From NCBI GenBank assembly GCA_035573675.1, contig DATMAB010000015.1, positions 248,001 to 312,000 of the forward strand: a DNA stretch of 64,000 nucleotides. Reading direction: 5' to 3'. A program made the position numbers and the translations under genes. This document shows positions 1 to 64,000 of the stretch, in pieces. Source of the stretch: Terriglobales bacterium (GTDB taxonomy: Bacteria > Acidobacteriota > Terriglobia > Terriglobales > Acidobacteriaceae). The notes below the pieces were generated by a model. It saw nothing but the letters and a program-made list of their open reading frames with translations, had not been told where the DNA came from and did no database searches. Position 1 is the stretch's first letter; every line of letters begins with the position of its first letter.

Positions 1-281
1 ACCGCGTCCATGTCCTCGTACTCGTAAAGGTGCGGCTCGTAGGCGGCAAGATCCACCTGGAAGAAATCAGCGAGGAAGCCGCGCAGGTCGGCGCGGCCGT
101 TGGTGCACCGCGTGAGGAGTTCGACGCGATTGCAGGTGGAAAGCACCAGCCCTTCGTCCACGCCGGGATGTACGGCGAGGCGGCGCATGGCTTCCGGCAG
201 GCGGGATTCGGGGACGGCCAGCCGTTCCCGCACCGCTACCGGAGCCGTGCGATGGTTGACGCCGAGGAGCTGGAACTTCAT
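1..281 (-). CDS. hemA: Glutamyl-tRNA reductase, N-terminal part (cut by window edge)
   Basis: This enzyme reduces glutamyl-tRNA(Glu) to glutamate-1-semialdehyde, the first committed step of C5-pathway tetrapyrrole synthesis. The 93 visible residues start MKFQLLGVNHRTAPVAVRE, and GVNHRTAPV is the family signature. STCNRVE carries the cysteine that forms the thioester with the substrate. The remaining roughly 330 residues lie beyond position 1. The start ATG (281-279) overlaps the TGA of the upstream membrane-protein gene, so the two are probably translationally coupled. Confidence 0.93.
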   Translation of the reverse strand, partial: MKFQLLGVNHRTAPVAVRERLAVPESRLPEAMRRLAVHPGVDEGLVLSTCNRVELLTRCTNGRADLRGFLADFFQVDLAAYEPHLYEYEDMDA

Positions 282-1099
282 GGCGTGAACCGGTGCACCT
301 CGCTGAAGTAGTTGGCCGCCCAAGCGCCGACTGCCACGACGAAGGCCGCGGTGGAGAGGAAGGCCGCCCGCCGTCCCCGCCAGCCGGCGCTCCAGCGCGT
401 GTAAAGCAGGATCATGTAGAGCGCCCACATCACCAGCGACAGCAGCACCTTGGGATCGAGCAGATACGAGGGTCCGAACTGTTGCGCCGCCACCACCGAG
501 CCCGCCAGCAGGCCCAGGGTCATGAAGGGGAAGCCGAGCAGCAGCGAGCGGTAGCCGATTTCGTCGATGACCTCCAGCGCGGGCAGGCGGGCCAGGATTC
601 CCTCCGTGCGTTTGGCCTTGAGGCTGCGCTCCTGCAGCAGGTAGAGCAAGCTGGCCGCGAAACTCAGGAACAGCGCCGCGTATCCGGTGAAGATCAGGGC
701 GATGTGGGTAACGATCCAGCCGCTGCGCATCAGGGGCGAAGCGAACTCCGGCGGCTGCTGCCCGATGGCGGACGAAAAAGTCAGCAGGAAGGCCAGCGGG
801 AAGACGAAGATGCCCGGCGCGGTGGTCTGGTAGCGCCAGTAGACGGCGAAGAAAAACAGCATCACCAGGAAGGCCAGCAGCGACTCCGAATGATAGAGCG
901 AAACCGGCGTCCACTGGCCCGTGGCCATGGCCGCTTCCGCCAGAGAAACAAAGTGGAACACCACGCCCGTGGCGACCGCGGGAATGGTGAGCCGGACCAG
1001 CGCGCGGCCCCGGCCCGTGAGCGTGAGCAGGGCGTACAGCAGGCCAAAACCGTAAAAAACCAGCGCGACTCGCAGCCAGAAGAGAGGCATCGACTCCAT
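278..1099 (-). CDS. CcsA/HemX-family cytochrome c assembly-like membrane protein
   Basis: A 273-residue polytopic membrane protein with about eight hydrophobic segments across its whole length. It matches the CcsA/ResC/HemX superfamily by its overall plan and by the C-terminal tract with RWSAGWRGRRAA. I see no tryptophan-rich WWD haem-handling motif, which favours a HemX-like role (modulating HemA level, as known in Bacillus) over a true haem lyase subunit. Its stop overlaps the hemA start (ATGA), which supports that link. A TATAAT hexamer on the minus strand (1107-1102) lies only 2 nt before the first ATG. Transcription may therefore begin inside the assigned frame, and the ATG at 1090 could be the real start. 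Confidence 0.8.
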   Translation of the reverse strand: MESMPLFWLRVALVFYGFGLLYALLTLTGRGRALVRLTIPAVATGVVFHFVSLAEAAMATGQWTPVSLYHSESLLAFLVMLFFFAVYWRYQTTAPGIFVFPLAFLLTFSSAIGQQPPEFASPLMRSGWIVTHIALIFTGYAALFLSFAASLLYLLQERSLKAKRTEGILARLPALEVIDEIGYRSLLLGFPFMTLGLLAGSVVAAQQFGPSYLLDPKVLLSLVMWALYMILLYTRWSAGWRGRRAAFLSTAAFVVAVGAWAANYFSEVHRFTP

Positions 1100-1131
1100 T
1101 GATTATAAGGCCGGAGGCCGGGGCAGTCCGG

Positions 1132-1494
1132 TTACTCCAAACCGAGGGCCCCGAGAAGGTCTTCGATATCGGCAGCGTCGATGCGCAGCCGGCGCCCCTG
1201 GTCGCGCATGTGCTCGATCTGGTCGAAGGCGCGAAACAGGCGCATCTTGCCCGCGGCGTACTGTTCGGTTTCCGTCAACGCCCGGCCGTGCGTCCCCTCC
1301 CAAGCTCGGAGCGCTTCCGGCTTGAGGAAGACGCTGACTGCGAACGTGGTCTTGCGGTCTGCGCTGACATCGAAAATGAATTCGGTAGCCGGAGCTTCCG
1401 GTTCGCCTTCCAGCGCCGCGCGCTTACCGACGAAGTAGTACTGGTAGACATACCCCGTTTCACCGGTGTACGTCTTCATGCGGCGGACGGTCAT
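1132..1494 (-). CDS. Conserved hypothetical protein
   Basis: A 120-residue soluble protein rich in charged residues. It has no signal peptide or membrane segment, and I recognise no family. The N-terminus (MTVRRMKTYTGETGYVYQYY) looks like a beta-rich domain and the C-terminus like an amphipathic helix pair. A second possible start is the ATG at 1479. It lies 32 nt upstream of the HemX-like gene on the same strand and could share its transcript. A paired octamer repeat sits just upstream of it (1501-1613). Confidence 0.6.
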   Translation of the reverse strand: MTVRRMKTYTGETGYVYQYYFVGKRAALEGEPEAPATEFIFDVSADRKTTFAVSVFLKPEALRAWEGTHGRALTETEQYAAGKMRLFRAFDQIEHMRDQGRRLRIDAADIEDLLGALGLE

Positions 1495-1500
1495 GGAAAT

Positions 1501-1613
1501 CTCGTCATGGAGTCATGTGGTCGTCTCGTCATCGAAAACGGATGCTTGGACCACACAATTCTACCGGCACGGGGCTTTACAGATGACGCGATGACTAGAT
1601 GACCGGATGACCA
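1501..1613. repeat. Paired inverted octamer-repeat element (GATGACNN)
   Basis: Two arms of four tandem octamers flank a 49-nt spacer. The right arm (1582-1613) reads GATGACGC, GATGACTA, GATGACCG, GATGACCA. The left arm (1501-1532) is the approximate reverse complement (CTCGTCAT, GGAGTCAT, GTGGTCGT, CTCGTCAT). The transcript could fold into a long imperfect hairpin. It occupies the gap between the hydroxyacid dehydrogenase stop and the hypothetical gene. It shares its architecture, but not its sequence, with elements at 28.6, 60.9 and 62.1 kb. Confidence 0.75.
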
Positions 1614-1619
1614 CCTGCC

Positions 1620-2603
1620 TCAGTATCCCTTCAGCTTGTCCACCATGCCGAGAAGCGCTTCTCCGGCCAGGTAGCGCCGCAGGTTCTCGCGCATGAGCGC
1701 GTAGTGGCGCTCCCAGAGCTTTTCCGTGACGGCCGCGGTGTGAGGCGTGATGAGCAGGTTGTCCAACTCCCAGAGCGGCGACTCTGGCGGCAACGGCTCG
1801 ACAGAAAAGACATCCAGCGCCGCGCCCGCGATCTTCTTCCGGCGCAAAGCATCCGCCAAGGCGGCTTCGTCCACCAGTTGCCCGCGGCTGACGTTGATGA
1901 GACAAGCGTCCGGCTTCATGTGCGCCAGCCGCTCCGCGTCGAACAAGAATTGGGTAGCGCTGGTGATGGGCGCGGCAATCACCACATAGTCCGCCTGCGC
2001 CAGCATGCGGTCGGTCTCCGCGGGGCCGTGGACGGCGTCTGCGCCATCGCTTCCCTTCTGCGGATGCTCGCGCACTGCGACCACGCGCATGCCCAGCGCC
2101 CTGGCACGCTTCGCGACCTCGCGTCCGATCGAGCCCAGTCCGATCAATCCCAGCGTGGCGTCCTGGACCTCGCGCGGCCGGGGACGCTCCTGCCACATTT
2201 CCTGCTGGCCCCACACGTGCCGCTGCTGGCATCGCATGGCCGAGGGCAGCCGCTTGGCCAGTGCCAGCACCAGCGCAATAGCGTGCTCGGCGACCACCGG
2301 CCCGTGTACCTCGCGGGCGTTGGTGAGCACGACGGCGCTGGCAATCATCTCCGGAAATATCAATTGGTGGACGGCCGCGGCCGGAGAATGGACCCAGCGG
2401 AGCGTGCGGGCTGCCGCGAGCTGCTGCGGACGCAGCGACCAGCCGAACAGCACCTCGGCGTCCACGATTTCACGATCGAGCCCTTCATAGCCGCCCAGAT
2501 CCCGGAAGGACACTTTAGGGAAATCCCGACCCAACCGCTCCGCCAGCCAGGCGGGTGCGTTCCAGAGCTCGAAGGGATGGCTGAGGGCGATCACGACCTT
2601 CAT
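1620..2603 (-). CDS. D-2-hydroxyacid dehydrogenase (NAD-dependent)
   Basis: A 327-residue member of the D-isomer-specific 2-hydroxyacid dehydrogenase family (SerA, GhrA and relatives). The Rossmann motif GLGSIGREVAKRARALGMRV lies near residue 155. The catalytic triad is visible as Arg in NVSRGQLVDE, Glu in DVFSVEPLP and His in ITPHTAA. There is no ACT domain, so it is not a typical regulated 3-phosphoglycerate dehydrogenase. Glyoxylate, hydroxypyruvate or another 2-keto acid is a likelier substrate, but the sequence does not settle this. It lies 10 nt after gpmI and is probably the last gene of the eno-gpmI transcript. Confidence 0.88.
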   Translation of the reverse strand: MKVVIALSHPFELWNAPAWLAERLGRDFPKVSFRDLGGYEGLDREIVDAEVLFGWSLRPQQLAAARTLRWVHSPAAAVHQLIFPEMIASAVVLTNAREVHGPVVAEHAIALVLALAKRLPSAMRCQQRHVWGQQEMWQERPRPREVQDATLGLIGLGSIGREVAKRARALGMRVVAVREHPQKGSDGADAVHGPAETDRMLAQADYVVIAAPITSATQFLFDAERLAHMKPDACLINVSRGQLVDEAALADALRRKKIAGAALDVFSVEPLPPESPLWELDNLLITPHTAAVTEKLWERHYALMRENLRRYLAGEALLGMVDKLKGY

Positions 2604-2613
2604 GCCCGTTCCC

Positions 2614-4233
2614 TCAGGTCTTGTCCTTGTCCAGCGGAATGCGAAGGTCTTTGCCGGTCATTTCCTGGGGCTGGGGTATGCCCAGCAAGCCGAGCACCGT
2701 GGGCGAGATGTCCTGCAACGCGCCGTCATTGCGCAGGCGGAACCGGTTACGGTTCTCGGCCACGACAATGAGCGGCACCGGGTTGGTGGTGTGCGCGGTG
2801 TGCGGCCCGCCGGTAACGGGATCGATCATCTGCTCGGCGTTGCCGTGGTCGGCGGTGACCATCAGCGCTCCGCCGCGCGCCCGCAGCGCCTGGTAGATAC
2901 GCCCCAGGCAGGAGTCCACGGTTTCTACCGCGCGCACGGTGGGCTCGATTTGACCGGAATGTCCGACCATGTCGGCGTTGGCGAAGTTCACGATGATCAC
3001 GTCGAACGTGCCGCCTTCGATGGCCTTCACCACCTCATCGGCGATCCCGGCAGCGCTCATCTCCGGCTTCAGGTCGTAGGTCGCGACCTTGGGCGACGGC
3101 ACCAGGATGCGCTCTTCCCCGGGAAACGGCTTCTCCACCCCGCCGTTGAAAAAATAGGTGACGTGGGCGTACTTCTCCGTCTCTGCCACGCGCAGATTGC
3201 GGAAGCCCTGGTTGCCCATGATGTTGGCCAGGATGTTCTCCAGCGACTCCGGCGGTACCACGACCGGCAGCGTGAACTTCTTGTCGTACTGCGTCATGCA
3301 GACGTACTTGAGACTGCGGGGGACGCGATCGCGGGGAATCTCAGCGTCGAGGCCGGCGGCGTCGGGCAGGTCGAGACCGTTTTCCGCGGTCAGCCCGCTG
3401 TTGCGTGCCAGCGCGCGCGTGATCTGGCGTACACGGTCGGCGCGGAAATTGAAACAGATGCAGGCGTCCTCGTCGCGGATGCGGCCCAGCGGTTCGCCGC
3501 GGTTGTCGGTCACGACGAAGGGCACGATGAACTCGTCGGTGACCCCGCGATGATATGAATCCTTCACGCCCTGCACGGGATCGATGTAGCGGCCGGCCTC
3601 TCCGTCGCCCGCGACCATGGCGGAGAATGCCTTGTGGATGCGCGGCCAGCGCCGGTCGCGATCCATGGCGTAGTAGCGGCCGTTCACCGTGGCGACTTTG
3701 CCTACCCCGATTTCGCGCATCTTCTGCTGCAACTGCTGGATGTAGCCGGCGCCGCTGGTGGGCAGGGTGTCGCGCCCGTCCATGAAGCAGTGCACGAACA
3801 CGCGATCCACGCCGTTCCGCCTGGCCAGGCGCAGCAGCGCGTAGAGGTGGTTCTGATGCGAGTGCACGCCGCCGTCGGAAAGCAGGCCGAACAGGTGCAG
3901 GCGCCGGCCGCCGGAGCGAGCGTGCTTGACGGCGTCCAGGAGCACTGGGTGAGAAAAGAAATCGCCGCTTTCGATCATGCGGTCGATGCGGGTGATGTCC
4001 ATGTACACGATGCGCCCGGCGCCGATGTTCAGGTGCCCGACTTCGCTGTTGCCCATCTGTCCCTCGGGCAAACCTACGTAGCGTCCGCTGGTGTGGATAA
4101 GAGTGTTGGGATACTCCGCCAGCAGCCGGTCGTAGTTGGGCTTGCGGGCGAGCGAGATGGCGTTGGCCTTCGAGGGCGGAGCGTAACCCCAGCCGTCGAG
4201 GATCACGAGAACCAGTGGCTTGGGTCGGGCCAT
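2614..4233 (-). CDS. gpmI: 2,3-bisphosphoglycerate-independent phosphoglycerate mutase
   Basis: Interconverts 3- and 2-phosphoglycerate in glycolysis and gluconeogenesis through a phosphoserine intermediate with two metal ions. The 539-residue length is close to the usual ~510-550. The start [17 protein letters not shown] holds the first metal-ligand Asp. [15 protein letters not shown] contains the catalytic Ser. [11 protein letters not shown] and [13 protein letters not shown] supply C-terminal metal ligands. It lies 14 nt downstream of eno, so consecutive glycolytic steps are encoded together. Confidence 0.97.
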
Positions 4234-4247
4234 GCGAAGTCCGCTCT

Positions 4248-5690
<1,443 letters not shown>

Positions 5691-5693
5691 CTA

Positions 5694-5722
5694 TTGTCCT
5701 GGTTTCAGGGGTGTTTTACAGT
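5694..5722 (+). promoter_or_regulatory. Sigma70-like promoter of the Sec-peroxiredoxin gene
   Basis: TTGTCC (5694-5699), a 17-nt spacer and TACAGT (5717-5722). The expected transcription start falls around 5729, at most a few bases before the ATG at 5732. No Shine-Dalgarno sequence is placed correctly, so translation may be leaderless. The region is divergent with eno. Confidence 0.5.
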
Positions 5723-5731
5723 CGGCGCCAG

Positions 5732-6259
5732 ATGGCTCTCTCCTCCGAGACCCTCGCGGTCGGCGACCGCGCGCCGGATTTCACCCTGGCGGCGGCAAAT
5801 CGCCCTGGCCAATTCTCGCTGTCGGCTGAACTCGCCCGCGGCCCCGTGATCCTGGAATTCCTGCGAGGCACATGGTGACCGAACTGCGCCAGACGCATGG
5901 CTCAGTTGGAGCCGCGCAAAGCGGAGATCGAGGCCACCGGCGCTTCCCTGCTCTACATCGCAGCGGAGAAGCGCGGCGGAATGTTCAAGCCGGAAAAGTA
6001 TCTCAAAGAGCACCCGGTCTCCTTCCCGTTCCTCCTGGACGAAGACCGGCGCGTCACCAAAGCCTACGGCATCTACCACCGCATCGGAGTGGATGCCTTC
6101 AATATCGCCCGCCCGGCGACTTTCGTCGTCGAACCCTCGGGAACGATTCGCTACGCGTTTGTGGGCGGCAATCAGCACGAGCGCTCCCCCGTGGCAGATT
6201 TTCTGGAGGCGGCCCGACGAATCGACGCTTCCCAACCCAACTCTCGAAGCCGACCTTAG
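5732..6259 (+). CDS. Peroxiredoxin (AhpC/TSA, thioredoxin fold) with in-frame TGA: probable selenoprotein
   Basis: The frame opens at ATG 5732 (MALSSETLAVGDRAPDFTLA, a typical AhpC/TSA start) and runs to TGA at 5876-5878. It then continues in the same frame, without another stop, to TAG at 6257. Around the TGA the product reads FLRGTW-U-PNCARRMAQLEPR. Relatives have RGTWCPxC here, so TGA replaces exactly the first, nucleophilic cysteine (residue 49), and the second cysteine (residue 52) is kept, giving a UxxC motif. Downstream PVSFPFLLDEDRRVTKAYGI and FVVEPSGTIRYAFVG are standard peroxiredoxin strands. A SECIS-like hairpin follows the TGA. With Sec the protein is 175 residues, a normal length. 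The alternatives are a nonsense mutation or a base error; the intact downstream frame and the hairpin argue against them. It would reduce peroxides with a thiol partner in the cytoplasm. Confidence 0.8.
5895..5917 (+). promoter_or_regulatory. Bacterial SECIS-like hairpin downstream of the in-frame TGA
   Basis: GGCTC (5899-5903) pairs perfectly with GAGCC (5909-5913) around the 5-nt loop AGTTG. The stem can be extended by a U-G wobble (5898/5914), an A-C mismatch and two G-C pairs (5895-5896/5916-5917). The loop begins 25 nt after the TGA and has G at its second position. Both fit the published bSECIS model: apical loop about 16-37 nt downstream, and a G among the first two loop bases. The hairpin lies inside the coding sequence, as bacterial SECIS elements do. 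Confidence 0.65.
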
Positions 6260-6269
6260 GAGGTCAGGA

Positions 6270-6911
6270 ATGAAAAAGCTGGCTGCTCTGCTGCTCCTTC
6301 TGGGATTGATGATTCCGTGCGCCATCGCCCAGGAAACCCCGAAAGCTCTTTCCCTGCCATCCGGCACCGGCGTCCGCATGAAGCTGGAGACCACCATCTC
6401 CACTTCCGCCAGCAAGGCCGGCGACACCTTTGCCGGGCGTGTGACCGAGGCCGTGGTGTTGGACGGCAAGACCGTCATCCCGGTGGGCTCCGCGATCGAA
6501 GGCCGCATCGTCTCGGTCTCCGAGCCGCGCCGCATCAAGGGACGCCCGACCATCCATCTGCTTCCCAACCTGCTGACCCTGCCCAACGGCGAACGCTACG
6601 ACTTCAACGCCGTCGTGGTCGATACCGACCGCACCACCAAAACGGAGGTGACCGAAGAAGGCCAGATCAAAGGTCAGGGCGCAAGCAAGGGTGACAAGAT
6701 CGAAATGGCCGCGGGCACCGGAGCGGGCCTGACCATCGGCGCCATCGCCGGCGGCGGCAAGGGCGCGCTGGTGGGAGCCACCATCGGCGCAGCGGCGACC
6801 GTGACTCACTGGCTCACCAAGCGCAAGACGGCCGAACTCCCCGCGGGCTCGGAGATCGTGATGGAACTCAGCCGGCCCATGCTGATCACGGCTTCGAGCG
6901 AGGGCAAGTAG
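6270..6911 (+). CDS. Secreted hypothetical protein with glycine-rich C-terminal segment
   Basis: The ATG at 6270 follows a strong AGGAGGT Shine-Dalgarno; an upstream in-frame ATG at 6093 lies inside the peroxiredoxin gene and is rejected. The 213-residue product begins with a clear signal peptide (MKKLAALLLLLGLMIP, cut near AIAQ). A beta-rich domain follows with LPSGTGVRMKLETTIST and a tract resembling VirB10/TrbI-type surface-exposed domains (VIPVGSAIEGRIV). Near residues 150-180 there is a glycine/alanine-rich hydrophobic segment like a glycine-zipper. The function is unknown. The gap from the peroxiredoxin stop is only 10 nt, so co-transcription is likely. Confidence 0.75.
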   Translation: MKKLAALLLLLGLMIPCAIAQETPKALSLPSGTGVRMKLETTISTSASKAGDTFAGRVTEAVVLDGKTVIPVGSAIEGRIVSVSEPRRIKGRPTIHLLPNLLTLPNGERYDFNAVVVDTDRTTKTEVTEEGQIKGQGASKGDKIEMAAGTGAGLTIGAIAGGGKGALVGATIGAAATVTHWLTKRKTAELPAGSEIVMELSRPMLITASSEGK

Positions 6912-6936
6912 ATATCGGAAACTCGCGGCCGGGTGG

Positions 6937-9153
6937 TCAGGCCCGCGCCGCGAGTTCTTCCTCGCTGACCACGTCGAGGTCGAGCCATCCTTCCAGCGGC
7001 AGCGCGTCCACCGGCAGGTGGTCGCGCCAGACGCTGCACCGCAGCCGGATCCGATTGCCGCGCGCCGCGCCTAACTCCGCAAGCGGCAGCGCAAACTCCA
7101 GCACCTTGCTGAGCCGGACCACCAGGCCGGAAGCCGGCTGCGTCGCTTCCTCTTCATGCCCGGGATGTTCCTCGCCCCGCCGGACGCTCCAGCCGCTGAT
7201 GACCCTTTCTTCGACGGCGATTTCCAGCAGAAGCTTCTGCCGGATCTGATCTGAGCCCGCTTCCGTGGACTCGAGCTTGATCACCACTTCCAATGTTCCG
7301 GGCGGCACACCGCCCACGAAGTCGAGCCGGCCGAAGAGCATGGTGTCGTTCACGCCGGCATGGATCGAGCCCAGAACGTACTGCTTGCCGTGCATGGCGG
7401 AAGTGCGGCGGTCGGCCACACACGACGCCGCGCCCAACCACTCGAAGTACGAACTCAGCTCGCCGTCGATCGTCGGGCGGATGAAGGCCGTCTGCCCGAC
7501 CAGGTGTGGACGCACCTCGACCCGGGCGATGGGCTGGGCCAGCGCTTCCGGCGGCGTCGCCCCCAGCAGGTGATACACGTTGGAAAGGTGTTTGCGATAC
7601 AGCTCGTCGAATTCCCGGTCGTTGGCGGAGTGGTGATGCGGCCCGTACCACCAGTTCCAATCGCTGCCCTCGGCAATCAGGATCTCCTCCCAGGCCAGCC
7701 GGCGGTCGTCCTCCGCGGCTTCAGGCGCCGCCTCCTGGTAGAAGTTGCGCGCCGCCGAGAGATATTCCCACGCGCGGTTGTCCTCCGGCGGGCCGATCCA
7801 CACCTCGAAGTTGGCGTTGATCCACGAGCCCGGGGCGATTCCGCCCAGGCGCCCGAAATCGGAGTGGCGCTCGATCGCTTCCCAGACCGTCACCGCCTCC
7901 ATCACCGGGTCGCCGCTGATGCCGGCGTAGAGTCGCCGCAGGAACTCGCGCCCCGAGTGCGGGTAGTATTCCCACGCATTTTCGCCATCCAGGATGACGG
8001 ACACCACCGCATCACGTCCCGCATTCAGAACCGATTGTGCCGATTCCTTGATCCTTCGGATGAGTTCTACGGCCGCCACTTCGGCGGGCACCCCGGCGTA
8101 GACAAACCCGATCATGTCGGAAACGGTGTGATCGCGGAAAAGCAGGTGGAGGCTGGCGCCGTCCTTTTCATAGCGGTAGATGTTGTAGAGCCGCTCCGCA
8201 CCTCCCGTCAGCAGCCGTCCCGACCCATCTCTCGGAAATCCGCTTCCCTGAGTGCGCGCCAGGATGCCTTCATCGGTGGCCATCCACTCCAGCCCGGCCT
8301 CATGCGCCAGGGCCAGGACCTCCTCGGAAACGCTGCCTTCCGAAGGCCACGCGCCGCGGGGTCGTGTGCCGAAGGTTTTTTCATGGAATTCTATGGCCCG
8401 CCGTAGCTGCTCGGCCGCATCTTCCGGATGGCGGAACCGCTCCTGGGGTAGCGGCAGGCCCGGGGAGGCCGCGCGTGCGACCTCGGTATCGCACAGCAGC
8501 GGCAGAATGGGGTGATAGAAGGGCGAGCAGGAGAGTTCGATGCTTCCCCGCTGGGCCGCCTCCTGGTAGGCGGGCAGCACCCGGCTCATAAGCTCACGTT
8601 GTCGTTCCACGATGAATCGCTGATCGCCGGCATCGAAACCGCTCCCCTTTTTCACCAGCTCCCGGACGTCGGGTTCCTCGTGGAAGAACTCGTCGAACCA
8701 GGCCAACTGGGAGAGCACTTGGAGGTCGGTGAAATCCTGCGCGCTGAAGGCCTTGGCGGCGCGCTCCGCGTTCTCGCCCGCGGAGCGGAAGCTCTCCCAG
8801 AGCTGCCGGTAGCGCGGATAGCGACCGATCATGTGTGTAGGATTGGCCTGGAAGAGATACTCCAGGGCGAACCGTTGCTCCTCCGGCGTCAATTCGGTGG
8901 CGGGTTTTGCCACCACCTCCAGGAACGGGTCACGGGCGGTGCCGGCTACGTAGTCTTGGAGCTGCGCCACCAGCGAGGGCACCAGGTTGAAGGTCTGGTG
9001 GACGGCGGGAAACTCCTCCAGCAGCTTCACCATGCCGTAATAATCCTTCAGCGCATGCAGCCGCACCCACGGCAGGCGGTACTCCCCCGCAACCAGGTCC
9101 TTGTAGAAGGGCTGGTGCATGTGCCAGAGGAAGACGACGCGCAAGCGGGCCAT
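6937..9153 (-). CDS. Glycoside hydrolase family 57 protein (alpha-amylase/glucanotransferase type)
   Basis: From ATG 9153 the product has 738 residues and begins MARLRVVFLWHMHQPFYKD; the HQP motif is GH57 conserved region 1. An upstream ATG at 9234 would add 27 non-conserved residues. GAWPSEGSVSEEVL, about residue 275, carries the probable nucleophile Glu. SVILDGENAWEYYPHSG, about residue 390, is conserved region 4 with the acid/base Asp/Glu. The C-terminal ~250 residues look like the beta-sandwich domain found in larger GH57 enzymes. The likely substrate is an alpha-glucan such as glycogen. There is no signal peptide, so the enzyme is cytoplasmic. It is convergent with the secreted protein gene. 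Confidence 0.87.
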   Translation of the reverse strand: MARLRVVFLWHMHQPFYKDLVAGEYRLPWVRLHALKDYYGMVKLLEEFPAVHQTFNLVPSLVAQLQDYVAGTARDPFLEVVAKPATELTPEEQRFALEYLFQANPTHMIGRYPRYRQLWESFRSAGENAERAAKAFSAQDFTDLQVLSQLAWFDEFFHEEPDVRELVKKGSGFDAGDQRFIVERQRELMSRVLPAYQEAAQRGSIELSCSPFYHPILPLLCDTEVARAASPGLPLPQERFRHPEDAAEQLRRAIEFHEKTFGTRPRGAWPSEGSVSEEVLALAHEAGLEWMATDEGILARTQGSGFPRDGSGRLLTGGAERLYNIYRYEKDGASLHLLFRDHTVSDMIGFVYAGVPAEVAAVELIRRIKESAQSVLNAGRDAVVSVILDGENAWEYYPHSGREFLRRLYAGISGDPVMEAVTVWEAIERHSDFGRLGGIAPGSWINANFEVWIGPPEDNRAWEYLSAARNFYQEAAPEAAEDDRRLAWEEILIAEGSDWNWWYGPHHHSANDREFDELYRKHLSNVYHLLGATPPEALAQPIARVEVRPHLVGQTAFIRPTIDGELSSYFEWLGAASCVADRRTSAMHGKQYVLGSIHAGVNDTMLFGRLDFVGGVPPGTLEVVIKLESTEAGSDQIRQKLLLEIAVEERVISGWSVRRGEEHPGHEEEATQPASGLVVRLSKVLEFALPLAELGAARGNRIRLRCSVWRDHLPVDALPLEGWLDLDVVSEEELAARA

Positions 9154-9289
9154 GGAGGCCGGTAGGCAGGTCCTTTCCTTGGCAGTAGTACCTGAAGGGA
9201 GGGAGCCGGCGCAAGCCGCTTCCGGGGACGGCAAGACGCCGCCCAGCGGGATTTCCGCATGCTAGACTGCAAGGGATCAGCGGTTCGCC

Positions 9290-11584
9290 GTGCGCATCCT
9301 GACCCGGTACATCCTGCACGAAGTGCTGGCGCACGCCGCTCTGGGGGCGGCCCTGTTCACGTTCGTGCTCTTCATGCGCGACGTGGGCCGCATTCTGGAG
9401 CTGGTGGTCCGCAACAGCGCCCCTCTCCCCAGCATCGCCGAAGTTTTCCTGCTGACGCTGCCCTCCGCCCTAAGCTTCACCATTCCCATGGGCGTGCTGG
9501 TGGGGATCCTCATCGGTCTGGGCCGGCTGGCCGCCGACAGCGAAGTAACGGCGATGCGAGCCGGGGGCATCGGCGCCACCACGTTCATCTCGATCGTGGC
9601 CATTTTCGCTGTCTCGGCCTGGCTGCTCGCCTCGCTGAACACTGCGGTGGTCGCTCCCCGGGCCTCGGCAGCCCTGGCGGAATTGGAAGACCGGCTGAAG
9701 ACTTCCGAAGCAGCCTACGCCGTGCAGCCCCGCGTGTTTTACGAGAACATCCCCAACCACGTGCTCTACGTCCAGGATGCGCGCGCCGGGGACACGGCCG
9801 TGTGGCGTGGGCTCTTCCTGGCCGATGTTTCCACACCCTCCGCCCCCAAAATCACCCTGGCGGCGGAAGGCACCGCTGTCACCGATGGCACGGAGCGCAT
9901 CCGGCTGCACTTGCGCAACGGCGCGCAGCATGAAACCGACCCGCGCCGGCCCCAGGAATACTCCATCACCAACTTTTCCGTGTCCGATCTCCCCCTGCTG
10001 CTGCCGCAACGGGCTCCGCAACCCCGCGAGAATCGCTTGCTGGCGCAGATGGGTACCATGGAGCTGTTTCAACAGGCGCAGCAGTTGGAGGAGCGCCGCC
10101 GCCGTGTGTGGCTCATCGAGTTTTACCGCCGCTTTGCCCTGCCGGCTGCCTGCCTGGTGCTGGCGATGGTGGGGATTCCCCTGGGTCTGGCCGCCCACAA
10201 GGGCGGCAAATCCACCGGCTTCGTCCTGACCATCATTCTCGTCTTCCTCTACTACGTGGTCTCGCTGTTCGGCGTCTCGCTGGCACGACAGGGAACGGTT
10301 TCGCCGGCACTGGGTGCATGGCTGGCCAACCTCGTGTTCTTCGCGGGTGGCGCTGTCCTGCTCTGGCGCGTTGACCACCAGCCCCTCGAGCTCGTCTGGC
10401 GCAGCCTGGTGCACCGGTTCCGTCCCAAGCCGGTTGCCGCGGAAGTCCGCCCGGCCGCCGCGCCCAGCCGCTGGCGCGTGTTCGACCTGGATTTCCCCCA
10501 GCTCCTCGACACCTACGTGCTGCGCGACTTCTTCGCCTATTTCCTGCTGGTGCTGGCCGGCTTTCTGGTGCTGGGCGTGGTGTTCACGTTCTTCGAGATG
10601 TGGAGCGACGTCCTTCGCAACCGCGTACCGGTCGCCACCGTGGCCGAGTTCGTGGTGAACTTCGTCCCCTCGCTCGTGTACCAGATGACTCCGCTGGCGG
10701 TGCTCATCGCGGTGCTGGTGACCTTTGCCCTGCTCGAACGCAACAGCGAGATCGTCGCCATCAAGGCCACCGGCATCAGCGTCTATCGCGTGGCGATGCC
10801 GGTTCTCATTTTTGCGGCGGCGCTTTCCGCAGGTCTGTTTTTCTTCGACCACTTCTATCTCCCGGAAGCCAACACCCGCCAGGACGCCCTCTGGAACCAG
10901 ATCAAGGGCAAGCCCGCGCAAACCTACCTGCGTCCGGACCGCAAGTGGATCTTCGGCCAGCACTCCAGCATCTACTACTACGAGTTTTTCGATCCGGACC
11001 GCTTCCAGATGGGCGGCGTCTCGGTGTTCCTGTTCGATCCGTCCACCTTCGAGATCACGCGCCGGGTCTACGCCGCACGCGCCGAATGGGATCCGAAGCT
11101 CGCCAAGTGGCTGTTCAAGCAGGGATGGACGCGGGCTTTCCGCGGAGCCGCCATCGAGGAGTACCGCACCTTCGACGTGGCTACCTTCGAAGCGCTCGAC
11201 GAGCCGCCCAGCTACTTCCGCAAGGAGGTGAAGCAGTCCTCGGAGATGGATTTTCGCGAGCTCAGCTCCTATATCCGAGACCTGGAGCAGAGCGGCTTCG
11301 ACGTAGTGCGCCTGCGCGTGCAGTGGCACAAGAAGTTTGCTTTTCCCGCCATCACCTTCGTCATGGCGGTGCTGGCCGTGCCCTTCGCGCTTTCCGTAGG
11401 ACGCCGGGGCGCGCTGGGCGGCGTGGCCATGGCCCTGGCTATCGCCGTGGTGTACTGGGTGACTTCCGGACTTCTGGAAGCGGTGGGCAACGTCAACCAG
11501 TTGCCTCCCTTCCTGGCCGCGTGGTCGCCCGACCTGCTCTTCGGCCTGCTCGGCGGATACTTGATACTGCGACTGCCTACGTGA
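9290..11584 (+). CDS. LptF-LptG fusion, LPS export permease
   Basis: A 764-residue protein in which two LptF/LptG-family permeases are joined head to tail. Residues 1-370 (MRILTRYILHEVLAHAALG) form the first unit: three membrane helices, a periplasmic jellyroll domain and three more helices. After a linker (about 375-400), residues 400-764 repeat the plan (DTYVLRDFFAYFLLVLAGF) with their own periplasmic domain and terminal helices. In most diderms LptF and LptG are separate and form the LptB2FG transporter that extracts LPS from the inner membrane; here one chain can supply both halves. The start is GTG at 9290. The ABC exporter gene follows 49 nt later. Confidence 0.87.
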   Translation: MRILTRYILHEVLAHAALGAALFTFVLFMRDVGRILELVVRNSAPLPSIAEVFLLTLPSALSFTIPMGVLVGILIGLGRLAADSEVTAMRAGGIGATTFISIVAIFAVSAWLLASLNTAVVAPRASAALAELEDRLKTSEAAYAVQPRVFYENIPNHVLYVQDARAGDTAVWRGLFLADVSTPSAPKITLAAEGTAVTDGTERIRLHLRNGAQHETDPRRPQEYSITNFSVSDLPLLLPQRAPQPRENRLLAQMGTMELFQQAQQLEERRRRVWLIEFYRRFALPAACLVLAMVGIPLGLAAHKGGKSTGFVLTIILVFLYYVVSLFGVSLARQGTVSPALGAWLANLVFFAGGAVLLWRVDHQPLELVWRSLVHRFRPKPVAAEVRPAAAPSRWRVFDLDFPQLLDTYVLRDFFAYFLLVLAGFLVLGVVFTFFEMWSDVLRNRVPVATVAEFVVNFVPSLVYQMTPLAVLIAVLVTFALLERNSEIVAIKATGISVYRVAMPVLIFAAALSAGLFFFDHFYLPEANTRQDALWNQIKGKPAQTYLRPDRKWIFGQHSSIYYYEFFDPDRFQMGGVSVFLFDPSTFEITRRVYAARAEWDPKLAKWLFKQGWTRAFRGAAIEEYRTFDVATFEALDEPPSYFRKEVKQSSEMDFRELSSYIRDLEQSGFDVVRLRVQWHKKFAFPAITFVMAVLAVPFALSVGRRGALGGVAMALAIAVVYWVTSGLLEAVGNVNQLPPFLAAWSPDLLFGLLGGYLILRLPT

Positions 11585-11633
11585 GCACGGCCTCCGGAGC
11601 TCCCATGGTGTCCTTGTTAGAATCGACCGGGAA

Positions 11634-13388
11634 GTGCACATGACCGAGAGTCTGCGACCGCTGCTGCCCTATCTGCTGAAGTACCGGCGCGGCTTGGCTT
11701 TCGGCGCCCTCTCCGTTCTGCTGCAGAACGGCATCTGGATCATGTTCCCGCAGGTCATCCGTCGCGCCATGGACGACCTGCAACTCGGCATCACCCGCGA
11801 AAAGCTGCTGCAATGGTCGCTGCTGATCATCACCGTGGCCCTGGCCAAGGGCATCTTCCAGTTCCTTACCCGCTGGGTGGTCATCGGCATCTCACGCGAC
11901 ATCGAGTTCGATCTGCGCAACGACCTTTTTCGTCATCTAGAGGGCCTGTCGTACTCCTTCTACCAGCGGACCCGCACCGGCGACATCATGGCCCGGGCCA
12001 CCAACGATCTGAACGCCGTGCGTATGCTGCTGGGCCCGGCCATCATGTACACCGCCAACACCGTGGTGTTCACCGCCGGAGCGCTGGTGTTCATGGCCGC
12101 CCTCAGTCCCCGGCTCACCCTGTACGCCGTGCTCCCGCTGCCCATCGTGAGCATCGTGGTGCAGTACTTCGGCCATCGCATTCACGAGCGTTTTGAACGC
12201 ATCCAGGCGATGTTTTCCGAGATCTCGGCCCGCGCCCAGGAAAACTTTGCCGGCGCCCGCGTGGTCCGCGCCTACGCCCAGGAAGAAGCCGAGATTGCGG
12301 CCTTCGAGCGCGCCAACCGCGAGTACATTGCGCGCAGCCTCAAGCTCGTCCGCCTGATGGGCATGCTGTGGCCGACGCTCGAGGCCATGCTCGGTCTTGC
12401 CATCGTGCTGGTGCTGTGGCTGGGCGGGCGCGAAGTCCTGCTGGGCCGCATGAGCGTGGGCGACTTCGTCGCCTACAACATCTATATGGTGCAGTTGACC
12501 TTTCCCATCATCGCCTTCGGATGGGTCATCAACATCTTTCAGCGCGGCATGGCCTCCCTGGGCCGGCTGAACGAGATCCTGCACGAGAGGCCGACCATCG
12601 TCGATTCCACTGCTGCGCTCCGCCCGGACGCTCCCCGCGAAGTCCGCGGCGAACTTGAGTTCCGCAATCTTTCCTTCGCGTACAACGGCGTGCCCGTGCT
12701 GGAGGATGTGAACCTTCGCATTCCCGCGGGCTCCAGCCTGGCCATCGTTGGCCCTGTAGGCTCGGGCAAGACCACGCTGGTGAGCCTGATTCCGCGCATC
12801 TACGACGCGCCTCCCGGCAGCGTCCTGCTCGACGGCCGTCCCATCATCGATTTTCCGCTCGAGACACTGCGCCGCAACATCGGCTTCGTCCCGCAGGAGA
12901 CCTTCCTGTTCAGCGAGACCGTGCGCGAGAACATCGCCTTCGGAACCGAGGAGGCGACCGACGATGACGTGCGCCGGGCCGCCGAAGGCGCCAGTATCGC
13001 CGCCGAGATCGAGAGTTTCCCGGAGAAGTACAAGACGCTGGTGGGTGAGCGCGGCATCACCCTCTCCGGCGGGCAGAAACAACGCATCGCCATCGCCCGT
13101 GCCCTCATCCGTAATCCGCGCATCCTGGTGCTCGACGATGCGCTCTCCAGCGTGGACACCTACACCGAAGAGCGCATCCTGAACCACCTGCGCGAGATCA
13201 TGCAGGGACGCACCACCATCTTCATCTCCCACCGCGTGTCCACCGTCCGCAATGCCGACCGCATTGCCGTGCTGCACGGCCGGCGCATCGTCGAATACGG
13301 CACCCACGACGAGCTTCTGGCTCGCAACGGCTATTACACCGACCTCTACAACAAGCAACTGCTCGAGGAAGAACTGGCGAGCGTCTAG
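11634..13388 (+). CDS. ABC transporter, permease-ATPase half (MsbA/multidrug exporter family)
   Basis: 584 residues: six-helix type I exporter domain (about 1-310) followed by a nucleotide-binding domain. Walker A is VGPVGSGKTT, the signature is LSGGQKQR, and the H-loop lies in IFISHRVSTV. After Walker B the sequence reads ILVLDDALSSVD, so the catalytic glutamate is an aspartate, as in the degenerate half of heterodimeric exporters. No partner subunit is adjacent. Translation can begin at GTG 11634 or ATG 11640. A TAGAAT lies at 11618-11623. Location after lptFG suggests lipid or LPS-precursor flipping, but multidrug export is equally possible. Confidence 0.85.
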   Translation: MHMTESLRPLLPYLLKYRRGLAFGALSVLLQNGIWIMFPQVIRRAMDDLQLGITREKLLQWSLLIITVALAKGIFQFLTRWVVIGISRDIEFDLRNDLFRHLEGLSYSFYQRTRTGDIMARATNDLNAVRMLLGPAIMYTANTVVFTAGALVFMAALSPRLTLYAVLPLPIVSIVVQYFGHRIHERFERIQAMFSEISARAQENFAGARVVRAYAQEEAEIAAFERANREYIARSLKLVRLMGMLWPTLEAMLGLAIVLVLWLGGREVLLGRMSVGDFVAYNIYMVQLTFPIIAFGWVINIFQRGMASLGRLNEILHERPTIVDSTAALRPDAPREVRGELEFRNLSFAYNGVPVLEDVNLRIPAGSSLAIVGPVGSGKTTLVSLIPRIYDAPPGSVLLDGRPIIDFPLETLRRNIGFVPQETFLFSETVRENIAFGTEEATDDDVRRAAEGASIAAEIESFPEKYKTLVGERGITLSGGQKQRIAIARALIRNPRILVLDDALSSVDTYTEERILNHLREIMQGRTTIFISHRVSTVRNADRIAVLHGRRIVEYGTHDELLARNGYYTDLYNKQLLEEELASV

Positions 13389-13396
13389 GGATTGCC

Positions 13397-14056
13397 ATGA
13401 GGCGGCTGGTCAAGCCGGAGCTCCTCGATTCCGACGCCGGCACGCCCGCCGAGGTCGCAGCCTCCCTCGCCGACCTGCGGCTGGTGAATCGCTGGTTCGG
13501 CGGCATCCGCACGACACTGCAATTGGTGGACCGTGTTGTAGATTCGTCACCTGAGCTTTCTTTGCTCGACGTGGCCTCTGCTTCCGGCGACGTGCCCGGC
13601 TCGGTCGCCGAGCACCTGGCTCGGCGTGGCATACGCACGTCCATCACGCTCCTCGAGCGAGCCCGCTCGCACATGCGGGCGAACGGACGCTACGTCGCCG
13701 GCGATGCGCTCGCCCTGCCCTTCGCCGACGCCAGCTTCGACCTGGTCACCTGCTCGCTGTTCGTCCATCACCTGGAGCCGCACGAAATCATCGCCTTTGT
13801 CAACGAAGGACTGCGCGTGACCCGGCGAGCGGTGTTGATTAACGATCTGCGGCGACACCCCATCCATTTGGCGCTCATCTACGCCGGATGGCCGCTGTTT
13901 CGCAGCCGCCTGACTCGCCATGACAGCGTGGCCTCCGTCTGGCGCTCGTATACGCCGCAGGAGCTGGCTGAGCTCCTCGCTCGCACCCGCGCGGCCCGCG
14001 TCGAAATCAGCCGCTACTACCTGTTCCGTATCGGGGCCATCGCATGGCGCAACTAG
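13397..14056 (+). CDS. Class I SAM-dependent methyltransferase
   Basis: 219 residues. The SAM-binding strand is LSLLDVASASGDVPGSVAEHL (about residues 52-72), and an acidic/hydrophobic motif (FDLVTCSLFVHHLEP) at about 115-129 is the post-II region seen in UbiE-like small-molecule methyltransferases. It begins 8 nt after the exporter stop and overlaps the following FAD oxidoreductase by 13 nt, so the three genes appear co-transcribed. The methyl acceptor is not deducible. Pairs of such a methyltransferase and an FAD oxidoreductase often occur in type III polyketide (alkylpyrone/resorcinol) or quinone-lipid clusters, but no ketosynthase is visible here. Confidence 0.82.
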   Translation: MRRLVKPELLDSDAGTPAEVAASLADLRLVNRWFGGIRTTLQLVDRVVDSSPELSLLDVASASGDVPGSVAEHLARRGIRTSITLLERARSHMRANGRYVAGDALALPFADASFDLVTCSLFVHHLEPHEIIAFVNEGLRVTRRAVLINDLRRHPIHLALIYAGWPLFRSRLTRHDSVASVWRSYTPQELAELLARTRAARVEISRYYLFRIGAIAWRN

Positions 14057-15174
14057 GGCAGCGGACAGAGCTGTTCGACCTGGTCGTAATCGGTGGCGGA
14101 CCCGCCGGGGCCGCAGCCGCCATCACGGCGGCTCGCCTGGACGCGCGCACGCTGCTGCTGGAGCGCGGCCGCTTCCCTCGCCACAAGGTGTGCGGAGAGT
14201 TCATCTCCCCGGAAGGCCTGCTCCTGCTGGAAGGCCTTTGTGCCGGCTGCCCTTCCGCCATGGAGTTGCTGCTCGGCGCACCGCGCATCCCACGGGCCCG
14301 CTTCTTCCTCGACTGCCACGACTGGGACGCTTCGCTCGCGCCCCGCGCTGCTTCCATCCCGCGCATTGACCTTGACGCCACGCTGTGGGAAGTGGCGCGA
14401 ACACGCGGTGCCGATGCCCGCGACTCCATTGCGGTCAGTGCCATCGAAGGCCCCGCTCCCTTTGAGGTCGTGACTTCGGCGGGCAGTTTCCTTGCGCGCA
14501 GCGTGATTGACGCCTCGGGCCGCTGGTCAGCACTCACGCCGTTTCAGCCCGAAGGGAGCCCGGCTTCGGCCGCCATCTGGATCGGTCTGAAAGCGCACTT
14601 CCGGGAAGTGGACGCGCCTTCCTGCGTGGACCTCTACTTCTTCGAAGGCGGCTACTGCGGAGTGCAGCCCGTGGGCGGCGATCGGGTGAACGCGTGCGCC
14701 ATGGTGCGCAGCGATGTGGCTCGCACACTGGAACAGGTGTTCGCGCGGCATCCTGGGCTGTGGCATCGCCGCCGCCGCTGGGAGCCTGCCACCGACCCTG
14801 TGGCTACCGCGCCGCTGGTCTTCCGCCCGCCGATGCCGGAGCGGGGAGGCATCCTCTACGCGGGCGATGCCGCCGGCTTCATCGATCCCTTTGCCGGCGA
14901 CGGTATTTCCATCGCGCTCTGCAGTGGCATGATGGCCGCAAGAGCCCTGCAGGGCGTTTGGTCCGGCAAGCAGAGCCTGGCGGAAGCCGCGGCGGGATAC
15001 CAGGTCTCTTACCAACGCGCCTTCCGGCCAGCCTTCCGCAACGCCGCGCACCTGCGGCGCGTCACGCAGATGGCGCAGCCCTGGCGCAGGCTGCTCTCAG
15101 GAGCGCTGCGCCTGCCTCCGGTGGCACGCCTGCTGGTGGACCGGACCCGCGCCCGCATCCCGACGATTACTTGA
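14044..15174 (+). CDS. FAD-dependent oxidoreductase (geranylgeranyl-reductase-like)
   Basis: 376 residues. The FAD-binding GxGxxG motif is in FDLVVIGGGPAGAAAAI, followed by FPRHKVCGEFISPEG, the KxCG motif typical of geranylgeranyl-reductase-type and related flavin monooxygenases. The second FAD motif is YAGDAAGFIDPFAGDGIS (about residue 280). It reduces or hydroxylates a hydrophobic substrate, possibly an isoprenoid, quinone or polyketide lipid. It starts inside the preceding methyltransferase gene (13-nt overlap) and ends overlapping the convergent gene by 8 nt. Confidence 0.85.
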   Translation: MAQLGQRTELFDLVVIGGGPAGAAAAITAARLDARTLLLERGRFPRHKVCGEFISPEGLLLLEGLCAGCPSAMELLLGAPRIPRARFFLDCHDWDASLAPRAASIPRIDLDATLWEVARTRGADARDSIAVSAIEGPAPFEVVTSAGSFLARSVIDASGRWSALTPFQPEGSPASAAIWIGLKAHFREVDAPSCVDLYFFEGGYCGVQPVGGDRVNACAMVRSDVARTLEQVFARHPGLWHRRRRWEPATDPVATAPLVFRPPMPERGGILYAGDAAGFIDPFAGDGISIALCSGMMAARALQGVWSGKQSLAEAAAGYQVSYQRAFRPAFRNAAHLRRVTQMAQPWRRLLSGALRLPPVARLLVDRTRARIPTIT

Positions 15175-15856
15175 CGACTACGACTTCGCGGATGTTGTCG
15201 CGCGCCAGGAAGAACTTCACCGAGGAAAAATCGCGGAACAGGTTCTCGATGTGCCGGTTCTGGAAGACGCGCTGCAGGCGGAAAGCCGGGCCGCGCTGCA
15301 GCTCCAGGTTCTCCCGGTCACGCAGGTGATAGCGGTAATAAGGGGCGTCCGGTCCCGCGTCCCGGGTGTGGAAGAAGAACAGCAGCACGCCGCGCGGCTT
15401 CATGGCGCGCTGCAATCGCGCCACCACCGGACGAACCAGCACCTCCGGCAGGTAGTCGGGAACATCCCAGCAAAGCGCCGCATCCAGCAGTCCGGCCATG
15501 TAGTCCAGGTTCTCGGCCAGGAAGCGGTTGGCATCCACCGTGGGCTTCCCTTCTTCATCCTTCACGCGATAGCGGGCATCGGAAGCCGCCAGCAGGACGT
15601 CCTCGTTGTACACCTTGTGCCCCAGCCCGATCAGGTAGCTGATGTTGGCGGGTGAGGTCGCGCCCAGGTCGAGCACACGCAAGTGCTCCTGCCCCTCGAT
15701 GTAGCGGCTGAATTCAGCCAGGCCGGTAGAATGCCGCGGAACCCGCCCTGCCCCCGGAGATGGCGGAGGTGCGGCGCTCGCTTGCGGCTCGGCGCTGCGA
15801 CTGGCGTTGCGGAAGCTTTCGGTCATCGGCGCGCGGACGGACGGGGCGCGTGTCAC
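15167..15856 (-). CDS. SAM-methyltransferase-fold protein, function unknown
   Basis: Up to 229 residues. The ATG at 15826 (MTESFRNAS) is an alternative start, since the first ~40 residues are low-complexity (Pro/Ala/Ser). The core shows a methyltransferase-like glycine strand (HLRVLDLGATSPANISYL) and a later LDAALCWDVPDYL motif, like class I methyltransferases whose binding loop is modified. RAMKPRGVLLFFFHTRD fits strand 5. The substrate is unknown. It is convergent with the FAD oxidoreductase (8-nt overlap) and lies upstream of bactofilin on the other side. Confidence 0.65.
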   Translation of the reverse strand: MTRAPSVRAPMTESFRNASRSAEPQASAAPPPSPGAGRVPRHSTGLAEFSRYIEGQEHLRVLDLGATSPANISYLIGLGHKVYNEDVLLAASDARYRVKDEEGKPTVDANRFLAENLDYMAGLLDAALCWDVPDYLPEVLVRPVVARLQRAMKPRGVLLFFFHTRDAGPDAPYYRYHLRDRENLELQRGPAFRLQRVFQNRHIENLFRDFSSVKFFLARDNIREVVVVK

Positions 15857-15866
15857 CGCGCCCCGT
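15841..15866. terminator. Strong hairpin downstream of bactofilin
   Basis: ACGGGGCGCG (15841-15850) pairs perfectly with CGCGCCCCGT (15857-15866) around a 6-nt loop. It lies 17 nt past the bactofilin stop on the minus strand. No clear T-run follows, so termination is plausible but unproven. It overlaps the extreme 5' end of the neighbouring gene if the upstream start is used. Confidence 0.4.
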
Positions 15867-15882
15867 TGCCCGGCTGACTAGC

Positions 15883-16521
15883 TTACTCCTTGGCGGGGTC
15901 TTTCAGCGTCGCCTGCGGCCCCCCGACACCCGGAGCGGAAAGTCCGGGTCCGCTGCCGGGCGCCGCGTTGGCCGTCGGCACGCCGTAGGAAACCGACGTA
16001 GTCGGCGCCGCCGTCACGCTCTCCCGCCGGGTGGCGGTCGCTTTGGCGGGCTGTTCCTTCTGGATGTCGATGGCTCCCTTGAAATAGGCGCCATCCTCGA
16101 TCACAATCCGCTGCGTGACGATGTCGCCCGCCAGCACAGCCGATTTCTTCAGCTCCACGCGCTCGGTGCCGTGCACTTGTCCTTCTACCTTGCCGTGCAC
16201 GACCACGTCTTTGGCATGGATGTTGGCCTTCACCCGGCCGTGCGGCCCCACCGTCAGGTGGTGGTCGCGCAGCTCGATGCTGCCTTCCACTTCGCCATCC
16301 AGGTACAGGTCTTCGCTTCCGGAAAGCTCGCCCTTCACCACGACGGACTTCCCGATATGCGCAACATCAGCTCGAAAATTCTCCGGGGTCTTCGGTGCTT
16401 CCATGGGACGCGTCTCCTTGGGTGGAACTGGGACCGCGGCAGCCGGCGTCGTCACCGGCTGTGAGGGCGTTGCTGCGAACGGCGGCTTTTCATCCTCTTT
16501 GCGGGTTTTCCACATCGACAC
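15883..16521 (-). CDS. Bactofilin (polymer-forming cytoskeletal protein)
   Basis: 212 residues. A proline-rich disordered N-terminal tail (about 1-50) precedes a DUF583/bactofilin beta-helix (about 55-150) with repeating turns such as HIGKSVVVKGELSG, LYLDGEVEGSIEL and VVVHGKVEGQVHG. A second disordered tail follows. Bactofilins polymerise without nucleotides and scaffold cell-wall or polar machinery at the inner membrane. The ATG at 16515 (MWKTRKEDEK) is a possible alternative start. The gene is divergent from the secreted protein gene at 16731. Confidence 0.9.
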   Translation of the reverse strand: MSMWKTRKEDEKPPFAATPSQPVTTPAAAVPVPPKETRPMEAPKTPENFRADVAHIGKSVVVKGELSGSEDLYLDGEVEGSIELRDHHLTVGPHGRVKANIHAKDVVVHGKVEGQVHGTERVELKKSAVLAGDIVTQRIVIEDGAYFKGAIDIQKEQPAKATATRRESVTAAPTTSVSYGVPTANAAPGSGPGLSAPGVGGPQATLKDPAKE

Positions 16522-16730
16522 TCTCCAACTCGATCAGGGTGCGCTACACTTTTCCGGAACTCCTTCATCCCTCTATGCAAGATGCCAGAATAGAATAGCT
16601 TATGGGGAACTATACCCAAGCCTTCGGCCGGGAGCAATCCGGTGGGGAGAAATTCCGGGGATGAAGCCCGGCGTTATTACCCGCGATGCAACCGCGAGCC
16701 AACCGGGTTCGTCTAATTCGTAGCCGTTAT

Positions 16731-17597
16731 ATGGCCCTTAAACTCGCGTCAATCGCACTTCGGGCAGCCACCCTGTTGTCCTTTTGCTTAACCGTTTGCT
16801 CTCCGGCACGGGCGCAGCCCAACGGAACGGTGTCTCCCCAGGAACTCGTACGCAAAGCTGTTGACAACACGCTGAAAGACGGCGACCGCGACGCGCCCTA
16901 CATCTACCGCCTGCGCCGCGAACGCCCGGGCGTGAACAGCGAAACCCGGGACATCGTGATGACCCGCGACGGACTCGTCGCCCGCCTCGTCGCGTTCAAC
17001 GATCGCCCGCTCACCGACGAGCAGCGCGCTCGCGACGACGCCCGCATCTCCCGCTTGCTTTCCGATCCGCGCGAGCAGGCCAGGCGCCGCCGCCAGCAGG
17101 AGGAAGAGCGCGCGCGGGTGCGCCGCATGCTCAGCGCCTTGCCCGAGGCCTTCCTGTACGAACCAGACGGCCAGGAGCAGGGCCCCAGCGGCACACTCAT
17201 TCGCCTGAAGTTCCGCCCCAATCCGGAGTTCGACCCGCCCACGCGCGAAACCATCGCCTTCAAGGGCGCGGAGGGAACCATCCTCATCGACGAAGACGAG
17301 CATCGAATCGCCCGCTTCGACGCCACCCTGGTGCAGGACGTCAACGTGGGTTGGGGACTGCTGGCCCACCTCAACAAGGGTGGGCGCTTCATCGTCGAGC
17401 AGACCCGCCTGCCCGACGGCAATTGGGAAACCACTTCCATGACGCTGGACTTCACCGGCCGCGCGTTCCTCTTCAAGTCGCTGAAGATCCAGTCGCGCCA
17501 GACCATCACCGACTTCCGCCCTGCCCCCGCCGGCCTCTCCCTCGCCGAAGGCGTGGCCCTGCTGCGCAAGCAGAATGGGATTGTGGCGGGGAAATAA
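16731..17597 (+). CDS. Secreted hypothetical protein
   Basis: From ATG 16731 the product has 288 residues with a signal peptide (MALKLASIALRAATLLSF, cut near ARAQ). An upstream in-frame ATG at 16686 would bury the signal and is less likely. The mature part has a highly charged, Arg/Glu-rich helical stretch (about residues 100-150) and then a beta-rich domain (TLIRLKFRPNPEFDPPTRE, GTILIDEDEHRIARFDATL) resembling the LolA/LolB-like outer-membrane lipoprotein-handling fold. I do not recognise a named family. Probably periplasmic. Confidence 0.7.
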   Translation: MALKLASIALRAATLLSFCLTVCSPARAQPNGTVSPQELVRKAVDNTLKDGDRDAPYIYRLRRERPGVNSETRDIVMTRDGLVARLVAFNDRPLTDEQRARDDARISRLLSDPREQARRRRQQEEERARVRRMLSALPEAFLYEPDGQEQGPSGTLIRLKFRPNPEFDPPTRETIAFKGAEGTILIDEDEHRIARFDATLVQDVNVGWGLLAHLNKGGRFIVEQTRLPDGNWETTSMTLDFTGRAFLFKSLKIQSRQTITDFRPAPAGLSLAEGVALLRKQNGIVAGK

Positions 17598-17667
17598 GTG
17601 TGGCCTAGATGGTCATTCCTCGGCGAAGCCGCGGAATCGTGCTTTTCCAGGTTGTGCGGCAGGAGCA

Positions 17668-18777
17668 CTAAGCCGAAAGCACTTCCTTGCGCACCGTCAG
17701 CTTCTCCACCAGCGCCTGCTTGACCTCATACCCGCGCCCCGGCTGATCGGGAACCGCAATCGTCCCCTGCGGCGAAACCTCCACGTCGGGCTCGATGATG
17801 TCCTCTTTCCAATACCGCTTGGAAGCAGAGACATCTCCCGGAAGCGAGAACCCTTCGAGCGTTGAAAGCGCCACGTTGTGGGCCCGGCCTACGCCCGACT
17901 CGAGCATCCCGCCGCACCACACCGGCACGTTGTGCGCCCGCGCCGTGTCATGGACGCAGATGGCTTCGCTCATCCCGCCCACGCGGCCCACCTTGATGTT
18001 GATGATGCGGCAGGCGCCCAGCTCCAGTGCCGCCTGCGCATCGCGCGCGCTGCGTATGCCTTCATCCAGGCAGATCGCGGTCTGCAGTTGCTTCTGCAGC
18101 CTGGCGTGAAAGTAGAAGTCGTCATTCCACAGCGGCTGCTCGATCATCAGCAGTCGGAACTGGTCGAAGCGCTTCAGGTGCTCCGTGTCGTCAAGCGTGT
18201 AGGCTGAGTTCGCGTCGCAGCTCAGCAGGATCTCCGGCCAGCGCTCGCGGATGCGCGCAAACACTGCCACGTCCCATCCCGGCTTGCACTTCACCTTGAT
18301 GCGCCGGTAGCCCGCCGCCAGCTCCTTCTCGATCTTTTCCAGCAACTGCTCTACCGAATCCTGGATGCCGATGGAGACGCCGCACGCGATCTCGCGCCGC
18401 GTCCCGCCCACCAGCTTCCACAGCGGCACGCCCTTGATCTGCGCCTCGGCGTCCCACAGCGCATTCTCCAGAGCCGCCTTGGCCATGCGATGCGCGCGCA
18501 CCCGCGCGAACAGCGGCACGCAATCCCTGGCCGTCGCCAGCTCCTTTCCGGCCAGCGCCGGACCCAGGTACTTGGTCAGCACGTACCACGCCGTTTCGGC
18601 CGACTCCTCGCTGTAGAACGGGTCCTCGCCCGCGACGCACTCGCCCCAGCCCTCGGCGCCATCCGTTTCTACCGTCACCAGCACGATGCGCCGCTCCGTG
18701 ACGCGGCTGAAGCTGGTCTCGAAGAAATGCACCAGCGGCATGCGGAGCTCGCGTAGCGTGATGGACTTCACCTTCAT
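17668..18777 (-). CDS. menC: o-Succinylbenzoate synthase / N-succinylamino acid racemase (enolase superfamily)
   Basis: From ATG 18777 (MKVKSITLRELRMPL) the protein has 369 residues, the usual length; a longer frame opening at 19152 overlaps the GNAT gene and is rejected. Catalytic Lys pair in RRIKVKCKPGWD, metal ligands in SCDANSAY, IEQPLW and CLDEGI, and the second-side Lys in INIKVGRVGG define the OSBS/NSAR subgroup. Menaquinone synthesis (OSBS) and N-succinyl-amino-acid racemisation are both known for this subgroup. The upstream GNAT gene resembles the succinyltransferase that accompanies true NSARs, so racemase activity should be considered. No other men genes are present in the window. 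Confidence 0.85.
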   Translation of the reverse strand: MKVKSITLRELRMPLVHFFETSFSRVTERRIVLVTVETDGAEGWGECVAGEDPFYSEESAETAWYVLTKYLGPALAGKELATARDCVPLFARVRAHRMAKAALENALWDAEAQIKGVPLWKLVGGTRREIACGVSIGIQDSVEQLLEKIEKELAAGYRRIKVKCKPGWDVAVFARIRERWPEILLSCDANSAYTLDDTEHLKRFDQFRLLMIEQPLWNDDFYFHARLQKQLQTAICLDEGIRSARDAQAALELGACRIINIKVGRVGGMSEAICVHDTARAHNVPVWCGGMLESGVGRAHNVALSTLEGFSLPGDVSASKRYWKEDIIEPDVEVSPQGTIAVPDQPGRGYEVKQALVEKLTVRKEVLSA

Positions 18778-18835
18778 GAGTGCCGGAGTCCAGCCTCGTT
18801 CGATCTTGCCTTGGCTGATTGCTGACTGCCGACGG

Positions 18836-19603
18836 CTATTTGCTCGCGTACGACCACTGCTCGTCCCACCGTCCCAGCAGGAACCGGCCGTTGCCCTGCG
18901 CGTCGCGCTCGTACCCCAGAACGGCCAGGCCGCTCGAAAACGCGCGCAGGAACTCTTCCCGGTTGCGCTGCTGCAGGTCACGAGCCTTCTCCCGGTCGGA
19001 CGGCGAAGCCTTCCACTCGTAGATCTTGCCCGCAACCTCGATGATCTTTTCGGTGACAAAGTCGGGCCGCCTGCCGGTTGAAAGCAGCGTCTCCACCCGG
19101 CGCGAGCGCAGCCACCACTCCGCCACCAGGCGGTCGGTGGGCAGGCCGCCATGCAGCGGCGACGACGTCGTGCCGTACTGGTTGATGGTGTAGCGCCGCG
19201 CGATAGCGCCCAGCCGTTCGATGTTCAAGTGCGCGTTCTTGATCTCCAGCGGATCGAAGGTCCACTCGATCAGCTCGAAGCCGCGCGCCAGGGCATCCTC
19301 TCTCTGCGCGAACTTCAACCGCCTTCCCAGTCCCGAGTTGCGGTAGCTCTCCTTGACCGCCAGCATGTGGGAATGCAGGTAGGCATGCCCGCCACGGGTT
19401 CCCGGCACCGACATGGCGAACCCCACCATGCGCTCGCCATCGAACGCCCCGATGATCTGCCCGCCTACCTTCTCCGCCACCACGAACAGCCGCAGCGGCA
19501 CCACGTCCAGATCGGAGAAGTTCCACACTTCCTTTTGAAGGTCGATGCAGCCGCGATATTCCTCCAGCCCGCGGCACGGGCGCACGATCACTTCGGGGCT
19601 CAC
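18836..19603 (-). CDS. GNAT-family N-acyltransferase (COG3375-like)
   Basis: 255 residues from GTG 19603, which overlaps the mazG TGA (GTGA), so translation is probably coupled. The acyl-CoA-binding region is about residues 75-120 (HSHMLAVKESYRNSGLGRRLK; SGLGRRLK is the R/QxxGxG/A loop). EWTFDPLEIKNAHLNIERLGA is characteristic of the COG3375 group. In Geobacillus a relative of this group succinylates D-amino acids for the neighbouring racemase. The racemase-like gene starts 58 nt downstream here. The substrate remains inference. Confidence 0.8.
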   Translation of the reverse strand: MSPEVIVRPCRGLEEYRGCIDLQKEVWNFSDLDVVPLRLFVVAEKVGGQIIGAFDGERMVGFAMSVPGTRGGHAYLHSHMLAVKESYRNSGLGRRLKFAQREDALARGFELIEWTFDPLEIKNAHLNIERLGAIARRYTINQYGTTSSPLHGGLPTDRLVAEWWLRSRRVETLLSTGRRPDFVTEKIIEVAGKIYEWKASPSDREKARDLQQRNREEFLRAFSSGLAVLGYERDAQGNGRFLLGRWDEQWSYASK

Positions 19604-20526
19604 GGCGCCGCCTCTCCCCGCTCTCGTTCCTTGGACTGCTGCCACAGAGCTTCCAGTTCCTCCAGCGGCGTCTCCTGCGGGCGGCGTCCTCGGCGGCGCA
19701 ATTCCTCCTCCAGCCACTGGAAGCGCCGCTTGAACTTGCGATTGGTCTTGCGCAGCGCCGACTCCGGATCGAGCGAGAGATAACGCGCTAGGTTGGCCAC
19801 CACGAACAGCAGGTCGCCGATCTCGTCCTCCAGCCGCTGTCGCAGCTCTTCGGGGATTTTCGCCCCGCGCGCGCCGGCCACGCCTGCCGCCGATTCCGGC
19901 CTTGGACCCGGCGCCGGATACTGTTCCAGGTTGCGCCGCAGCTCTCCGGTCTCCTCCTCCAGCTTCTCGAACAGGCCTTCGATGGTGGGCCAGTCGAAAC
20001 CGACGTGCGCCGCGCGCGAACTCAACTTCAGCGCCTCCAGCAGCGCCGGGATCGCCGACGACACGCCGGCCAGCACCGACCGCGGCTCCTCTTCCTTCCC
20101 TGCCTCCCCCAGACCGGCGCGTTCCTCCAAGCGCTTCTTCTGCTCCGCCGCCTTCAGCGCTTCCCAGTTGCGCAGCACATCGGCCGGCGTTTCCGCCTTC
20201 ACATCGGAGAACACGTGCGGATGCCGGTCCACCAGCTTCTGGCTCAGCCGTTCCAGCACCTCATCGATGGTGAAGTGTCCGGCCTCGCGGGCCATCTCGG
20301 CATAGAAAAGAACTTGCAGCAGCAGGTCGCCGAGCTCGCCGCGCAGCTCCTGCCAGTCGCGCTTGTCGATGGCTTCCAGAACCTCGTAGGTCTCTTCGAG
20401 CGTGTAGGGCTTGATGGAATCGAAGGTCTGCTCACGGTCCCACGGACAGCCGCCCGGCGCGCGCAGCCGCTCCATGATTTCGACCGCGCGTTCGAAGCGT
20501 TCTCCCCGCGTTGGAGGCATGGGCAA
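19600..20526 (-). CDS. mazG: Nucleoside triphosphate pyrophosphohydrolase MazG
   Basis: 308 residues. It hydrolyses (d)NTPs to monophosphate and pyrophosphate, clearing non-canonical nucleotides. Two MazG domains are visible. The N-terminal one has LRAPGGCPWDREQTFDSIKP followed by LEETYEVLEAID and GELGDLLLQVLFYAEMARE (ExxE...ExxD metal site). The second is about residues 150-280 (HVGFDWPTIEGLFEKLEEE, LEDEIGDLLFVVANLARYL). A long Pro/Ala/Gly linker separates parts of domain 2. ATG 20520 is an alternative start. It is followed directly by the GNAT gene (4-nt overlap). Confidence 0.93.
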   Translation of the reverse strand: MPMPPTRGERFERAVEIMERLRAPGGCPWDREQTFDSIKPYTLEETYEVLEAIDKRDWQELRGELGDLLLQVLFYAEMAREAGHFTIDEVLERLSQKLVDRHPHVFSDVKAETPADVLRNWEALKAAEQKKRLEERAGLGEAGKEEEPRSVLAGVSSAIPALLEALKLSSRAAHVGFDWPTIEGLFEKLEEETGELRRNLEQYPAPGPRPESAAGVAGARGAKIPEELRQRLEDEIGDLLFVVANLARYLSLDPESALRKTNRKFKRRFQWLEEELRRRGRRPQETPLEELEALWQQSKERERGEAAP

Positions 20527-20641
20527 CTAATCTAACCGAGTTGCTGAGCGATGCCAAACTCGCCGCGCGTACTTTGTAGCGCCGGCGCCCCGCCGGCCGT
20601 CGCGGTGGCATCCCTTCCGCCGCCATGCAGGACATTCGCGA

Positions 20642-21355
20642 CTACCTCGGAAGCTTCATTGTCCTGACCAGCAACTCCGTGTCGTCTGAGATGATGGCGT
20701 CCACCCCTGCTTCCGCCAGCCGTACCATGTCTCTCGTTTCGTTCACTGTCCACACGAAGACCTTCTTCCCCGCGACTTGCAGCTTCTCCAGGCGCTTCTG
20801 AGTCAGCAGGTCGAGATGCAGCATCACGTACTGTACCGGCAGCTTGGGCCACGCCACCAGGGCGTAGGCGCGGTCGCTGATGTACCCCAGCGGAAGGTCG
20901 GCCTGCTGCAGCCGCAGCGCCACCAGCACTTCCGGTTGGAACGACGAGATTACGTACTCCCTCTGCGGTGGATATTGGCGCAGCAGCCTGGCTACGCGCT
21001 CCTCGAGTCCGCGGACCTTCACCTCGATATCGAGGACCGCTCGGGCCGCGTAACGCGCCAGCACTTGCTCGAGCGTGGGCGGCCCTTCTTTGCCGCCCAC
21101 CGCTTGCCGCAACTGCTCATATGCGGTGGCGGCGACTTCCATCCCGGCCACGGTCGCATCATGCACCACGACCGCCTCGCCGTCGGCCGTGCGGCGGACG
21201 TCGAACTCAAAGCCGTCACACCCGTGGGCCAGAGCCAGGTCGAACGCCGCCAGCGTGTTCTCGGGAGCGGCCTTCCGGGCCCCGCGATGCCCGAGCAGCA
21301 AGGGTCGCTGCGCGCGTTTCACCGCGCTGCCGGCGGGCGGAAAGGCTTGCGGCAA
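20642..21355 (-). CDS. Glycerophosphodiester phosphodiesterase
   Basis: 237 residues with a TIM-barrel GDPD domain. LLLGHRGARKAAPENTLAAF carries the HR and EN residues, GCDGFEFDVRRTADGE the metal-binding Glu and Asp, and VVVHDATV the catalytic His. It hydrolyses glycerophosphodiesters from phospholipid turnover to glycerol-3-phosphate and an alcohol. No signal peptide, so cytoplasmic (UgpQ-like). It begins 3 nt after the zinc-ribbon gene and is likely in the bshC-to-menC transcript. Confidence 0.92.
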   Translation of the reverse strand: MPQAFPPAGSAVKRAQRPLLLGHRGARKAAPENTLAAFDLALAHGCDGFEFDVRRTADGEAVVVHDATVAGMEVAATAYEQLRQAVGGKEGPPTLEQVLARYAARAVLDIEVKVRGLEERVARLLRQYPPQREYVISSFQPEVLVALRLQQADLPLGYISDRAYALVAWPKLPVQYVMLHLDLLTQKRLEKLQVAGKKVFVWTVNETRDMVRLAEAGVDAIISDDTELLVRTMKLPR

Positions 21356-21358
21356 GGG

Positions 21359-21664
21359 CTAGTCCAGGTCGATGTCGCGGATGAGGGGCTTGTCCGGAGC
21401 TTCTTTGGCGCGCTTCATGGCTTCCTGGAACTTCTTCTCCAGCAGGTCCGCGGAATGCTTCTGCGCCTCCACCGATTGCTGAAAGATGGACTCACGCCGG
21501 CTGTCCTGTTCCTTCAGCGCGCGGGCGGCCTGGTCCAGGTCCTCAAAGGTCTTGGGAGCCTTCGCCGGCGTGTGCGCAATCACCGCCTTGGTGGCCGCGT
21601 CTACTTTCAGCAACGCGCCGCAGCACGGACACGGAACCTCGAAGGGCTGTGGGTTCTTGGCCAT
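21359..21664 (-). CDS. Small zinc-ribbon/coiled-coil hypothetical protein
   Basis: 101 residues from ATG 21664 (MAKNPQPFEVPCPCCGALL). A CPCCG knuckle at the N-terminus resembles a half zinc ribbon. It is followed by a helical, Gln/Lys/Glu-rich region (about 45-90) likely to form a coiled coil. No further cysteine pair is present, so metal binding would need dimerisation. It lies 35 nt after bshC and 3 nt before the GDPD gene. The function is unknown. Confidence 0.65.
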   Translation of the reverse strand: MAKNPQPFEVPCPCCGALLKVDAATKAVIAHTPAKAPKTFEDLDQAARALKEQDSRRESIFQQSVEAQKHSADLLEKKFQEAMKRAKEAPDKPLIRDIDLD

Positions 21665-21699
21665 CAGGGGAATCATACCCCAGACACTGGGAAGGTGGA

Positions 21700-23331
21700 C
21701 TACAGGTTGATCATTTGATGCCCAGCGCATCCCAACTGCGCGGCGTCATACAGTCTGAGCAGCAAACCCGTGCCGTAGCGCGCCACATAGGTGATCCCGC
21801 CGATCTCCCGCTCCTGCAGCGCCTTGTGCGGATAGAGCGAATTGTTGAGCTGCCCGGCATGCCGCACGATCTCCTGATTGCGACGCAACTGGGCGCGTGC
21901 TGCGCGTCCTCGCAATCGCTCCAGTTGGTGCGTCATCTTGGACCGGGCTTTTGTAGCGGCCGCCACCAGCGTGGGATCCAGTTGTTTCAGGGAAGCGGAG
22001 ATGGCGTCGAGCGATGCAGTAAGGGCATCGGAGGCGGAGTCAAAGTGCGCAGCCAGGTCGGGCGGGATACATCGTTTGGCTAGGGCCTCGCGCAGGTGCT
22101 CCACACCGTGGAACGTATCCGCCAGGCCCACCTGGTAGCGGCCTAACAATCGCTGGATGCGTGGTTCGACCAGGGTCGCGCTGAAGCGTGGCACCACCGG
22201 CGTCACCCGCCCCAGCAACTCTTCATAGACCACCGCCGCCTGCGCGAAGTACGCCACCTCTGCCGGACCTCCGACGTAGGCCACGGTGGGTAGCAGGTAA
22301 TCCTCCACCACCGGCCGCAGCAGCACGTTGGCGCTGAACTCTTCCGGATGCTCGGTGATGCGCTTCGCCAATTCATCCGGGCTCATCTTCTGCCGGCCCG
22401 CCTGGAACCCCCCATTCCCCCGGTGCACCGGCAACCGCGCCCCGCCCTGCAGATGAAACAGGAGGGTGGACTCGGGCGTCACCTTCACCTGCGCATGGAA
22501 GCCGCGGGCTTCCAGTGCCTTGTTGCGCTCGAGCAGCGCCCGGTCAAGGTCGGCCGCAGCCACCGCCGCCGCTCGCAGCACCGGCTCCGCGATGCGATGC
22601 AGTTCCGGATCGGAAGCATCCACCAGCACGATCCCGGAGTCGCGGAACAGCCGCGAGAACAGGCGCGCGAACGCCCCGCCCAGGGTCTCCCCTGGCCGGT
22701 AGCTTTCGCGAAGGAACTCGCAGGCCTCCGAATCTCCCAGCACGCGGCTCGCCGCCCGCACGGCTTCTTCGATTTCGGCGCCCAGTCGTATCGAACCGAC
22801 GGGTGCGTTCTCGCCGCCCCGCGACGAGGTCTCAATCCGTTCCAGGTCTCCCTCGGCATTGAGCAAGGTGACGTGATTCACCTCGGCCAGGTCGTGATCC
22901 TCGGTGGCGAGCCAGAAAATTGGGATGCAGTCAGCCCCGGCCTGCGACTCTTCCACCGCCAGTCGGATGGCCGTCAGCGCCTTGTAGATCGAAAACAGTG
23001 GCCCGCCGAACAATCCCACCTGTTGCCCGGTGACCACCGCCGCGGCCCCGGCGCGGAAGCGCGCCAGGCTTTCCAGCGTCGCCTTCGACGCGCCCCACTC
23101 TCGGTTCTGGCGCTGCAGAACGTCGGCCACCCGCTGGCGCCGCTCCGTGTCGTAACGGATTGTCCTCGCCTCCTCCGCCAGCCAATTCCTGGAAAACGGA
23201 GGTCGCGGGTAGAACTCCCGTACCGCCTCGTGATTCGAGGTATACTCTGCGAACAGGCGCGACGTGTGGGGGATCGTGCTGTAGGGCAGACAGTCCGTCG
23301 ACACTGGGTTCAGCTTCTCCTCGTCCGCCAT
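21700..23331 (-). CDS. bshC: Bacillithiol biosynthesis cysteine-adding enzyme BshC
   Basis: 543 residues, the family's normal length. It adds cysteine to glucosaminyl-malate, the last step of bacillithiol synthesis. Recognisable signatures are FYPRPPFSRNW near the N-terminus, AAAVVTGQQVGLFGGPLFSIYKALTAI (positions about 95-121) and PIFWLATEDHDLAEVNHV, followed by the C-terminal coiled coil. bshA lies at 39.5 kb in the same window. The deacetylase gene bshB is not seen. A TAGAAT overlaps the assigned ATG on the minus strand, so the exact start is uncertain. Confidence 0.93.
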   Translation of the reverse strand: MADEEKLNPVSTDCLPYSTIPHTSRLFAEYTSNHEAVREFYPRPPFSRNWLAEEARTIRYDTERRQRVADVLQRQNREWGASKATLESLARFRAGAAAVVTGQQVGLFGGPLFSIYKALTAIRLAVEESQAGADCIPIFWLATEDHDLAEVNHVTLLNAEGDLERIETSSRGGENAPVGSIRLGAEIEEAVRAASRVLGDSEACEFLRESYRPGETLGGAFARLFSRLFRDSGIVLVDASDPELHRIAEPVLRAAAVAAADLDRALLERNKALEARGFHAQVKVTPESTLLFHLQGGARLPVHRGNGGFQAGRQKMSPDELAKRITEHPEEFSANVLLRPVVEDYLLPTVAYVGGPAEVAYFAQAAVVYEELLGRVTPVVPRFSATLVEPRIQRLLGRYQVGLADTFHGVEHLREALAKRCIPPDLAAHFDSASDALTASLDAISASLKQLDPTLVAAATKARSKMTHQLERLRGRAARAQLRRNQEIVRHAGQLNNSLYPHKALQEREIGGITYVARYGTGLLLRLYDAAQLGCAGHQMINL

Positions 23332-23465
23332 TCTACAGGGCGCAGGAGAATGGATAACTCATGCCGCCAAAGGATGCACAAATTCGGCTCCCCGTCATGG
23401 ACGTTGTCCTGTAGACGCCCTCGGCGTCTCGCTCGGGCCACGACCTTCGCGCTCCTGGGGGAATT

Positions 23466-25235
23466 ATGTGCAGGAAGCTTCGAACATTTGGGCTCGCAGT
23501 TGGAATGGCTGTTTGTCTTATCTCCATCGCCTTAGTCGTGCACGGCACTCCATTGCTGCAGGGCGACCGTCAAGCTCGTCCGGAGCCGGCTCAGTTTCGC
23601 ACCGCGGCGGAGCTGGTTCTGGTTCCGGTGGTCGTCCTGGACAAGAACCGGAAACACGTTTCCGGCCTGACCGCCGCCGACTTTGAAATAACGGAAAAGG
23701 GCAAGGTTCAGAAGATCGCCACCTTCGAGGAGGTCACTGCCTCCAAGGACGTGTCACGCCTTGTGATCCGGCATCGCCCGGGAGAGTTCACCAACGCGGC
23801 GGCCAGCGGAGCACCAACCGCCAAGCAGCTCATCATCATTGTCGTGGATCTTGTGAACACCGGCTTCACGGACCAGGCTCGAGGTCGCCACGCGATGATC
23901 GAGTATCTTTCCTCCACCTTGGTTCCCGGCTCGCCGATTGCCCTCCTGGTCATGCACCGTAACGGAGTGCGTCTGGTCCACGACTTCACTCAGGATCCCG
24001 CGCTCATCGTCGCCGCCGTACGCCGCATCAAGGGCGAAACTCCTCCCGGGACGGCACCGGGCCGTTCCCTGCCCGTTGCCTTGGTCGGAACTGGACCAAG
24101 CCTTCCCGAGGGCGAGGCTCCGGCCGTCACTTCCCCGGACGCCTACCGACCTCCGACCGAACAGCAGGTAGCCGACTCCGCCAACCGCTTCCTCACCATG
24201 ATGACCAGTCCCGATGCCGGGCTCTCGGAATACGAGCGCTTCACCTCTCTGGAACTCACCATGGATGCCTTCCAGCATATTGCGCGTACTTTCGCCATGG
24301 TTCCTGGTCGCAAGTCCCTGATTTGGGCCACGGGCAGCTTCCCCTTCATTCTGCTGGAAGCCCGCGACATCCTCGACAGCCGCCAGGCCGCCATATACGA
24401 GCGCACTTTCAAGGCCCTTAACGACGCCAACATTGCCGTCTATCCCGTGGATATCCGCGGGCTGGCTGGCTCTTCTTTCGGCGACATTCGCGGCTGCACA
24501 AGCTGTGGTGGGCTGGGTTTCAGCACTGTAGGCGTACGCGACATCCAGACAAACGACTACACCCTCCACTCCAGCCTCAGCACTCTGGATACCGTGGCTG
24601 AAATGACCGGCGGCCAGGCCTTCTACAACACCAATGACCTCCCCGGATCCTTCCGCGAAGCAGCGAACGAGTCCGCCTCTTACTACATGCTTGGCTATTA
24701 CCTTACTCAGAAAGTCAGCAAGGCGGAATGGCGCCCGCTCAAGGTGAGGGTCCTGCGGCCGGATCTCAAGGTTCGTGCCCGCAACGGATTCTTCGCCCTG
24801 CCCGAAAAGCCCGGCGATCCCGGACGCGACTTGGAGTTAGTCACCGCCTTGCGCAGTCCCCTTGACTATAACGCCCTTCCCGTCACCGTGCGTTGGACGG
24901 GCATTGACAACAAATCCGGTGGAGGCAAGCGCAACGCGCGCTTCGAGATCGTCCTCGACGCCGGAGTCGCATCGGTGGCCGAGTCCGACAGCAATCACCT
25001 GAGCCTCGAGTTTGCCGGGGTGGCACGAAGTCAGAAGGGAGAAACCTCTGGCCAGTTCCGCAAGGGTTACGACGCCAATCTTTCCCCTGAGGCGCTCGAG
25101 CAAATCCGTGGCAGCGGCATTACCTACAACGGTGCCATTGCACTCCCAGCCGGCGAGTACAGCGTGCGCTTCGTCGTCCGTGACAATATCTCCGGCCGCA
25201 TGGGGAGCGTCCTTGCCCCCCTGGCCGTTCCCTGA
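23466..25235 (+). CDS. Secreted VWFA-related domain protein (Acidobacteria type)
   Basis: 589 residues with an N-terminal signal (MCRKLRTFGLAVGMAVCLIS). Two regions are visible: an N-terminal domain with LVLVPVVVLDKNRKHVSGLT and DFEITEKGKVQKIATFEE, typical of the VWFA-related family expanded in Acidobacteria, and a von Willebrand A-like core with IIIVVDLVNTGFTDQARGR and MVPGRKSLIWATGSFPF. The metal site is imperfect (DLVNT rather than DxSxS). The C-terminal ~190 residues form a beta-rich domain. Probably extracellular or periplasmic, in adhesion or protein-protein contacts. Its role is unknown. Confidence 0.82.
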   Translation: MCRKLRTFGLAVGMAVCLISIALVVHGTPLLQGDRQARPEPAQFRTAAELVLVPVVVLDKNRKHVSGLTAADFEITEKGKVQKIATFEEVTASKDVSRLVIRHRPGEFTNAAASGAPTAKQLIIIVVDLVNTGFTDQARGRHAMIEYLSSTLVPGSPIALLVMHRNGVRLVHDFTQDPALIVAAVRRIKGETPPGTAPGRSLPVALVGTGPSLPEGEAPAVTSPDAYRPPTEQQVADSANRFLTMMTSPDAGLSEYERFTSLELTMDAFQHIARTFAMVPGRKSLIWATGSFPFILLEARDILDSRQAAIYERTFKALNDANIAVYPVDIRGLAGSSFGDIRGCTSCGGLGFSTVGVRDIQTNDYTLHSSLSTLDTVAEMTGGQAFYNTNDLPGSFREAANESASYYMLGYYLTQKVSKAEWRPLKVRVLRPDLKVRARNGFFALPEKPGDPGRDLELVTALRSPLDYNALPVTVRWTGIDNKSGGGKRNARFEIVLDAGVASVAESDSNHLSLEFAGVARSQKGETSGQFRKGYDANLSPEALEQIRGSGITYNGAIALPAGEYSVRFVVRDNISGRMGSVLAPLAVP

Positions 25236-25273
25236 GCGGGCGCGTCCGGGCGTTCACGTCTCGCCTGCCCTCA

Positions 25274-25302
25274 TTGACTTCGACCGTGCCCGCCCCCACA
25301 AT
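25274..25302 (+). promoter_or_regulatory. Promoter of tmRNA
   Basis: TTGACT (25274-25279), a 17-nt spacer and CACAAT (25297-25302). Transcription would start near 25309, giving a 5' leader of about 15 nt to be removed by RNase P before the mature end at 25324. The -10 box is weak (4 of 6). Confidence 0.45.
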
Positions 25303-25323
25303 GGAAAGTGTCGCCGGCATCGT

Positions 25324-25692
25324 GGGGGCGTCACGGCTTCGACGGAAATGCTTGCGGCCAAGAGGCATGCCGGGGTGCATGCACCCGTGATCGCGTGCAA
25401 ACACACAAGTGCCAACACTGAGCTGGCATACGCTGCTTAATTGATTAAGTAGCCGTCCTCCGCGGCTTCGCCCGCGGGCTGCGGAAGGACGTCGCACAGC
25501 GGGCTGGTTTCCGGCGCTCGGCCCGTGCGCCGGAAGCGAGATCATCGGGCTAGCCTTCCGCGTTTCTTGTCCGTTCTGAGCGCGGGCGGCGAAGGTTTCC
25601 TGCCTCAGCGGGAAGCGGGAACGCGACTACGCATGTAGGCTCTTGGCTGATAACATTTTCGGACCCCGGTTCAACTCCGGGCGCCTCCACCA
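25324..25692 (+). ncRNA. ssrA: Transfer-messenger RNA (tmRNA)
   Basis: The 5' end GGGGGCG (25324-25330) pairs with CGCCTCC (25682-25688) as a 7-bp acceptor stem with one G-U pair, followed by ACCA (CCA encoded). The 5' segment GTCACGGCTTCGACGG is the conserved D-like region and CCCGGTTCAACTCCGGG the T-arm. The tag reading frame ends with SANTELAYAA and TAA at 25438-25440, the usual hydrophobic AYAA/ALAA degradation tail. The resume codon is probably GCG at 25393 or a near-in-frame codon. It rescues stalled ribosomes with SmpB. It is a single-piece tmRNA of 369 nt. Confidence 0.95.
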
Positions 25693-25758
25693 TCGGTTCT
25701 CCTTGCGGACTTTCCCGCAGGCGTAGCCCAGCAATCCCCCGCGCTATACTCCTGCGCC

Positions 25759-25971
25759 ATGCCCTGTGAGGAACTCGGCCGGCTGCGGCAGCAGATTGCC
25801 GAGCTGCAGTCGCAGCTCAAGGAAAAGCAGCGGCTGGCGCGGCAATGGGCTGAGCACAACGTTGCCGCAAGCGGCAGCCGCCGTGACTGGGAGGAGTTCC
25901 TGAGCCGCAAGATCGCGCACACGGCCGCCCGGATCGAACAGCACCTGCGCGAACACGGCTGCCAGGAGTAG
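25759..25971 (+). CDS. Small coiled-coil hypothetical protein
   Basis: 70 residues, mostly a heptad-rich helix (RLRQQIAELQSQLKEKQRLA). A TATACT hexamer at 25745-25750 lies 8 nt before the ATG and would give a leaderless or very short leader. There is no recognised family. It sits between tmRNA and the convergent STAS gene, and codon use matches its neighbours, so it is probably a real small gene. Confidence 0.55.
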   Translation: MPCEELGRLRQQIAELQSQLKEKQRLARQWAEHNVAASGSRRDWEEFLSRKIAHTAARIEQHLREHGCQE

Positions 25972-26033
25972 GGACTTCCGGGGCTTCCGCCCAAGATTTG
26001 CAGCCGGAACCACGCTCAACGAGGAGGAAGGAG

Positions 26034-26387
26034 TTACGAAGCCGCTTTGGCGAAGGAGGCGACCGCCGCGTCTTCGCTGTCGAACGATTCGAACACCGTC
26101 ACCAGCTTGGTGATGGCCAACTGGTCGCGCACCCGCTGCGTGAGATTGGCCAGCCGGATGTCGCCACTGGCGCCGCGCGCCGAAGTGTACAGCCCGACCA
26201 GCGTCCCGAGGCCACCGCTATCGATGTAGCTGACGCCGCCCAGGTTGAGCACGATCTTCGAGGATTCGGCGATCAGGGCCTTCACCTTCTCCCGCAGTTC
26301 GGAGGCTTCGTCGCCGAAGACGATGCGACCGTTGCAGTAGACGACCGCGACATCGCCCACTTTCTTGACACTCAGCTTCAAGGCCAT
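26034..26387 (-). CDS. STAS-domain anti-sigma factor antagonist
   Basis: 117 residues forming a single STAS domain. VSYIDSGGLGTLVGLYTSA contains the Ser (about residue 57) phosphorylated by anti-sigma kinases in SpoIIAA/RsbV relatives. VVYCNGRIVFGDEASELRE and VFESFDSEDAAVASF fit the domain ends. It probably works in a partner-switching pathway controlling sigma factor or signalling output. No RsbW-like kinase gene is adjacent. A GGGAGG-like Shine-Dalgarno precedes the ATG at 26387. Confidence 0.9.
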   Translation of the reverse strand: MALKLSVKKVGDVAVVYCNGRIVFGDEASELREKVKALIAESSKIVLNLGGVSYIDSGGLGTLVGLYTSARGASGDIRLANLTQRVRDQLAITKLVTVFESFDSEDAAVASFAKAAS

Positions 26388-26455
26388 GAGAACCTCCCAG
26401 CGGATAAGAGCGCCGCGAAACAGTCGAGAAGCCTAAACCCGTGCGCGGTCGCTTG

Positions 26456-26492
26456 GCAAGCGCCGAACGGCGCGGCGCAAACATGGGGCACC
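26456..26492 (+). repeat. Hairpin repeat with ATGGGGCACC tail, degenerate copy
   Basis: The right arm GGCGCAAAC (26474-26482) plus the tail ATGGGGCACC (26483-26492) match the two better copies at 29.5 and 39.4 kb. The left arm keeps only GCGCC. It lies just before the dnaX -10 region (TATAAT 26519-26524). Confidence 0.6.
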
Positions 26493-26535
26493 GCCGGCAC
26501 CTTCGGAATACCCTCACGTATAATCGCCTCTGGTC

Positions 26536-28269
26536 ATGAGCTACCAGGTGCTGGCGCGCAAGTACCGCCCGCAGCGGTTCGCGGACGTCATCGGGCAGGA
26601 GCACGTCACGCGCACGCTCGAGAACGCCATCGCGCAGCAGCGCATCGCGCACGGCTACATCTTCAGCGGACACCGCGGCATCGGCAAGACCACGGTGGCG
26701 CGCATCCTGGCCATGTGCCTGAACTGCCGGTCGTTCCCGCAGCCCACGCCCGATCCCTGCGGCGCCTGCGAATCGTGCACCGAGATCCGCGCCGGGGGAA
26801 GCGTGGACGTAATCGAGATCGATGCCGCCACCAACCGCGGCATCGACGAGATCCGCGAACTGCGCGACGCCGTCCGTTACCGCCCGGCGCGCGACCGCTT
26901 CAAGGTCTACATCCTCGACGAGGCCCACCAGATCACCGATGCCGCCTTCAACGCCCTGCTGAAGACGCTGGAAGAGCCGCCCGGGCACGTCATCTTCATG
27001 CTGGCCACGACGCAGCCGGAGGACATTCCGCAGACCATCCGCTCGCGCTGCCAGCACTTCAGCTTCCACGCCGTGCGTTTTGCGGACATGGTCAGCCAGT
27101 TGCGCGACATTGCAAAGCGGGAGGGCCTGGCGGCCGACGACGACGCCCTGGCCCTGCTGGCCGAAGCGGGCGACGGCTCCATGCGCGACGCGCTCTCGCT
27201 GATGGACCAGGCCGTGGCCTCGACCGGCGGCCGCATCACCGCCGAATCCGTGCGCGGACTGGTGGGCTGGGTTTCCTCCGACATCTTCGAGCAGCTACTG
27301 AATTCAGTCGCGCGCAACTCCGCTGAAGAAGTGCTGCGGCTGGCCGACCGGGTGTTGACCGAAGGCCACAATCCCGCCCACCTGACGCGGCAACTGGTGC
27401 GCTTCCTGCGCAACTGCATCGTGGCCAAAGTGGCGGGCGAAGACCCTGGGTTGCTGCAGGTGGCTCCCGACGAAGCCCGGCGCGTGCTGCGCGTGGCGGC
27501 GCTCTTCAGCGAAGAGGACCTCACGCGCTTCCTGCAGATTCTGCTGCGCACGCACGGCGAACTCAGCTACAAGCGCGAGCAGCGCTTCCACCTCGAGCTG
27601 GGACTGCTGAAGCTGGTGCACGCGCAACGCCTGCTGCCCCTCGAGGAAATGCTGAGTGGCGCGGAGGCTGCACCCCGAGCCGCCGGCGAAGGGAAACCAC
27701 GGGCGGCCGTTGCTCCGGCGCGCTCAGCGCCACCGCCTGAGCCGCCCTCACGACCGCGGAGCGTCTCACCCTTCGAGGCCGACCGTGCGCGCAAGCAGAG
27801 TGCGCCGAAGGAAGAAATGTCCTCGTCATCTGCTGCCGTGGCGGTGGCGGAGCGGACCGCGCCCGGCCCTGAGGGCGATGTGCGCGCAGCGGTGGTCAGC
27901 GCACTCGAACAAGGGAGCCAGCGCATGGTGGCCTCCATGCTCGACGCCGGCGAGTGGACTCTGTCGCAGGAGGAAATCGTTGTCCGCGTGACGGGTTCGG
28001 CCAAGATGGCGGAGCTGGCGCTGAACGGCGAAGTCCGCCGCATCGCGACGGCCGCTGCGGCGCGCGCCGCCGGACGCCCGCTGAAGCTGCGCGTCGAAGG
28101 CTCGGGCGCGGCCAACGGCTCGGCGTCCACCGCCGCCGCTCCCGCAAACAGCGAGCCTGCCGCCAACGGCCGCGCTCGGGCGACCAAAGACCCGATCGTG
28201 CGCCGCATGCAGGAGAAGTTCGGGGCGGAGATCCGCAGCGTCATCGACCACCGGGAGAAGCGCCGTTGA
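26536..28269 (+). CDS. dnaX: DNA polymerase III subunits gamma and tau
   Basis: 577 residues; clamp-loader ATPase of the replisome. N-terminal AAA+ domain: Walker A GHRGIGKTTVARILA, a zinc-binding cluster CLNCRSFPQPTPDPCGACESC shown at positions 26719-26781, Walker B/DEAH in YILDEAHQI, and the sensor motif IRSRCQHFSF. Domain III is about 220-360. A disordered Pro/Ala linker (about 375-440) leads to a short C-terminal tau-like domain. The usual ATG is 11 nt after a TATAAT, giving a very short leader. Its TGA overlaps the TTG start of ybaB. Confidence 0.95.
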   Translation: MSYQVLARKYRPQRFADVIGQEHVTRTLENAIAQQRIAHGYIFSGHRGIGKTTVARILAMCLNCRSFPQPTPDPCGACESCTEIRAGGSVDVIEIDAATNRGIDEIRELRDAVRYRPARDRFKVYILDEAHQITDAAFNALLKTLEEPPGHVIFMLATTQPEDIPQTIRSRCQHFSFHAVRFADMVSQLRDIAKREGLAADDDALALLAEAGDGSMRDALSLMDQAVASTGGRITAESVRGLVGWVSSDIFEQLLNSVARNSAEEVLRLADRVLTEGHNPAHLTRQLVRFLRNCIVAKVAGEDPGLLQVAPDEARRVLRVAALFSEEDLTRFLQILLRTHGELSYKREQRFHLELGLLKLVHAQRLLPLEEMLSGAEAAPRAAGEGKPRAAVAPARSAPPPEPPSRPRSVSPFEADRARKQSAPKEEMSSSSAAVAVAERTAPGPEGDVRAAVVSALEQGSQRMVASMLDAGEWTLSQEEIVVRVTGSAKMAELALNGEVRRIATAAAARAAGRPLKLRVEGSGAANGSASTAAAPANSEPAANGRARATKDPIVRRMQEKFGAEIRSVIDHREKRR

Positions 28270-28571
28270 AGTTCGACCCCGGCCAGCTCCAGGAAATGCT
28301 CACGCTGGCGCGGGAGAAATACGCCGAACTGCAGAAGAAGATGGAAGAGACCGTGGTCGAAGCCTCCGCCGGCGGCGGCGCCGTCACTGTGCGCATGAAC
28401 GGCCGCAAGCAGCTCCTGAGCCTGGCCATCGATCCCGAGGCGGTGCGCTCCGGCGACGTCGAGATGCTGCAGGACCTGGTGCTTGCCGCCGTGAATGAGG
28501 CCGCCCGCAAGGCGGAAGAAGCCATGAAAAAAGGCATGGGGCTGGGAGGGATGCTGGGAATTGGTGATTGA
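28266..28571 (+). CDS. Nucleoid-associated protein, YbaB/EbfC family
   Basis: 101 residues. The start is TTG 28266, whose last two bases overlap the dnaX TGA (TTGA), with a GGGAG Shine-Dalgarno at a suitable distance upstream; no ATG is available before the conserved region. FDPGQLQEMLTLAREKYAEL and TVRMNGRKQLLSLAIDPEAV are typical of YbaB. It forms dimers that bind DNA without strong specificity. The order dnaX-ybaB-recR is conserved in very many bacteria. Confidence 0.92.
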   Translation: MKFDPGQLQEMLTLAREKYAELQKKMEETVVEASAGGGAVTVRMNGRKQLLSLAIDPEAVRSGDVEMLQDLVLAAVNEAARKAEEAMKKGMGLGGMLGIGD

Positions 28572-28594
28572 GAGATTCGGCGACAGAGCGATTT

Positions 28595-28705
28595 GGTAAT
28601 TGAGTAATTTGGTAATTTGGAAATTGAACAGAGTGCTGGCCTGCGTCGGCGATTCCCGCGGAATTCAAATTCCCAAATTACCCAATTTCCCAATTACCAA
28701 ATGGG
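28595..28705. repeat. Paired inverted octamer-repeat element (GGTAATTT)
   Basis: The left arm (28595-28626) is four octamers: GGTAATTG, AGTAATTT, GGTAATTT, GGAAATTG. The right arm (28666-28705) is five: CAAATTCC, CAAATTAC, CCAATTTC, CCAATTAC, CAAATGGG. The arms are imperfect reverse complements around a 39-nt spacer, giving a long AT-rich hairpin between ybaB and recR. The recR Shine-Dalgarno (GGGAG) sits at its right edge. Confidence 0.8.
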
Positions 28706-28714
28706 AGTAGTTCC

Positions 28715-29314
28715 GTGTCTAGTTTTGCCGAACCGCTGGCCCGCCTGATCGAGGAGCTGAAGAAGTTGCCGGGCATTGGCGCGAAGAGCGCGCAGCGGCT
28801 GGCCTTCCACATCCTGCGCGCGGAGGCCGGGGACGCCGAGGCGCTGGCCGGCGCCATCCATGACGTCAAGGAAAAGCTGCGGCTGTGCTCGCGGTGCAAC
28901 AACATCACCGACGTCGATCCCTGCGTGTATTGCTCGAGCGCCACCCGCAACCCGCGCCTGGTGTGCGTGGTGGAGGAGCCCACCAATATTGCCGCCATCG
29001 AGAAGACCCAGCACTACAACGGCGTGTATCACGTGCTGCACGGGTCGCTCTCGCCTCTGCACGGCGTAGGTCCGGAGCAGTTGCGTACCGCCAACCTGCT
29101 GAAGCGCATCGAGGCAGGTGAGGTGGACGAAGTGATCCTGGCGACAAACCCCACGGTCGAAGGCGAGGCCACGGCGGTCTATCTGGCGCGCCAGCTCAAG
29201 CGTCCGGGGCTCAAGGTGACGCGCATCGCTACCGGCATTCCCGCCGGCAGCGACCTGGAGTACGTGGACGAAGTCTCGGTGCTGAAGGCGATGGAGGGGC
29301 GGCGGGAGATGTAG
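28715..29314 (+). CDS. recR: Recombination protein RecR
   Basis: 199 residues, the normal length. It acts with RecF/RecO to load RecA on gapped DNA. N-terminal helix-hairpin-helix ([20 protein letters not shown]), zinc-finger cysteines in [16 protein letters not shown], Toprim domain with [12 protein letters not shown] and [18 protein letters not shown], and the C-terminal [15 protein letters not shown]. The start is GTG 28715 with GGGAG upstream. Third gene of dnaX-ybaB-recR. Confidence 0.96.
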
Positions 29315-29319
29315 AAGCA

Positions 29320-29350
29320 GTGGTCAGTGGTCAGTGGTCAGTGGCCAGTG
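29320..29350 (+). repeat. Tandem heptamer array (GTGGTCA)
   Basis: Four consecutive heptamers: GTGGTCA three times and GTGGCCA once, then GTG. It starts 5 nt after the recR stop and runs straight into the terminator hairpin. No inverted partner arm was found nearby. Similar heptamers occur at 43.9 kb. Confidence 0.75.
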
Positions 29351-29379
29351 CGGCGGGTTTGAAGGCCGCCCGCTTTTTT
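29350..29379 (+). terminator. Rho-independent terminator after recR
   Basis: A G/C-rich stem between 29350-29357 and 29365-29373 with a one-base bulge and an 8-nt loop is followed by six T residues (29374-29379). It ends the dnaX-ybaB-recR unit. Confidence 0.7.
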
Positions 29380-29496
29380 CCTTGCGCTCTGTGAACAAGT
29401 CCTAAGTCTCCCGAGAGCGTCGAAGCGGTGGGTGCGCGCCTGTCACGGACGCGAGTCTTTTTGGGTTCGGGAGCCCTTCGCGATCTCTTATCCCCC

Positions 29497-29533
29497 GTCT
29501 GCGCCGAACAGCATGGCGCAGACATGGGGCACC
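29497..29533 (+). repeat. Hairpin repeat with ATGGGGCACC tail
   Basis: GTCTGCGCC (29497-29505) and GGCGCAGAC (29515-29523) form a perfect 9-bp stem around GAACAGCAT, followed by ATGGGGCACC (29524-29533). A near-identical copy is at 39372-39408 and a degenerate one at 26456-26492. It resembles REP-type dispersed palindromes. Confidence 0.8.
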
Positions 29534-29583
29534 GTCGAGGTTAGTCCAGAACCAAGCAGACCAGGAGCAGTCGCGCGCCTATG

Positions 29584-29997
29584 CTATTCCTTCAGCAAAT
29601 CCCACGCCTCGCGGAAGCGTTCGAAACGGTGGCTGCGACTGCTGGTGCGGTGCGGGAAGAGCCAGATGGACGTGACAGGCGCGAAGGTCTCGACGGGGAT
29701 GAGGTACCACGCGTGGTGGGGCTCGACGTAGGCGGCGAGCAGGTCGATGTCCGCAGGGGTGTAGGGGATCTTGGAGCGGTTGCCGCAGCCGGTGGAGACG
29801 CGGAAGGCGTCGTCCTGCGGCAGGGAGACGGAGCGGACCTGGACGCGGATGAGGCGCCGACCGTTATCGACGATGAAGTCGTACTTCGAGTTGTCGCCCC
29901 AAGGCTTGGAGACGGTGAGGCCGAGAGAGATAGCGCGGTGCAAGAACAGGCTCTCGGCGGCGTCGCCCTGGGCTTTGGGCAGGCTGCGACGGGACAT
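29584..29997 (-). CDS. PD-(D/E)XK nuclease-like protein (group I intron endonuclease type)
   Basis: 137 residues. KAQGDAAESLFLHRAISLGL, then PWGDNSKYDFIVDNGRRLIRVQVRS, matches the PD-(D/E)XK core: an early Glu, then the D in YDF, and R/Q-V-Q replacing the ExK step. It is closest in plan to the small group-I-intron-type endonuclease family (PDDEXK_5). IPYTPADIDLLAAYVEPHHAWYLIP is the typical following strand-helix. No intron is recognisable around it. It may be a domesticated or mobile nuclease. It lies between two repeat-rich regions, consistent with acquisition. Confidence 0.7.
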   Translation of the reverse strand: MSRRSLPKAQGDAAESLFLHRAISLGLTVSKPWGDNSKYDFIVDNGRRLIRVQVRSVSLPQDDAFRVSTGCGNRSKIPYTPADIDLLAAYVEPHHAWYLIPVETFAPVTSIWLFPHRTSSRSHRFERFREAWDLLKE

Positions 29998-30107
29998 GGG
30001 ATTCGTCTAGCGTTTCTCGGACAGCTCTGGCAGTAAGAGCGGCAGGTTCGAGGTGAAAGCGTCCGGGGGCAGGCGAGACACCGGCGCTACGTGATATCCA
30101 ACAGCAA

Positions 30108-30130
30108 AGCGCGGGCGAGGCGCCCGCGCT
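30108..30130. repeat. Perfect 10-bp GC palindrome
   Basis: AGCGCGGGCG (30108-30117) and CGCCCGCGCT (30121-30130) around loop AGG. It is not directly downstream of a gene on either strand and lacks a T-run, so a REP-like palindrome is likelier than a terminator. Confidence 0.6.
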
Positions 30131-30440
30131 CCCTTTCCTTACTATCTAAGTTCAGCATAGCATTTTCGAGGCAACCAATGTACAAAACTTAAAGTAACTT
30201 TATTGCATTTGTTTTCAATGTGTTGCCGACAATAGTTAAAGGTCGAGAGCTTGACAAGGATTTCCCGAATCGGGAAGCGGTTAAGCCCCTCGAAGGAAAG
30301 GACTTAACAGAGAAAACGAGGAGGAGGCAAAAAGAAAATATTTCATAGCTCTTTGATAAGGGGACAGGGGGGCGCAGCCAAGCCGATGACGCGGCCTCTT
30401 TCGAGCCTACGACGGGGCTGGACGAATTCTTGAACCTAAA

Positions 30441-30487
30441 CCCACGGCTTGCGCCGTGGGCTGCAAATCCAACGCCCCTCACGGGGC
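30441..30487. repeat. Double-hairpin REP-like element
   Basis: CCCACGGC/GCCGTGGG (30441-30448/30453-30460, loop TTGC) is followed 13 nt later by GCCCC/GGGGC (30474-30478/30483-30487, loop TCAC). Twin hairpins of this kind flank REP-associated tyrosine transposase genes in several phyla; no such transposase is seen here. It could also terminate the DPS-like gene, which ends at 30498. Confidence 0.6.
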
Positions 30488-30497
30488 TATGCCTTTC

Positions 30498-31064
30498 TCA
30501 GTGCGGCAGGAACTTCGACACGTAGGGCGAGTTGCGCTCTGAGCCGGTTCCCGAGCGGCGGAAGTGGCCCGAAGGGCCTTCGCCCAGGAATTCCGAGAAC
30601 CAGGCTTCGTGCTCGACCTCCTCGTGCAGGATGGCCAGCGCCAGATCGTAGGTGCGATGGTCCTTGCCCGCGGTGTAGTTGCAGATCTGCGTGTAGCCGT
30701 GCACGGCGCAGCGCTCGGCGTTGACCAGCACTTTGAGCATGGCCTTGATGTCCTTGGGGTTCTTGGGCAGCGAGGCGGGCGGGCAGGCGGAGATGTCGTG
30801 GAAATCGTTCATCTTCGCGGGCAGCTTGCCGCCCAGCTCGTAGATGCGCGGCACCAGCGCCTCGAAGTGGTTACGGTCTTCGATGCGCGCATCTTCGGTG
30901 ATCTCTTTCAGGCCTTCGCCGTCGAGCCCGATCAGGTTCACGCGCAGGATAGTGTAGTAATAGAAAGTGGTGAGTTCGGCGGCGGCGTTGCGCACCAGCA
31001 TGTCCAGCAGCTTGTTCAGGTCGATACCGGCCCTCTGCACCAGATCGCGAGCGACTTTAGCCAT
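30498..31064 (-). CDS. DPS-like ferritin (DPSL/thioferritin type)
   Basis: 188 residues from ATG 31064, with AGGAG 6 nt upstream. It has a four-helix ferritin-like fold with di-iron ligands in AAELTTFYYY, ARIEDRNHFEALV and ILHEEVEHEAWFSEF. Two cysteines, in ISACPPASLP and VNAERCAVHGY, are separated by exactly 24 residues, matching the cysteine pair of archaeal/bacterial DPS-like proteins that assemble as dodecamers and use peroxide to oxidise iron. It probably detoxifies peroxide and stores iron in the cytoplasm. In the window it joins other thiol/oxidative-stress genes. Confidence 0.8.
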   Translation of the reverse strand: MAKVARDLVQRAGIDLNKLLDMLVRNAAAELTTFYYYTILRVNLIGLDGEGLKEITEDARIEDRNHFEALVPRIYELGGKLPAKMNDFHDISACPPASLPKNPKDIKAMLKVLVNAERCAVHGYTQICNYTAGKDHRTYDLALAILHEEVEHEAWFSEFLGEGPSGHFRRSGTGSERNSPYVSKFLPH

Positions 31065-31173
31065 GGTCTTCTCCTTCAGGTAAGGATTCGCATGCGTACG
31101 TTCTTGGATGCCCCCACCGAACAGGGGGACGCAATTGTAAACGAGGAAATCCCCTCGGGGGGCGACCGTCGAT

Positions 31174-31225
31174 GGTAGAGACGTTGCTTGCAACGTCTCG
31201 AGACGCAGCCAGCTGCGTTTCTACC
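31174..31225. repeat. Three-way-junction palindromic element
   Basis: An outer stem GGTA (31174-31177)/TACC (31222-31225) encloses two back-to-back hairpins: a 10-bp perfect one (31178-31187/31190-31199, loop TT) and a 10-bp one with a G-U pair (31200-31209/31212-31221, loop CA). Both hairpins begin GAGACG. It lies just after the oxidoreductase stop and may act as a terminator or be a dispersed repeat. Confidence 0.75.
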
Positions 31226-31233
31226 GCTCGGGC

Positions 31234-33450
31234 CTAGCCGGCTCGCTGGGCGGGTTTCGTAGCCGCAATGGGGATGACGTCCACGACGGCGTTGTAGTCC
31301 GGCTCGGAGGAGACGGGGTCGTAGCGGCGCTCGATGAGCACGTTGCATTCGGGCCAGTAGGCCTGGAGGTTGCCTTCGCGGATATCGGCGAAGCGGGCGT
31401 TGCCGGCGAACTCGCCGGTGTTGGAACGCAGCAGGATGATGTCGCCCTCGTTGATGCCGAGGCGGGCGGCGTCGCGCGGGTTGATGAAGATGTCGTCGCG
31501 CTGGCCGCCGGTGAGCGGGTCGGAAGGGCCGAAGGTCATGGAGTTGAACTGCCTGCCGCGGCGGGTGGTGACGTAGAACTTGCCGGGCGGGACGCCGACC
31601 TCGGGGATGGAAACAGGAACGAAGCGGGCGCGGCCACCGGGCATCTTCTGGAAGCCCTCGGTGAAGAGCTGCGGACCGCCCCACTGCACCCAGTCACCTT
31701 CGTTCGAGAGTTTCTCGATGCCGGCGTAGATGGGCATGGCGGCGGCCATCTCGCGACGGACGTCGGCATCGGTGGCGTAGGCGAACTGCGCGGCACGCTG
31801 GGGCATGAGGCGGCGGGCGATGAGGCACGGAATCTCCCACTCCGGTCGCGCCTCGCCCATGCGGGGCCCGCGAATGGGAGGCGAGTAGCGGATGCGGCGC
31901 TCGGTGGAGGTCGAAGTTCCACCGGACTCGTAACGGGTCTGGGCCGGCAGGACGACCAGCACTTCCCCGCCCTCGAAGGTGGAGTAGGTGTTGAGCACAA
32001 TGTCCTGGTGGATGCGGACGCGCACGCGGCGCAGCGCCTCCATGACGAAGTAACGGTCCTGCATGGTCTCCAGCAGATTGCCGCCGATGGTGTACAGGGC
32101 GTCGAGCTGGCCGGCGTGGGCGGCTTCAATCATCTGGCCGGTCTTGAGCCCGGTGGAGGCGGGCACGGGCGCCTGCCAGAGTTCGCTGAAGCGGCGGGCG
32201 TTCTCGGCGTTGACCTCGAAGCCGCCGGGGAACTTATCGGGATCGACGCCGCACTCGCCGCCGCCCTGCACGCCGCTGTGGCCGCGGATGGGCATGATGC
32301 CGCACTTCTCGCGGCCGAGGTTGCCGCGGATGAGAGCGAGGTCGGCGATGGCCTTGACGTTCTCCACGCCGAAGCGATGCTGCGTGAGCCCCATGGAGTA
32401 GCAGAGGACGGCGGTCTTCGCCTGGCCGTACATGCGCGCGAAGCGCTCGATCTCGGGGCGCGCGATGCCAGAGCCTTCCTCGATAGCAGGCCAGGAGAGC
32501 GCGCGCAGATGCGCGGCCAGCTCCTCGAAACCGCAGGTCTGCCGGGCGATGAACTCGCGGTTCTCCATGCCTTGTTCGACGATGACCTTCATGACGCCGT
32601 TGAGGAAGGCGATGTCGCCGCCGACGCGGACCTGGAAGAAATCGTCCATCAGGCGCGAGCCGAACAGGGCGCTGGAGGCGACGGAGGGGATCCAGTAACG
32701 CTCCAGGCCGGGCTCGCGGTACGGGTTGACGACCATGATGCGCGTTCCCTGTTTGCGCGCGTAATGCATGTACTTGGTGGTGACCGGCTGGTTGTTGGCG
32801 AGGTCGGTGCCGAACAGGATGAGGAGTTCGGCGCCAATAAAGTCGGAGAGTGAGCACGTAGGCGCGCCGACGCCGAGCGTCTGCTTCAATCCGTAGACGC
32901 TGGCGGCGTGGCAGAGACGCGCGCACAGGTCCACGTTGTTGGTACCCAAAAGCCGCGGCAGCTTCTGGAAGGTGTAGTACGCCTCGTTGGTGAGGCCGCG
33001 CGAGGTGGCGAAGAAGCCCATGCGCTCGGGCGGGATACCGTGGAGTTCCCCGGCGATGACGTCCATGGCCTGGTCCCAGGTGACGCGGCGGAAGCCGCGG
33101 TCGCCGCGACGGAGCACCATGGGATAGGCGAGGCGGCCGAGCTTGTGCAGCTCTTCGTTGGACATGGAGCGCAGGACGTCGATATCGGCCAGGGCGGCAT
33201 CCGGCGCCGCCGGCATGGTGTTCAGGCGCAGCAGGTTCAGGCGGGTCATGCACAGGTGGACGCCGGAGATGACGTTGTCCTTCAGGCCGTAGGGGCCGAG
33301 CGAGCAGCCGTCGCAGACGCCGTGGTTGAGGATGCGCCAGGCGTAGCCGAGATGGTCGCGGTTCTCCCAGGCGGCGCGAGCCATCTCGCGGAAGTGACGC
33401 GGCTTGTTGGGATAGGCCAGGCCGAAGGGGACCAGGTCACGCACGTTCAC
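31234..33450 (-). CDS. FdhF/YdeP-family molybdopterin oxidoreductase
   Basis: 738 residues. The N-terminus has NHGVCDGCSLG and HLCMTRLNLLR, the cysteine arrangement of YdeP-type proteins. GFFATSRGLTNEAYYTFQKL, DLCARLCHAASVYGLKQTLG and DLANNQPVTTKYMHYARKQG follow the formate dehydrogenase-like fold, and the C-terminal TFGPSDPLTGGQRDDIFI region is the molybdopterin-dinucleotide-binding domain. The position equivalent to the Sec/Cys of formate dehydrogenase H falls in CHAASV, with no TGA and no obvious Cys ligand. In E. coli YdeP is linked to acid resistance. The substrate is unknown. Confidence 0.87.
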   Translation of the reverse strand: MNVRDLVPFGLAYPNKPRHFREMARAAWENRDHLGYAWRILNHGVCDGCSLGPYGLKDNVISGVHLCMTRLNLLRLNTMPAAPDAALADIDVLRSMSNEELHKLGRLAYPMVLRRGDRGFRRVTWDQAMDVIAGELHGIPPERMGFFATSRGLTNEAYYTFQKLPRLLGTNNVDLCARLCHAASVYGLKQTLGVGAPTCSLSDFIGAELLILFGTDLANNQPVTTKYMHYARKQGTRIMVVNPYREPGLERYWIPSVASSALFGSRLMDDFFQVRVGGDIAFLNGVMKVIVEQGMENREFIARQTCGFEELAAHLRALSWPAIEEGSGIARPEIERFARMYGQAKTAVLCYSMGLTQHRFGVENVKAIADLALIRGNLGREKCGIMPIRGHSGVQGGGECGVDPDKFPGGFEVNAENARRFSELWQAPVPASTGLKTGQMIEAAHAGQLDALYTIGGNLLETMQDRYFVMEALRRVRVRIHQDIVLNTYSTFEGGEVLVVLPAQTRYESGGTSTSTERRIRYSPPIRGPRMGEARPEWEIPCLIARRLMPQRAAQFAYATDADVRREMAAAMPIYAGIEKLSNEGDWVQWGGPQLFTEGFQKMPGGRARFVPVSIPEVGVPPGKFYVTTRRGRQFNSMTFGPSDPLTGGQRDDIFINPRDAARLGINEGDIILLRSNTGEFAGNARFADIREGNLQAYWPECNVLIERRYDPVSSEPDYNAVVDVIPIAATKPAQRAG

Positions 33451-33494
33451 GCGAGCAGTCTAAATCAAGGGGCTGAACCGGGCGCAACGACCGG

Positions 33495-34433
33495 CTACCT
33501 GCGCGCGCGCGAGCGCTCCAGCACCTGGCGGAAATCTTCTCGCGTCATGGCGTCGCGCTCATGGAAAAAGAGCAGCAACTCCTGCAGGAGCCGGCTGGCT
33601 TCAGGGGAAGGCGCCGCGGCTGCGTGGGCAGCATCGCCGGCAGCGGTAGCGCCAATGCGGCTCCAGCCTTGCTGGGCGGGCTGGGCGGCAGCGGCGGCGC
33701 GCTCAAGAATGCGTTGCAGCGTGCGCCGGTCTTCCTCTTCCATGGCCAGGAACTCGAGGCCCATGCCGCAACCGGGATGGCTGACGCGGACCGCGGCGCG
33801 GGCACGCAAGCGGTCGGAGTCCGACTCCAGCTCCAGAGCGACTTCGGTGGCCGCCGGCAGCGGCGACATGCTCTCGACGTAACAGCCGCCCAGGCTGATA
33901 TCGGTCAGCGTGCCCCAGACGCGCACGTCCGATCCGGCGGGGTACATCTGCACGCCGCCGCTGGCGCGATAGCGGGGATTGCGACGCCGCTCCTCTCTGC
34001 GACGGTCGCCGGTCGTCCGCCGCTCGATGCCGTGCGGCGGACCTTCCGCTGCGGGCGCAGCAGGCGGTGGCGCCGGCGGCTCCTCCTCCAGCGCTTTGCC
34101 CCAGACTTTCTTTTCCGGCTCCAGGCACTTGAGACCGATTTGCCCTTCGCGCTCGCTGCCGGGCTCGCCCACCCAGGCCACCGAGAAGCGGGCTTTGCGG
34201 TCCTCGTATTGGAGCCCGACCACATCCCCGGCGGCCAGTTGGCCACGCACTCCGTGCACGCAAGCGCCGGCGGGACTGATGTCGAGGGTGGTGGCCGTGG
34301 ATCCGAAGGGACGACCGGCGCTGTCCAGGCCCCAAAGCCGCACCGTCAGGGGGCGGGTGACGCGCGGCTCGCGGCGACGCACGCTGTAGAGCACGCGTTT
34401 GCCGGCGTCCACGGCGCCCGAGGCTGAATCCAT
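33495..34433 (-). CDS. Protein with two PilZ domains
   Basis: 312 residues from ATG 34433, with AGGAGG upstream; a longer in-frame start at 34739 is unlikely. PilZ domain 1 (about 18-115) has RRREPRVTR and LDISPAGACV. Domain 2 (about 150-245) has ERRRNPRYRASGG and LTDISLGGCYVES. Both keep the RxxxR and D/NxSxxG motifs that bind cyclic di-GMP. A helical C-terminus follows (ASRLLQELLLFFHERDAMT). It probably transduces c-di-GMP level to motility, exopolysaccharide or another output. The region between the domains is Pro/Ala-rich. Confidence 0.85.
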   Translation of the reverse strand: MDSASGAVDAGKRVLYSVRRREPRVTRPLTVRLWGLDSAGRPFGSTATTLDISPAGACVHGVRGQLAAGDVVGLQYEDRKARFSVAWVGEPGSEREGQIGLKCLEPEKKVWGKALEEEPPAPPPAAPAAEGPPHGIERRTTGDRRREERRRNPRYRASGGVQMYPAGSDVRVWGTLTDISLGGCYVESMSPLPAATEVALELESDSDRLRARAAVRVSHPGCGMGLEFLAMEEEDRRTLQRILERAAAAAQPAQQGWSRIGATAAGDAAHAAAAPSPEASRLLQELLLFFHERDAMTREDFRQVLERSRARR

Positions 34434-34581
34434 GCGCCTCCTGGAAACATCGAAAGCACAGGATAGGCGGAATGGCGGCATCCGCCTGCCTGCAAACAAC
34501 GCTCTGGGGTGGCGCCTCTCCCTTTTCAGGAAGATTCCCAGAGTGGAACCATCATATTTCATTCTGAGAAAGGGGCGACAC

Positions 34582-35100
34582 ATGCGCTGGGTGGAGCGCG
34601 CTTCCCGTTTTGATCTTCCGGTGGAGCTGTTTCCGGCAGTGGTGGAGCGGCTGCGGGGCACACCGGGCCGGATCGAGGAGAAGGTCGCGGGCATCGCGGC
34701 GGACGTGCTGACGCGGCGCAACGGCGACAAGTGGTCCATCCAGGAGCACGTGGGACATCTGCTGGACCTGGACGAACTGCACGCCGGGCGGCTGGACGAC
34801 TACCTGGCGGGCGCTGAAGTGCTGCGGCCTGCCGACATTACCAATCGCAAGACGACGGAGGCGAACCACAACCGGCGTACCATGGCGGAACTCACTCAGG
34901 CCTTCCGTAAGGAGCGGTTGCGCTTCGTCGAGCGGCTGGAGACGTGGGATCCCGAGCGCCGGGGACTGACGGCGATCCACCCCCGGCTGAAGCAGCCCAT
35001 GCGGGTCATCGACATGGCCTGGTTCGTGGCCGAGCACGACGACCACCACCTGGCACGCATGACGGAGCTGGCCAGGAAGTTTTCCGTTCGCTCGGCCTGA
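34582..35100 (+). CDS. DinB/YfiT-superfamily protein
   Basis: 172 residues from ATG 34582. A four-helix DinB fold is indicated by KWSIQEHVGHLLDLDELH and AWFVAEHDDHHLARMTELA, whose histidines (EHVGH, HDDHH) form the usual three-His metal site. The superfamily includes bacillithiol and mycothiol S-transferases and thiol-dependent enzymes. Because bshA and bshC are in the window, a bacillithiol-dependent role is a reasonable inference, not proof. It is divergent from the PilZ gene. Confidence 0.8.
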   Translation: MRWVERASRFDLPVELFPAVVERLRGTPGRIEEKVAGIAADVLTRRNGDKWSIQEHVGHLLDLDELHAGRLDDYLAGAEVLRPADITNRKTTEANHNRRTMAELTQAFRKERLRFVERLETWDPERRGLTAIHPRLKQPMRVIDMAWFVAEHDDHHLARMTELARKFSVRSA

Positions 35101-35101
35101 G

Positions 35102-35470
35102 CTACTTCCCTGCCGGCTCGACCACCACCGCAGTGCCGTAGCAGAGCACTTCGGTCACGCCCTGCATGACCTCGGTGGCATCGTAGCGGACGCCCACGAT
35201 GGCATTGGCGCCGATCTCGGCGGCGTGCTGCAGCATGAGCACGAAGGCTTCGGCGCGGGTCTTCTCGCACAGCTCGGTGAACAAGGTGATGTTGCCGCCG
35301 ACCAGGGTCTGCAGGCTGGCACCCAGAGTGCCGATCACTGAACGTGAGCGCACCACGATGCCCCGCACTACGCCCAGGTTGCGCACGATCCGGTAGCCCT
35401 CGAGGTCGAAGGCCGTTGTTGTCATGTTGTGTTGGACCAAGGATGCCCCCTCGGGTACGAGAATCGCCAC
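35102..35470 (-). CDS. YbjQ-family (UPF0145) protein
   Basis: Up to 122 residues. ATG 35425 ([14 protein letters not shown]) is the start that fits the family, giving 107 residues. [20 protein letters not shown], then [25 protein letters not shown], is the YbjQ signature. The fold is a pentameric alpha/beta barrel annotated as putative heavy-metal binding; its biological role is unclear. It is convergent with the DinB-fold gene. Confidence 0.85.
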
Positions 35471-35554
35471 GTATCATATCTTGTCACGCGCCCAGGCCCA
35501 TGCCGCGTTTGCCACCGAACCTCCGGATTGACTAGCATTCTTCCGGCAGTTCCT

Positions 35555-36448
35555 ATGCACCGAATCAAGTTGGTTTTCATCCTCGCGACTTTTCTCTTAT
35601 TCCCTCTTTTTGCCGTTTCGCAGTCAGCGCGGCCCAGTTGGGAAGCCATCGAGGAAGCGCTGGGACGCAAGGGACAGTTGCAGGCCGACAGCGTGATGAA
35701 GTTCGGCATGCCGCGTGCGGACCTTAACGTGACCGCCGCCGGCGTTCTGCTCAGGCCAGCGTTTGCGCTGGGCTCGTGGGTGGCGTTCGACGCTCCCGGA
35801 GCCAACGGGCGCATGATGGGAGACCTTGTCCTGACCGAGGATGAAGTCGCGCCCGTCATGGCTAGCCTGCAAGACGGCGGCCTGCAGATCACGGCGTTGC
35901 ACAACCATCTGCTGCACGAGTCGCCGCGAGTTCTTTACATGCACGTCTATGGTCACGGCGATGCCGCGCAACTTGCTTCCGCCGTGAAGACTGCCCTCGC
36001 TCTGACCGGAACGCCCGCCGCTGCGGCCAGCGCAGCGACGGTCGACCTCGGGCTGGACGTGGCCGCAATCGAGCAGGCGCTCGGATACAAAGGGAAGGTC
36101 AACAGCGGCGTGCTGCAGTTCTCCGTGCCGCGCTCGGAGACCATCCGCGAGCACGGCACTGCCGTCCCGAACCCCATGGGTATCGCCACGGCCCTGAACT
36201 TCCAGAGTGCGGCCAACGGGAAAGCCGCCATCACGGGCGATTTTGTGCTCCTAGCGGCGGAGGTGAACCCGGTGATCCGCGCGCTGGGCAAGGCGCACAT
36301 CGCGGTGACGGCGTTGCACAGCCACATGCTCCACGAGACTCCGCGCCTATACTTTTTGCACTTCTGGGCGGTGGACGATGCCGTCTCCCTGGCCCGCGGT
36401 CTGCGGGCTGCGTTGAACCAAACCGCTTCCGTCAAGGCCTCGCCCTGA
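35555..36448 (+). CDS. DUF1259 (LppY/LpqO-like) secreted protein, two domains
   Basis: 297 residues from ATG 35555, with signal peptide (MHRIKLVFILATFLLFPLFA, cut near AVSQS). Two tandem DUF1259 domains of about 130 residues repeat the same motifs: WEAIEEALGRKGQ and MADLVLTEDEV-like in the first (GDLVLTEDEVAPVM, ITALHNHLLHESPR), and IEQALGYKGKVNSG, GDFVLLAAEVNPVI, VTALHSHMLHETPR in the second. The HNHxxHE/HSHxxHE motifs suggest metal binding. The family is known mainly from actinobacterial lipoproteins, and its function is unknown. Confidence 0.82.
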   Translation: MHRIKLVFILATFLLFPLFAVSQSARPSWEAIEEALGRKGQLQADSVMKFGMPRADLNVTAAGVLLRPAFALGSWVAFDAPGANGRMMGDLVLTEDEVAPVMASLQDGGLQITALHNHLLHESPRVLYMHVYGHGDAAQLASAVKTALALTGTPAAAASAATVDLGLDVAAIEQALGYKGKVNSGVLQFSVPRSETIREHGTAVPNPMGIATALNFQSAANGKAAITGDFVLLAAEVNPVIRALGKAHIAVTALHSHMLHETPRLYFLHFWAVDDAVSLARGLRAALNQTASVKASP

Positions 36449-36487
36449 CCGGGCCGGTGGGTGCCGGTCCAATCTCGCAGGGTTAGA

Positions 36488-37378
36488 ATGGCGATGTGGG
36501 AGCCGTGGATGGCTCATTCTCCTGAAGAGCAAAAGGACTTCCTCAAGACGCTGGATGACACCCGGCGCGGCCTGCTGACCGTTTATCGCTCCATCATCAT
36601 CGCCGTCATCGCGGTGGTCACGGTGTTCGCCATCTTTCTTTACTTCAAGATCCAGAACGACGCCTTCCGCGGCTTTCTGACCTTCTACTTCGGAATCCTG
36701 TTCCTGATTTTCATGTTTTGGGCCTTCGGGCAACTGGCGGTCACGCGGAGGACTGTGAGCGAAGACGACCTGCTGGACATCGAACTGAAGAAGTTCGAGC
36801 AGGGCCCGGTGAAGACGTACACCCTGCGCATCGGCAACGCCCCCACGGAGACCGCAAGTCCTGCGACATCGTCTTCCGGCGAGATCAGCGGCTCGCACAC
36901 CTTCAAGCTGCAGTTGGGCAACCTGCCGTTCGAGCCCGAGCCCATCGACGACGGCCTGTTCGCCCTGGCCGATGAATACGTGCGCCAGGGCAAGAGCCTG
37001 GAATGGGTTTGCGGAGTGCTCAGTTCCAAGTACCGAGAGCTGGGCACGGTGGGCCAGGAAGCGTATCGTGCGTTCTTCCAGGCCAGCCTGGAGGCCTGGC
37101 GCGCCAAGGCCTACGGGAGCGCGCCGGCGGGCGTCGTGTCCGCTCCTGAGGATCGTTCGCCGCAGGCGCCGGAAGCTTTCGGTACGGCGTCGTTTGAGCG
37201 TCCGCAATTCGACCGCGCCTTCGAGCGCGCCTCCCCGCCCTCGACGCCGAAAGAGAACCGGCCAAAGCGCGGGCTGTTCACCAAGGCCGAGATGCTGGTC
37301 TTCCTGGTGGTGTTTCTTTCGGTCTGCGCGGCGTTGATCACGGCCTTCATCGTGTTCCAACGCATGCCAGCCGAGTAG
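36488..37378 (+). CDS. Membrane protein of unknown function
   Basis: About 296 residues. Transmembrane helices: two near the N-terminus (SIIIAVIAVVTVFAIFLYF and FLTFYFGILFLIFMFWAFG) and one near the C-terminus (MLVFLVVFLSVCAALITAFI). The ~190-residue loop between is soluble and contains a helical middle (DEYVRQGKSLEWVCGVLSSK) and a Pro/Ser-rich part. The start is ATG 36488 or 36494; a TAGAAT overlaps this point. No family recognised. Not obviously coupled to its neighbours. Confidence 0.6.
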   Translation: MAMWEPWMAHSPEEQKDFLKTLDDTRRGLLTVYRSIIIAVIAVVTVFAIFLYFKIQNDAFRGFLTFYFGILFLIFMFWAFGQLAVTRRTVSEDDLLDIELKKFEQGPVKTYTLRIGNAPTETASPATSSSGEISGSHTFKLQLGNLPFEPEPIDDGLFALADEYVRQGKSLEWVCGVLSSKYRELGTVGQEAYRAFFQASLEAWRAKAYGSAPAGVVSAPEDRSPQAPEAFGTASFERPQFDRAFERASPPSTPKENRPKRGLFTKAEMLVFLVVFLSVCAALITAFIVFQRMPAE

Positions 37379-37443
37379 CGCCCGGCCTCCGCTGTGGCAC
37401 AATAGCGCACTTCTCGAAATCCCGGGTACGATCCGCGAACTCC

Positions 37444-39006
37444 ATGACTCGATACGGTCGCTGCTTCTCTCCACTGCTAGTTCTCATCGCGTTGTCATGC
37501 GGCGCCTGTGCACAGCAGGCCCCGCCCAATCTCGACGCCGACGTTGCGCGCGCCATGAAGACGTTCGAAGTGCCTGGCCTGTCGCTGGCCATCGTGAAGG
37601 ACGGGCAGGTGGTGGTAGCCAAGGGATACGGCGTGCGCAAGCTGGGAGAAGCGGCGCCGGTCGATGCCGGGACGCTGTTCGGCATCGCCTCGAACACCAA
37701 GGTGTTCACGGCAGTGGCGCTCGGGATGCTGGTGGAAGAAGGCAAACTGGAGTGGGACGCGCCCGTGGTCCGGTACCTGCCCTGGTTCCAGATGTGGGAC
37801 CCGTATGTCACGCGTGAGATGACGATTCGCGACTTGCTGGTGCATCGCAGCGGGCTGGGGCTGGGCGCCGGCGACCTGCTGTGGTGGCCGCCTTCGACCT
37901 ACAACCGCCGCGAGATCGCACGCCGCCTGCGGTACCTCCGCCCGGCCACCAGCTTCCGCAGCGCCTACGCCTATGACAACGTGCTCTACCTGGTCGCCGG
38001 GGAGGTGGTCGAAGAGCTGAGCGGGCAGAGCTGGGAGGACTTTGTCAGCGAGCGCATCCTGAAGCGGGTAGGGATGAATGACAGCAACGTGCGCCATTCG
38101 TCGGCGGCCAACGGCGGCAACGTGGCCGCCACGCACGCTCGCATCGAGGGCGTGGTGCGCGTGATCGCTCCATTCGCCAGCGACAACACCAATCCCGCCG
38201 GAGGCATCAATTCCAGTGCTCGCGACATGGCCAAGTGGATGCTGGTGCTGCTGAACCAAGGCCGGTTGGCGGACGGTTCGCGTCTGTATTCGGAAAAGAC
38301 GGCGCGCGAACTCACCTCGCTGGTGACGCCTATCCCCATCGCCGATCCCGAGCCGGAACTGGCGGCATTGAATCCCAACTTTCTGGGCTACGCCTTGGGG
38401 CTTGGGGTGCGCGATTACCGGGGCAAGAAAGTGATCACCCACACCGGCGGGCTGCCCGGCTACGTCTCCCGCGTAACCTGGATTCCCGAGATGAAGCTAG
38501 GCGTGGCGGTGCTGACCAATCAGGAGGCCGGCGAGTCGTTCAACGCGCTGACCTGGAGGGTGGTTGATTTCTACCTGGGCGCGCCGGCAACCGATTGGAT
38601 CGAGGCGTTCGACAAGGTGCGCATACGCACGGAGCAGAAGCACGCCGCCACCGTTCAGAAGGCGGCGGCGGAGCGCGATGCTACGTCGAAGCCTTCCCTG
38701 CCGCTCGAGAAATACGCCGGCACGTATCGTGACGACTGGTACGGCGACATCGAAATCACCCACGCGAACGGCAAGTTGACGCTGCGCTTCACGCGCACGC
38801 CATCGCTGGTGGGCCATCTCGAACCCTGGCAGCACGACACCTTCATCGTGCGCTGGCGCGACCGCGAACTGCGCGCCGACGCTTATGTCACGTTCGCCCT
38901 CCATCCCGACGGCTCCATCGACCAAGCCAAGATGAAGGCCGTTTCGCCGGAAACCGACTTCAGCTTCGACTTCCAGGACCTGCTGCTGAAGCCGGCCCGC
39001 CGCTGA
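37444..39006 (+). CDS. Serine hydrolase, beta-lactamase (class C-like)/D-Ala-D-Ala carboxypeptidase family
   Basis: 520 residues with a signal peptide (MTRYGRCFSPLLVLIALS). The SxxK motif is SNTK in FGIASNTKVFTAVALG (about residue 86), the YxN motif is YDN in AYAYDNVLYLVAGEVV, and HTGG (ITHTGGLPGYVS) is the third active-site element. The C-terminal ~110 residues form a lipocalin-like DUF3471 domain (KYAGTYRDDWYGDIEIT). Such proteins are peptidases or esterases in the periplasm; clinical beta-lactamase activity should not be assumed. Confidence 0.85.
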   Translation: MTRYGRCFSPLLVLIALSCGACAQQAPPNLDADVARAMKTFEVPGLSLAIVKDGQVVVAKGYGVRKLGEAAPVDAGTLFGIASNTKVFTAVALGMLVEEGKLEWDAPVVRYLPWFQMWDPYVTREMTIRDLLVHRSGLGLGAGDLLWWPPSTYNRREIARRLRYLRPATSFRSAYAYDNVLYLVAGEVVEELSGQSWEDFVSERILKRVGMNDSNVRHSSAANGGNVAATHARIEGVVRVIAPFASDNTNPAGGINSSARDMAKWMLVLLNQGRLADGSRLYSEKTARELTSLVTPIPIADPEPELAALNPNFLGYALGLGVRDYRGKKVITHTGGLPGYVSRVTWIPEMKLGVAVLTNQEAGESFNALTWRVVDFYLGAPATDWIEAFDKVRIRTEQKHAATVQKAAAERDATSKPSLPLEKYAGTYRDDWYGDIEITHANGKLTLRFTRTPSLVGHLEPWQHDTFIVRWRDRELRADAYVTFALHPDGSIDQAKMKAVSPETDFSFDFQDLLLKPARR

Positions 39007-39107
39007 TTGCTGAATCCGGCCTCCTCCCGTATACTCGGAATCGGAGACGAGCGCCGTCGGCAACGGCTCTGAATCTTCCGACCCGCCCGGGTGCCGTGCG
39101 GTGCCGA

Positions 39108-39184
39108 GGGCGGTTAGCTCAGTTGGTTAGAGCGCCTGCCTTACAAGCAGGAGGTCGAAGGTTCGAGCCCTTCACTGCCCACCA
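39108..39184 (+). tRNA. tRNA-Val (anticodon TAC)
   Basis: Acceptor GGGCGGT (39108-39114) pairs with ACTGCCC (39174-39180), with ACCA encoded at 39181-39184. The anticodon loop CTTACAA gives TAC. The T-arm GGTTCGAGCCC is standard. 77 nt including CCA. Confidence 0.96.
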
Positions 39185-39235
39185 TCTCCATGGCCTACCG
39201 CTCTCACCGCGCCGCAGGGCGCGGTCCCAGGATGC

Positions 39236-39312
39236 GGGGACGTAGTTCAGCTGGTTAGAACGCTGCCCTGTCACGGCAGAGGTCGCGAGTTCGAATCTCG
39301 TCGTCCCCGCCA
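39236..39312 (+). tRNA. tRNA-Asp (anticodon GTC)
   Basis: Acceptor GGGGACG (39236-39242) pairs with CGTCCCC (39302-39308), discriminator G, CCA encoded at 39310-39312. The anticodon loop CTGTCAC gives GTC. It lies 51 nt after tRNA-Val and is probably co-transcribed with it. Confidence 0.96.
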
Positions 39313-39371
39313 TGTCTTCTTACGCGCTGTCCGCCTTCCGCTTTGCGTGAGGACGGCCTGACGACTCCCAC

Positions 39372-39408
39372 GTCTGCGCCGAACAGCGTGGCGCAGACAT
39401 GGGGCACC
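39372..39408 (+). repeat. Hairpin repeat with ATGGGGCACC tail
   Basis: GTCTGCGCC (39372-39380) and GGCGCAGAC (39390-39398) around GAACAGCGT, followed by ATGGGGCACC. It differs at one base of the loop from the 29.5 kb copy. It lies 60 nt after tRNA-Asp and upstream of bshA. Confidence 0.8.
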
Positions 39409-39521
39409 TTCAGGTACTCACTGCGACGGCGGAATCGCCACGCACTCCCGTATCATCGAATCTTCAACCGGCGGCTTGCGGCCGGCGGCCTTGGGCGGAG
39501 AGCGCATAGCGGAGGGCGGAG

Positions 39522-40664
39522 TTGCGGATCGGCATCACTTGTTATCCCACGTACGGCGGGTCGGGCGTGGTGGCCACGGAGCTGGGGCTGGAGCTGGCCC
39601 GGCGCGGCCACCAGGTGCACTTCATCACCTACGCGCCGCCCATCCGGCTGACCGAGCCGCAGCCGAACATCCACTATCACGAGGTGGACGTCTCGCAGTA
39701 TCCGCTGTTCGAGTATCCGCCCTACGACCTGGCGCTGGCCACCTGCATGGCCGAAGTGGCGGTGAATTACGACCTGGACCTGCTGCACGTGCACTACGCC
39801 ATCCCGCACTCGGTGAGCGCCATGCTGGCGCGCCAGATGCTGGCTGCCGGAAATCCGCCGCGCAAGCTGCCGTTCGTCACCACGCTGCATGGCACGGACA
39901 TCACGCTGGTGGGCGCGGACCGCTCATACCTGCCCATCACGCGCTACAGCATCGAGCAGAGCGACGGCGTCACCGCCATCTCCCATTACCTGCGCGAGCG
40001 GACGCTCAAGGAGTTCGAGCTGAAGAACTCCATCCGCGTCATCCACAACTTCGTGAACTGCAATACGTATTGCCGCGACGCGCACGCCGCTGAGCGCCGC
40101 GCCGAGTACGCGCAGAAGGACGAGCGCATTCTGGTCCATCTTTCGAATTTCCGCCCGGTCAAGCGCGTGCCCGATGTGATCGAGATCTTCGACCGCGTGC
40201 AGAAGAGATTGCCGGCCCGCCTGCTGCTAATTGGCGACGGGCCGGAGCGCTCGCCGGCGGAGTGGCTGGTGCGTCGCAAAGGGATTCAGGACAAGGTGAA
40301 TTTCCTCGGTAAGCAGGAGCGTGTGAACGAAATCCTGGCCGTGGCCGACCTGATGCTCTTGCCCAGCCAACTGGAGTCCTTCGGGCTGGCAGCGCTCGAG
40401 GCCATGGCCTGCGAGGTCCCCAGCGTCGCCAGCCGCGTGGGCGGGATTCCTGAAGTCATCGACCACGGAGAGACCGGCATGCTGGCCGAGGTAGGCGACG
40501 TCGACACCATGGCCCGCTACGCCATTGACCTGCTGGGTGACGAAGCCGCCTTGAAGGCCATGGGCCGCCGCGCCCGCGCCGCCGCCACCGGCCGCTTCTG
40601 CGCGTCCGACATTCTTAAGCAGTATGAGGAGTTCTACCGCTGGGTGCTGGAACGGGCACAGTAA
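39522..40664 (+). CDS. bshA: N-acetyl-alpha-D-glucosaminyl L-malate synthase BshA
   Basis: 380 residues, GT4 glycosyltransferase that joins GlcNAc to L-malate, the first step of bacillithiol synthesis. The N-terminus [21 protein letters not shown] is diagnostic of Bsh[30 protein letters not shown] and the nucleotide-sugar site [21 protein letters not shown] follow. The start is TTG 39522 behind a GGAGGG Shine-Dalgarno. It stands alone after two tRNAs. bshC lies 16 kb away on the other strand, and bshB is not in the window. Confidence 0.95.
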
Positions 40665-40912
40665 CATTTATAGCGTCCCCTTTCCGCTGGACCCTACCCC
40701 CAGGTCCCTCGCTCGGGTCTCGCGCGCTGATGAATTCGCGCGGGTCCCTCCTTCGCTCGGGATGACGGCATCTGGGGGATCGTACGCGGCCAGCAACGTG
40801 GCATGCTCAGGGATTTCACTTCTGTTCCGCTATCGGAACGCAAACCATGTAACGAGTGAATATCGTATTCATCCGCGTATAGTCCGCGTGCATCCGCGGC
40901 GAAAGGGTTGGT
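40665..40912. other. Intergenic spacer with short direct repeats
   Basis: About 250 nt between bshA and the kinase gene (convergent). It contains GGTCCCTC...CGCTCGGG repeated at about 40694 and 40743, and a run of TCCGCG-containing units at about 40868-40900 spaced 10-13 nt. No gene or clear terminator was identified. Confidence 0.5.
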
Positions 40913-42268
40913 TTACCGATGGGTGCTGGAACGCGCCTCGTAGGCCGCCGAGGCCACGGAGTTGGTTTCCGGGCCGAGGTCGGCGACCTGCAGGATGGGC
41001 ACTTCGAGGGTGACTTCGGTGCCGCCGGCGTCGCGGTTCTCGACGCGCATCACGGCGGCATCGCCGTAGAGCACCTGCAGGCGCTCGGCCACGTTGGACA
41101 TGCCGATGCCTGTGCCCGTACCGCTGGGTGCGGCCGGGTCCGCCATGCCCACGCCGTCATCCACTACCTGGATGATGACCTTCCCTTCGGCCATGCGGCT
41201 GCGCAGAATGATCGAGCCGCCCTCCACCTTGGGTGAAAGGCCGTGCTTGATCGAGTTCTCCACCAGCGGCTGAAGAAGCATGCTGGGCACCAGGACGTCG
41301 AGCGAGGCCGGCTCGAGTTCCTTCACCACGCGCAGCTTGTCGCGCCCGAAGCGGACGACTTCGATGTCCAAATAGTCGTCGATGAACTCGACTTCTTCGC
41401 GCAACTGCACGAAGCTGTCGCTCTTGCGCAACAAGCGCCGCAGGATGCTGGCCAGCTTGACGATGAGCTCGCGCGCCTGTTCAGGATCGAAGCGCACCAG
41501 CGACGACACCGAGTTCAGCGTGTTGAACAGGAAATGCGGATTGATCTGCGTCTGCAGCGCCTCCATGCGCGCCTGCAGCAGCAGCTTCTCCTGCTCTTCC
41601 AGCTTCAGCTCGATGCGGGTGTTGTTCCAGATCTTGAGCGGGATGGCGACTACGGCCACGGTGGTGGCGAGCGTGGCCAGCAGCGTGAGCCACTGCGACG
41701 GATCGAGCGCGAACAAGCGCCCCGGAAACAAGCGCGCCAGCCACACGCGCACCAACTCCATCCCCAGCACCCAGAGGAAGAAGCCGGTCTGCCAGTCAAC
41801 GAAGCGGCGGCGCAGCGCGCGGCGAATCCAGCGGTACACGCCCAGGTCCACGAAAGGCGAGAACGACCAGATCTCCTCGTGGTTGGAGGCGAGATGGCGC
41901 AGCACGCCGGCCACGCCTCCCGCCGCCATGGTGAAGGGAATGGCCAGGAACTCGCCGTAGATGAGCGCCGGGAGGGAAACCAGGGCTCCGCCGACCGCGC
42001 CGGCGAAGCGTCCGCCCATCACGCCCATGACGATGGCGGCTTCCAGGCTCAGGTCGGCAGCCAGGAAGTTGCGCACTTGCCCGCGGATGATCACGCCCAG
42101 CGCGAAGGGGATGGCGATGAACAGGACCAGATGGACCTTTTGTTCGGTGGTGCGGTCCTCACGGAACAGCAGCGACTGGAAATAGCGGGAGCGTGCCAGG
42201 GCGCTGGCCACGGCGGCGGCAACGCCCAGCTTGAGCAAAAGCGAGACGAGGATGAGGCGCTGGTCCAT
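40913..42268 (-). CDS. LytS/YehU-type sensor histidine kinase
   Basis: 451 residues. About six N-terminal hydrophobic segments (1-220) resemble the 5TM-Lyt input domain. A His_kinase domain follows: LQTQINPHFLFNTLNSVSSL holds the phosphorylated His, and an HATPase domain has PLVENSIKHGL (N-box), DDGVGM and GTGIGMSNVAERL (G-boxes). LytS/YehU relatives sense cell-wall or small-metabolite signals and pair with LytTR response regulators, but no regulator gene is adjacent, so this kinase appears orphan. Confidence 0.88.
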   Translation of the reverse strand: MDQRLILVSLLLKLGVAAAVASALARSRYFQSLLFREDRTTEQKVHLVLFIAIPFALGVIIRGQVRNFLAADLSLEAAIVMGVMGGRFAGAVGGALVSLPALIYGEFLAIPFTMAAGGVAGVLRHLASNHEEIWSFSPFVDLGVYRWIRRALRRRFVDWQTGFFLWVLGMELVRVWLARLFPGRLFALDPSQWLTLLATLATTVAVVAIPLKIWNNTRIELKLEEQEKLLLQARMEALQTQINPHFLFNTLNSVSSLVRFDPEQARELIVKLASILRRLLRKSDSFVQLREEVEFIDDYLDIEVVRFGRDKLRVVKELEPASLDVLVPSMLLQPLVENSIKHGLSPKVEGGSIILRSRMAEGKVIIQVVDDGVGMADPAAPSGTGTGIGMSNVAERLQVLYGDAAVMRVENRDAGGTEVTLEVPILQVADLGPETNSVASAAYEARSSTHR

Positions 42269-42340
42269 GGAAGCTCTGGCGTAAATCTAGCACGGATGCA
42301 GCAGGCCAGCGCGCCATGCGGCTGGGGCATATAATCGCTG

Positions 42341-42964
42341 ATGAGCATGTCCGCGAATCTGCACAAGACCGCCGAGGCCGACTTCCCTACCCGCTGGGGA
42401 CACTTCCGCATCCTGGGCTTCGAAGGCGACGTGGCGAGTGAGAACGGGCCGCGGCGTGAGGCTGCGGTCGCGCTGGTGATGGGCGACTTGAAAGCCGGAC
42501 CGCCGCTGGTGCGCGTGCACTCGCAGTGCCTGACCGGCGACGTCTTTGGCTCCCTGCGCTGCGACTGCCGCCAGCAACTGGAGCTGGCGCTTTCGCTCAT
42601 CGCTCAGGCCGGAGCGGGCGTGCTGGTGTATGAGCAGCAGGAAGGCCGGGGCATCGGCCTGATGGCCAAACTGCGCGCCTACGAGCTGCAGGACCAGGGC
42701 ATGGACACGGTAGAGGCCAACGAGAGCCTGGGCTTCAAGGCCGATCACCGCGGGTTCGTCTTGCCGGGAGAAATCCTGAAGGCGCTGGGCGTGAAAGAAG
42801 TGCGGCTGCTCTCCAACAACCCGGAGAAGGTGGCGGCGCTGGAGGCCGCCGGCATCCGCGTAGTCGAGCGGGTGCCGTGCGAGGTCGATCCGCATGCTCA
42901 TGCCGAAAACTACTTGCGCGTGAAGAAAGAAAAAATGGGACACCTGATCACAAAGGTGGAGTAG
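42341..42964 (+). CDS. ribA: GTP cyclohydrolase II
   Basis: 207 residues. It opens GTP to start riboflavin synthesis. The zinc-binding cysteines are in CLTGDVFGSLRCDCRQQLEL, the catalytic region in YEQQEGRGIGLMAKLRAYEL, and SNNPEKVAALEAAGI is typical of the C-terminus. It is a stand-alone RibA, not fused to RibB. A TATAAT (42330-42335) ends 5 nt before the first ATG, so the transcript would start at or inside the start codon; ATG 42347 is also possible. No FMN riboswitch is visible. Confidence 0.94.
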   Translation: MSMSANLHKTAEADFPTRWGHFRILGFEGDVASENGPRREAAVALVMGDLKAGPPLVRVHSQCLTGDVFGSLRCDCRQQLELALSLIAQAGAGVLVYEQQEGRGIGLMAKLRAYELQDQGMDTVEANESLGFKADHRGFVLPGEILKALGVKEVRLLSNNPEKVAALEAAGIRVVERVPCEVDPHAHAENYLRVKKEKMGHLITKVE

Positions 42965-42980
42965 CGGGCGCAGGTTTTTG

Positions 42981-43008
42981 GGTCTCGGGTGGCAGGTCTC
43001 AGGTCTCA
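42981..43008 (+). repeat. Tandem heptamer array (GGTCTCA)
   Basis: GGTCTCG, GGTGGCA, GGTCTCA, GGTCTCA in a row, 16 nt after the ribA stop and before the convergent DUF2520 gene. It is a single arm without an inverted partner. Confidence 0.6.
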
Positions 43009-43031
43009 GTGCAAAAAACTGAAAGTGTTGG

Positions 43032-43889
43032 CTAAGAGCCCCTTAGCAATCGCTTGATTCCAGGCTTGTTGGCGGACGGCAGAACCTCCAGCGCACCGCC
43101 GATCAAGGCGACGTATACCGCCCGCGCGCCCCGGATCTTCTTGAGCGCCTTCAAATGTCGGCGGACGGTGCCCACATCACCGCGCTTCACGGGTCCGGAG
43201 AACGCGGCGGCGGCCCCGCGACGCAAGTAGTTCTCCACCGTCTGGCGGACGATGGGGGCGATGGCCTGGCGCACGGATTTTGCCGGGACTCCGGCGGCGC
43301 GAGCAATGCGCTCCGCTGTTGCCAGCGTCACGACGATCAGCGGCGAAGAGAACGAGCCGTAGACGTGATACAGGGGCTTGTTGCGCTTAGGGATGGGAAA
43401 GACGAACCCGCCGAGATCGCGGGCGATGCGGCGGGCAACAGCCACCGCCCGGGGATCTCCCTCGACGGCAAAGGGCACGCCTCGAAGCGAGGGTTGGGCG
43501 CCGGACACGAAAGTCATCATGGGGTGCAGCGTCGCGACCGACGCGCCTCGCAGGCGCAGCGGTCGCAGTTGGTCGCTGGAGAGCGCGCCGCTGGAATGGA
43601 GGGCAACCATGCCTTTCCAGTTCGTCCGCGGCGCGAGGGTGCGCACCACGGCCGGAATGGCATCGTCAGTGACCGCGATCCAGAGCAGGGGGGCGCGGAG
43701 ACGGGCGCTCTCCAACGTGGTCGCGCGCGCTCCGACCCGGCGCGCCAGGCTGCGGGCCCGGCGGCGCGAGGCCGGCTGATCACGGGAAATGACTTCGTCG
43801 ATACGGTAGCCCGCCCGGCGCAGCGCAACCGCCAGGGCCGACCCCAGGTTTCCCGGTCCGACCAGCGCGATGGAAGGTTTGGCAGGCAT
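43032..43889 (-). CDS. Rossmann-fold protein with DUF2520 domain
   Basis: 285 residues. The N-terminal NAD(P)-binding motif is IALVGPGNLGSALAVALRRAGY (residues about 7-28). HSSGALSSDQL and ATLHPMMTFVS match the ketopantoate-reductase-like/YqfB group. The C-terminal helical DUF2520 domain runs from about residue 150 (KPLYHVYGSFSSPLIVVTLA). It probably reduces a keto acid or oxidises an alcohol with NADP, but no substrate is established. The ATG at 43889 is followed closely by GxGxxG as expected. Confidence 0.85.
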   Translation of the reverse strand: MPAKPSIALVGPGNLGSALAVALRRAGYRIDEVISRDQPASRRRARSLARRVGARATTLESARLRAPLLWIAVTDDAIPAVVRTLAPRTNWKGMVALHSSGALSSDQLRPLRLRGASVATLHPMMTFVSGAQPSLRGVPFAVEGDPRAVAVARRIARDLGGFVFPIPKRNKPLYHVYGSFSSPLIVVTLATAERIARAAGVPAKSVRQAIAPIVRQTVENYLRRGAAAAFSGPVKRGDVGTVRRHLKALKKIRGARAVYVALIGGALEVLPSANKPGIKRLLRGS

Positions 43890-43916
43890 GGAGGGCGAGA
43901 ATAGCAGTTGCCAGAA

Positions 43917-43982
43917 GTCAGTGGCCAGTGGCCAGGGACCAGCGCCCAGCCAGATGCATTTGTCAGTGGCTAGTGGTTAGTG
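43917..43982 (+). repeat. Direct pair of heptamer arrays (GTCAGTG family)
   Basis: GTCAGTG, GCCAGTG, GCCAGGG (43917-43937) and GTCAGTG, GCTAGTG, GTTAGTG (43962-43982) in the same orientation. It fills the divergent gap between the DUF2520 and NUDIX genes and resembles the recR-proximal array at 29.3 kb. Confidence 0.7.
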
Positions 43983-44003
43983 GGACAGGCTACAGTTGCT
44001 CTC

Positions 44004-44579
44004 ATGTCGAACTCGAAAAAGGTGCTAGCGCAGGTGATCTCGTCCAAGGTGGTTTACCGCGGGCCGGTGTTCCACGTCACCACCGACTATGTCCGCGAGC
44101 CGGGCGGCATCACGGCAAGGCGCGACGTGGTGCGGCACACGGGCTCGGTGGTGATCATGCCGGTGCGGCGCCGGCGGGGTCGGCTTGAGGTGCTGCTGGT
44201 GCGGCAGTATCGTCATGCGGCGCGACGGGCGCTGTGGGAGCTGGCGGCGGGACGAATCGACGCCGGGGAATCCGAACCAGCGGCGGCGCGTCGTGAGCTG
44301 GCGGAGGAGACTGGCCTTGCCGCCCGGCGCTGGAAGCGCGTGCTGTTCTTCTACCCGAGCCCCGGCTTTCTCGACGAGACCATGGCCATCTACCTGGCCC
44401 AGGGGCTGCGCCACGGGGACGCGCAGCCGGAGGAGGATGAAGTCATCGAGCAGCGGTTCTGGCCGCTGGCGGAGGCGGTGGAGATGGTGATGCGAGGCCG
44501 CATCCGCGACGGCAAGACCATCGCCGGCCTGCTCTGGCTGGTTCAAAAAAAGACCGGCTCAAGGTCCGATTTGCGTTGA
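44004..44579 (+). CDS. NUDIX hydrolase, ADP-ribose pyrophosphatase type
   Basis: 191 residues from ATG 44004 (an upstream ATG at 43980 lies in the repeat). The Nudix box reads GRIDAGESEPAAARRELAEETGL, an intact GX5EX7REUXEEXGU match. VLLVRQYRHAARRALWELAAG before it and YPSPGFLDETMAIYLAQGL after it are typical of ADP-ribose pyrophosphatases (NudF-like). It cleaves nucleoside diphosphate derivatives, probably ADP-sugars. TACAGT lies 7 nt before the start, giving a very short leader. Confidence 0.88.
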   Translation: MSNSKKVLAQVISSKVVYRGPVFHVTTDYVREPGGITARRDVVRHTGSVVIMPVRRRRGRLEVLLVRQYRHAARRALWELAAGRIDAGESEPAAARRELAEETGLAARRWKRVLFFYPSPGFLDETMAIYLAQGLRHGDAQPEEDEVIEQRFWPLAEAVEMVMRGRIRDGKTIAGLLWLVQKKTGSRSDLR

Positions 44580-44604
44580 CCTTGACCGGGAAAAATCTCA
44601 GAAT
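44576..44604 (+). promoter_or_regulatory. Promoter of the cold shock gene
   Basis: TTGACC (44576-44581), a 17-nt spacer and CAGAAT (44599-44604). It overlaps the NUDIX stop codon. The transcript would have an untranslated leader of about 75 nt, as often seen for cold shock genes. Confidence 0.5.
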
Positions 44605-44684
44605 GGCGCCAACTCACGCGCTCGCCGGGGCGAAAGCGATCGAGGCACAGCAGGAGCGGTTGATCCAAGGGGAGGTACAGAGGC

Positions 44685-44900
44685 GTGGCACGCATCAGGG
44701 GCAAGGTGAAGTGGTTCAATAACGCCAAGGGGTATGGCTTCATCGGGCGCAGCGACGGCCCGGACGTCTTCGTGCATTTCAGCGCCATCATCACCGAGGG
44801 CTACAAGAGCCTGCAGGAAGGCGACGACGTGGAATTCGAGATCGTCCAGGGCGAAAAAGGCCCGCAGGCCGACAAGGTGTCGAAAGTCACCTCCGGATAG
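44685..44900 (+). CDS. Cold shock domain protein
   Basis: 71 residues, a single CSD that binds single-stranded RNA/DNA. RNP1 is KGYGFIGR and RNP2 is DVFVHFSAI, both intact. The start is GTG 44685, with GGGGAGG upstream. A Rho-independent terminator follows at 44922. It has its own promoter and a structured-length leader, so it is a monocistronic unit. Relatives act as RNA chaperones and are not always cold-induced. Confidence 0.95.
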
Positions 44901-44921
44901 CGAGCCCGCGCTCGCCGCTTT

Positions 44922-44950
44922 GGCCCAGCCCTGTGGCTGGGCCTTGTTCT
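44922..44950 (+). terminator. Rho-independent terminator of the cold shock gene
   Basis: A perfect 9-bp stem GGCCCAGCC/GGCTGGGCC (44922-44930/44935-44943), loop CTGT, then TTGTTCT. Confidence 0.85.
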
Positions 44951-45000
44951 GTTCGCGGAGCCGCTGCGCAGATTAGAATTCCCTCCAGCGCCCATCCGCC

Positions 45001-46749
45001 ATGCCGCTGGACAACCAGAGCATCGCCGCCATCCTGGACGAGACCGCCGACCTGATGGAGATCCACGGCGAGGATTCCTTCCGGGTGCGCTCCTACCGGC
45101 GGGCCGCCGAATCCATCGCCAGCCATCCGCAAGCTATCGCCGACCTCATCCGCGACCCCAAGCAAGTGCTGGAGATCCCCGGCATCGGCAAGAGCATGCT
45201 CGAGCACCTGAAGGAGATCCTGAAGACCGGACGCTTGAAGTCGCGCGAAGACCTGCTGAAGAAGTACCGGCCCACCATCCTGGAATTGCTGAAGATCCAG
45301 GGCCTGGGACCGAAGACCATCGCGCTGATCTGGGACGCGTACCACGTGTGCGACGTGGACGGCGTGGAGAAACTGGCGCGCGAGGGCAAGCTGCGCGTGC
45401 TGCCGCGGATGGGCGAGAAACACGAGGCCAAGATCCTCAAGGCCATCGAGGATTACCGCCGCATCTCGGGACGCTTCCTCATCGAGGAAGCCGACCACAC
45501 GGCCCAGAAGCTGGTGGCGCACCTGGCCGGAACGCCGGGTGTCGAGGCCGTGACTCCGGCCGGTTCGCTGCGGCGGGGAAGGGAGACCGTGGGCGACCTC
45601 GACCTGCTCATCACCTACAAAGCCAAGGCCAGCCAGAGACAACTGGACGCCATCGCGGACCGGGTGACGGCCTTTCCTGGTATCGCGCAGGTCCTGCTGC
45701 GCGGCGAGAACAAGATCTCGTTCAAGCTGCACAACGGCATGCAGGTTGATGTGCGCCTGCTCCCGCCGGAATCGCACGGCGCCGCCCTGCTCTACTTCAC
45801 CGGATCAAAAGCGCACAACATCCTGCTGCGGCAGCGGGCGCTCAAGATGGGATACACGCTCAACGAGTATTCGCTGGCGAAACTGAAGGGCGAGAAGCCG
45901 GTCGCCGGGCGCACGGAGGAGGAGATCTACGCCAAGCTGCAACTGGACTACATCCCGCCGGAAATGAGGGAGGCCACTGGCGAGATCGAACTGGCGGAGC
46001 AGCACAAGCTGCCGCGCCTGGTGGAACTCTCCGACATCCGTGGCGACGTGCACATGCACACCGTCGAGACCGACGGCAAGAACACCATCGAGGAGATGAT
46101 CGAAGCGGCGCGGGCGCGCGGCTACCAGTACATGGCCATCACCGACCACTCCAAGAACCTGGCCATGGCCAACGGCCTGGACGACAAGCGCGCCGAAGCC
46201 CACATCCGCCGCATCCGCGCCGCGGGCAAGAAGTACGACGACATCCGCGTTCTGGCCGGAATCGAAGTGGATATCCTGGCCGACGGCGCGCTCGACTTGT
46301 CCGATGCCGTGCTGGAACAGATGGACGTGGTCATCGCCAGTGTCCATTCGCATTTCAATCAGGAGCCGGCGCGCATGACCGATCGACTGCTGCGCGCAAT
46401 CGCCAACCCCAACACTTGCATCCTCGGGCATCCCACGGGACGGCTATTGCTGCGCCGCGACAGCTACCAGTTCGACATGGAGAGCGTGTTCCGCGAGGCT
46501 GCGAAACGAGGCGTGGCCATGGAGCTGAACGCGTATCCGGAGCGGCTGGACTTGTGCGACGTCCACCTGCGGCTCGCCCTGAAGCACGGTTTGAAGGTTG
46601 TGATCAACACCGATTCCCATCACACGTCGCACCTGGAAAAAATGAAATACGGCGTGTTGCAGGCCCGGCGCGCCTGGCTGACGCCGCAGGACGTCCTCAA
46701 CACGCTGCAGGCGGAAAACTTCGCCGCTGCCATGAAGGAGGCGGCATGA
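45001..46749 (+). CDS. polX: DNA polymerase X with PHP domain
   Basis: 582 residues. Order: helix-hairpin-helix regions (IPGIGKSMLEHLKEI, IQGLGPKTIALIWDAYH), the polymerase palm with catalytic Asp pair in GDLDLLITYKA and a third Asp in MQVDVRLL, then a C-terminal PHP phosphoesterase/exonuclease (about 340-580) with DVHMHTVETDGKNTIEEM, AITDHSK and NTDSHHTSHLEKM. It fills short gaps in base-excision repair, and the PHP domain gives 3'-5' exonuclease. TAGAAT (44974-44979) is the probable -10. It overlaps the next gene by 4 nt (ATGA). Confidence 0.94.
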   Translation: MPLDNQSIAAILDETADLMEIHGEDSFRVRSYRRAAESIASHPQAIADLIRDPKQVLEIPGIGKSMLEHLKEILKTGRLKSREDLLKKYRPTILELLKIQGLGPKTIALIWDAYHVCDVDGVEKLAREGKLRVLPRMGEKHEAKILKAIEDYRRISGRFLIEEADHTAQKLVAHLAGTPGVEAVTPAGSLRRGRETVGDLDLLITYKAKASQRQLDAIADRVTAFPGIAQVLLRGENKISFKLHNGMQVDVRLLPPESHGAALLYFTGSKAHNILLRQRALKMGYTLNEYSLAKLKGEKPVAGRTEEEIYAKLQLDYIPPEMREATGEIELAEQHKLPRLVELSDIRGDVHMHTVETDGKNTIEEMIEAARARGYQYMAITDHSKNLAMANGLDDKRAEAHIRRIRAAGKKYDDIRVLAGIEVDILADGALDLSDAVLEQMDVVIASVHSHFNQEPARMTDRLLRAIANPNTCILGHPTGRLLLRRDSYQFDMESVFREAAKRGVAMELNAYPERLDLCDVHLRLALKHGLKVVINTDSHHTSHLEKMKYGVLQARRAWLTPQDVLNTLQAENFAAAMKEAA

Positions 46750-47333
46750 GCAGCGAGCCGCAGAAACCCTCCGCTCCCCCGCCGCCGCCGGATGCCGGGC
46801 ACCTGCCCATGGGCGAAGAGATGGATAGCGCCCGACGCACGCTGCCGCCGGTGTTGCCGGTGCTGGCCGCCGCCATCGTCCTCGCAGTGCTGGTGGGAAT
46901 CTACTCACGACAGGCAGCCAAGCCAGGGACTACGGGCACCATCACCCGCGTGGCCGCCGTGGCCCTGCCCGAAGACAAGGTTCTGGTGGTCGTGCACGTC
47001 AAGGTGGAGAACCTGGTCGACAAGCCTCTGGTGTTGCACAACGCCAAAGCCCGTCTGGAGGTCGCCTCAGGCTCGGAGACGGGCATGCTGGAAGACGAGG
47101 CCGCGTCGGTAGTCGATCACGACCGCTACTTCCAGGCTTTTCCCGACCTGGCGACGTACCGCATCGCTCCCCTGCGCATGGAAGAACGCATTGCCCCCGG
47201 CGCGACCCAGGAGGGAATGCTGGTGTTCGCCTTTCCCGTTACTCGCGAGAGCTTTGATCAGCGCAAGGCGTTCACGGTGATGCTGGACCTCTACGACCGC
47301 AGGCCGCTGACGCTCGTGGAAAAGAAGCCGTAG
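46746..47333 (+). CDS. Single-pass membrane protein, function unknown
   Basis: 195 residues from ATG 46746, overlapping the polX TGA. A Pro-rich cytoplasmic start (PQKPSAPPPPPDAGHLPM) is followed by one transmembrane helix (VLPVLAAAIVLAVLVGIY, about 35-52) and a beta-rich domain of about 135 residues facing the periplasm (VLVVVHVKVENLVDKPLVLH). The domain resembles the DUF4352/immunoglobulin-like class in layout. It is co-transcribed with polX, but no functional link is evident. Confidence 0.65.
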   Translation: MSSEPQKPSAPPPPPDAGHLPMGEEMDSARRTLPPVLPVLAAAIVLAVLVGIYSRQAAKPGTTGTITRVAAVALPEDKVLVVVHVKVENLVDKPLVLHNAKARLEVASGSETGMLEDEAASVVDHDRYFQAFPDLATYRIAPLRMEERIAPGATQEGMLVFAFPVTRESFDQRKAFTVMLDLYDRRPLTLVEKKP

Positions 47334-47354
47334 GGGCGGCTGAAGCACCGCCCC
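47333..47354. terminator. Hairpin between convergent genes
   Basis: GGGGCGG (47333-47339) pairs with CCGCCCC (47348-47354). It lies between the convergent stops at 47333 and 47373. No T-run on the plus strand, so confidence is low. Confidence 0.35.
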
Positions 47355-47372
47355 CAGGTATCCTTGCCCGGC

Positions 47373-48185
47373 TTACTGGGCCTTGGCGATGTGGCCCTTG
47401 GGCGTGCTCAGGTAGCCCACCACCTTGTTCTTATCCACGGTGAACACCACCAGTTCGTAAAGCTGGCGGTCCTTGCCGGTGTAGAACTGCAGGGGCTCCA
47501 GCATGGTGCGGTCCTTCTTCTCGATGGTGCGGTCGTCGGCGATCACGTTGAGCGTGAACTTGCTCTTCTTGGCGTCGGCCTTCTTGAGCTGCAGGCTGAC
47601 GGTGGCCACCGGCGTGGGCTTCTGGCCTTTGATCAGGGTGAAGTCGTAGTAGTTGCGTTCGCCGCGGCGGCGCAACTCATCGACTTCCTCGCGCGTCTTG
47701 GCGATCAGTCCGCTCTGGATACCGAGGTCGCCGATGGTACGCTCCAGCTTCTCCTTGGTAGCTTCCAGCTCGGTGCGGGTGGTGGCGACTTCCGTCTTCA
47801 CGCCGCCGACCTCGGTTTTTACGCTCTCGACCTGGCCGCTGACCGCCTCCATCTGCGCCTTCTGCTCCTGTCGCAGGCTGGCCGCCTGCGCCTTCTGGGC
47901 GCGCTGCAGTTCGGCGGTGCGGGCCTCCAGTTCCTTCTCGGTGATGCCAAGCTTCTCTTCCAGGGCCTCGAGGGTGGCCTTCATGCGGGCGTCGGCGGAT
48001 TCCATGCGCTCGGTAAGCTGCTTCTGGGCCGCGCTGGACGTGGCCTGGAAGGCTTCCAGCGTGCCGATGCGGCCGCGCATGTCGAACAACAGATACAGCG
48101 AAGCAAGAATGTAAAGACCGGCTACGGCCAGCAGGACGATTTTCAGCCCGCCACCGGAGCCGCCGGGGGAGTCGCTGCCATTCAT
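47373..48185 (-). CDS. Membrane-anchored coiled-coil protein
   Basis: 270 residues from ATG 48185. One transmembrane helix near the N-terminus (LKIVLLAVAGLYILASLYLLF), then about 120 residues of continuous coiled coil (ALEEKLGITEKELEARTAEL, VSGQVESVKTEVGGVKTEVA), and a C-terminal beta-domain of ~100 residues (RNYYDFTLIKGQKPTPVATV). No family recognised. The topology suggests a periplasmic rod or scaffold. An upstream ATG at 48254 would place 23 extra residues before the anchor. Confidence 0.7.
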   Translation of the reverse strand: MNGSDSPGGSGGGLKIVLLAVAGLYILASLYLLFDMRGRIGTLEAFQATSSAAQKQLTERMESADARMKATLEALEEKLGITEKELEARTAELQRAQKAQAASLRQEQKAQMEAVSGQVESVKTEVGGVKTEVATTRTELEATKEKLERTIGDLGIQSGLIAKTREEVDELRRRGERNYYDFTLIKGQKPTPVATVSLQLKKADAKKSKFTLNVIADDRTIEKKDRTMLEPLQFYTGKDRQLYELVVFTVDKNKVVGYLSTPKGHIAKAQ

Positions 48186-48275
48186 AGTCCTTGTTCCTTT
48201 GGAGGGTGGATGCGGTGCATCTCGATTGTCAGGCCCGGAAGCGGAGCGTGTCAATCAGCAACCTGATCAGCGAAG

Positions 48276-48668
48276 CTACGCCTCCAGCGAGCGCCTCCGG
48301 TTTGCAGCACGTCCCCGCGAGCGCGAAGAGTTGCCGGGGAGCTGACGCGCGCGCAGCCTGGTCCACGGAACTTCCAGTCCGTTGATGAACGCGTGCTTGC
48401 GCGGAAGTCCGGCGGCCGCTGTGACCAGGCGGTTGTACTCATCCAGTTCGGAAAACTTGTAGGTGACCCGCAGGTAGCGACGGCCGCTTTCCTCCTGGTA
48501 TTCGCGGCAGGAGGGTTGGCGCTGCGCCAGTGTGCGCGCACGCTCCAGGGCGCCGGATTCGTCGCACTCGATCAGAACCGTAAGCCCGTTGTAACCCAGC
48601 ATCAAACCGCAGTGGTCGCAACGGGAGAAGGCTGGAACCGATAACCGGCAGCGCGGACACATCGCCAT
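48276..48668 (-). CDS. Small zinc-ribbon hypothetical protein
   Basis: 130 residues. N-terminal double zinc knuckle (MCPRCRLSVPAFSRCDHCGL), then a small alpha/beta region (YLRVTYKFSELDEYNRLVTA) and a basic, Arg-rich disordered C-terminus, possibly nucleic-acid binding. No family recognised. Shares the minus strand with the coiled-coil gene, 90 nt upstream. Confidence 0.55.
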   Translation of the reverse strand: MAMCPRCRLSVPAFSRCDHCGLMLGYNGLTVLIECDESGALERARTLAQRQPSCREYQEESGRRYLRVTYKFSELDEYNRLVTAAAGLPRKHAFINGLEVPWTRLRARQLPGNSSRSRGRAANRRRSLEA

Positions 48669-48800
48669 GACCAGGGCAACCTCGGCTTCCGTTGTTCAAG
48701 CGTCGGCAGAATTTAAGCATCGTTCGCGAGCGCGTCGCAACAGGAAACAGGGGCGAAGCCGCCGCGTCATCTGCCATCGGCGCCGCCGTACAATCAGGCC

Positions 48801-49871
48801 ATGCGGCATGCCGACGTGGTCGTGCTGGGCGCGGGCGTGATCGGCCTCTCCCTTGCTCGCGAGCTGCACAAGCAAGGCGCAGCCGTGCGTGTCGTCGAGC
48901 GCGGCAGGCCGGGCCACGAATCCTCCTACGCGGCCGCCGGCATGCTGGCCGTCAGCGAACCGGCCGCGACTTCTGCACTCCAGGCGCTCAAAAGGGCCAG
49001 CGATGTGCTGTACGCCGAGTTCGTCCACGAAATCGAGGACGAGTCGGGCATGCGCGTCGACCTGCGCCGCGACGGTACGCTGTTCTTCGGCGGCGCCGAT
49101 GAGCTCGCAGCCCTGGATGTTGCGGCACCCCTCGTGCCGCTGGCCGTGCGCGAGATTCACGAGCTGGAACCGCGCCTCGAGCCGCCGGAGTTGCAGGCGG
49201 TGCAACTGCCAGACCGCAGCGTCGATCCGCGCGCCCTCGTTGCCGCGCTCACCGCGGCCGTGAGGCATCGCGGCGTGGCGCTCTCCACCGGCGCGCCCGC
49301 GACCGGGATATGGACGGAACAGGGCCGGATCGCCGGGGTCACCTTTGCGCAGACCCGCTTCCCCGCCGCCGCGGTGGTGAATTGCTGCGGCGCGTGGGCC
49401 GGCCAGCTCGGACCCCATCGCTTTCCCACGCGTCCGGTGAAGGGACAGATGCTCGCTGTGGCCATGCGCGACCGGCGCTGGCTTGGCCATATCGTGCGCA
49501 CGCCGGAGGTCTATCTGGTGCCGCGCAGCGACGGTCGCCTTCTGATCGGCGCCACGGTGGAAGAAGCCGGTTTCGACAAGCGCGTGGAACCGGCGACTAT
49601 CCAGCGCCTGCGTGACACGGCCGTTCGACTGCTTCCCGCGCTGCGCGACGTGCGCATCCTGGAAGCGTGGGCCGGCCTGCGACCAGGGACTCCGGATCGG
49701 CTTCCCATCCTGGGCGAGACCGCCACGCCCGGCTACTTCGTCGCCACGGGACATTTCCGCGACGGCATCCTGCTGGCGCCGGCCACGGCCCAGGTCATGG
49801 CGGAAATGCTGACGGGCAAGACTCCTTCCTTCGACCTGGGGTCGTTCTCCCCTCGGCGTTTTGAGGGTTAG
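48801..49871 (+). CDS. thiO: Glycine oxidase ThiO (FAD-dependent)
   Basis: 356 residues. DAO-family oxidase with ADVVVLGAGVIGLSLARELH at the N-terminus (GxGxxG), ESSYAAAGMLA (the ThiO/DadA motif), and C-terminal GLRPGTPDRLPILG, FVATGHFRDGILLAPATA typical of glycine oxidases. It makes dehydroglycine for the thiazole ring of thiamine. No other thi gene and no TPP riboswitch are nearby, so another D-amino-acid or amine oxidase role is possible. TACAAT lies 6 nt before the ATG. Confidence 0.82.
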   Translation: MRHADVVVLGAGVIGLSLARELHKQGAAVRVVERGRPGHESSYAAAGMLAVSEPAATSALQALKRASDVLYAEFVHEIEDESGMRVDLRRDGTLFFGGADELAALDVAAPLVPLAVREIHELEPRLEPPELQAVQLPDRSVDPRALVAALTAAVRHRGVALSTGAPATGIWTEQGRIAGVTFAQTRFPAAAVVNCCGAWAGQLGPHRFPTRPVKGQMLAVAMRDRRWLGHIVRTPEVYLVPRSDGRLLIGATVEEAGFDKRVEPATIQRLRDTAVRLLPALRDVRILEAWAGLRPGTPDRLPILGETATPGYFVATGHFRDGILLAPATAQVMAEMLTGKTPSFDLGSFSPRRFEG

Positions 49872-49965
49872 GAGGCTGCCCTTCCCGGTGGGGGCCGGTG
49901 AGCGGAACCGCGGTATATACTGAAATGGTGGTCGTCGTGAACTTCTGCCAGGAGCAATCATCCGA

Positions 49966-51336
49966 ATGGCTTCTCCCGCCATTGCCTACGCCCGCGAAAA
50001 CCAGCAACGTTTCCTCAGTGAACTGAAGGACCTGATCCGCATCCCCAGCGTCAGCACGCTGCCCGAGCACAAGGATGACGTGCAGCGCGCAGCGCGCTTC
50101 ATCGCCGACGAGATGAAGCGCATCGGCCTGGAGCACGTCGAGATCATCCCGACTCCGCAGCATCCGCTGGTATACGCCGACTGGCTGCATGCTCCAGGCA
50201 AGCCCACCGTGGTGTGCTACGGGCACTATGACGTCCAGCCGCCCGACCCGCTGGAGGAATGGCAGTCACCGCCGTTCGAGCCCACCGAGCGCAACGGGAA
50301 TCTGTATGCGCGCGGCGCGGTGGACGACAAGGGCCAGATGTACATGCATTTGAAAGCGCTGGAGGCGCTGATGAAGACCGGCGGCGGCAAACTGCCGGTC
50401 AACCTCCGCATGATCATCGAGGGTGAGGAGGAAGTAGGGGGCGAGTCCATCGCCGATTTCGTGCGCAAACATCCGGAGCGCCTGAAGGCGGATGTCGCCC
50501 TGGTCTCGGACACCGAGATGTTCGCACCCGACCTGCCCACGCTGTGCGTCGGATTGCGCGGCCTGGTCTACACGGAGATCGAAGCACAGGGCGCCATGGT
50601 CGATTTGCACTCGGGAATGTATGGCGGCGCGGCGCCCAATCCGCTGGAGGCGCTGGCGCGCATCATCTGCAAACTGAAGGATGACGGCGGGCGCATCCTC
50701 ATCCCCGGATTCTACGCCGCGGTCAAGGCGCCCACGCCCGAAGAGCTGCAAGCCTGGGAAAAGCTCCCCTTTGACGAAGAGCACTATCGCAAGACGGAAG
50801 TGGGATCCACAGTGCTGACGGGGGAAGCCGGATACTCCGTGCTCTACCGCACCTGGGCGCGGCCCACGCTCGAGGTGCATGGCATGCCCGGAGGCTTTAC
50901 CTCGGCCGGAGCCAAGACGGTGATCCCGGCGCGTGCCTCGGCCAAGATCTCCATGCGCCTGGTGCCCGACCAGGATCCCGCCGACATCTGGAACAAGTAC
51001 GAAACGTACGTCCGCTCCATCGTCCCCAAGGGCATCCAGGTCAGGATCAAGAAACACTCGGCGGGGCCGGCGAGCGTGGTGCGCACCGACAACCACTACA
51101 TCCGCGTGGCGACGGAAGCCATGAAGGAAGTGTTCGGCAAGGAAACGGTGTTTATCCGCAGCGGCGGCTCCATCCCCATCGTCGCCGACTTCGAAGAGTT
51201 CCTGAAGATTCCCACCGTTATGATGGGCTTCGGACTCCCTGACGACAACATCCACGCCCCCAACGAGAAGTTCCATATCCAGAACTTCTACCGGGGCATC
51301 GAGAGCATCATTCGCTTCTTCCAGAAGCTGGGATAG
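49966..51336 (+). CDS. M20 family metallopeptidase (carnosinase-like dipeptidase)
   Basis: 456 residues. Metal-binding motifs GHYDVQPP, AVDDKGQMYMH, EGEEEVGGES and VSDTEMF are in the M20 order, and a lid/dimerisation domain is about 205-325 (GPASVVRT and FTSAGAKTVIPA at its edges). The nearest types are CNDP-like dipeptidases and YgeY/ArgE hydrolases. It is a cytoplasmic zinc (or Mn) dipeptidase. The start ATG 49966 follows an AGGAG-like site and fits the family's N-terminus. Confidence 0.9.
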   Translation: MASPAIAYARENQQRFLSELKDLIRIPSVSTLPEHKDDVQRAARFIADEMKRIGLEHVEIIPTPQHPLVYADWLHAPGKPTVVCYGHYDVQPPDPLEEWQSPPFEPTERNGNLYARGAVDDKGQMYMHLKALEALMKTGGGKLPVNLRMIIEGEEEVGGESIADFVRKHPERLKADVALVSDTEMFAPDLPTLCVGLRGLVYTEIEAQGAMVDLHSGMYGGAAPNPLEALARIICKLKDDGGRILIPGFYAAVKAPTPEELQAWEKLPFDEEHYRKTEVGSTVLTGEAGYSVLYRTWARPTLEVHGMPGGFTSAGAKTVIPARASAKISMRLVPDQDPADIWNKYETYVRSIVPKGIQVRIKKHSAGPASVVRTDNHYIRVATEAMKEVFGKETVFIRSGGSIPIVADFEEFLKIPTVMMGFGLPDDNIHAPNEKFHIQNFYRGIESIIRFFQKLG

Positions 51337-51764
51337 GCGCCGCTGCCCAGCGCCGCTACCGTGGTGTCCGCCGTTACTTTTCATGTAATAAGCGGAACGG
51401 TCCGGCAGAACTGCTCTCGGGCCGCTTGCCGCTTGCTTCCACAGTGGGGACGCGCTATGCTCTAGAGCGTTCTGGCGGTTTCCTGCACCTTCATTCCCAC
51501 CGCAAGCCAGCAGCAGGTCTGAGTGCACCGTTTTCTGTGCAATGTATTGTGGTATCCGGTCGATGACCCCAATATCTTGGGCGCTTATTGCTTGACCACC
51601 CGAGACTTAGCCGCTACAGTTAGGTGCATTTGGGGCCTTCTGGATTCCCCCCGGCAGAGCCGTCGTGCGGGTCAAGCGCCCGTCCGAGCGGCACTTACGC
51701 GGGCGTGCCGCCTGGCGCTGGCTGCCCAGGGTTCCGGCCCGGAGTTAGGGCCAAGGAGTGAAAC
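51337..51764. other. Long intergenic region upstream of smc
   Basis: 428 nt. It contains the smc promoter (51592-51620) and a GC-rich leader of roughly 140 nt. An open frame at 51523-51771 has no protein-like character. No repeat array or transposon end was found. Confidence 0.6.
51592..51620 (+). promoter_or_regulatory. Promoter of smc
   Basis: TTGACC (51592-51597), a 17-nt spacer and TACAGT (51615-51620). Transcription would begin near 51627, giving a ~138-nt untranslated leader to smc. Confidence 0.6.
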
Positions 51765-55604
<3,840 letters not shown>

Positions 55605-55729
55605 GTTTTCCACAGCACCGGGGTGGAGTGCAGCCGCTTTGGACGCGGCTCGCACCACTCCTGCGCTTCTGTCAACTGTTTTTCATCCTGTGCGGGTCAC
55701 GCGCGGGGTCAAGATTTTCCGCGCTTCCG

Positions 55730-55757
55730 TTGACAAATCTTTCTCGAAGGCTAGAAT
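55730..55757 (+). promoter_or_regulatory. Promoter of purC
   Basis: TTGACA (55730-55735), a 16-nt spacer and TAGAAT (55752-55757). Expected start about 55764, leaving a leader of ~28 nt before GTG 55792. Confidence 0.7.
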
Positions 55758-55791
55758 ACGCTTCGTTTTTCCTGCTGAGTTTCTTCCGACC

Positions 55792-56703
55792 GTGACCACG
55801 CAAACCTCACAACCAGACGTTCTGTTGAGCACCGACTTTCCGGGATTGCCGCTGCATGCCAGCGGCAAGGTGCGCGACCTGTACCGCCTCAACGGTACGC
55901 TGCTGTTCGTCGCCACCGACCGCATTTCCGCGTTCGATTACGTGCTGGCCAGCGGCATTCCCCACAAGGGCAAAGTACTGACCCAGCTTTCCCTCTTCTG
56001 GTTCGAGTTTCTGAAGGACCTCGTGCCCAGCCACCTGATCACGGCCCAGGTGAAGGACTATCCCGCCGCCGTGCAGCCCTGGGCGGAGCAATTGCGCGGC
56101 CGCTCCATGCTGGTCCGCGAGGCCGACATGGTGCCCATCGAGTGCGTGGCGCGCGGCTATGTCTCCGGCTCGGCCTGGAAGGAATACACGCAGAGTGGCT
56201 CGGTCTGCGGCATCAAGCTGCGTGACGGCTTGCGTGAATCCGACAAGCTTCCGGAGCCCATCTTCACCCCGGCCATCAAGGCCACCAGCGGACACGACGA
56301 GAACATTCCGTTCGCTGAAATGGTGAAGCGCGCCGGGCCGGAACTCAGTGAAACCCTGCGCGACTTGACCCTGCGCATCTACCGCAAGGCGGCCGACTAC
56401 GCCGCCGAACGCGGCATTCTCATTGCCGACACCAAGTTCGAGTTCGGGCGCACGCCCGCCGGGCTGGTGCTGGCGGATGAAGTATTGACGCCGGATTCCT
56501 CCCGGTTCTGGCCCGCGGACAAGTATCGCCCGGGCGGCCCGCAGGAATCGTTTGACAAGCAGTATGTTCGGGATTACCTGGAGTCCATTCGCTGGAACAA
56601 GCAGCCGCCGGCGCCGGCGTTGCCCGCCGATGTGGCGCAAAAGACCAGCGAAAAGTATCAGGAGGCCTATCGCCGACTGACCGGCCGCGAGCTGGAGGTG
56701 TAG
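55792..56703 (+). CDS. purC: SAICAR synthetase (phosphoribosylaminoimidazole-succinocarboxamide synthase)
   Basis: 303 residues from GTG 55792, downstream of a good promoter; an earlier in-frame ATG at 55639 lies upstream of that promoter and is rejected. It joins CAIR with aspartate in purine synthesis. Motifs: GKVRDLYRLNGTLLFVATDR, ISAFDYVLASGIPHKGKVL, IECVARGYVSGSAWKEY and LADEVLTPDSSRFWPAD. It is the long (~300 aa) class of PurC. The cvpA-like gene follows after 6 nt, echoing the purF-cvpA association in other bacteria. Confidence 0.95.
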   Translation: MTTQTSQPDVLLSTDFPGLPLHASGKVRDLYRLNGTLLFVATDRISAFDYVLASGIPHKGKVLTQLSLFWFEFLKDLVPSHLITAQVKDYPAAVQPWAEQLRGRSMLVREADMVPIECVARGYVSGSAWKEYTQSGSVCGIKLRDGLRESDKLPEPIFTPAIKATSGHDENIPFAEMVKRAGPELSETLRDLTLRIYRKAADYAAERGILIADTKFEFGRTPAGLVLADEVLTPDSSRFWPADKYRPGGPQESFDKQYVRDYLESIRWNKQPPAPALPADVAQKTSEKYQEAYRRLTGRELEV

Positions 56704-56709
56704 CCGCCG

Positions 56710-57249
56710 GTGTCCAGTCTGGACTGGCTCATCCTGTCGGTTGTGCTGGTTTCAGTTCTGATGGCCGCGGGTCAGGGCTTGTTCGTCGAGCTCTTTTCCC
56801 TCGGCGGGGCCGTGGTGGGGTACTGGCTGGCCGCCTGGCAGCACGCGCGGGTGGCGGCGTGGTTCGCTCCCCACGTGAGAAGCGACGCCGTCGCGGACGC
56901 CGCCGGATTCCTCACCGTGTTCGTGCTGGTGATGGTGCTGGCCGGGATGCTGGGCCGATTTCTGAGCGGGATGATGAAGGAAACCGGCCTGCGCTGGATC
57001 GACCGTCTGCTGGGCGCCGTCTTCGGCCTGGTACGCGGCGTCGTGGTGGCCACCGTCGTGATCATGGTGCTGGCGGCATTCGTGCCCGAGTCCCGCGTGC
57101 TGGCCGGCTCGGTCTTCGGACCGTACGTCCTCAAGGCCGGACGCATGGTGGCCCGAGTGGCGCCGCAAGAAGTCCGCGAGCGCTTTCTGAAAGTCGCTGG
57201 CGGCGGGAACCGGGAAGAAGGTCGCGGCCAGGATTCGAACAGGAAGTGA
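56710..57249 (+). CDS. CvpA family membrane protein
   Basis: 179 residues. It has four hydrophobic helices (LDWLILSVVLVSVLMAAGQG, SLGGAVVGYWLAA, GFLTVFVLVMVLAGMLGRFL and GVVVATVVIMVLAAFV) and the CvpA signature in GLRWIDRLLGAVFGLVRGVV. The family was named for colicin V production; its general role is unclear, with links to purine operons, envelope integrity and biofilm. Start GTG 56710. It lies between purC and the Fis-like gene and is likely co-transcribed. Confidence 0.85.
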   Translation: MSSLDWLILSVVLVSVLMAAGQGLFVELFSLGGAVVGYWLAAWQHARVAAWFAPHVRSDAVADAAGFLTVFVLVMVLAGMLGRFLSGMMKETGLRWIDRLLGAVFGLVRGVVVATVVIMVLAAFVPESRVLAGSVFGPYVLKAGRMVARVAPQEVRERFLKVAGGGNREEGRGQDSNRK

Positions 57250-57295
57250 CCGAGTTCGCTGCTGCAACCGAGCCCATGGGAAAGAGAGGCCCGAG

Positions 57296-57574
57296 GTGAA
57301 AGACCAACTCGAAGCTCTGGTTTCGCAGATGTACCACAGCGGGATCTTTTATTCGGAAGCCGTGCGTGAGTTCAAGAAGCGCTTCATCCTTACCGTCCTC
57401 ATGGAGAACCAGGGGAATCAGTGCCGGGCGGCCCGCCAGTTGGGCATGCACCGCAACACGCTGGCCCGCACCATCCAGGAATTGAAGCTGGACATTCGCG
57501 CTCTGCGCAACGGCGTCCGCCGCCCTCCGCGCAGCGCCCGGCCGGCTCCTATCGAACGCAAGGCGGCTCGCTAG
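57296..57574 (+). CDS. Fis-family helix-turn-helix protein
   Basis: 92 residues from GTG 57296. The C-terminal helix-turn-helix (NQCRAARQLGMHRNTLARTI) matches the Fis/HTH_8 domain, which is also the DNA-binding end of NtrC-type activators. The N-terminal half (EFKKRFILTVLMENQGN) fits the helical dimer region. It may act as a nucleoid or transcription regulator. Short Fis-only proteins of this type are common in Acidobacteria. It ends just before a terminator. Confidence 0.82.
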   Translation: MKDQLEALVSQMYHSGIFYSEAVREFKKRFILTVLMENQGNQCRAARQLGMHRNTLARTIQELKLDIRALRNGVRRPPRSARPAPIERKAAR

Positions 57575-57598
57575 ACTGCTTTGCGCTGCAGCAAGAAA

Positions 57599-57626
57599 GG
57601 CAGCCCGCCAGGGCTGCCGTTTGCGT
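57599..57626. terminator. Bidirectional terminator
   Basis: Perfect 8-bp stem GGCAGCCC/GGGCTGCC (57599-57606/57611-57618), loop GCCA. On the minus strand it is followed by TTTCTT, fitting termination of the TPR gene. On the plus strand it is followed by GTTTGCGT, fitting the purC-cvpA-fis unit. Confidence 0.7.
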
Positions 57627-57637
57627 ATCCCGCTGGC

Positions 57638-58870
57638 TCAGCGGCCGCGGGGACGAGCCGCTCCGCCGGTTTGCAGAAGGGCCCCGTTCTGCATCTTCAT
57701 CACGAACGGCTTGGCCTCGTACGCGGTCGGCTCGCCTTCGACAGCGATGTCCGCGCCCGCTTTCGGCACTTGGCGGAGTGGAATGGCGCCCGCCATAGTC
57801 AACTCCACGTCGGCCCGGTTCTCGTCAATGGCATCCTGGGTGGCCGCCAGCCGCAGCACGGTCCGCGAAGCGGCGATGACTTTGCCCTGGAAGCGCAGCG
57901 GCTTGCCCTGGATTTCGGCCCACACCTTGTCCGCCGGAGCCCCGCCCACGCCCAGGATGAACTCGTACTCGGCGAAGTTCATCTCCCGCACGTTCTTGCT
58001 GTCCACCATCTGCTGCGCCATTTCGGCCGGCGTGGGTGCGGGCTTGATGGTGAATCCTGCCGGCGGCATCGCCGTGGACTTGGTCTGCGCCAGCAGTTCC
58101 GCCCAGCCTTCCTCGCTCCCGTGGTAGTGGCGATAGCGCTTGCGGCCAAAGTCGGAGATCTGCTTTTCCGCGGGCGAACCCGCCACCAGGTTGGCGGCGC
58201 GCGCCGTAAACCAGAGCCCGTTCACTTCGTCCGGCGGGTTGGACGAAAGGTATGCAGTGGCTAGAGCGTAGACGTCGTTCACGTCGTTCGGATTGGCCTC
58301 CACCGCCGCCCGCAGGTTCTTCTGCGCAACGTCGTATTGCTTCTCCTGCATGGCCGCCAGTCCGATGGCGCCATGAAAGATGGCGCCGGCCTGGGTCTTG
58401 AGCGTCTCAAAGTCTGCCGGCGGTTCGCCCTCTCGCGGCTTGGCCGTCTGCAGGGCCTGCAAGCCGCGCTCGGCGAGCTGCCTGGCCTCGGCCAGATTCT
58501 GCTGCGGGTTCTGGTTCGCCTGGGCGGCGGCCCGCTTGGTGGAAACCAGCACCACCAGACCTCGAAGGCTGTTCGGGTTCACGGCCACCAGCCGGTTCGC
58601 AGTCTCGATGGCCTTGGCCTGGTTCTGGGTCTGGAAGTACGCTCCCAGCAAACCCAGCAGGGCGTCTTCCTTGGCCACGGTGTTGGGGTATTGGATCAGA
58701 AAGCCTTCCAGGGCGCTGATGCGCGCCTGGGGATCCTGTTGGTTCAGAGCGCCGACATAAGCGTTGTACTCGGCGGGGTCTTTGATGCTCTGGGCCCGCG
58801 CCGGCTCCGCCACGACGGCCAACAGGCCTACCGTCAGGGCCAGCGCAAATCTCACGTACGACTTCTTCAT
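57638..58870 (-). CDS. Secreted TPR-repeat protein
   Basis: 410 residues from ATG 58870, with AAGGAG upstream. Signal peptide MKKSYVRFALALTVGLLAVV. Helical repeats of about 34 residues (ALEGFLIQYPNTVAKEDALL, AKAIETANRLVAVNPNSLRG, YDVAQKNLRAAVEANPNDVN) are TPR-like over about 30-250. The last ~110 residues form another domain (EYEFILGVGGAPADKVWAEI, GKVIAASRTVLRLAATQDAI). Periplasmic; function unknown. Confidence 0.8.
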   Translation of the reverse strand: MKKSYVRFALALTVGLLAVVAEPARAQSIKDPAEYNAYVGALNQQDPQARISALEGFLIQYPNTVAKEDALLGLLGAYFQTQNQAKAIETANRLVAVNPNSLRGLVVLVSTKRAAAQANQNPQQNLAEARQLAERGLQALQTAKPREGEPPADFETLKTQAGAIFHGAIGLAAMQEKQYDVAQKNLRAAVEANPNDVNDVYALATAYLSSNPPDEVNGLWFTARAANLVAGSPAEKQISDFGRKRYRHYHGSEEGWAELLAQTKSTAMPPAGFTIKPAPTPAEMAQQMVDSKNVREMNFAEYEFILGVGGAPADKVWAEIQGKPLRFQGKVIAASRTVLRLAATQDAIDENRADVELTMAGAIPLRQVPKAGADIAVEGEPTAYEAKPFVMKMQNGALLQTGGAARPRGR

Positions 58871-59143
58871 CGGTGCTCCTTCGGACTTGGGAAATGCGGC
58901 GATGGCTTCCGCCCTGGGCGTGTCGCCGCAAGGGGACCCCGCGATTCGAGACCGGGAACCGGACCCGACTTTGCCGGCCTGCCAGCCCCTCCCGGCCGTG
59001 CGCGGGCCAGCCGCGGATGCGACATTATAGGAACCCGCCCCGCCCGGCGCAAGCAACATCAGCAGGTCTCACGCAAGATAAGATGCCCTTGCACCGGCCG
59101 AAGATGGCCGGGATCATTCCTCCATCCGCCCTTACGCTAAGCT

Positions 59144-59893
59144 ATGGACACCGCAGGGATGGCCACGGACATGGCGAACGCGAAACCACTGGGGGAGCAG
59201 GTGACGATCGTAACCGGAGGTGGCCGGGGCATCGGCGCCGCCATTGCCCGCCGCCTGGCAGCTATGGGAGCGACGGCCGTGATTTGCGGGCGGTCGCGGG
59301 CATCCCTGGAGGCTACCGCGGCGGCCATCCACGCGGCTGGCGGCCGCGCCCTGGCCGTGGAGTGCGATGTCACCTGGCGGCAGTCCGTCGAGTCGCTGGC
59401 TGCTCGCGTCGAAGCTGAATTCGGCCGGGCTGACGTCCTGGTGAACAACGCCGGAGTCGGGGGTTTCGGCCAACCGTTGCACGAGTTGCATCCCGAGGAA
59501 TGGGACCGTATTCTGGAGACCAACCTGCGGGGCGTCTACCTCACCATCCGGGCCTTCGCCCCGCTGATGATCCGCGCCCGCCGCGGTCACATCATCAACA
59601 TTTCCTCGCTGGCCGCCAAGAACCCGCTCCCCGGAGGCGCCGCTTATGCCGCCTCCAAATGGGGCCTGAACGGGCTCAGCATCTCCGTGGCCGAGGAACT
59701 CCGCGCATACGGAATCCGCGTGGCCCTGATCTGCCCCGGCTCCACCCACACCGAGCTCGGCCCGCACGCCGGCAAGGATCCTGCCCGGCTGCTGCAGCCG
59801 GAAGACATCGCCCACGTGGTGGCCATGATGGTGACGCAGTCGCCGCAGGCCTTCACCAGCGAGGTCCTCATCCGGCCGACCCAGAAGCCGTGA
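59144..59893 (+). CDS. Short-chain dehydrogenase/reductase (SDR)
   Basis: 249 residues; ATG 59159 or 59171 would also fit. Cofactor motif TIVTGGGRGIGAAIARRL (TGxxxGxG), NNAGVGGF, catalytic Ser in INISSLAAKNP, YxxxK in AAYAASKWGLNGL. Resembles FabG and 3-ketoacyl-ACP reductases but could reduce other ketones. It is followed after 69 nt by the YtxH gene. Substrate not determined. Confidence 0.88.
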   Translation: MDTAGMATDMANAKPLGEQVTIVTGGGRGIGAAIARRLAAMGATAVICGRSRASLEATAAAIHAAGGRALAVECDVTWRQSVESLAARVEAEFGRADVLVNNAGVGGFGQPLHELHPEEWDRILETNLRGVYLTIRAFAPLMIRARRGHIINISSLAAKNPLPGGAAYAASKWGLNGLSISVAEELRAYGIRVALICPGSTHTELGPHAGKDPARLLQPEDIAHVVAMMVTQSPQAFTSEVLIRPTQKP

Positions 59894-59962
59894 CGGGCGC
59901 GTTTGTAAAAGGTCCGGACGGGTGCTAGCATGGCCTTCCCAGCTCTTTTCGAGGAGGCAGTC

Positions 59963-60274
59963 ATGGCGCAGGACAATGGCGGCAACAGCTTCATGTGGTT
60001 CATTGCAGGACTCGGATTGGGAGCCCTCCTGGGCGTTCTCTACGCTCCCCGCTCGGGCGAGGAGACCCGGGAATCGCTCCGCCTGAAAGCAGAAGAAGGA
60101 CGGGATTACCTGATCACTCGCGGACGCCAGGCGCGCGAGCAGGCTGAACAGTGGGCCGAGCGCGGACGCGAAGCCGTGGCGCGGCAGAAGGAACAACTGG
60201 CCGCGGCGGTTGAGGCCGGCAAGCAGGCGTACCGCGAGAGTGTGACCGAGGGCGCGAGCAAGAAGTCCTCGTAG
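59963..60274 (+). CDS. YtxH-domain protein
   Basis: 103 residues from ATG 59963, with GAGGAGG upstream. One transmembrane helix (FMWFIAGLGLGALLGVLYAP, typical YtxH start) and then an amphipathic helix (GRQAREQAEQWAERGREAVA). The family is linked to general stress in Bacillus; no precise function. It precedes the DUF948-like gene, a common pairing. Confidence 0.85.
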   Translation: MAQDNGGNSFMWFIAGLGLGALLGVLYAPRSGEETRESLRLKAEEGRDYLITRGRQAREQAEQWAERGREAVARQKEQLAAAVEAGKQAYRESVTEGASKKSS

Positions 60275-60320
60275 CTGGTGAGGTGCCGGCAAAGGCCGGC
60301 GACAAACTGGGCGCATCCCC

Positions 60321-60851
60321 ATGGATCAGTCCACGCAGACACTGCTCATGCTGTTTGTGGCGGCGACCTCCATCGCCGTCGTCATCCAGATGGGGATCCT
60401 CATCGGACTGTTCCTCAGCGTCAAGCGCACCGCCGCCCGCATCGACGGGCTGGCGGATGAGATCCAGAAGCGCGGGCTTCCCCTGCTGGACGGCGCGACC
60501 GCAATTCTGCAGGAAGTTCGGCCCAACCTCGCCTCGATCACGAGCGACCTAGCCACTGCCACCGCGACGTTGAAGGAGCAAGCGGGACGCCTGGACGAAC
60601 TGGCCGAAGACGCCCTCGACCGCACACGGCTGCAGGTGATCCGCGCCGACCAACTCGTTTCCCGGGCGCTGGACAAAGTGGAAGAAACTACCGACCTGAT
60701 GCACGAAACGGTCATTTCGCCCGTGCGACAGCTCGCTGCCTTGGTGCAGGGACTGGGCGTGGGTATCGACACGTTCTTCGGGCGCTCCCGTCGTCGCGGC
60801 GCGCCCCGCGAGGCGGCGAGAGACGCGCAGGAAGAAGAGATGTTCATCTAG
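60321..60851 (+). CDS. DUF948-like membrane protein
   Basis: 176 residues. N-terminal transmembrane helix (LLMLFVAATSIAVVIQMGIL), then a long coiled-coil helix (ATATLKEQAGRLDELAEDAL) like YtxG/DUF948, and a Gly/Arg-rich tail. It probably works with the YtxH-type protein 46 nt upstream in an envelope stress role, by analogy with ytxGH in Bacillus. Function not established. Confidence 0.7.
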   Translation: MDQSTQTLLMLFVAATSIAVVIQMGILIGLFLSVKRTAARIDGLADEIQKRGLPLLDGATAILQEVRPNLASITSDLATATATLKEQAGRLDELAEDALDRTRLQVIRADQLVSRALDKVEETTDLMHETVISPVRQLAALVQGLGVGIDTFFGRSRRRGAPREAARDAQEEEMFI

Positions 60852-60861
60852 AATCGTGCAG

Positions 60862-60991
60862 TTGGCGATTAGCCGTTAGCATTTGGCCAACAAATCGTTC
60901 GTTCCCTTCCCGCTTCGATCCTCCATTGCGGAACAAGGCCGCCATGGCGCGGCTCCTGCTGCCTGAGTGCCACATGCCAACTGCTAAGTGC
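60862..60991. repeat. Paired inverted heptamer-repeat element
   Basis: The left arm (60862-60889) is TTGGCGA, TTAGCCG, TTAGCAT, TTGGCCA. The right arm (60964-60991) is TGAGTGC, CACATGC, CAACTGC, TAAGTGC. The arms are imperfect reverse complements around a 74-nt spacer. It lies between the convergent stops of the DUF948-like gene and mnmA. Confidence 0.7.
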
Positions 60992-60995
60992 TGCT

Positions 60996-62105
60996 TCAGG
61001 CGATCCAGCCACCGCCGATGACGATATCGTCGTCGTAGAACACGGCGGCCTGGCCGGGAGTAATGGCGCGCTGCGGCTCGTCGAAGGTCACCAGGACTTC
61101 GCCTTCGCCGACCGGCTCGATGCGGGCGCGAGCAGGCTCGTGCCGGTGGCGGATCTTCACCGCGGCGTTCAGCGGACCGGCAGGCCTCGCCATGGCGATC
61201 CAGTTCACGTCGCGGGCGCGCAATGTGCGCGAGTAGAGCTTGGACTCATCGCCCACGGTGACGCAACGGGTCCGCCGGTCGATGGACAGCACGTAGAGCG
61301 GCGAGCCGTTGGCCACACCCAGGCCCCTGCGCTGGCCGACGGTGAACTGGTGGACACCGGCGTGGTGCCCCACCACGGTTCCGTCCGACGTTACCAGCTC
61401 GCCGGATGAATCCGGCAGGGGCTCTCCCTGCTCCTCGAGATAGGCCTCGAGGAACCGCTTGTAGTCACCGCCGGGAACGAAGCAGATCTCCTGGGAATCC
61501 GGCTTATCAGCGGCGGCCAGGCCGTGACGCCGCGCGAGCTCGCGGACTTCAGTCTTGCGCAGGCTGCCCAAGGGGAAGCGCGTGCGGCTCAACTGCTCCT
61601 GGGTGAGACCGAAGAGGAAGTAACTCTGGTCGCGGGTTTCGTCCGCGCCGCGACGCAACAACCAGCGGCCGCCGGCGGAATCGAACTCGACGCGGGCGTA
61701 GTGGCCGGTGGCCAGTAGCTCGGCGCCGATCTGCCGCGCAACGATCAGCAACTGGTCGAACTTCAGGTGGTTGTTGCACAGACTGCACGGAATGGGCGTG
61801 CGTCCGGCCAGATACTCGTTGACGAAGGGCCGGACGACATCGCGCTCGAAGCGCGCCTGCTGGTTCACAACGTAGTGCGGGATCCCCAGCTCCTCGGCGA
61901 CACGACGCGCGTCATGCACGTCGTCGATGGAGCAGCAGCGCCCGTGCACAGCTTCCGGCATTCCGGGATATCCGGCCAGCCGGCGCTGGTCCCACAACTG
62001 CATGGTCAGCCCGACGACGGAGTGTCCCTCGGAGCGGAGCAAGGCTGCGACGGTCGAGGAGTCGACTCCGCCCGACATGGCGACGGCGATGGTGGATGCA
62101 GCCAT
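60996..62105 (-). CDS. mnmA: tRNA-specific 2-thiouridylase MnmA
   Basis: 369 residues from ATG 62105. It activates and thiolates U34 of tRNA Lys/Glu/Gln. P-loop [17 protein letters not shown], catalytic Cys in [14 protein letters not shown], persulfide Cys in [20 protein letters not shown] and the C-terminal [14 protein letters not shown]-like end ([14 protein letters not shown]). Sulfur would come from the NifS-type desulfurase gene immediately upstream. The start codon directly abuts the heptamer array at 62105-62160; a longer frame would translate the repeats. Confidence 0.95.
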
Positions 62106-62249
62106 AAGCAAAAAGCAATAAGCAACTAGCAATTAGCAATTAGCAGTTAGCATTTAGCCCCTAAGCTTTCATTCTAATGTCCGGGACTGGGACCGGGGCT
62201 GCCACCTGCGCTCCAGGGCTAGGCGCTAATTGCTAACTGCTAAGTGCTG
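62105..62249. repeat. Paired inverted heptamer-repeat element bridging nifS and mnmA
   Basis: The left arm (62105-62160) has eight tandem heptamers close to TTAGCAA. The right arm (62215-62249) has five (AGGGCTA, GGCGCTA, ATTGCTA, ACTGCTA, AGTGCTG). They are inverted relative to each other across a 54-nt spacer. The nifS stop codon (62240-62242) lies in the right arm and the first base of the mnmA ATG (62105) is the first base of the left arm, so the element is the entire intergenic region. Confidence 0.8.
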
Positions 62250-63418
62250 ACGGTTGCCCGGCGCTTCTGGTACACGGGTGAGAGTTCTCGCAGCCGCGCC
62301 AGGGCCTCCGGCAGGACGGAAAGGGCAAAGTCCACGTCCTCGGCCGTGTTCTGTTTCCCCAAGCTGAAGCGCAGGCTGGCGCGCGCCCGCTCGGGAGCAA
62401 GGCCCATGGCAGTCAGCACGTGGGAAGGCTCGACCGCACCAGACGAGCATGCGGCTCCGGTGGAAACCGCCAGGCCCTTGAGGTCGAGCGCAATCACCAG
62501 GGCTTCGCCCTCAATCCAATCGAAGAAGATGTTGGTCGTAGTGGGGACGCGCGGCGCCCCGGCGCCATTCACACCCACGCCCTCGAATTCCGCGAGTATG
62601 GTGGTTTCGATGCGGTCGCGCAGTTCCTGGAGGCGCGCCATCTGACCGTTGCGCAGGCTGTCGCCGGCCAGCTCGGCCGCCCGGCCCAGACCGACGATGC
62701 CGGGCACGTTCTCGGTGCCGGCGCGGCGTCCGCGCTCGTGATTGCCGCCGTAAAACAACGGGCGCAACAGCGTCCCGCGGCGTACGTAGAGCGCGCCGGT
62801 TCCCTGCGGGGCGTGCATCTTGTGGCCGGAGATGGTCAACAGGTCGCATCCGATCTTCTGCACATTAAGGGGAATCTTCCCGGCCGCCTGCACAGCGTCG
62901 GTGTGGAAGTAGACATCGGCTTCGGCAGCGATGCGGCCAATCTCCTCGACTGGTTGTATGGCGCCGGTTTCGTTGTTGGCCATCATGATGGAGATGAGCT
63001 TGGTATTCGGCCGCAGTGCCCGGCGTACGTCGTCGGGGTCCACCAGCCCGCGGCCATCCACCGGAACGAAGGTGACTTCGCAGCCGCGCTGCTCCAGTTG
63101 CCTGGCGGAATGCAGAACGGCGTGATGCTCGATGGTGGAAGTGACCAGATGATCGCCCGGCTCAACCAGGCCGAAAAGCGCCAAGTTGTCTCCCTCGGTG
63201 CCGCCGGAAGTGAAAACCACCTCGGCGGGGCGGCAGCCGAGCAGCACGGCGACCGATTCCCGAGCCCGTTCCACCGCCGCCCGGGTCTGCTGGCCGTGAC
63301 GGTGGATGGAGGATGCGTTGCCGAACTGATCGGCAAAATAGGGACGCATGGCCTCCCACACCTCGGGCAGGACGGGGGTGGTGGCGTTGTTATCGAGATA
63401 GACGCGGCGCATGCTCAT
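62240..63418 (-). CDS. Cysteine desulfurase (NifS/IscS family)
   Basis: 392 residues. PLP enzyme that releases sulfur from cysteine as a persulfide. YLDNNATTPV at the start, FTSGGTEGDNLAL, EHHAVLHS, HTDAVQAAGK, the PLP Lys in SGHKMHAPQGTGALY, and the catalytic Cys loop AVSTGAACSSGAVEPSHVL. The group is the NifS/IscS type, not SufS. It probably feeds MnmA downstream and Fe-S assembly. TAGAAT is immediately before the first ATG; the second ATG (63412) fits both a leaderless start and the family N-terminus. Confidence 0.93.
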   Translation of the reverse strand: MSMRRVYLDNNATTPVLPEVWEAMRPYFADQFGNASSIHRHGQQTRAAVERARESVAVLLGCRPAEVVFTSGGTEGDNLALFGLVEPGDHLVTSTIEHHAVLHSARQLEQRGCEVTFVPVDGRGLVDPDDVRRALRPNTKLISIMMANNETGAIQPVEEIGRIAAEADVYFHTDAVQAAGKIPLNVQKIGCDLLTISGHKMHAPQGTGALYVRRGTLLRPLFYGGNHERGRRAGTENVPGIVGLGRAAELAGDSLRNGQMARLQELRDRIETTILAEFEGVGVNGAGAPRVPTTTNIFFDWIEGEALVIALDLKGLAVSTGAACSSGAVEPSHVLTAMGLAPERARASLRFSLGKQNTAEDVDFALSVLPEALARLRELSPVYQKRRATVST

Positions 63419-63805
63419 ATTCTACGCCCGGCGGGGCTGGCCCGGCTGGTGACCCTCCCCCCTCCCTATTTCTCTGCAAAATCGTCTTAACAAAGGGCTT
63501 GGCCGATTTGGGTTTGGCAAAATATTCAAGGCAAAGGGGTTAGAGGCAAAATAGTCAAAGGAAACGGGTTAGAGGTCGTGCACCTCGATGTATTCTCCTA
63601 GATAATACAAACACTTGAATATTAGCACGATGAGCGTAAGGTGTCAAGAGGAATCGCTGCGAGGTCGCGCGGTGCCCGTCGGCCTTCGCGCCAGCTCGTC
63701 TCCCACCCTTGCCGGAACGGCAATGCGCAGAGACGCGGCGCCCGTCCCGAATTCTTGAAGCCGCAAAGCAGCCAAGTGGGGAAGTGGCGTCGGCTTGCAT
63801 GTAGG
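63419..63805. other. AT-rich leader/repeat region upstream of nifS
   Basis: About 390 nt. It holds a 29-nt tandem direct repeat (copies from about 63516 and 63545, GGCAAAATA...GGGTTAGA), a GAGGT/ACCTC hairpin (about 63571-63585 region) and a strong minus-strand promoter at 63619-63647. Frames here on the minus strand (63555-63800 and 63622-63855) lack protein-like features. Confidence 0.55.
63619..63647 (-). promoter_or_regulatory. Strong sigma70-like promoter reading toward nifS
   Basis: On the minus strand TTGACA (63647-63642), a 17-nt spacer and TAATAT (63624-63619). It would give a ~195-nt leader to nifS containing the tandem repeats, or drive a separate small RNA. Confidence 0.55.
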
Positions 63806-64000
63806 CTAGGCGGCAGCGAGCGCACTGACCATGACGTAATACCCATCGGGATCACGGAGTGCGAATTCCCGGGTGCCGGTATTGGGGTTCAAATGGGGTT
63901 CCTCGTCCAGTCGAGTGACAAGGGCGCGCGCTCGAACCAGCGTCTCATTGAAGTCGTCCACACGGAAGAACAGGAGCAGTCCATTGCCAGGCGGCGCATG
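63806..64000 (-). CDS. VOC/glyoxalase-family protein, C-terminal part (cut by window edge)
   Basis: 64 residues are visible, ending at TAG (63808-63806). NGLLLFFRVDDFNETLVRA, then TREFALRDPDGYYVMVSAL, is the typical end of a vicinal-oxygen-chelate (glyoxalase/bleomycin-resistance) domain, with the metal-site Glu in REFAL. Its N-terminus lies beyond 64000. Substrate unknown. Confidence 0.85.
   Translation of the reverse strand, partial: HAPPGNGLLLFFRVDDFNETLVRARALVTRLDEEPHLNPNTGTREFALRDPDGYYVMVSALAAA

Follow-up and report, generated by a model that had tools for sequence, protein, structure and literature searches.

The window, the whole stretch of 64,000 nucleotides that was analysed, belongs to a genome of 3.16 Mb in 28 contigs that is 99.11% complete (G000). 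On its forward strand, positions 5732-6259 hold a single frame of 175 codons, from ATG 5732 to TAG 6257-6259. TGA 5876-5878, at residue 49, is the sole internal stop of this frame, which is unchanged on either side. The locus comprises the following features:

4248..5678, minus strand: enolase gene (eno), the divergent neighbour; limits are those of the listed ORF, whose real start may lie more internally
5694..5722, plus strand: promoter-like TTGTCC-17 nt-TACAGT, picked out by eye, ending 9 nt 5' of the ATG
5732..6259, plus strand: coding sequence of the predicted Prx-like selenoprotein, 175 codons plus TAG; based on frame, Pfam domain and alignment A1
5876..5878, plus strand: in-frame TGA, predicted Sec49, first position of UxxC; TGA in all but one of the 36 family copies that were read
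5885..5887, plus strand: TGC codon of Cys52, which is predicted to resolve Sec49; the same codon in all 16 loci compared
5899..5913, plus strand: predicted bacterial SECIS hairpin GGCUC-AGUUG-GAGCC, stem of 5 bp; based on conserved position and covariation
6113..6115, plus strand: CCG, Pro128; invariant in A1 (24 sequences), Pro in 3kcm and Arg in 2cx3
6270..6911, plus strand: downstream conserved ORF; beside the gene in 15 of 29 loci searched, including that of the Cys orthologue L118

The joined product matches the Pfam families Redoxin (residues 10-153, E 1.4e-22) and AhpC-TSA (residues 10-141, E 1.9e-22), and both matches span the TGA, indicating that the two halves form one domain. This agrees with the first-pass annotation, which had seen one frame on both sides of the stop and a joined AhpC/TSA protein. 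The motif around the TGA is LRGTW-U-PNC, placing the predicted selenocysteine at the first position of the active-site CxxC. The TGA, which makes the gene look interrupted, is almost certainly read as selenocysteine, so that the gene is whole. No NCBIfam model scores over its cut-off for the joined product; the best two are ResA (50.7 bits, cut-off 170) and the SelL-related redox protein NF040769, to which the product does not belong (44.8 bits against a curated cut-off of 120).

Enolase stands beside the gene in 13 of the 29 loci searched, L118 included, and the downstream ORF has no Pfam match over cut-off. Sequences like TTGTCC-17 nt-TACAGT were seen by eye in about 10 of 19 upstream regions of the family, while a promoter scan returned nothing over threshold, this candidate included. 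With only 9 nt between this element and the ATG, the transcript may have little or no leader. An antisense open frame of 293 aa (5705-6586, minus strand) runs across the gene; it is probably a high-GC shadow, and a gene caller could choose it.

Conservation of the TGA and the selenocysteine machinery

We searched 398 genomes of the window's family (E <= 1e-25) and found an orthologue in 57. Codon 49 was read in 36 of these copies, the window included, and is TGA in 35 (L001-L016, L104, L105 and the 17 copies L144-L160) and TGC in one (G488); the other 21 were counted only as having at least one internal TGA. The codon is also TGA in the 89%-identical congener. The first-pass annotation had proposed asking whether this column is Cys or U among homologues, and the answer is U, rarely Cys. 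A sample of 396 genomes of the phylum (E <= 1e-18) gave 17 matches, 16 of them with the TGA in the active site, as read from the motif; the match L116 was rejected as a UGA form, being a Cys paralogue (GGWCPFC) that ends in an ordinary TGA stop. In A1 the group carries the signatures F-x-RGTWUP-x-C and IA-x-P. Two UGA copies, L015 (G010) and L016 (G002), have frame shifts elsewhere in the gene, through assembly error or decay. A general reassignment of UGA was rejected: TGA terminates 21 of the 37 longest non-overlapping ORFs of the window (at least 200 aa), a mechanical list with at least one antisense shadow ORF among its entries.

All four components that the first-pass annotation had named for a search, selA, selB, selD and tRNA-Sec, are present in G000. 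The tRNA-Sec (C17:24997-25090) scores 69 bits against a cut-off of 47, has the anticodon TCA (UCA) and an encoded CCA. SelB (C27:46371-48251, 357.6 bits, cut-off 242.25) combines a GTPase domain with two SelB winged-helix domains, SelA lies at C27:60329-61702 (564.8 bits), and SelD (C27:396936-397865, 369.2 bits) has an in-frame TGA of its own in AGUASK. By gene content, then, this organism is predicted to make selenocysteine. Five of the nine AhpC-TSA matches in the genome carry an active-site TGA: the window gene, L095 (C27:164224, TPGU), L096 (C12:111594, TGGU), L097 (C27:191495, TPTU) and L103 (C7:88347, HAAUPFG). L103 lacks a Cys three residues beyond the TGA; SelL_rel_redox is the NCBIfam model that it matches best (90.4 bits, cut-off 120).

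The gene also follows selA across the family. We called selA at E <= 1e-50, taking the sample to be the same draw of 398 family genomes, and found it in 183: in 51 of the 57 genomes with the orthologue and in 132 of the 341 others. Both genes occur in 51 genomes, the orthologue only in 6, selA only in 132 and neither in 209 (Fisher one-sided p 1.7e-13, uncorrected for shared descent). The six genomes with the orthologue and no selA are G488, which has the Cys form, and G523, G534, G686, G699 and G708, which count as UGA forms, the codon having been read in three of these five. G534 (100% complete) has a tRNA-Sec of 63.1 bits, and G523, G686, G699 and G708 (69-82% complete) show no tRNA-Sec at E <= 1e-8. 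G002, 90% complete with SelA, SelB and SelD present, likewise shows no tRNA-Sec at E <= 1e-8 or above the background, which reaches 49.6 bits in SelA-less genomes (G013). The tRNA-Sec match of G488, at 50.2 bits, lies slightly over this background.

The Cys orthologue L118 comes from a record labelled as an Edaphobacter aggregans MAG, the nearest named record, whose family is that of the window's genome. It is 55% identical to the window protein and has TGC at codon 49. G488 (100% complete, 6% contamination) is identical to L118 across the 3,100 bases compared. L118 retains eno upstream and the downstream ORF, indicating that the locus is the same. Searches of its genome found no match to SelA and none to SelB that passes the cut-off, and the SECIS-like hairpin is absent from the gene. 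L118 thus serves as a natural control, as a single case. L118 and 23 further Cys loci were collected by a scan with a Cys-coding pattern, which can find only Cys forms. SelA over cut-off is present in 7 of the 16 Cys-form genomes tested, all seven being distant relatives with identity of 40% or less, so that Cys forms overall are not confined to genomes that lack the selenocysteine system.

A predicted SECIS hairpin and constraint on synonymous sites

The published bSECIS pattern asks for a loop of 3-9 nt, a stem of 4-16 bp, a G in loop positions 1-2, a spacing of 16-37 nt and a minimum free energy of at most -7.5 kcal/mol (PMC13188914). The window hairpin begins 20 nt past the UGA and fits this pattern, with 5 bp, the loop AGUUG and 25 nt from UGA to loop. 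Its energy is -8.4 kcal/mol on 21 nt; folded as the bare 15 nt it reaches -6.9 kcal/mol, short of the limit. With the energy criterion left aside, the pattern holds for 25 of 27 UGA genes, the two failures (L003 and L012) having a C-A mismatch in the hairpin; on the same terms, 4 of 12 Cys genes have some fitting hairpin. The test left out the frame-shifted L015 and L016, L018, L117 and L144-L160, and used 12 of the 24 Cys loci. Compared with synonymous shuffles, the hairpin is significant (p < 0.05) in 18 of the 27 UGA genes, and folding energies are weakly lower (mean z -0.77). The best-scoring hairpin of L017 is a different one.

Twenty-two sequences share one register, where 108 of 110 pair cells are standard, and sliding the stem by 1-3 columns reduces pairing to 15.5-50%. 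One pair has changed on both sides twice, from U-A to C-G in L011 and from U-A to G-C in L108. The covariation score was matched by 2 of 500 column shuffles, and the number of pairs changed on both sides by 74 of 500. Seven of 29 UGA sequences are in another register; by eye, the stems of L110, L111, L113 and L115 enclose AGUU or GGUU and keep the same place; those of L109, L112 and L114 lie nine nt earlier.

The lowest-energy fold of the window RNA 5879-5913 is a competing hairpin at -14.8 kcal/mol (5880-5909, loop GACGCA, 13 nt past the UGA), and by eye this hairpin or a near variant leads in only about 6 of the 18 folds of 54 nt. It was rejected as too near the UGA for the published model, and its 5' arm would probably lie inside the ribosome with the UGA in the A site. 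We chose the AGUUG hairpin over it because most relatives share the former.

Synonymous sites point to a second constraint, at the RNA level. Among 16 orthologues the codons TGC 52, CGC 55 and CAG 58 are each identical in 16 of 16, and GAG 60 in 15 of 15, while codons 50, 51, 53, 54, 57 and 61 vary; relative synonymous diversity at 88 codons elsewhere averages 0.84 of the maximum, the lowest value being 0.33. Codons 52 and 55 lie 5' of the 15-nt hairpin and are not explained by it. Folds of many relatives show these two codons (window 5885-5896) within a small additional stem, so the SECIS element may be larger than the 15-nt hairpin.

These results bear on the other ways in which the stop could be read. 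A pseudogene or sequencing error, that is, a sense codon turned into TGA by mutation or misreading, has in its favour that a lone stop in an otherwise full frame resembles a fresh nonsense mutation. However, the 35 family genomes read as TGA all have this stop at codon 49, as do members of further families in the phylum sample; the protein is conserved past it, and the synonymous sites right after it are frozen. This explanation is vanishingly unlikely: the conservation of the TGA across relatives rules it out, and the first-pass annotation was right to doubt a random nonsense mutation, the codon being TGA in 35 of the 36 family copies. It is extremely unlikely that the locus holds two genes, of which the first would stop at the TGA to give a short N-terminal protein and the second would be an ORF of 120 aa from ATG 5897. 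Both ORFs appear in the ORF list and an in-frame ATG (Met56) does follow the stop, but the Pfam domain crosses the junction, and P50 and C52, invariant in A1, would go untranslated; on these two observations the arrangement was rejected.

A selenium-free readthrough, with UGA decoded as Trp or Cys by a near-cognate tRNA, is very improbable. A Cys orthologue exists, so Cys would probably work chemically; on the other hand, the gene tracks selA, the genome of the only Cys form read in the family sample lacks SelA and has no SelB above cut-off, and the SECIS-type hairpin is conserved. The selenoprotein reading is very probably correct: the gene would encode a 175-residue Prx-like thiol:disulfide oxidoreductase whose UGA is read as Sec via the hairpin and SelB. 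Judged from sequence, the locus has what is expected of a selenoprotein gene, namely an in-frame UGA within a conserved domain, UGA homologues, Cys homologues, the Sec machinery and a predicted bSECIS. The conserved TGA, the machinery and the hairpin all favour the earlier proposal of a selenoprotein with Sec at the first CxxC position (UxxC).

Fold, active site and proposed chemistry

The AlphaFold model of the protein (pLDDT 88.8) places Sec49, modelled as Cys, just ahead of helix 50-68. The closest PDB folds to this predicted model are Bcp4 (3hjp, Z 22.7, rmsd 1.9, 157 residues aligned) and then AhpE (4x0x, Z 22.4, rmsd 1.7, 152 aligned), suggesting a peroxiredoxin fold. Profile comparison gives 83.6 bits for the peroxiredoxin 2cx3, and 67.7 and 65.3 bits for the thioredoxin-family proteins ResA and 3kcm. 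Aligned with 2cx3, Sec49 falls on the active-site Ser, Cys52 on the peroxidatic Cys and Pro128 on the Arg.

Canonical peroxiredoxins have a PxxxTxxC/U motif and a catalytic Arg before the xxF strand. The window protein instead reads RGTWUPNC, with Sec in the Thr position, and has Pro128 at the Arg site in the 2cx3 alignment. It resembles ResA in the GTWCPxC motif, although the ResA alignments end at residue 114, and 3kcm in TWCPxC, the Pro of 3kcm aligning with Pro128. It differs from ResA-type and other thioredoxin-family proteins in that its best fold matches are peroxiredoxins and no signal sequence or anchor is evident by eye. The name 'peroxiredoxin' in the first-pass annotation therefore holds for the fold and fails for the active site, with its thioredoxin-like UxxC, Sec at the Thr/Ser place and Pro128 for Arg.

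We propose the following course of events. When the ribosome arrives at UGA 5876-5878, SelB on the hairpin 5899-5913, carrying Sec-tRNA(Sec), would insert Sec and the chain would continue; SelA would form the Sec on tRNA-Sec(UCA) from selenophosphate supplied by SelD. Sec49, lying before the helix in UxxC, is likely to be the attacking selenolate, Cys52 would resolve it as a selenenylsulfide, and thioredoxin or a similar donor would reduce the latter. The proposed work of the protein, in the cytoplasm, is to exchange thiols and disulfides or to reduce peroxides.

An alternative that differs from this explanation in chemistry only is a selenoprotein acting as a true peroxiredoxin, with Cys52 as the peroxidatic residue and Sec49 standing at the site of the Thr. 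In its favour, peroxiredoxins give the best structural matches, and their peroxidatic Cys aligns with Cys52. Nevertheless, PxxxTxxC is absent, an invariant Pro occupies the catalytic Arg site, as in the thioredoxin-family 3kcm, and the known Sec peroxiredoxins, where PMC1088965 treats them, have TxxU while the window gene has UxxC. We consider such an enzyme unlikely and the thioredoxin-like reading of the active site probable. Most likely, the Sec49-Cys52 redox pair would serve thiol/disulfide exchange or thioredoxin-coupled peroxide reduction.

Relation to known selenoproteins

In 2005, the relevant passages of PMC1088965 described Prx-like UxxC selenoproteins as distantly homologous to Prx, with TxxU replaced by a thioredoxin-like UXXC. 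Later papers tabulate Prx-like thiol:disulfide oxidoreductases (pfam00578, UxxC/UxxU), as their tables show (PMC1794560, PMC9312934, PMC13188914, PMC2398784), and one counts, in the part dealing with them, 32 such selenoproteins in 28 organisms (PMC5029168). Like these, the window gene has an AhpC-TSA/Redoxin domain, distant Prx homology and a thioredoxin-like UxxC in place of TxxU; compared with the descriptions in the passages concerned, it fits among them. Its group is set apart by F-x-RGTWUP-x-C and IA-x-P and by Sec in all copies read but one of its family sample. It also shares Pfam family and motif with the 'Redoxin family protein' selenoprotein (PF08534, UxxC) and with Prx-like 3 of the GOS study, as the available passages describe them, and by description this may be the same group. 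Canonical Sec peroxiredoxins (TxxU) have the same fold, and G000 has such genes (TPGU at C27:164224, TPTU at C27:191495). Their Sec is peroxidatic, whereas in the window gene Sec lies three residues earlier and a Cys takes that place.

The listings and passages searched on selenoproteins, selenocysteine and tRNA-Sec in Acidobacteria (Acidobacteriota), Solibacter, Terriglobia and Acidobacteriaceae do not describe the locus. For Acidobacteria, the relevant part of a 2006 survey lists three selenoprotein families with four proteins (PMC1794560), and that of the deep-Sep paper three known genes in one listed Acidobacteriota member (PMC12013277).

On a wider scale, the evidence is about evenly balanced for a nearly Sec-only subfamily, known so far chiefly from a single acidobacterial family, that combines a thioredoxin-like UxxC and Pro with a peroxiredoxin scaffold in a hybrid active site, often beside enolase and in selenoprotein-rich genomes, in which a change from Sec to Cys at the locus goes with loss of the Sec machinery. 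The analysis recovers as one gene what standard annotation would probably split in two. It suggests that selenium redox chemistry is common in a group credited with few selenoproteins in the papers cited above, and the occurrence of both a Sec and a Cys form at the same syntenic position offers a natural pair for assessing what selenium contributes.
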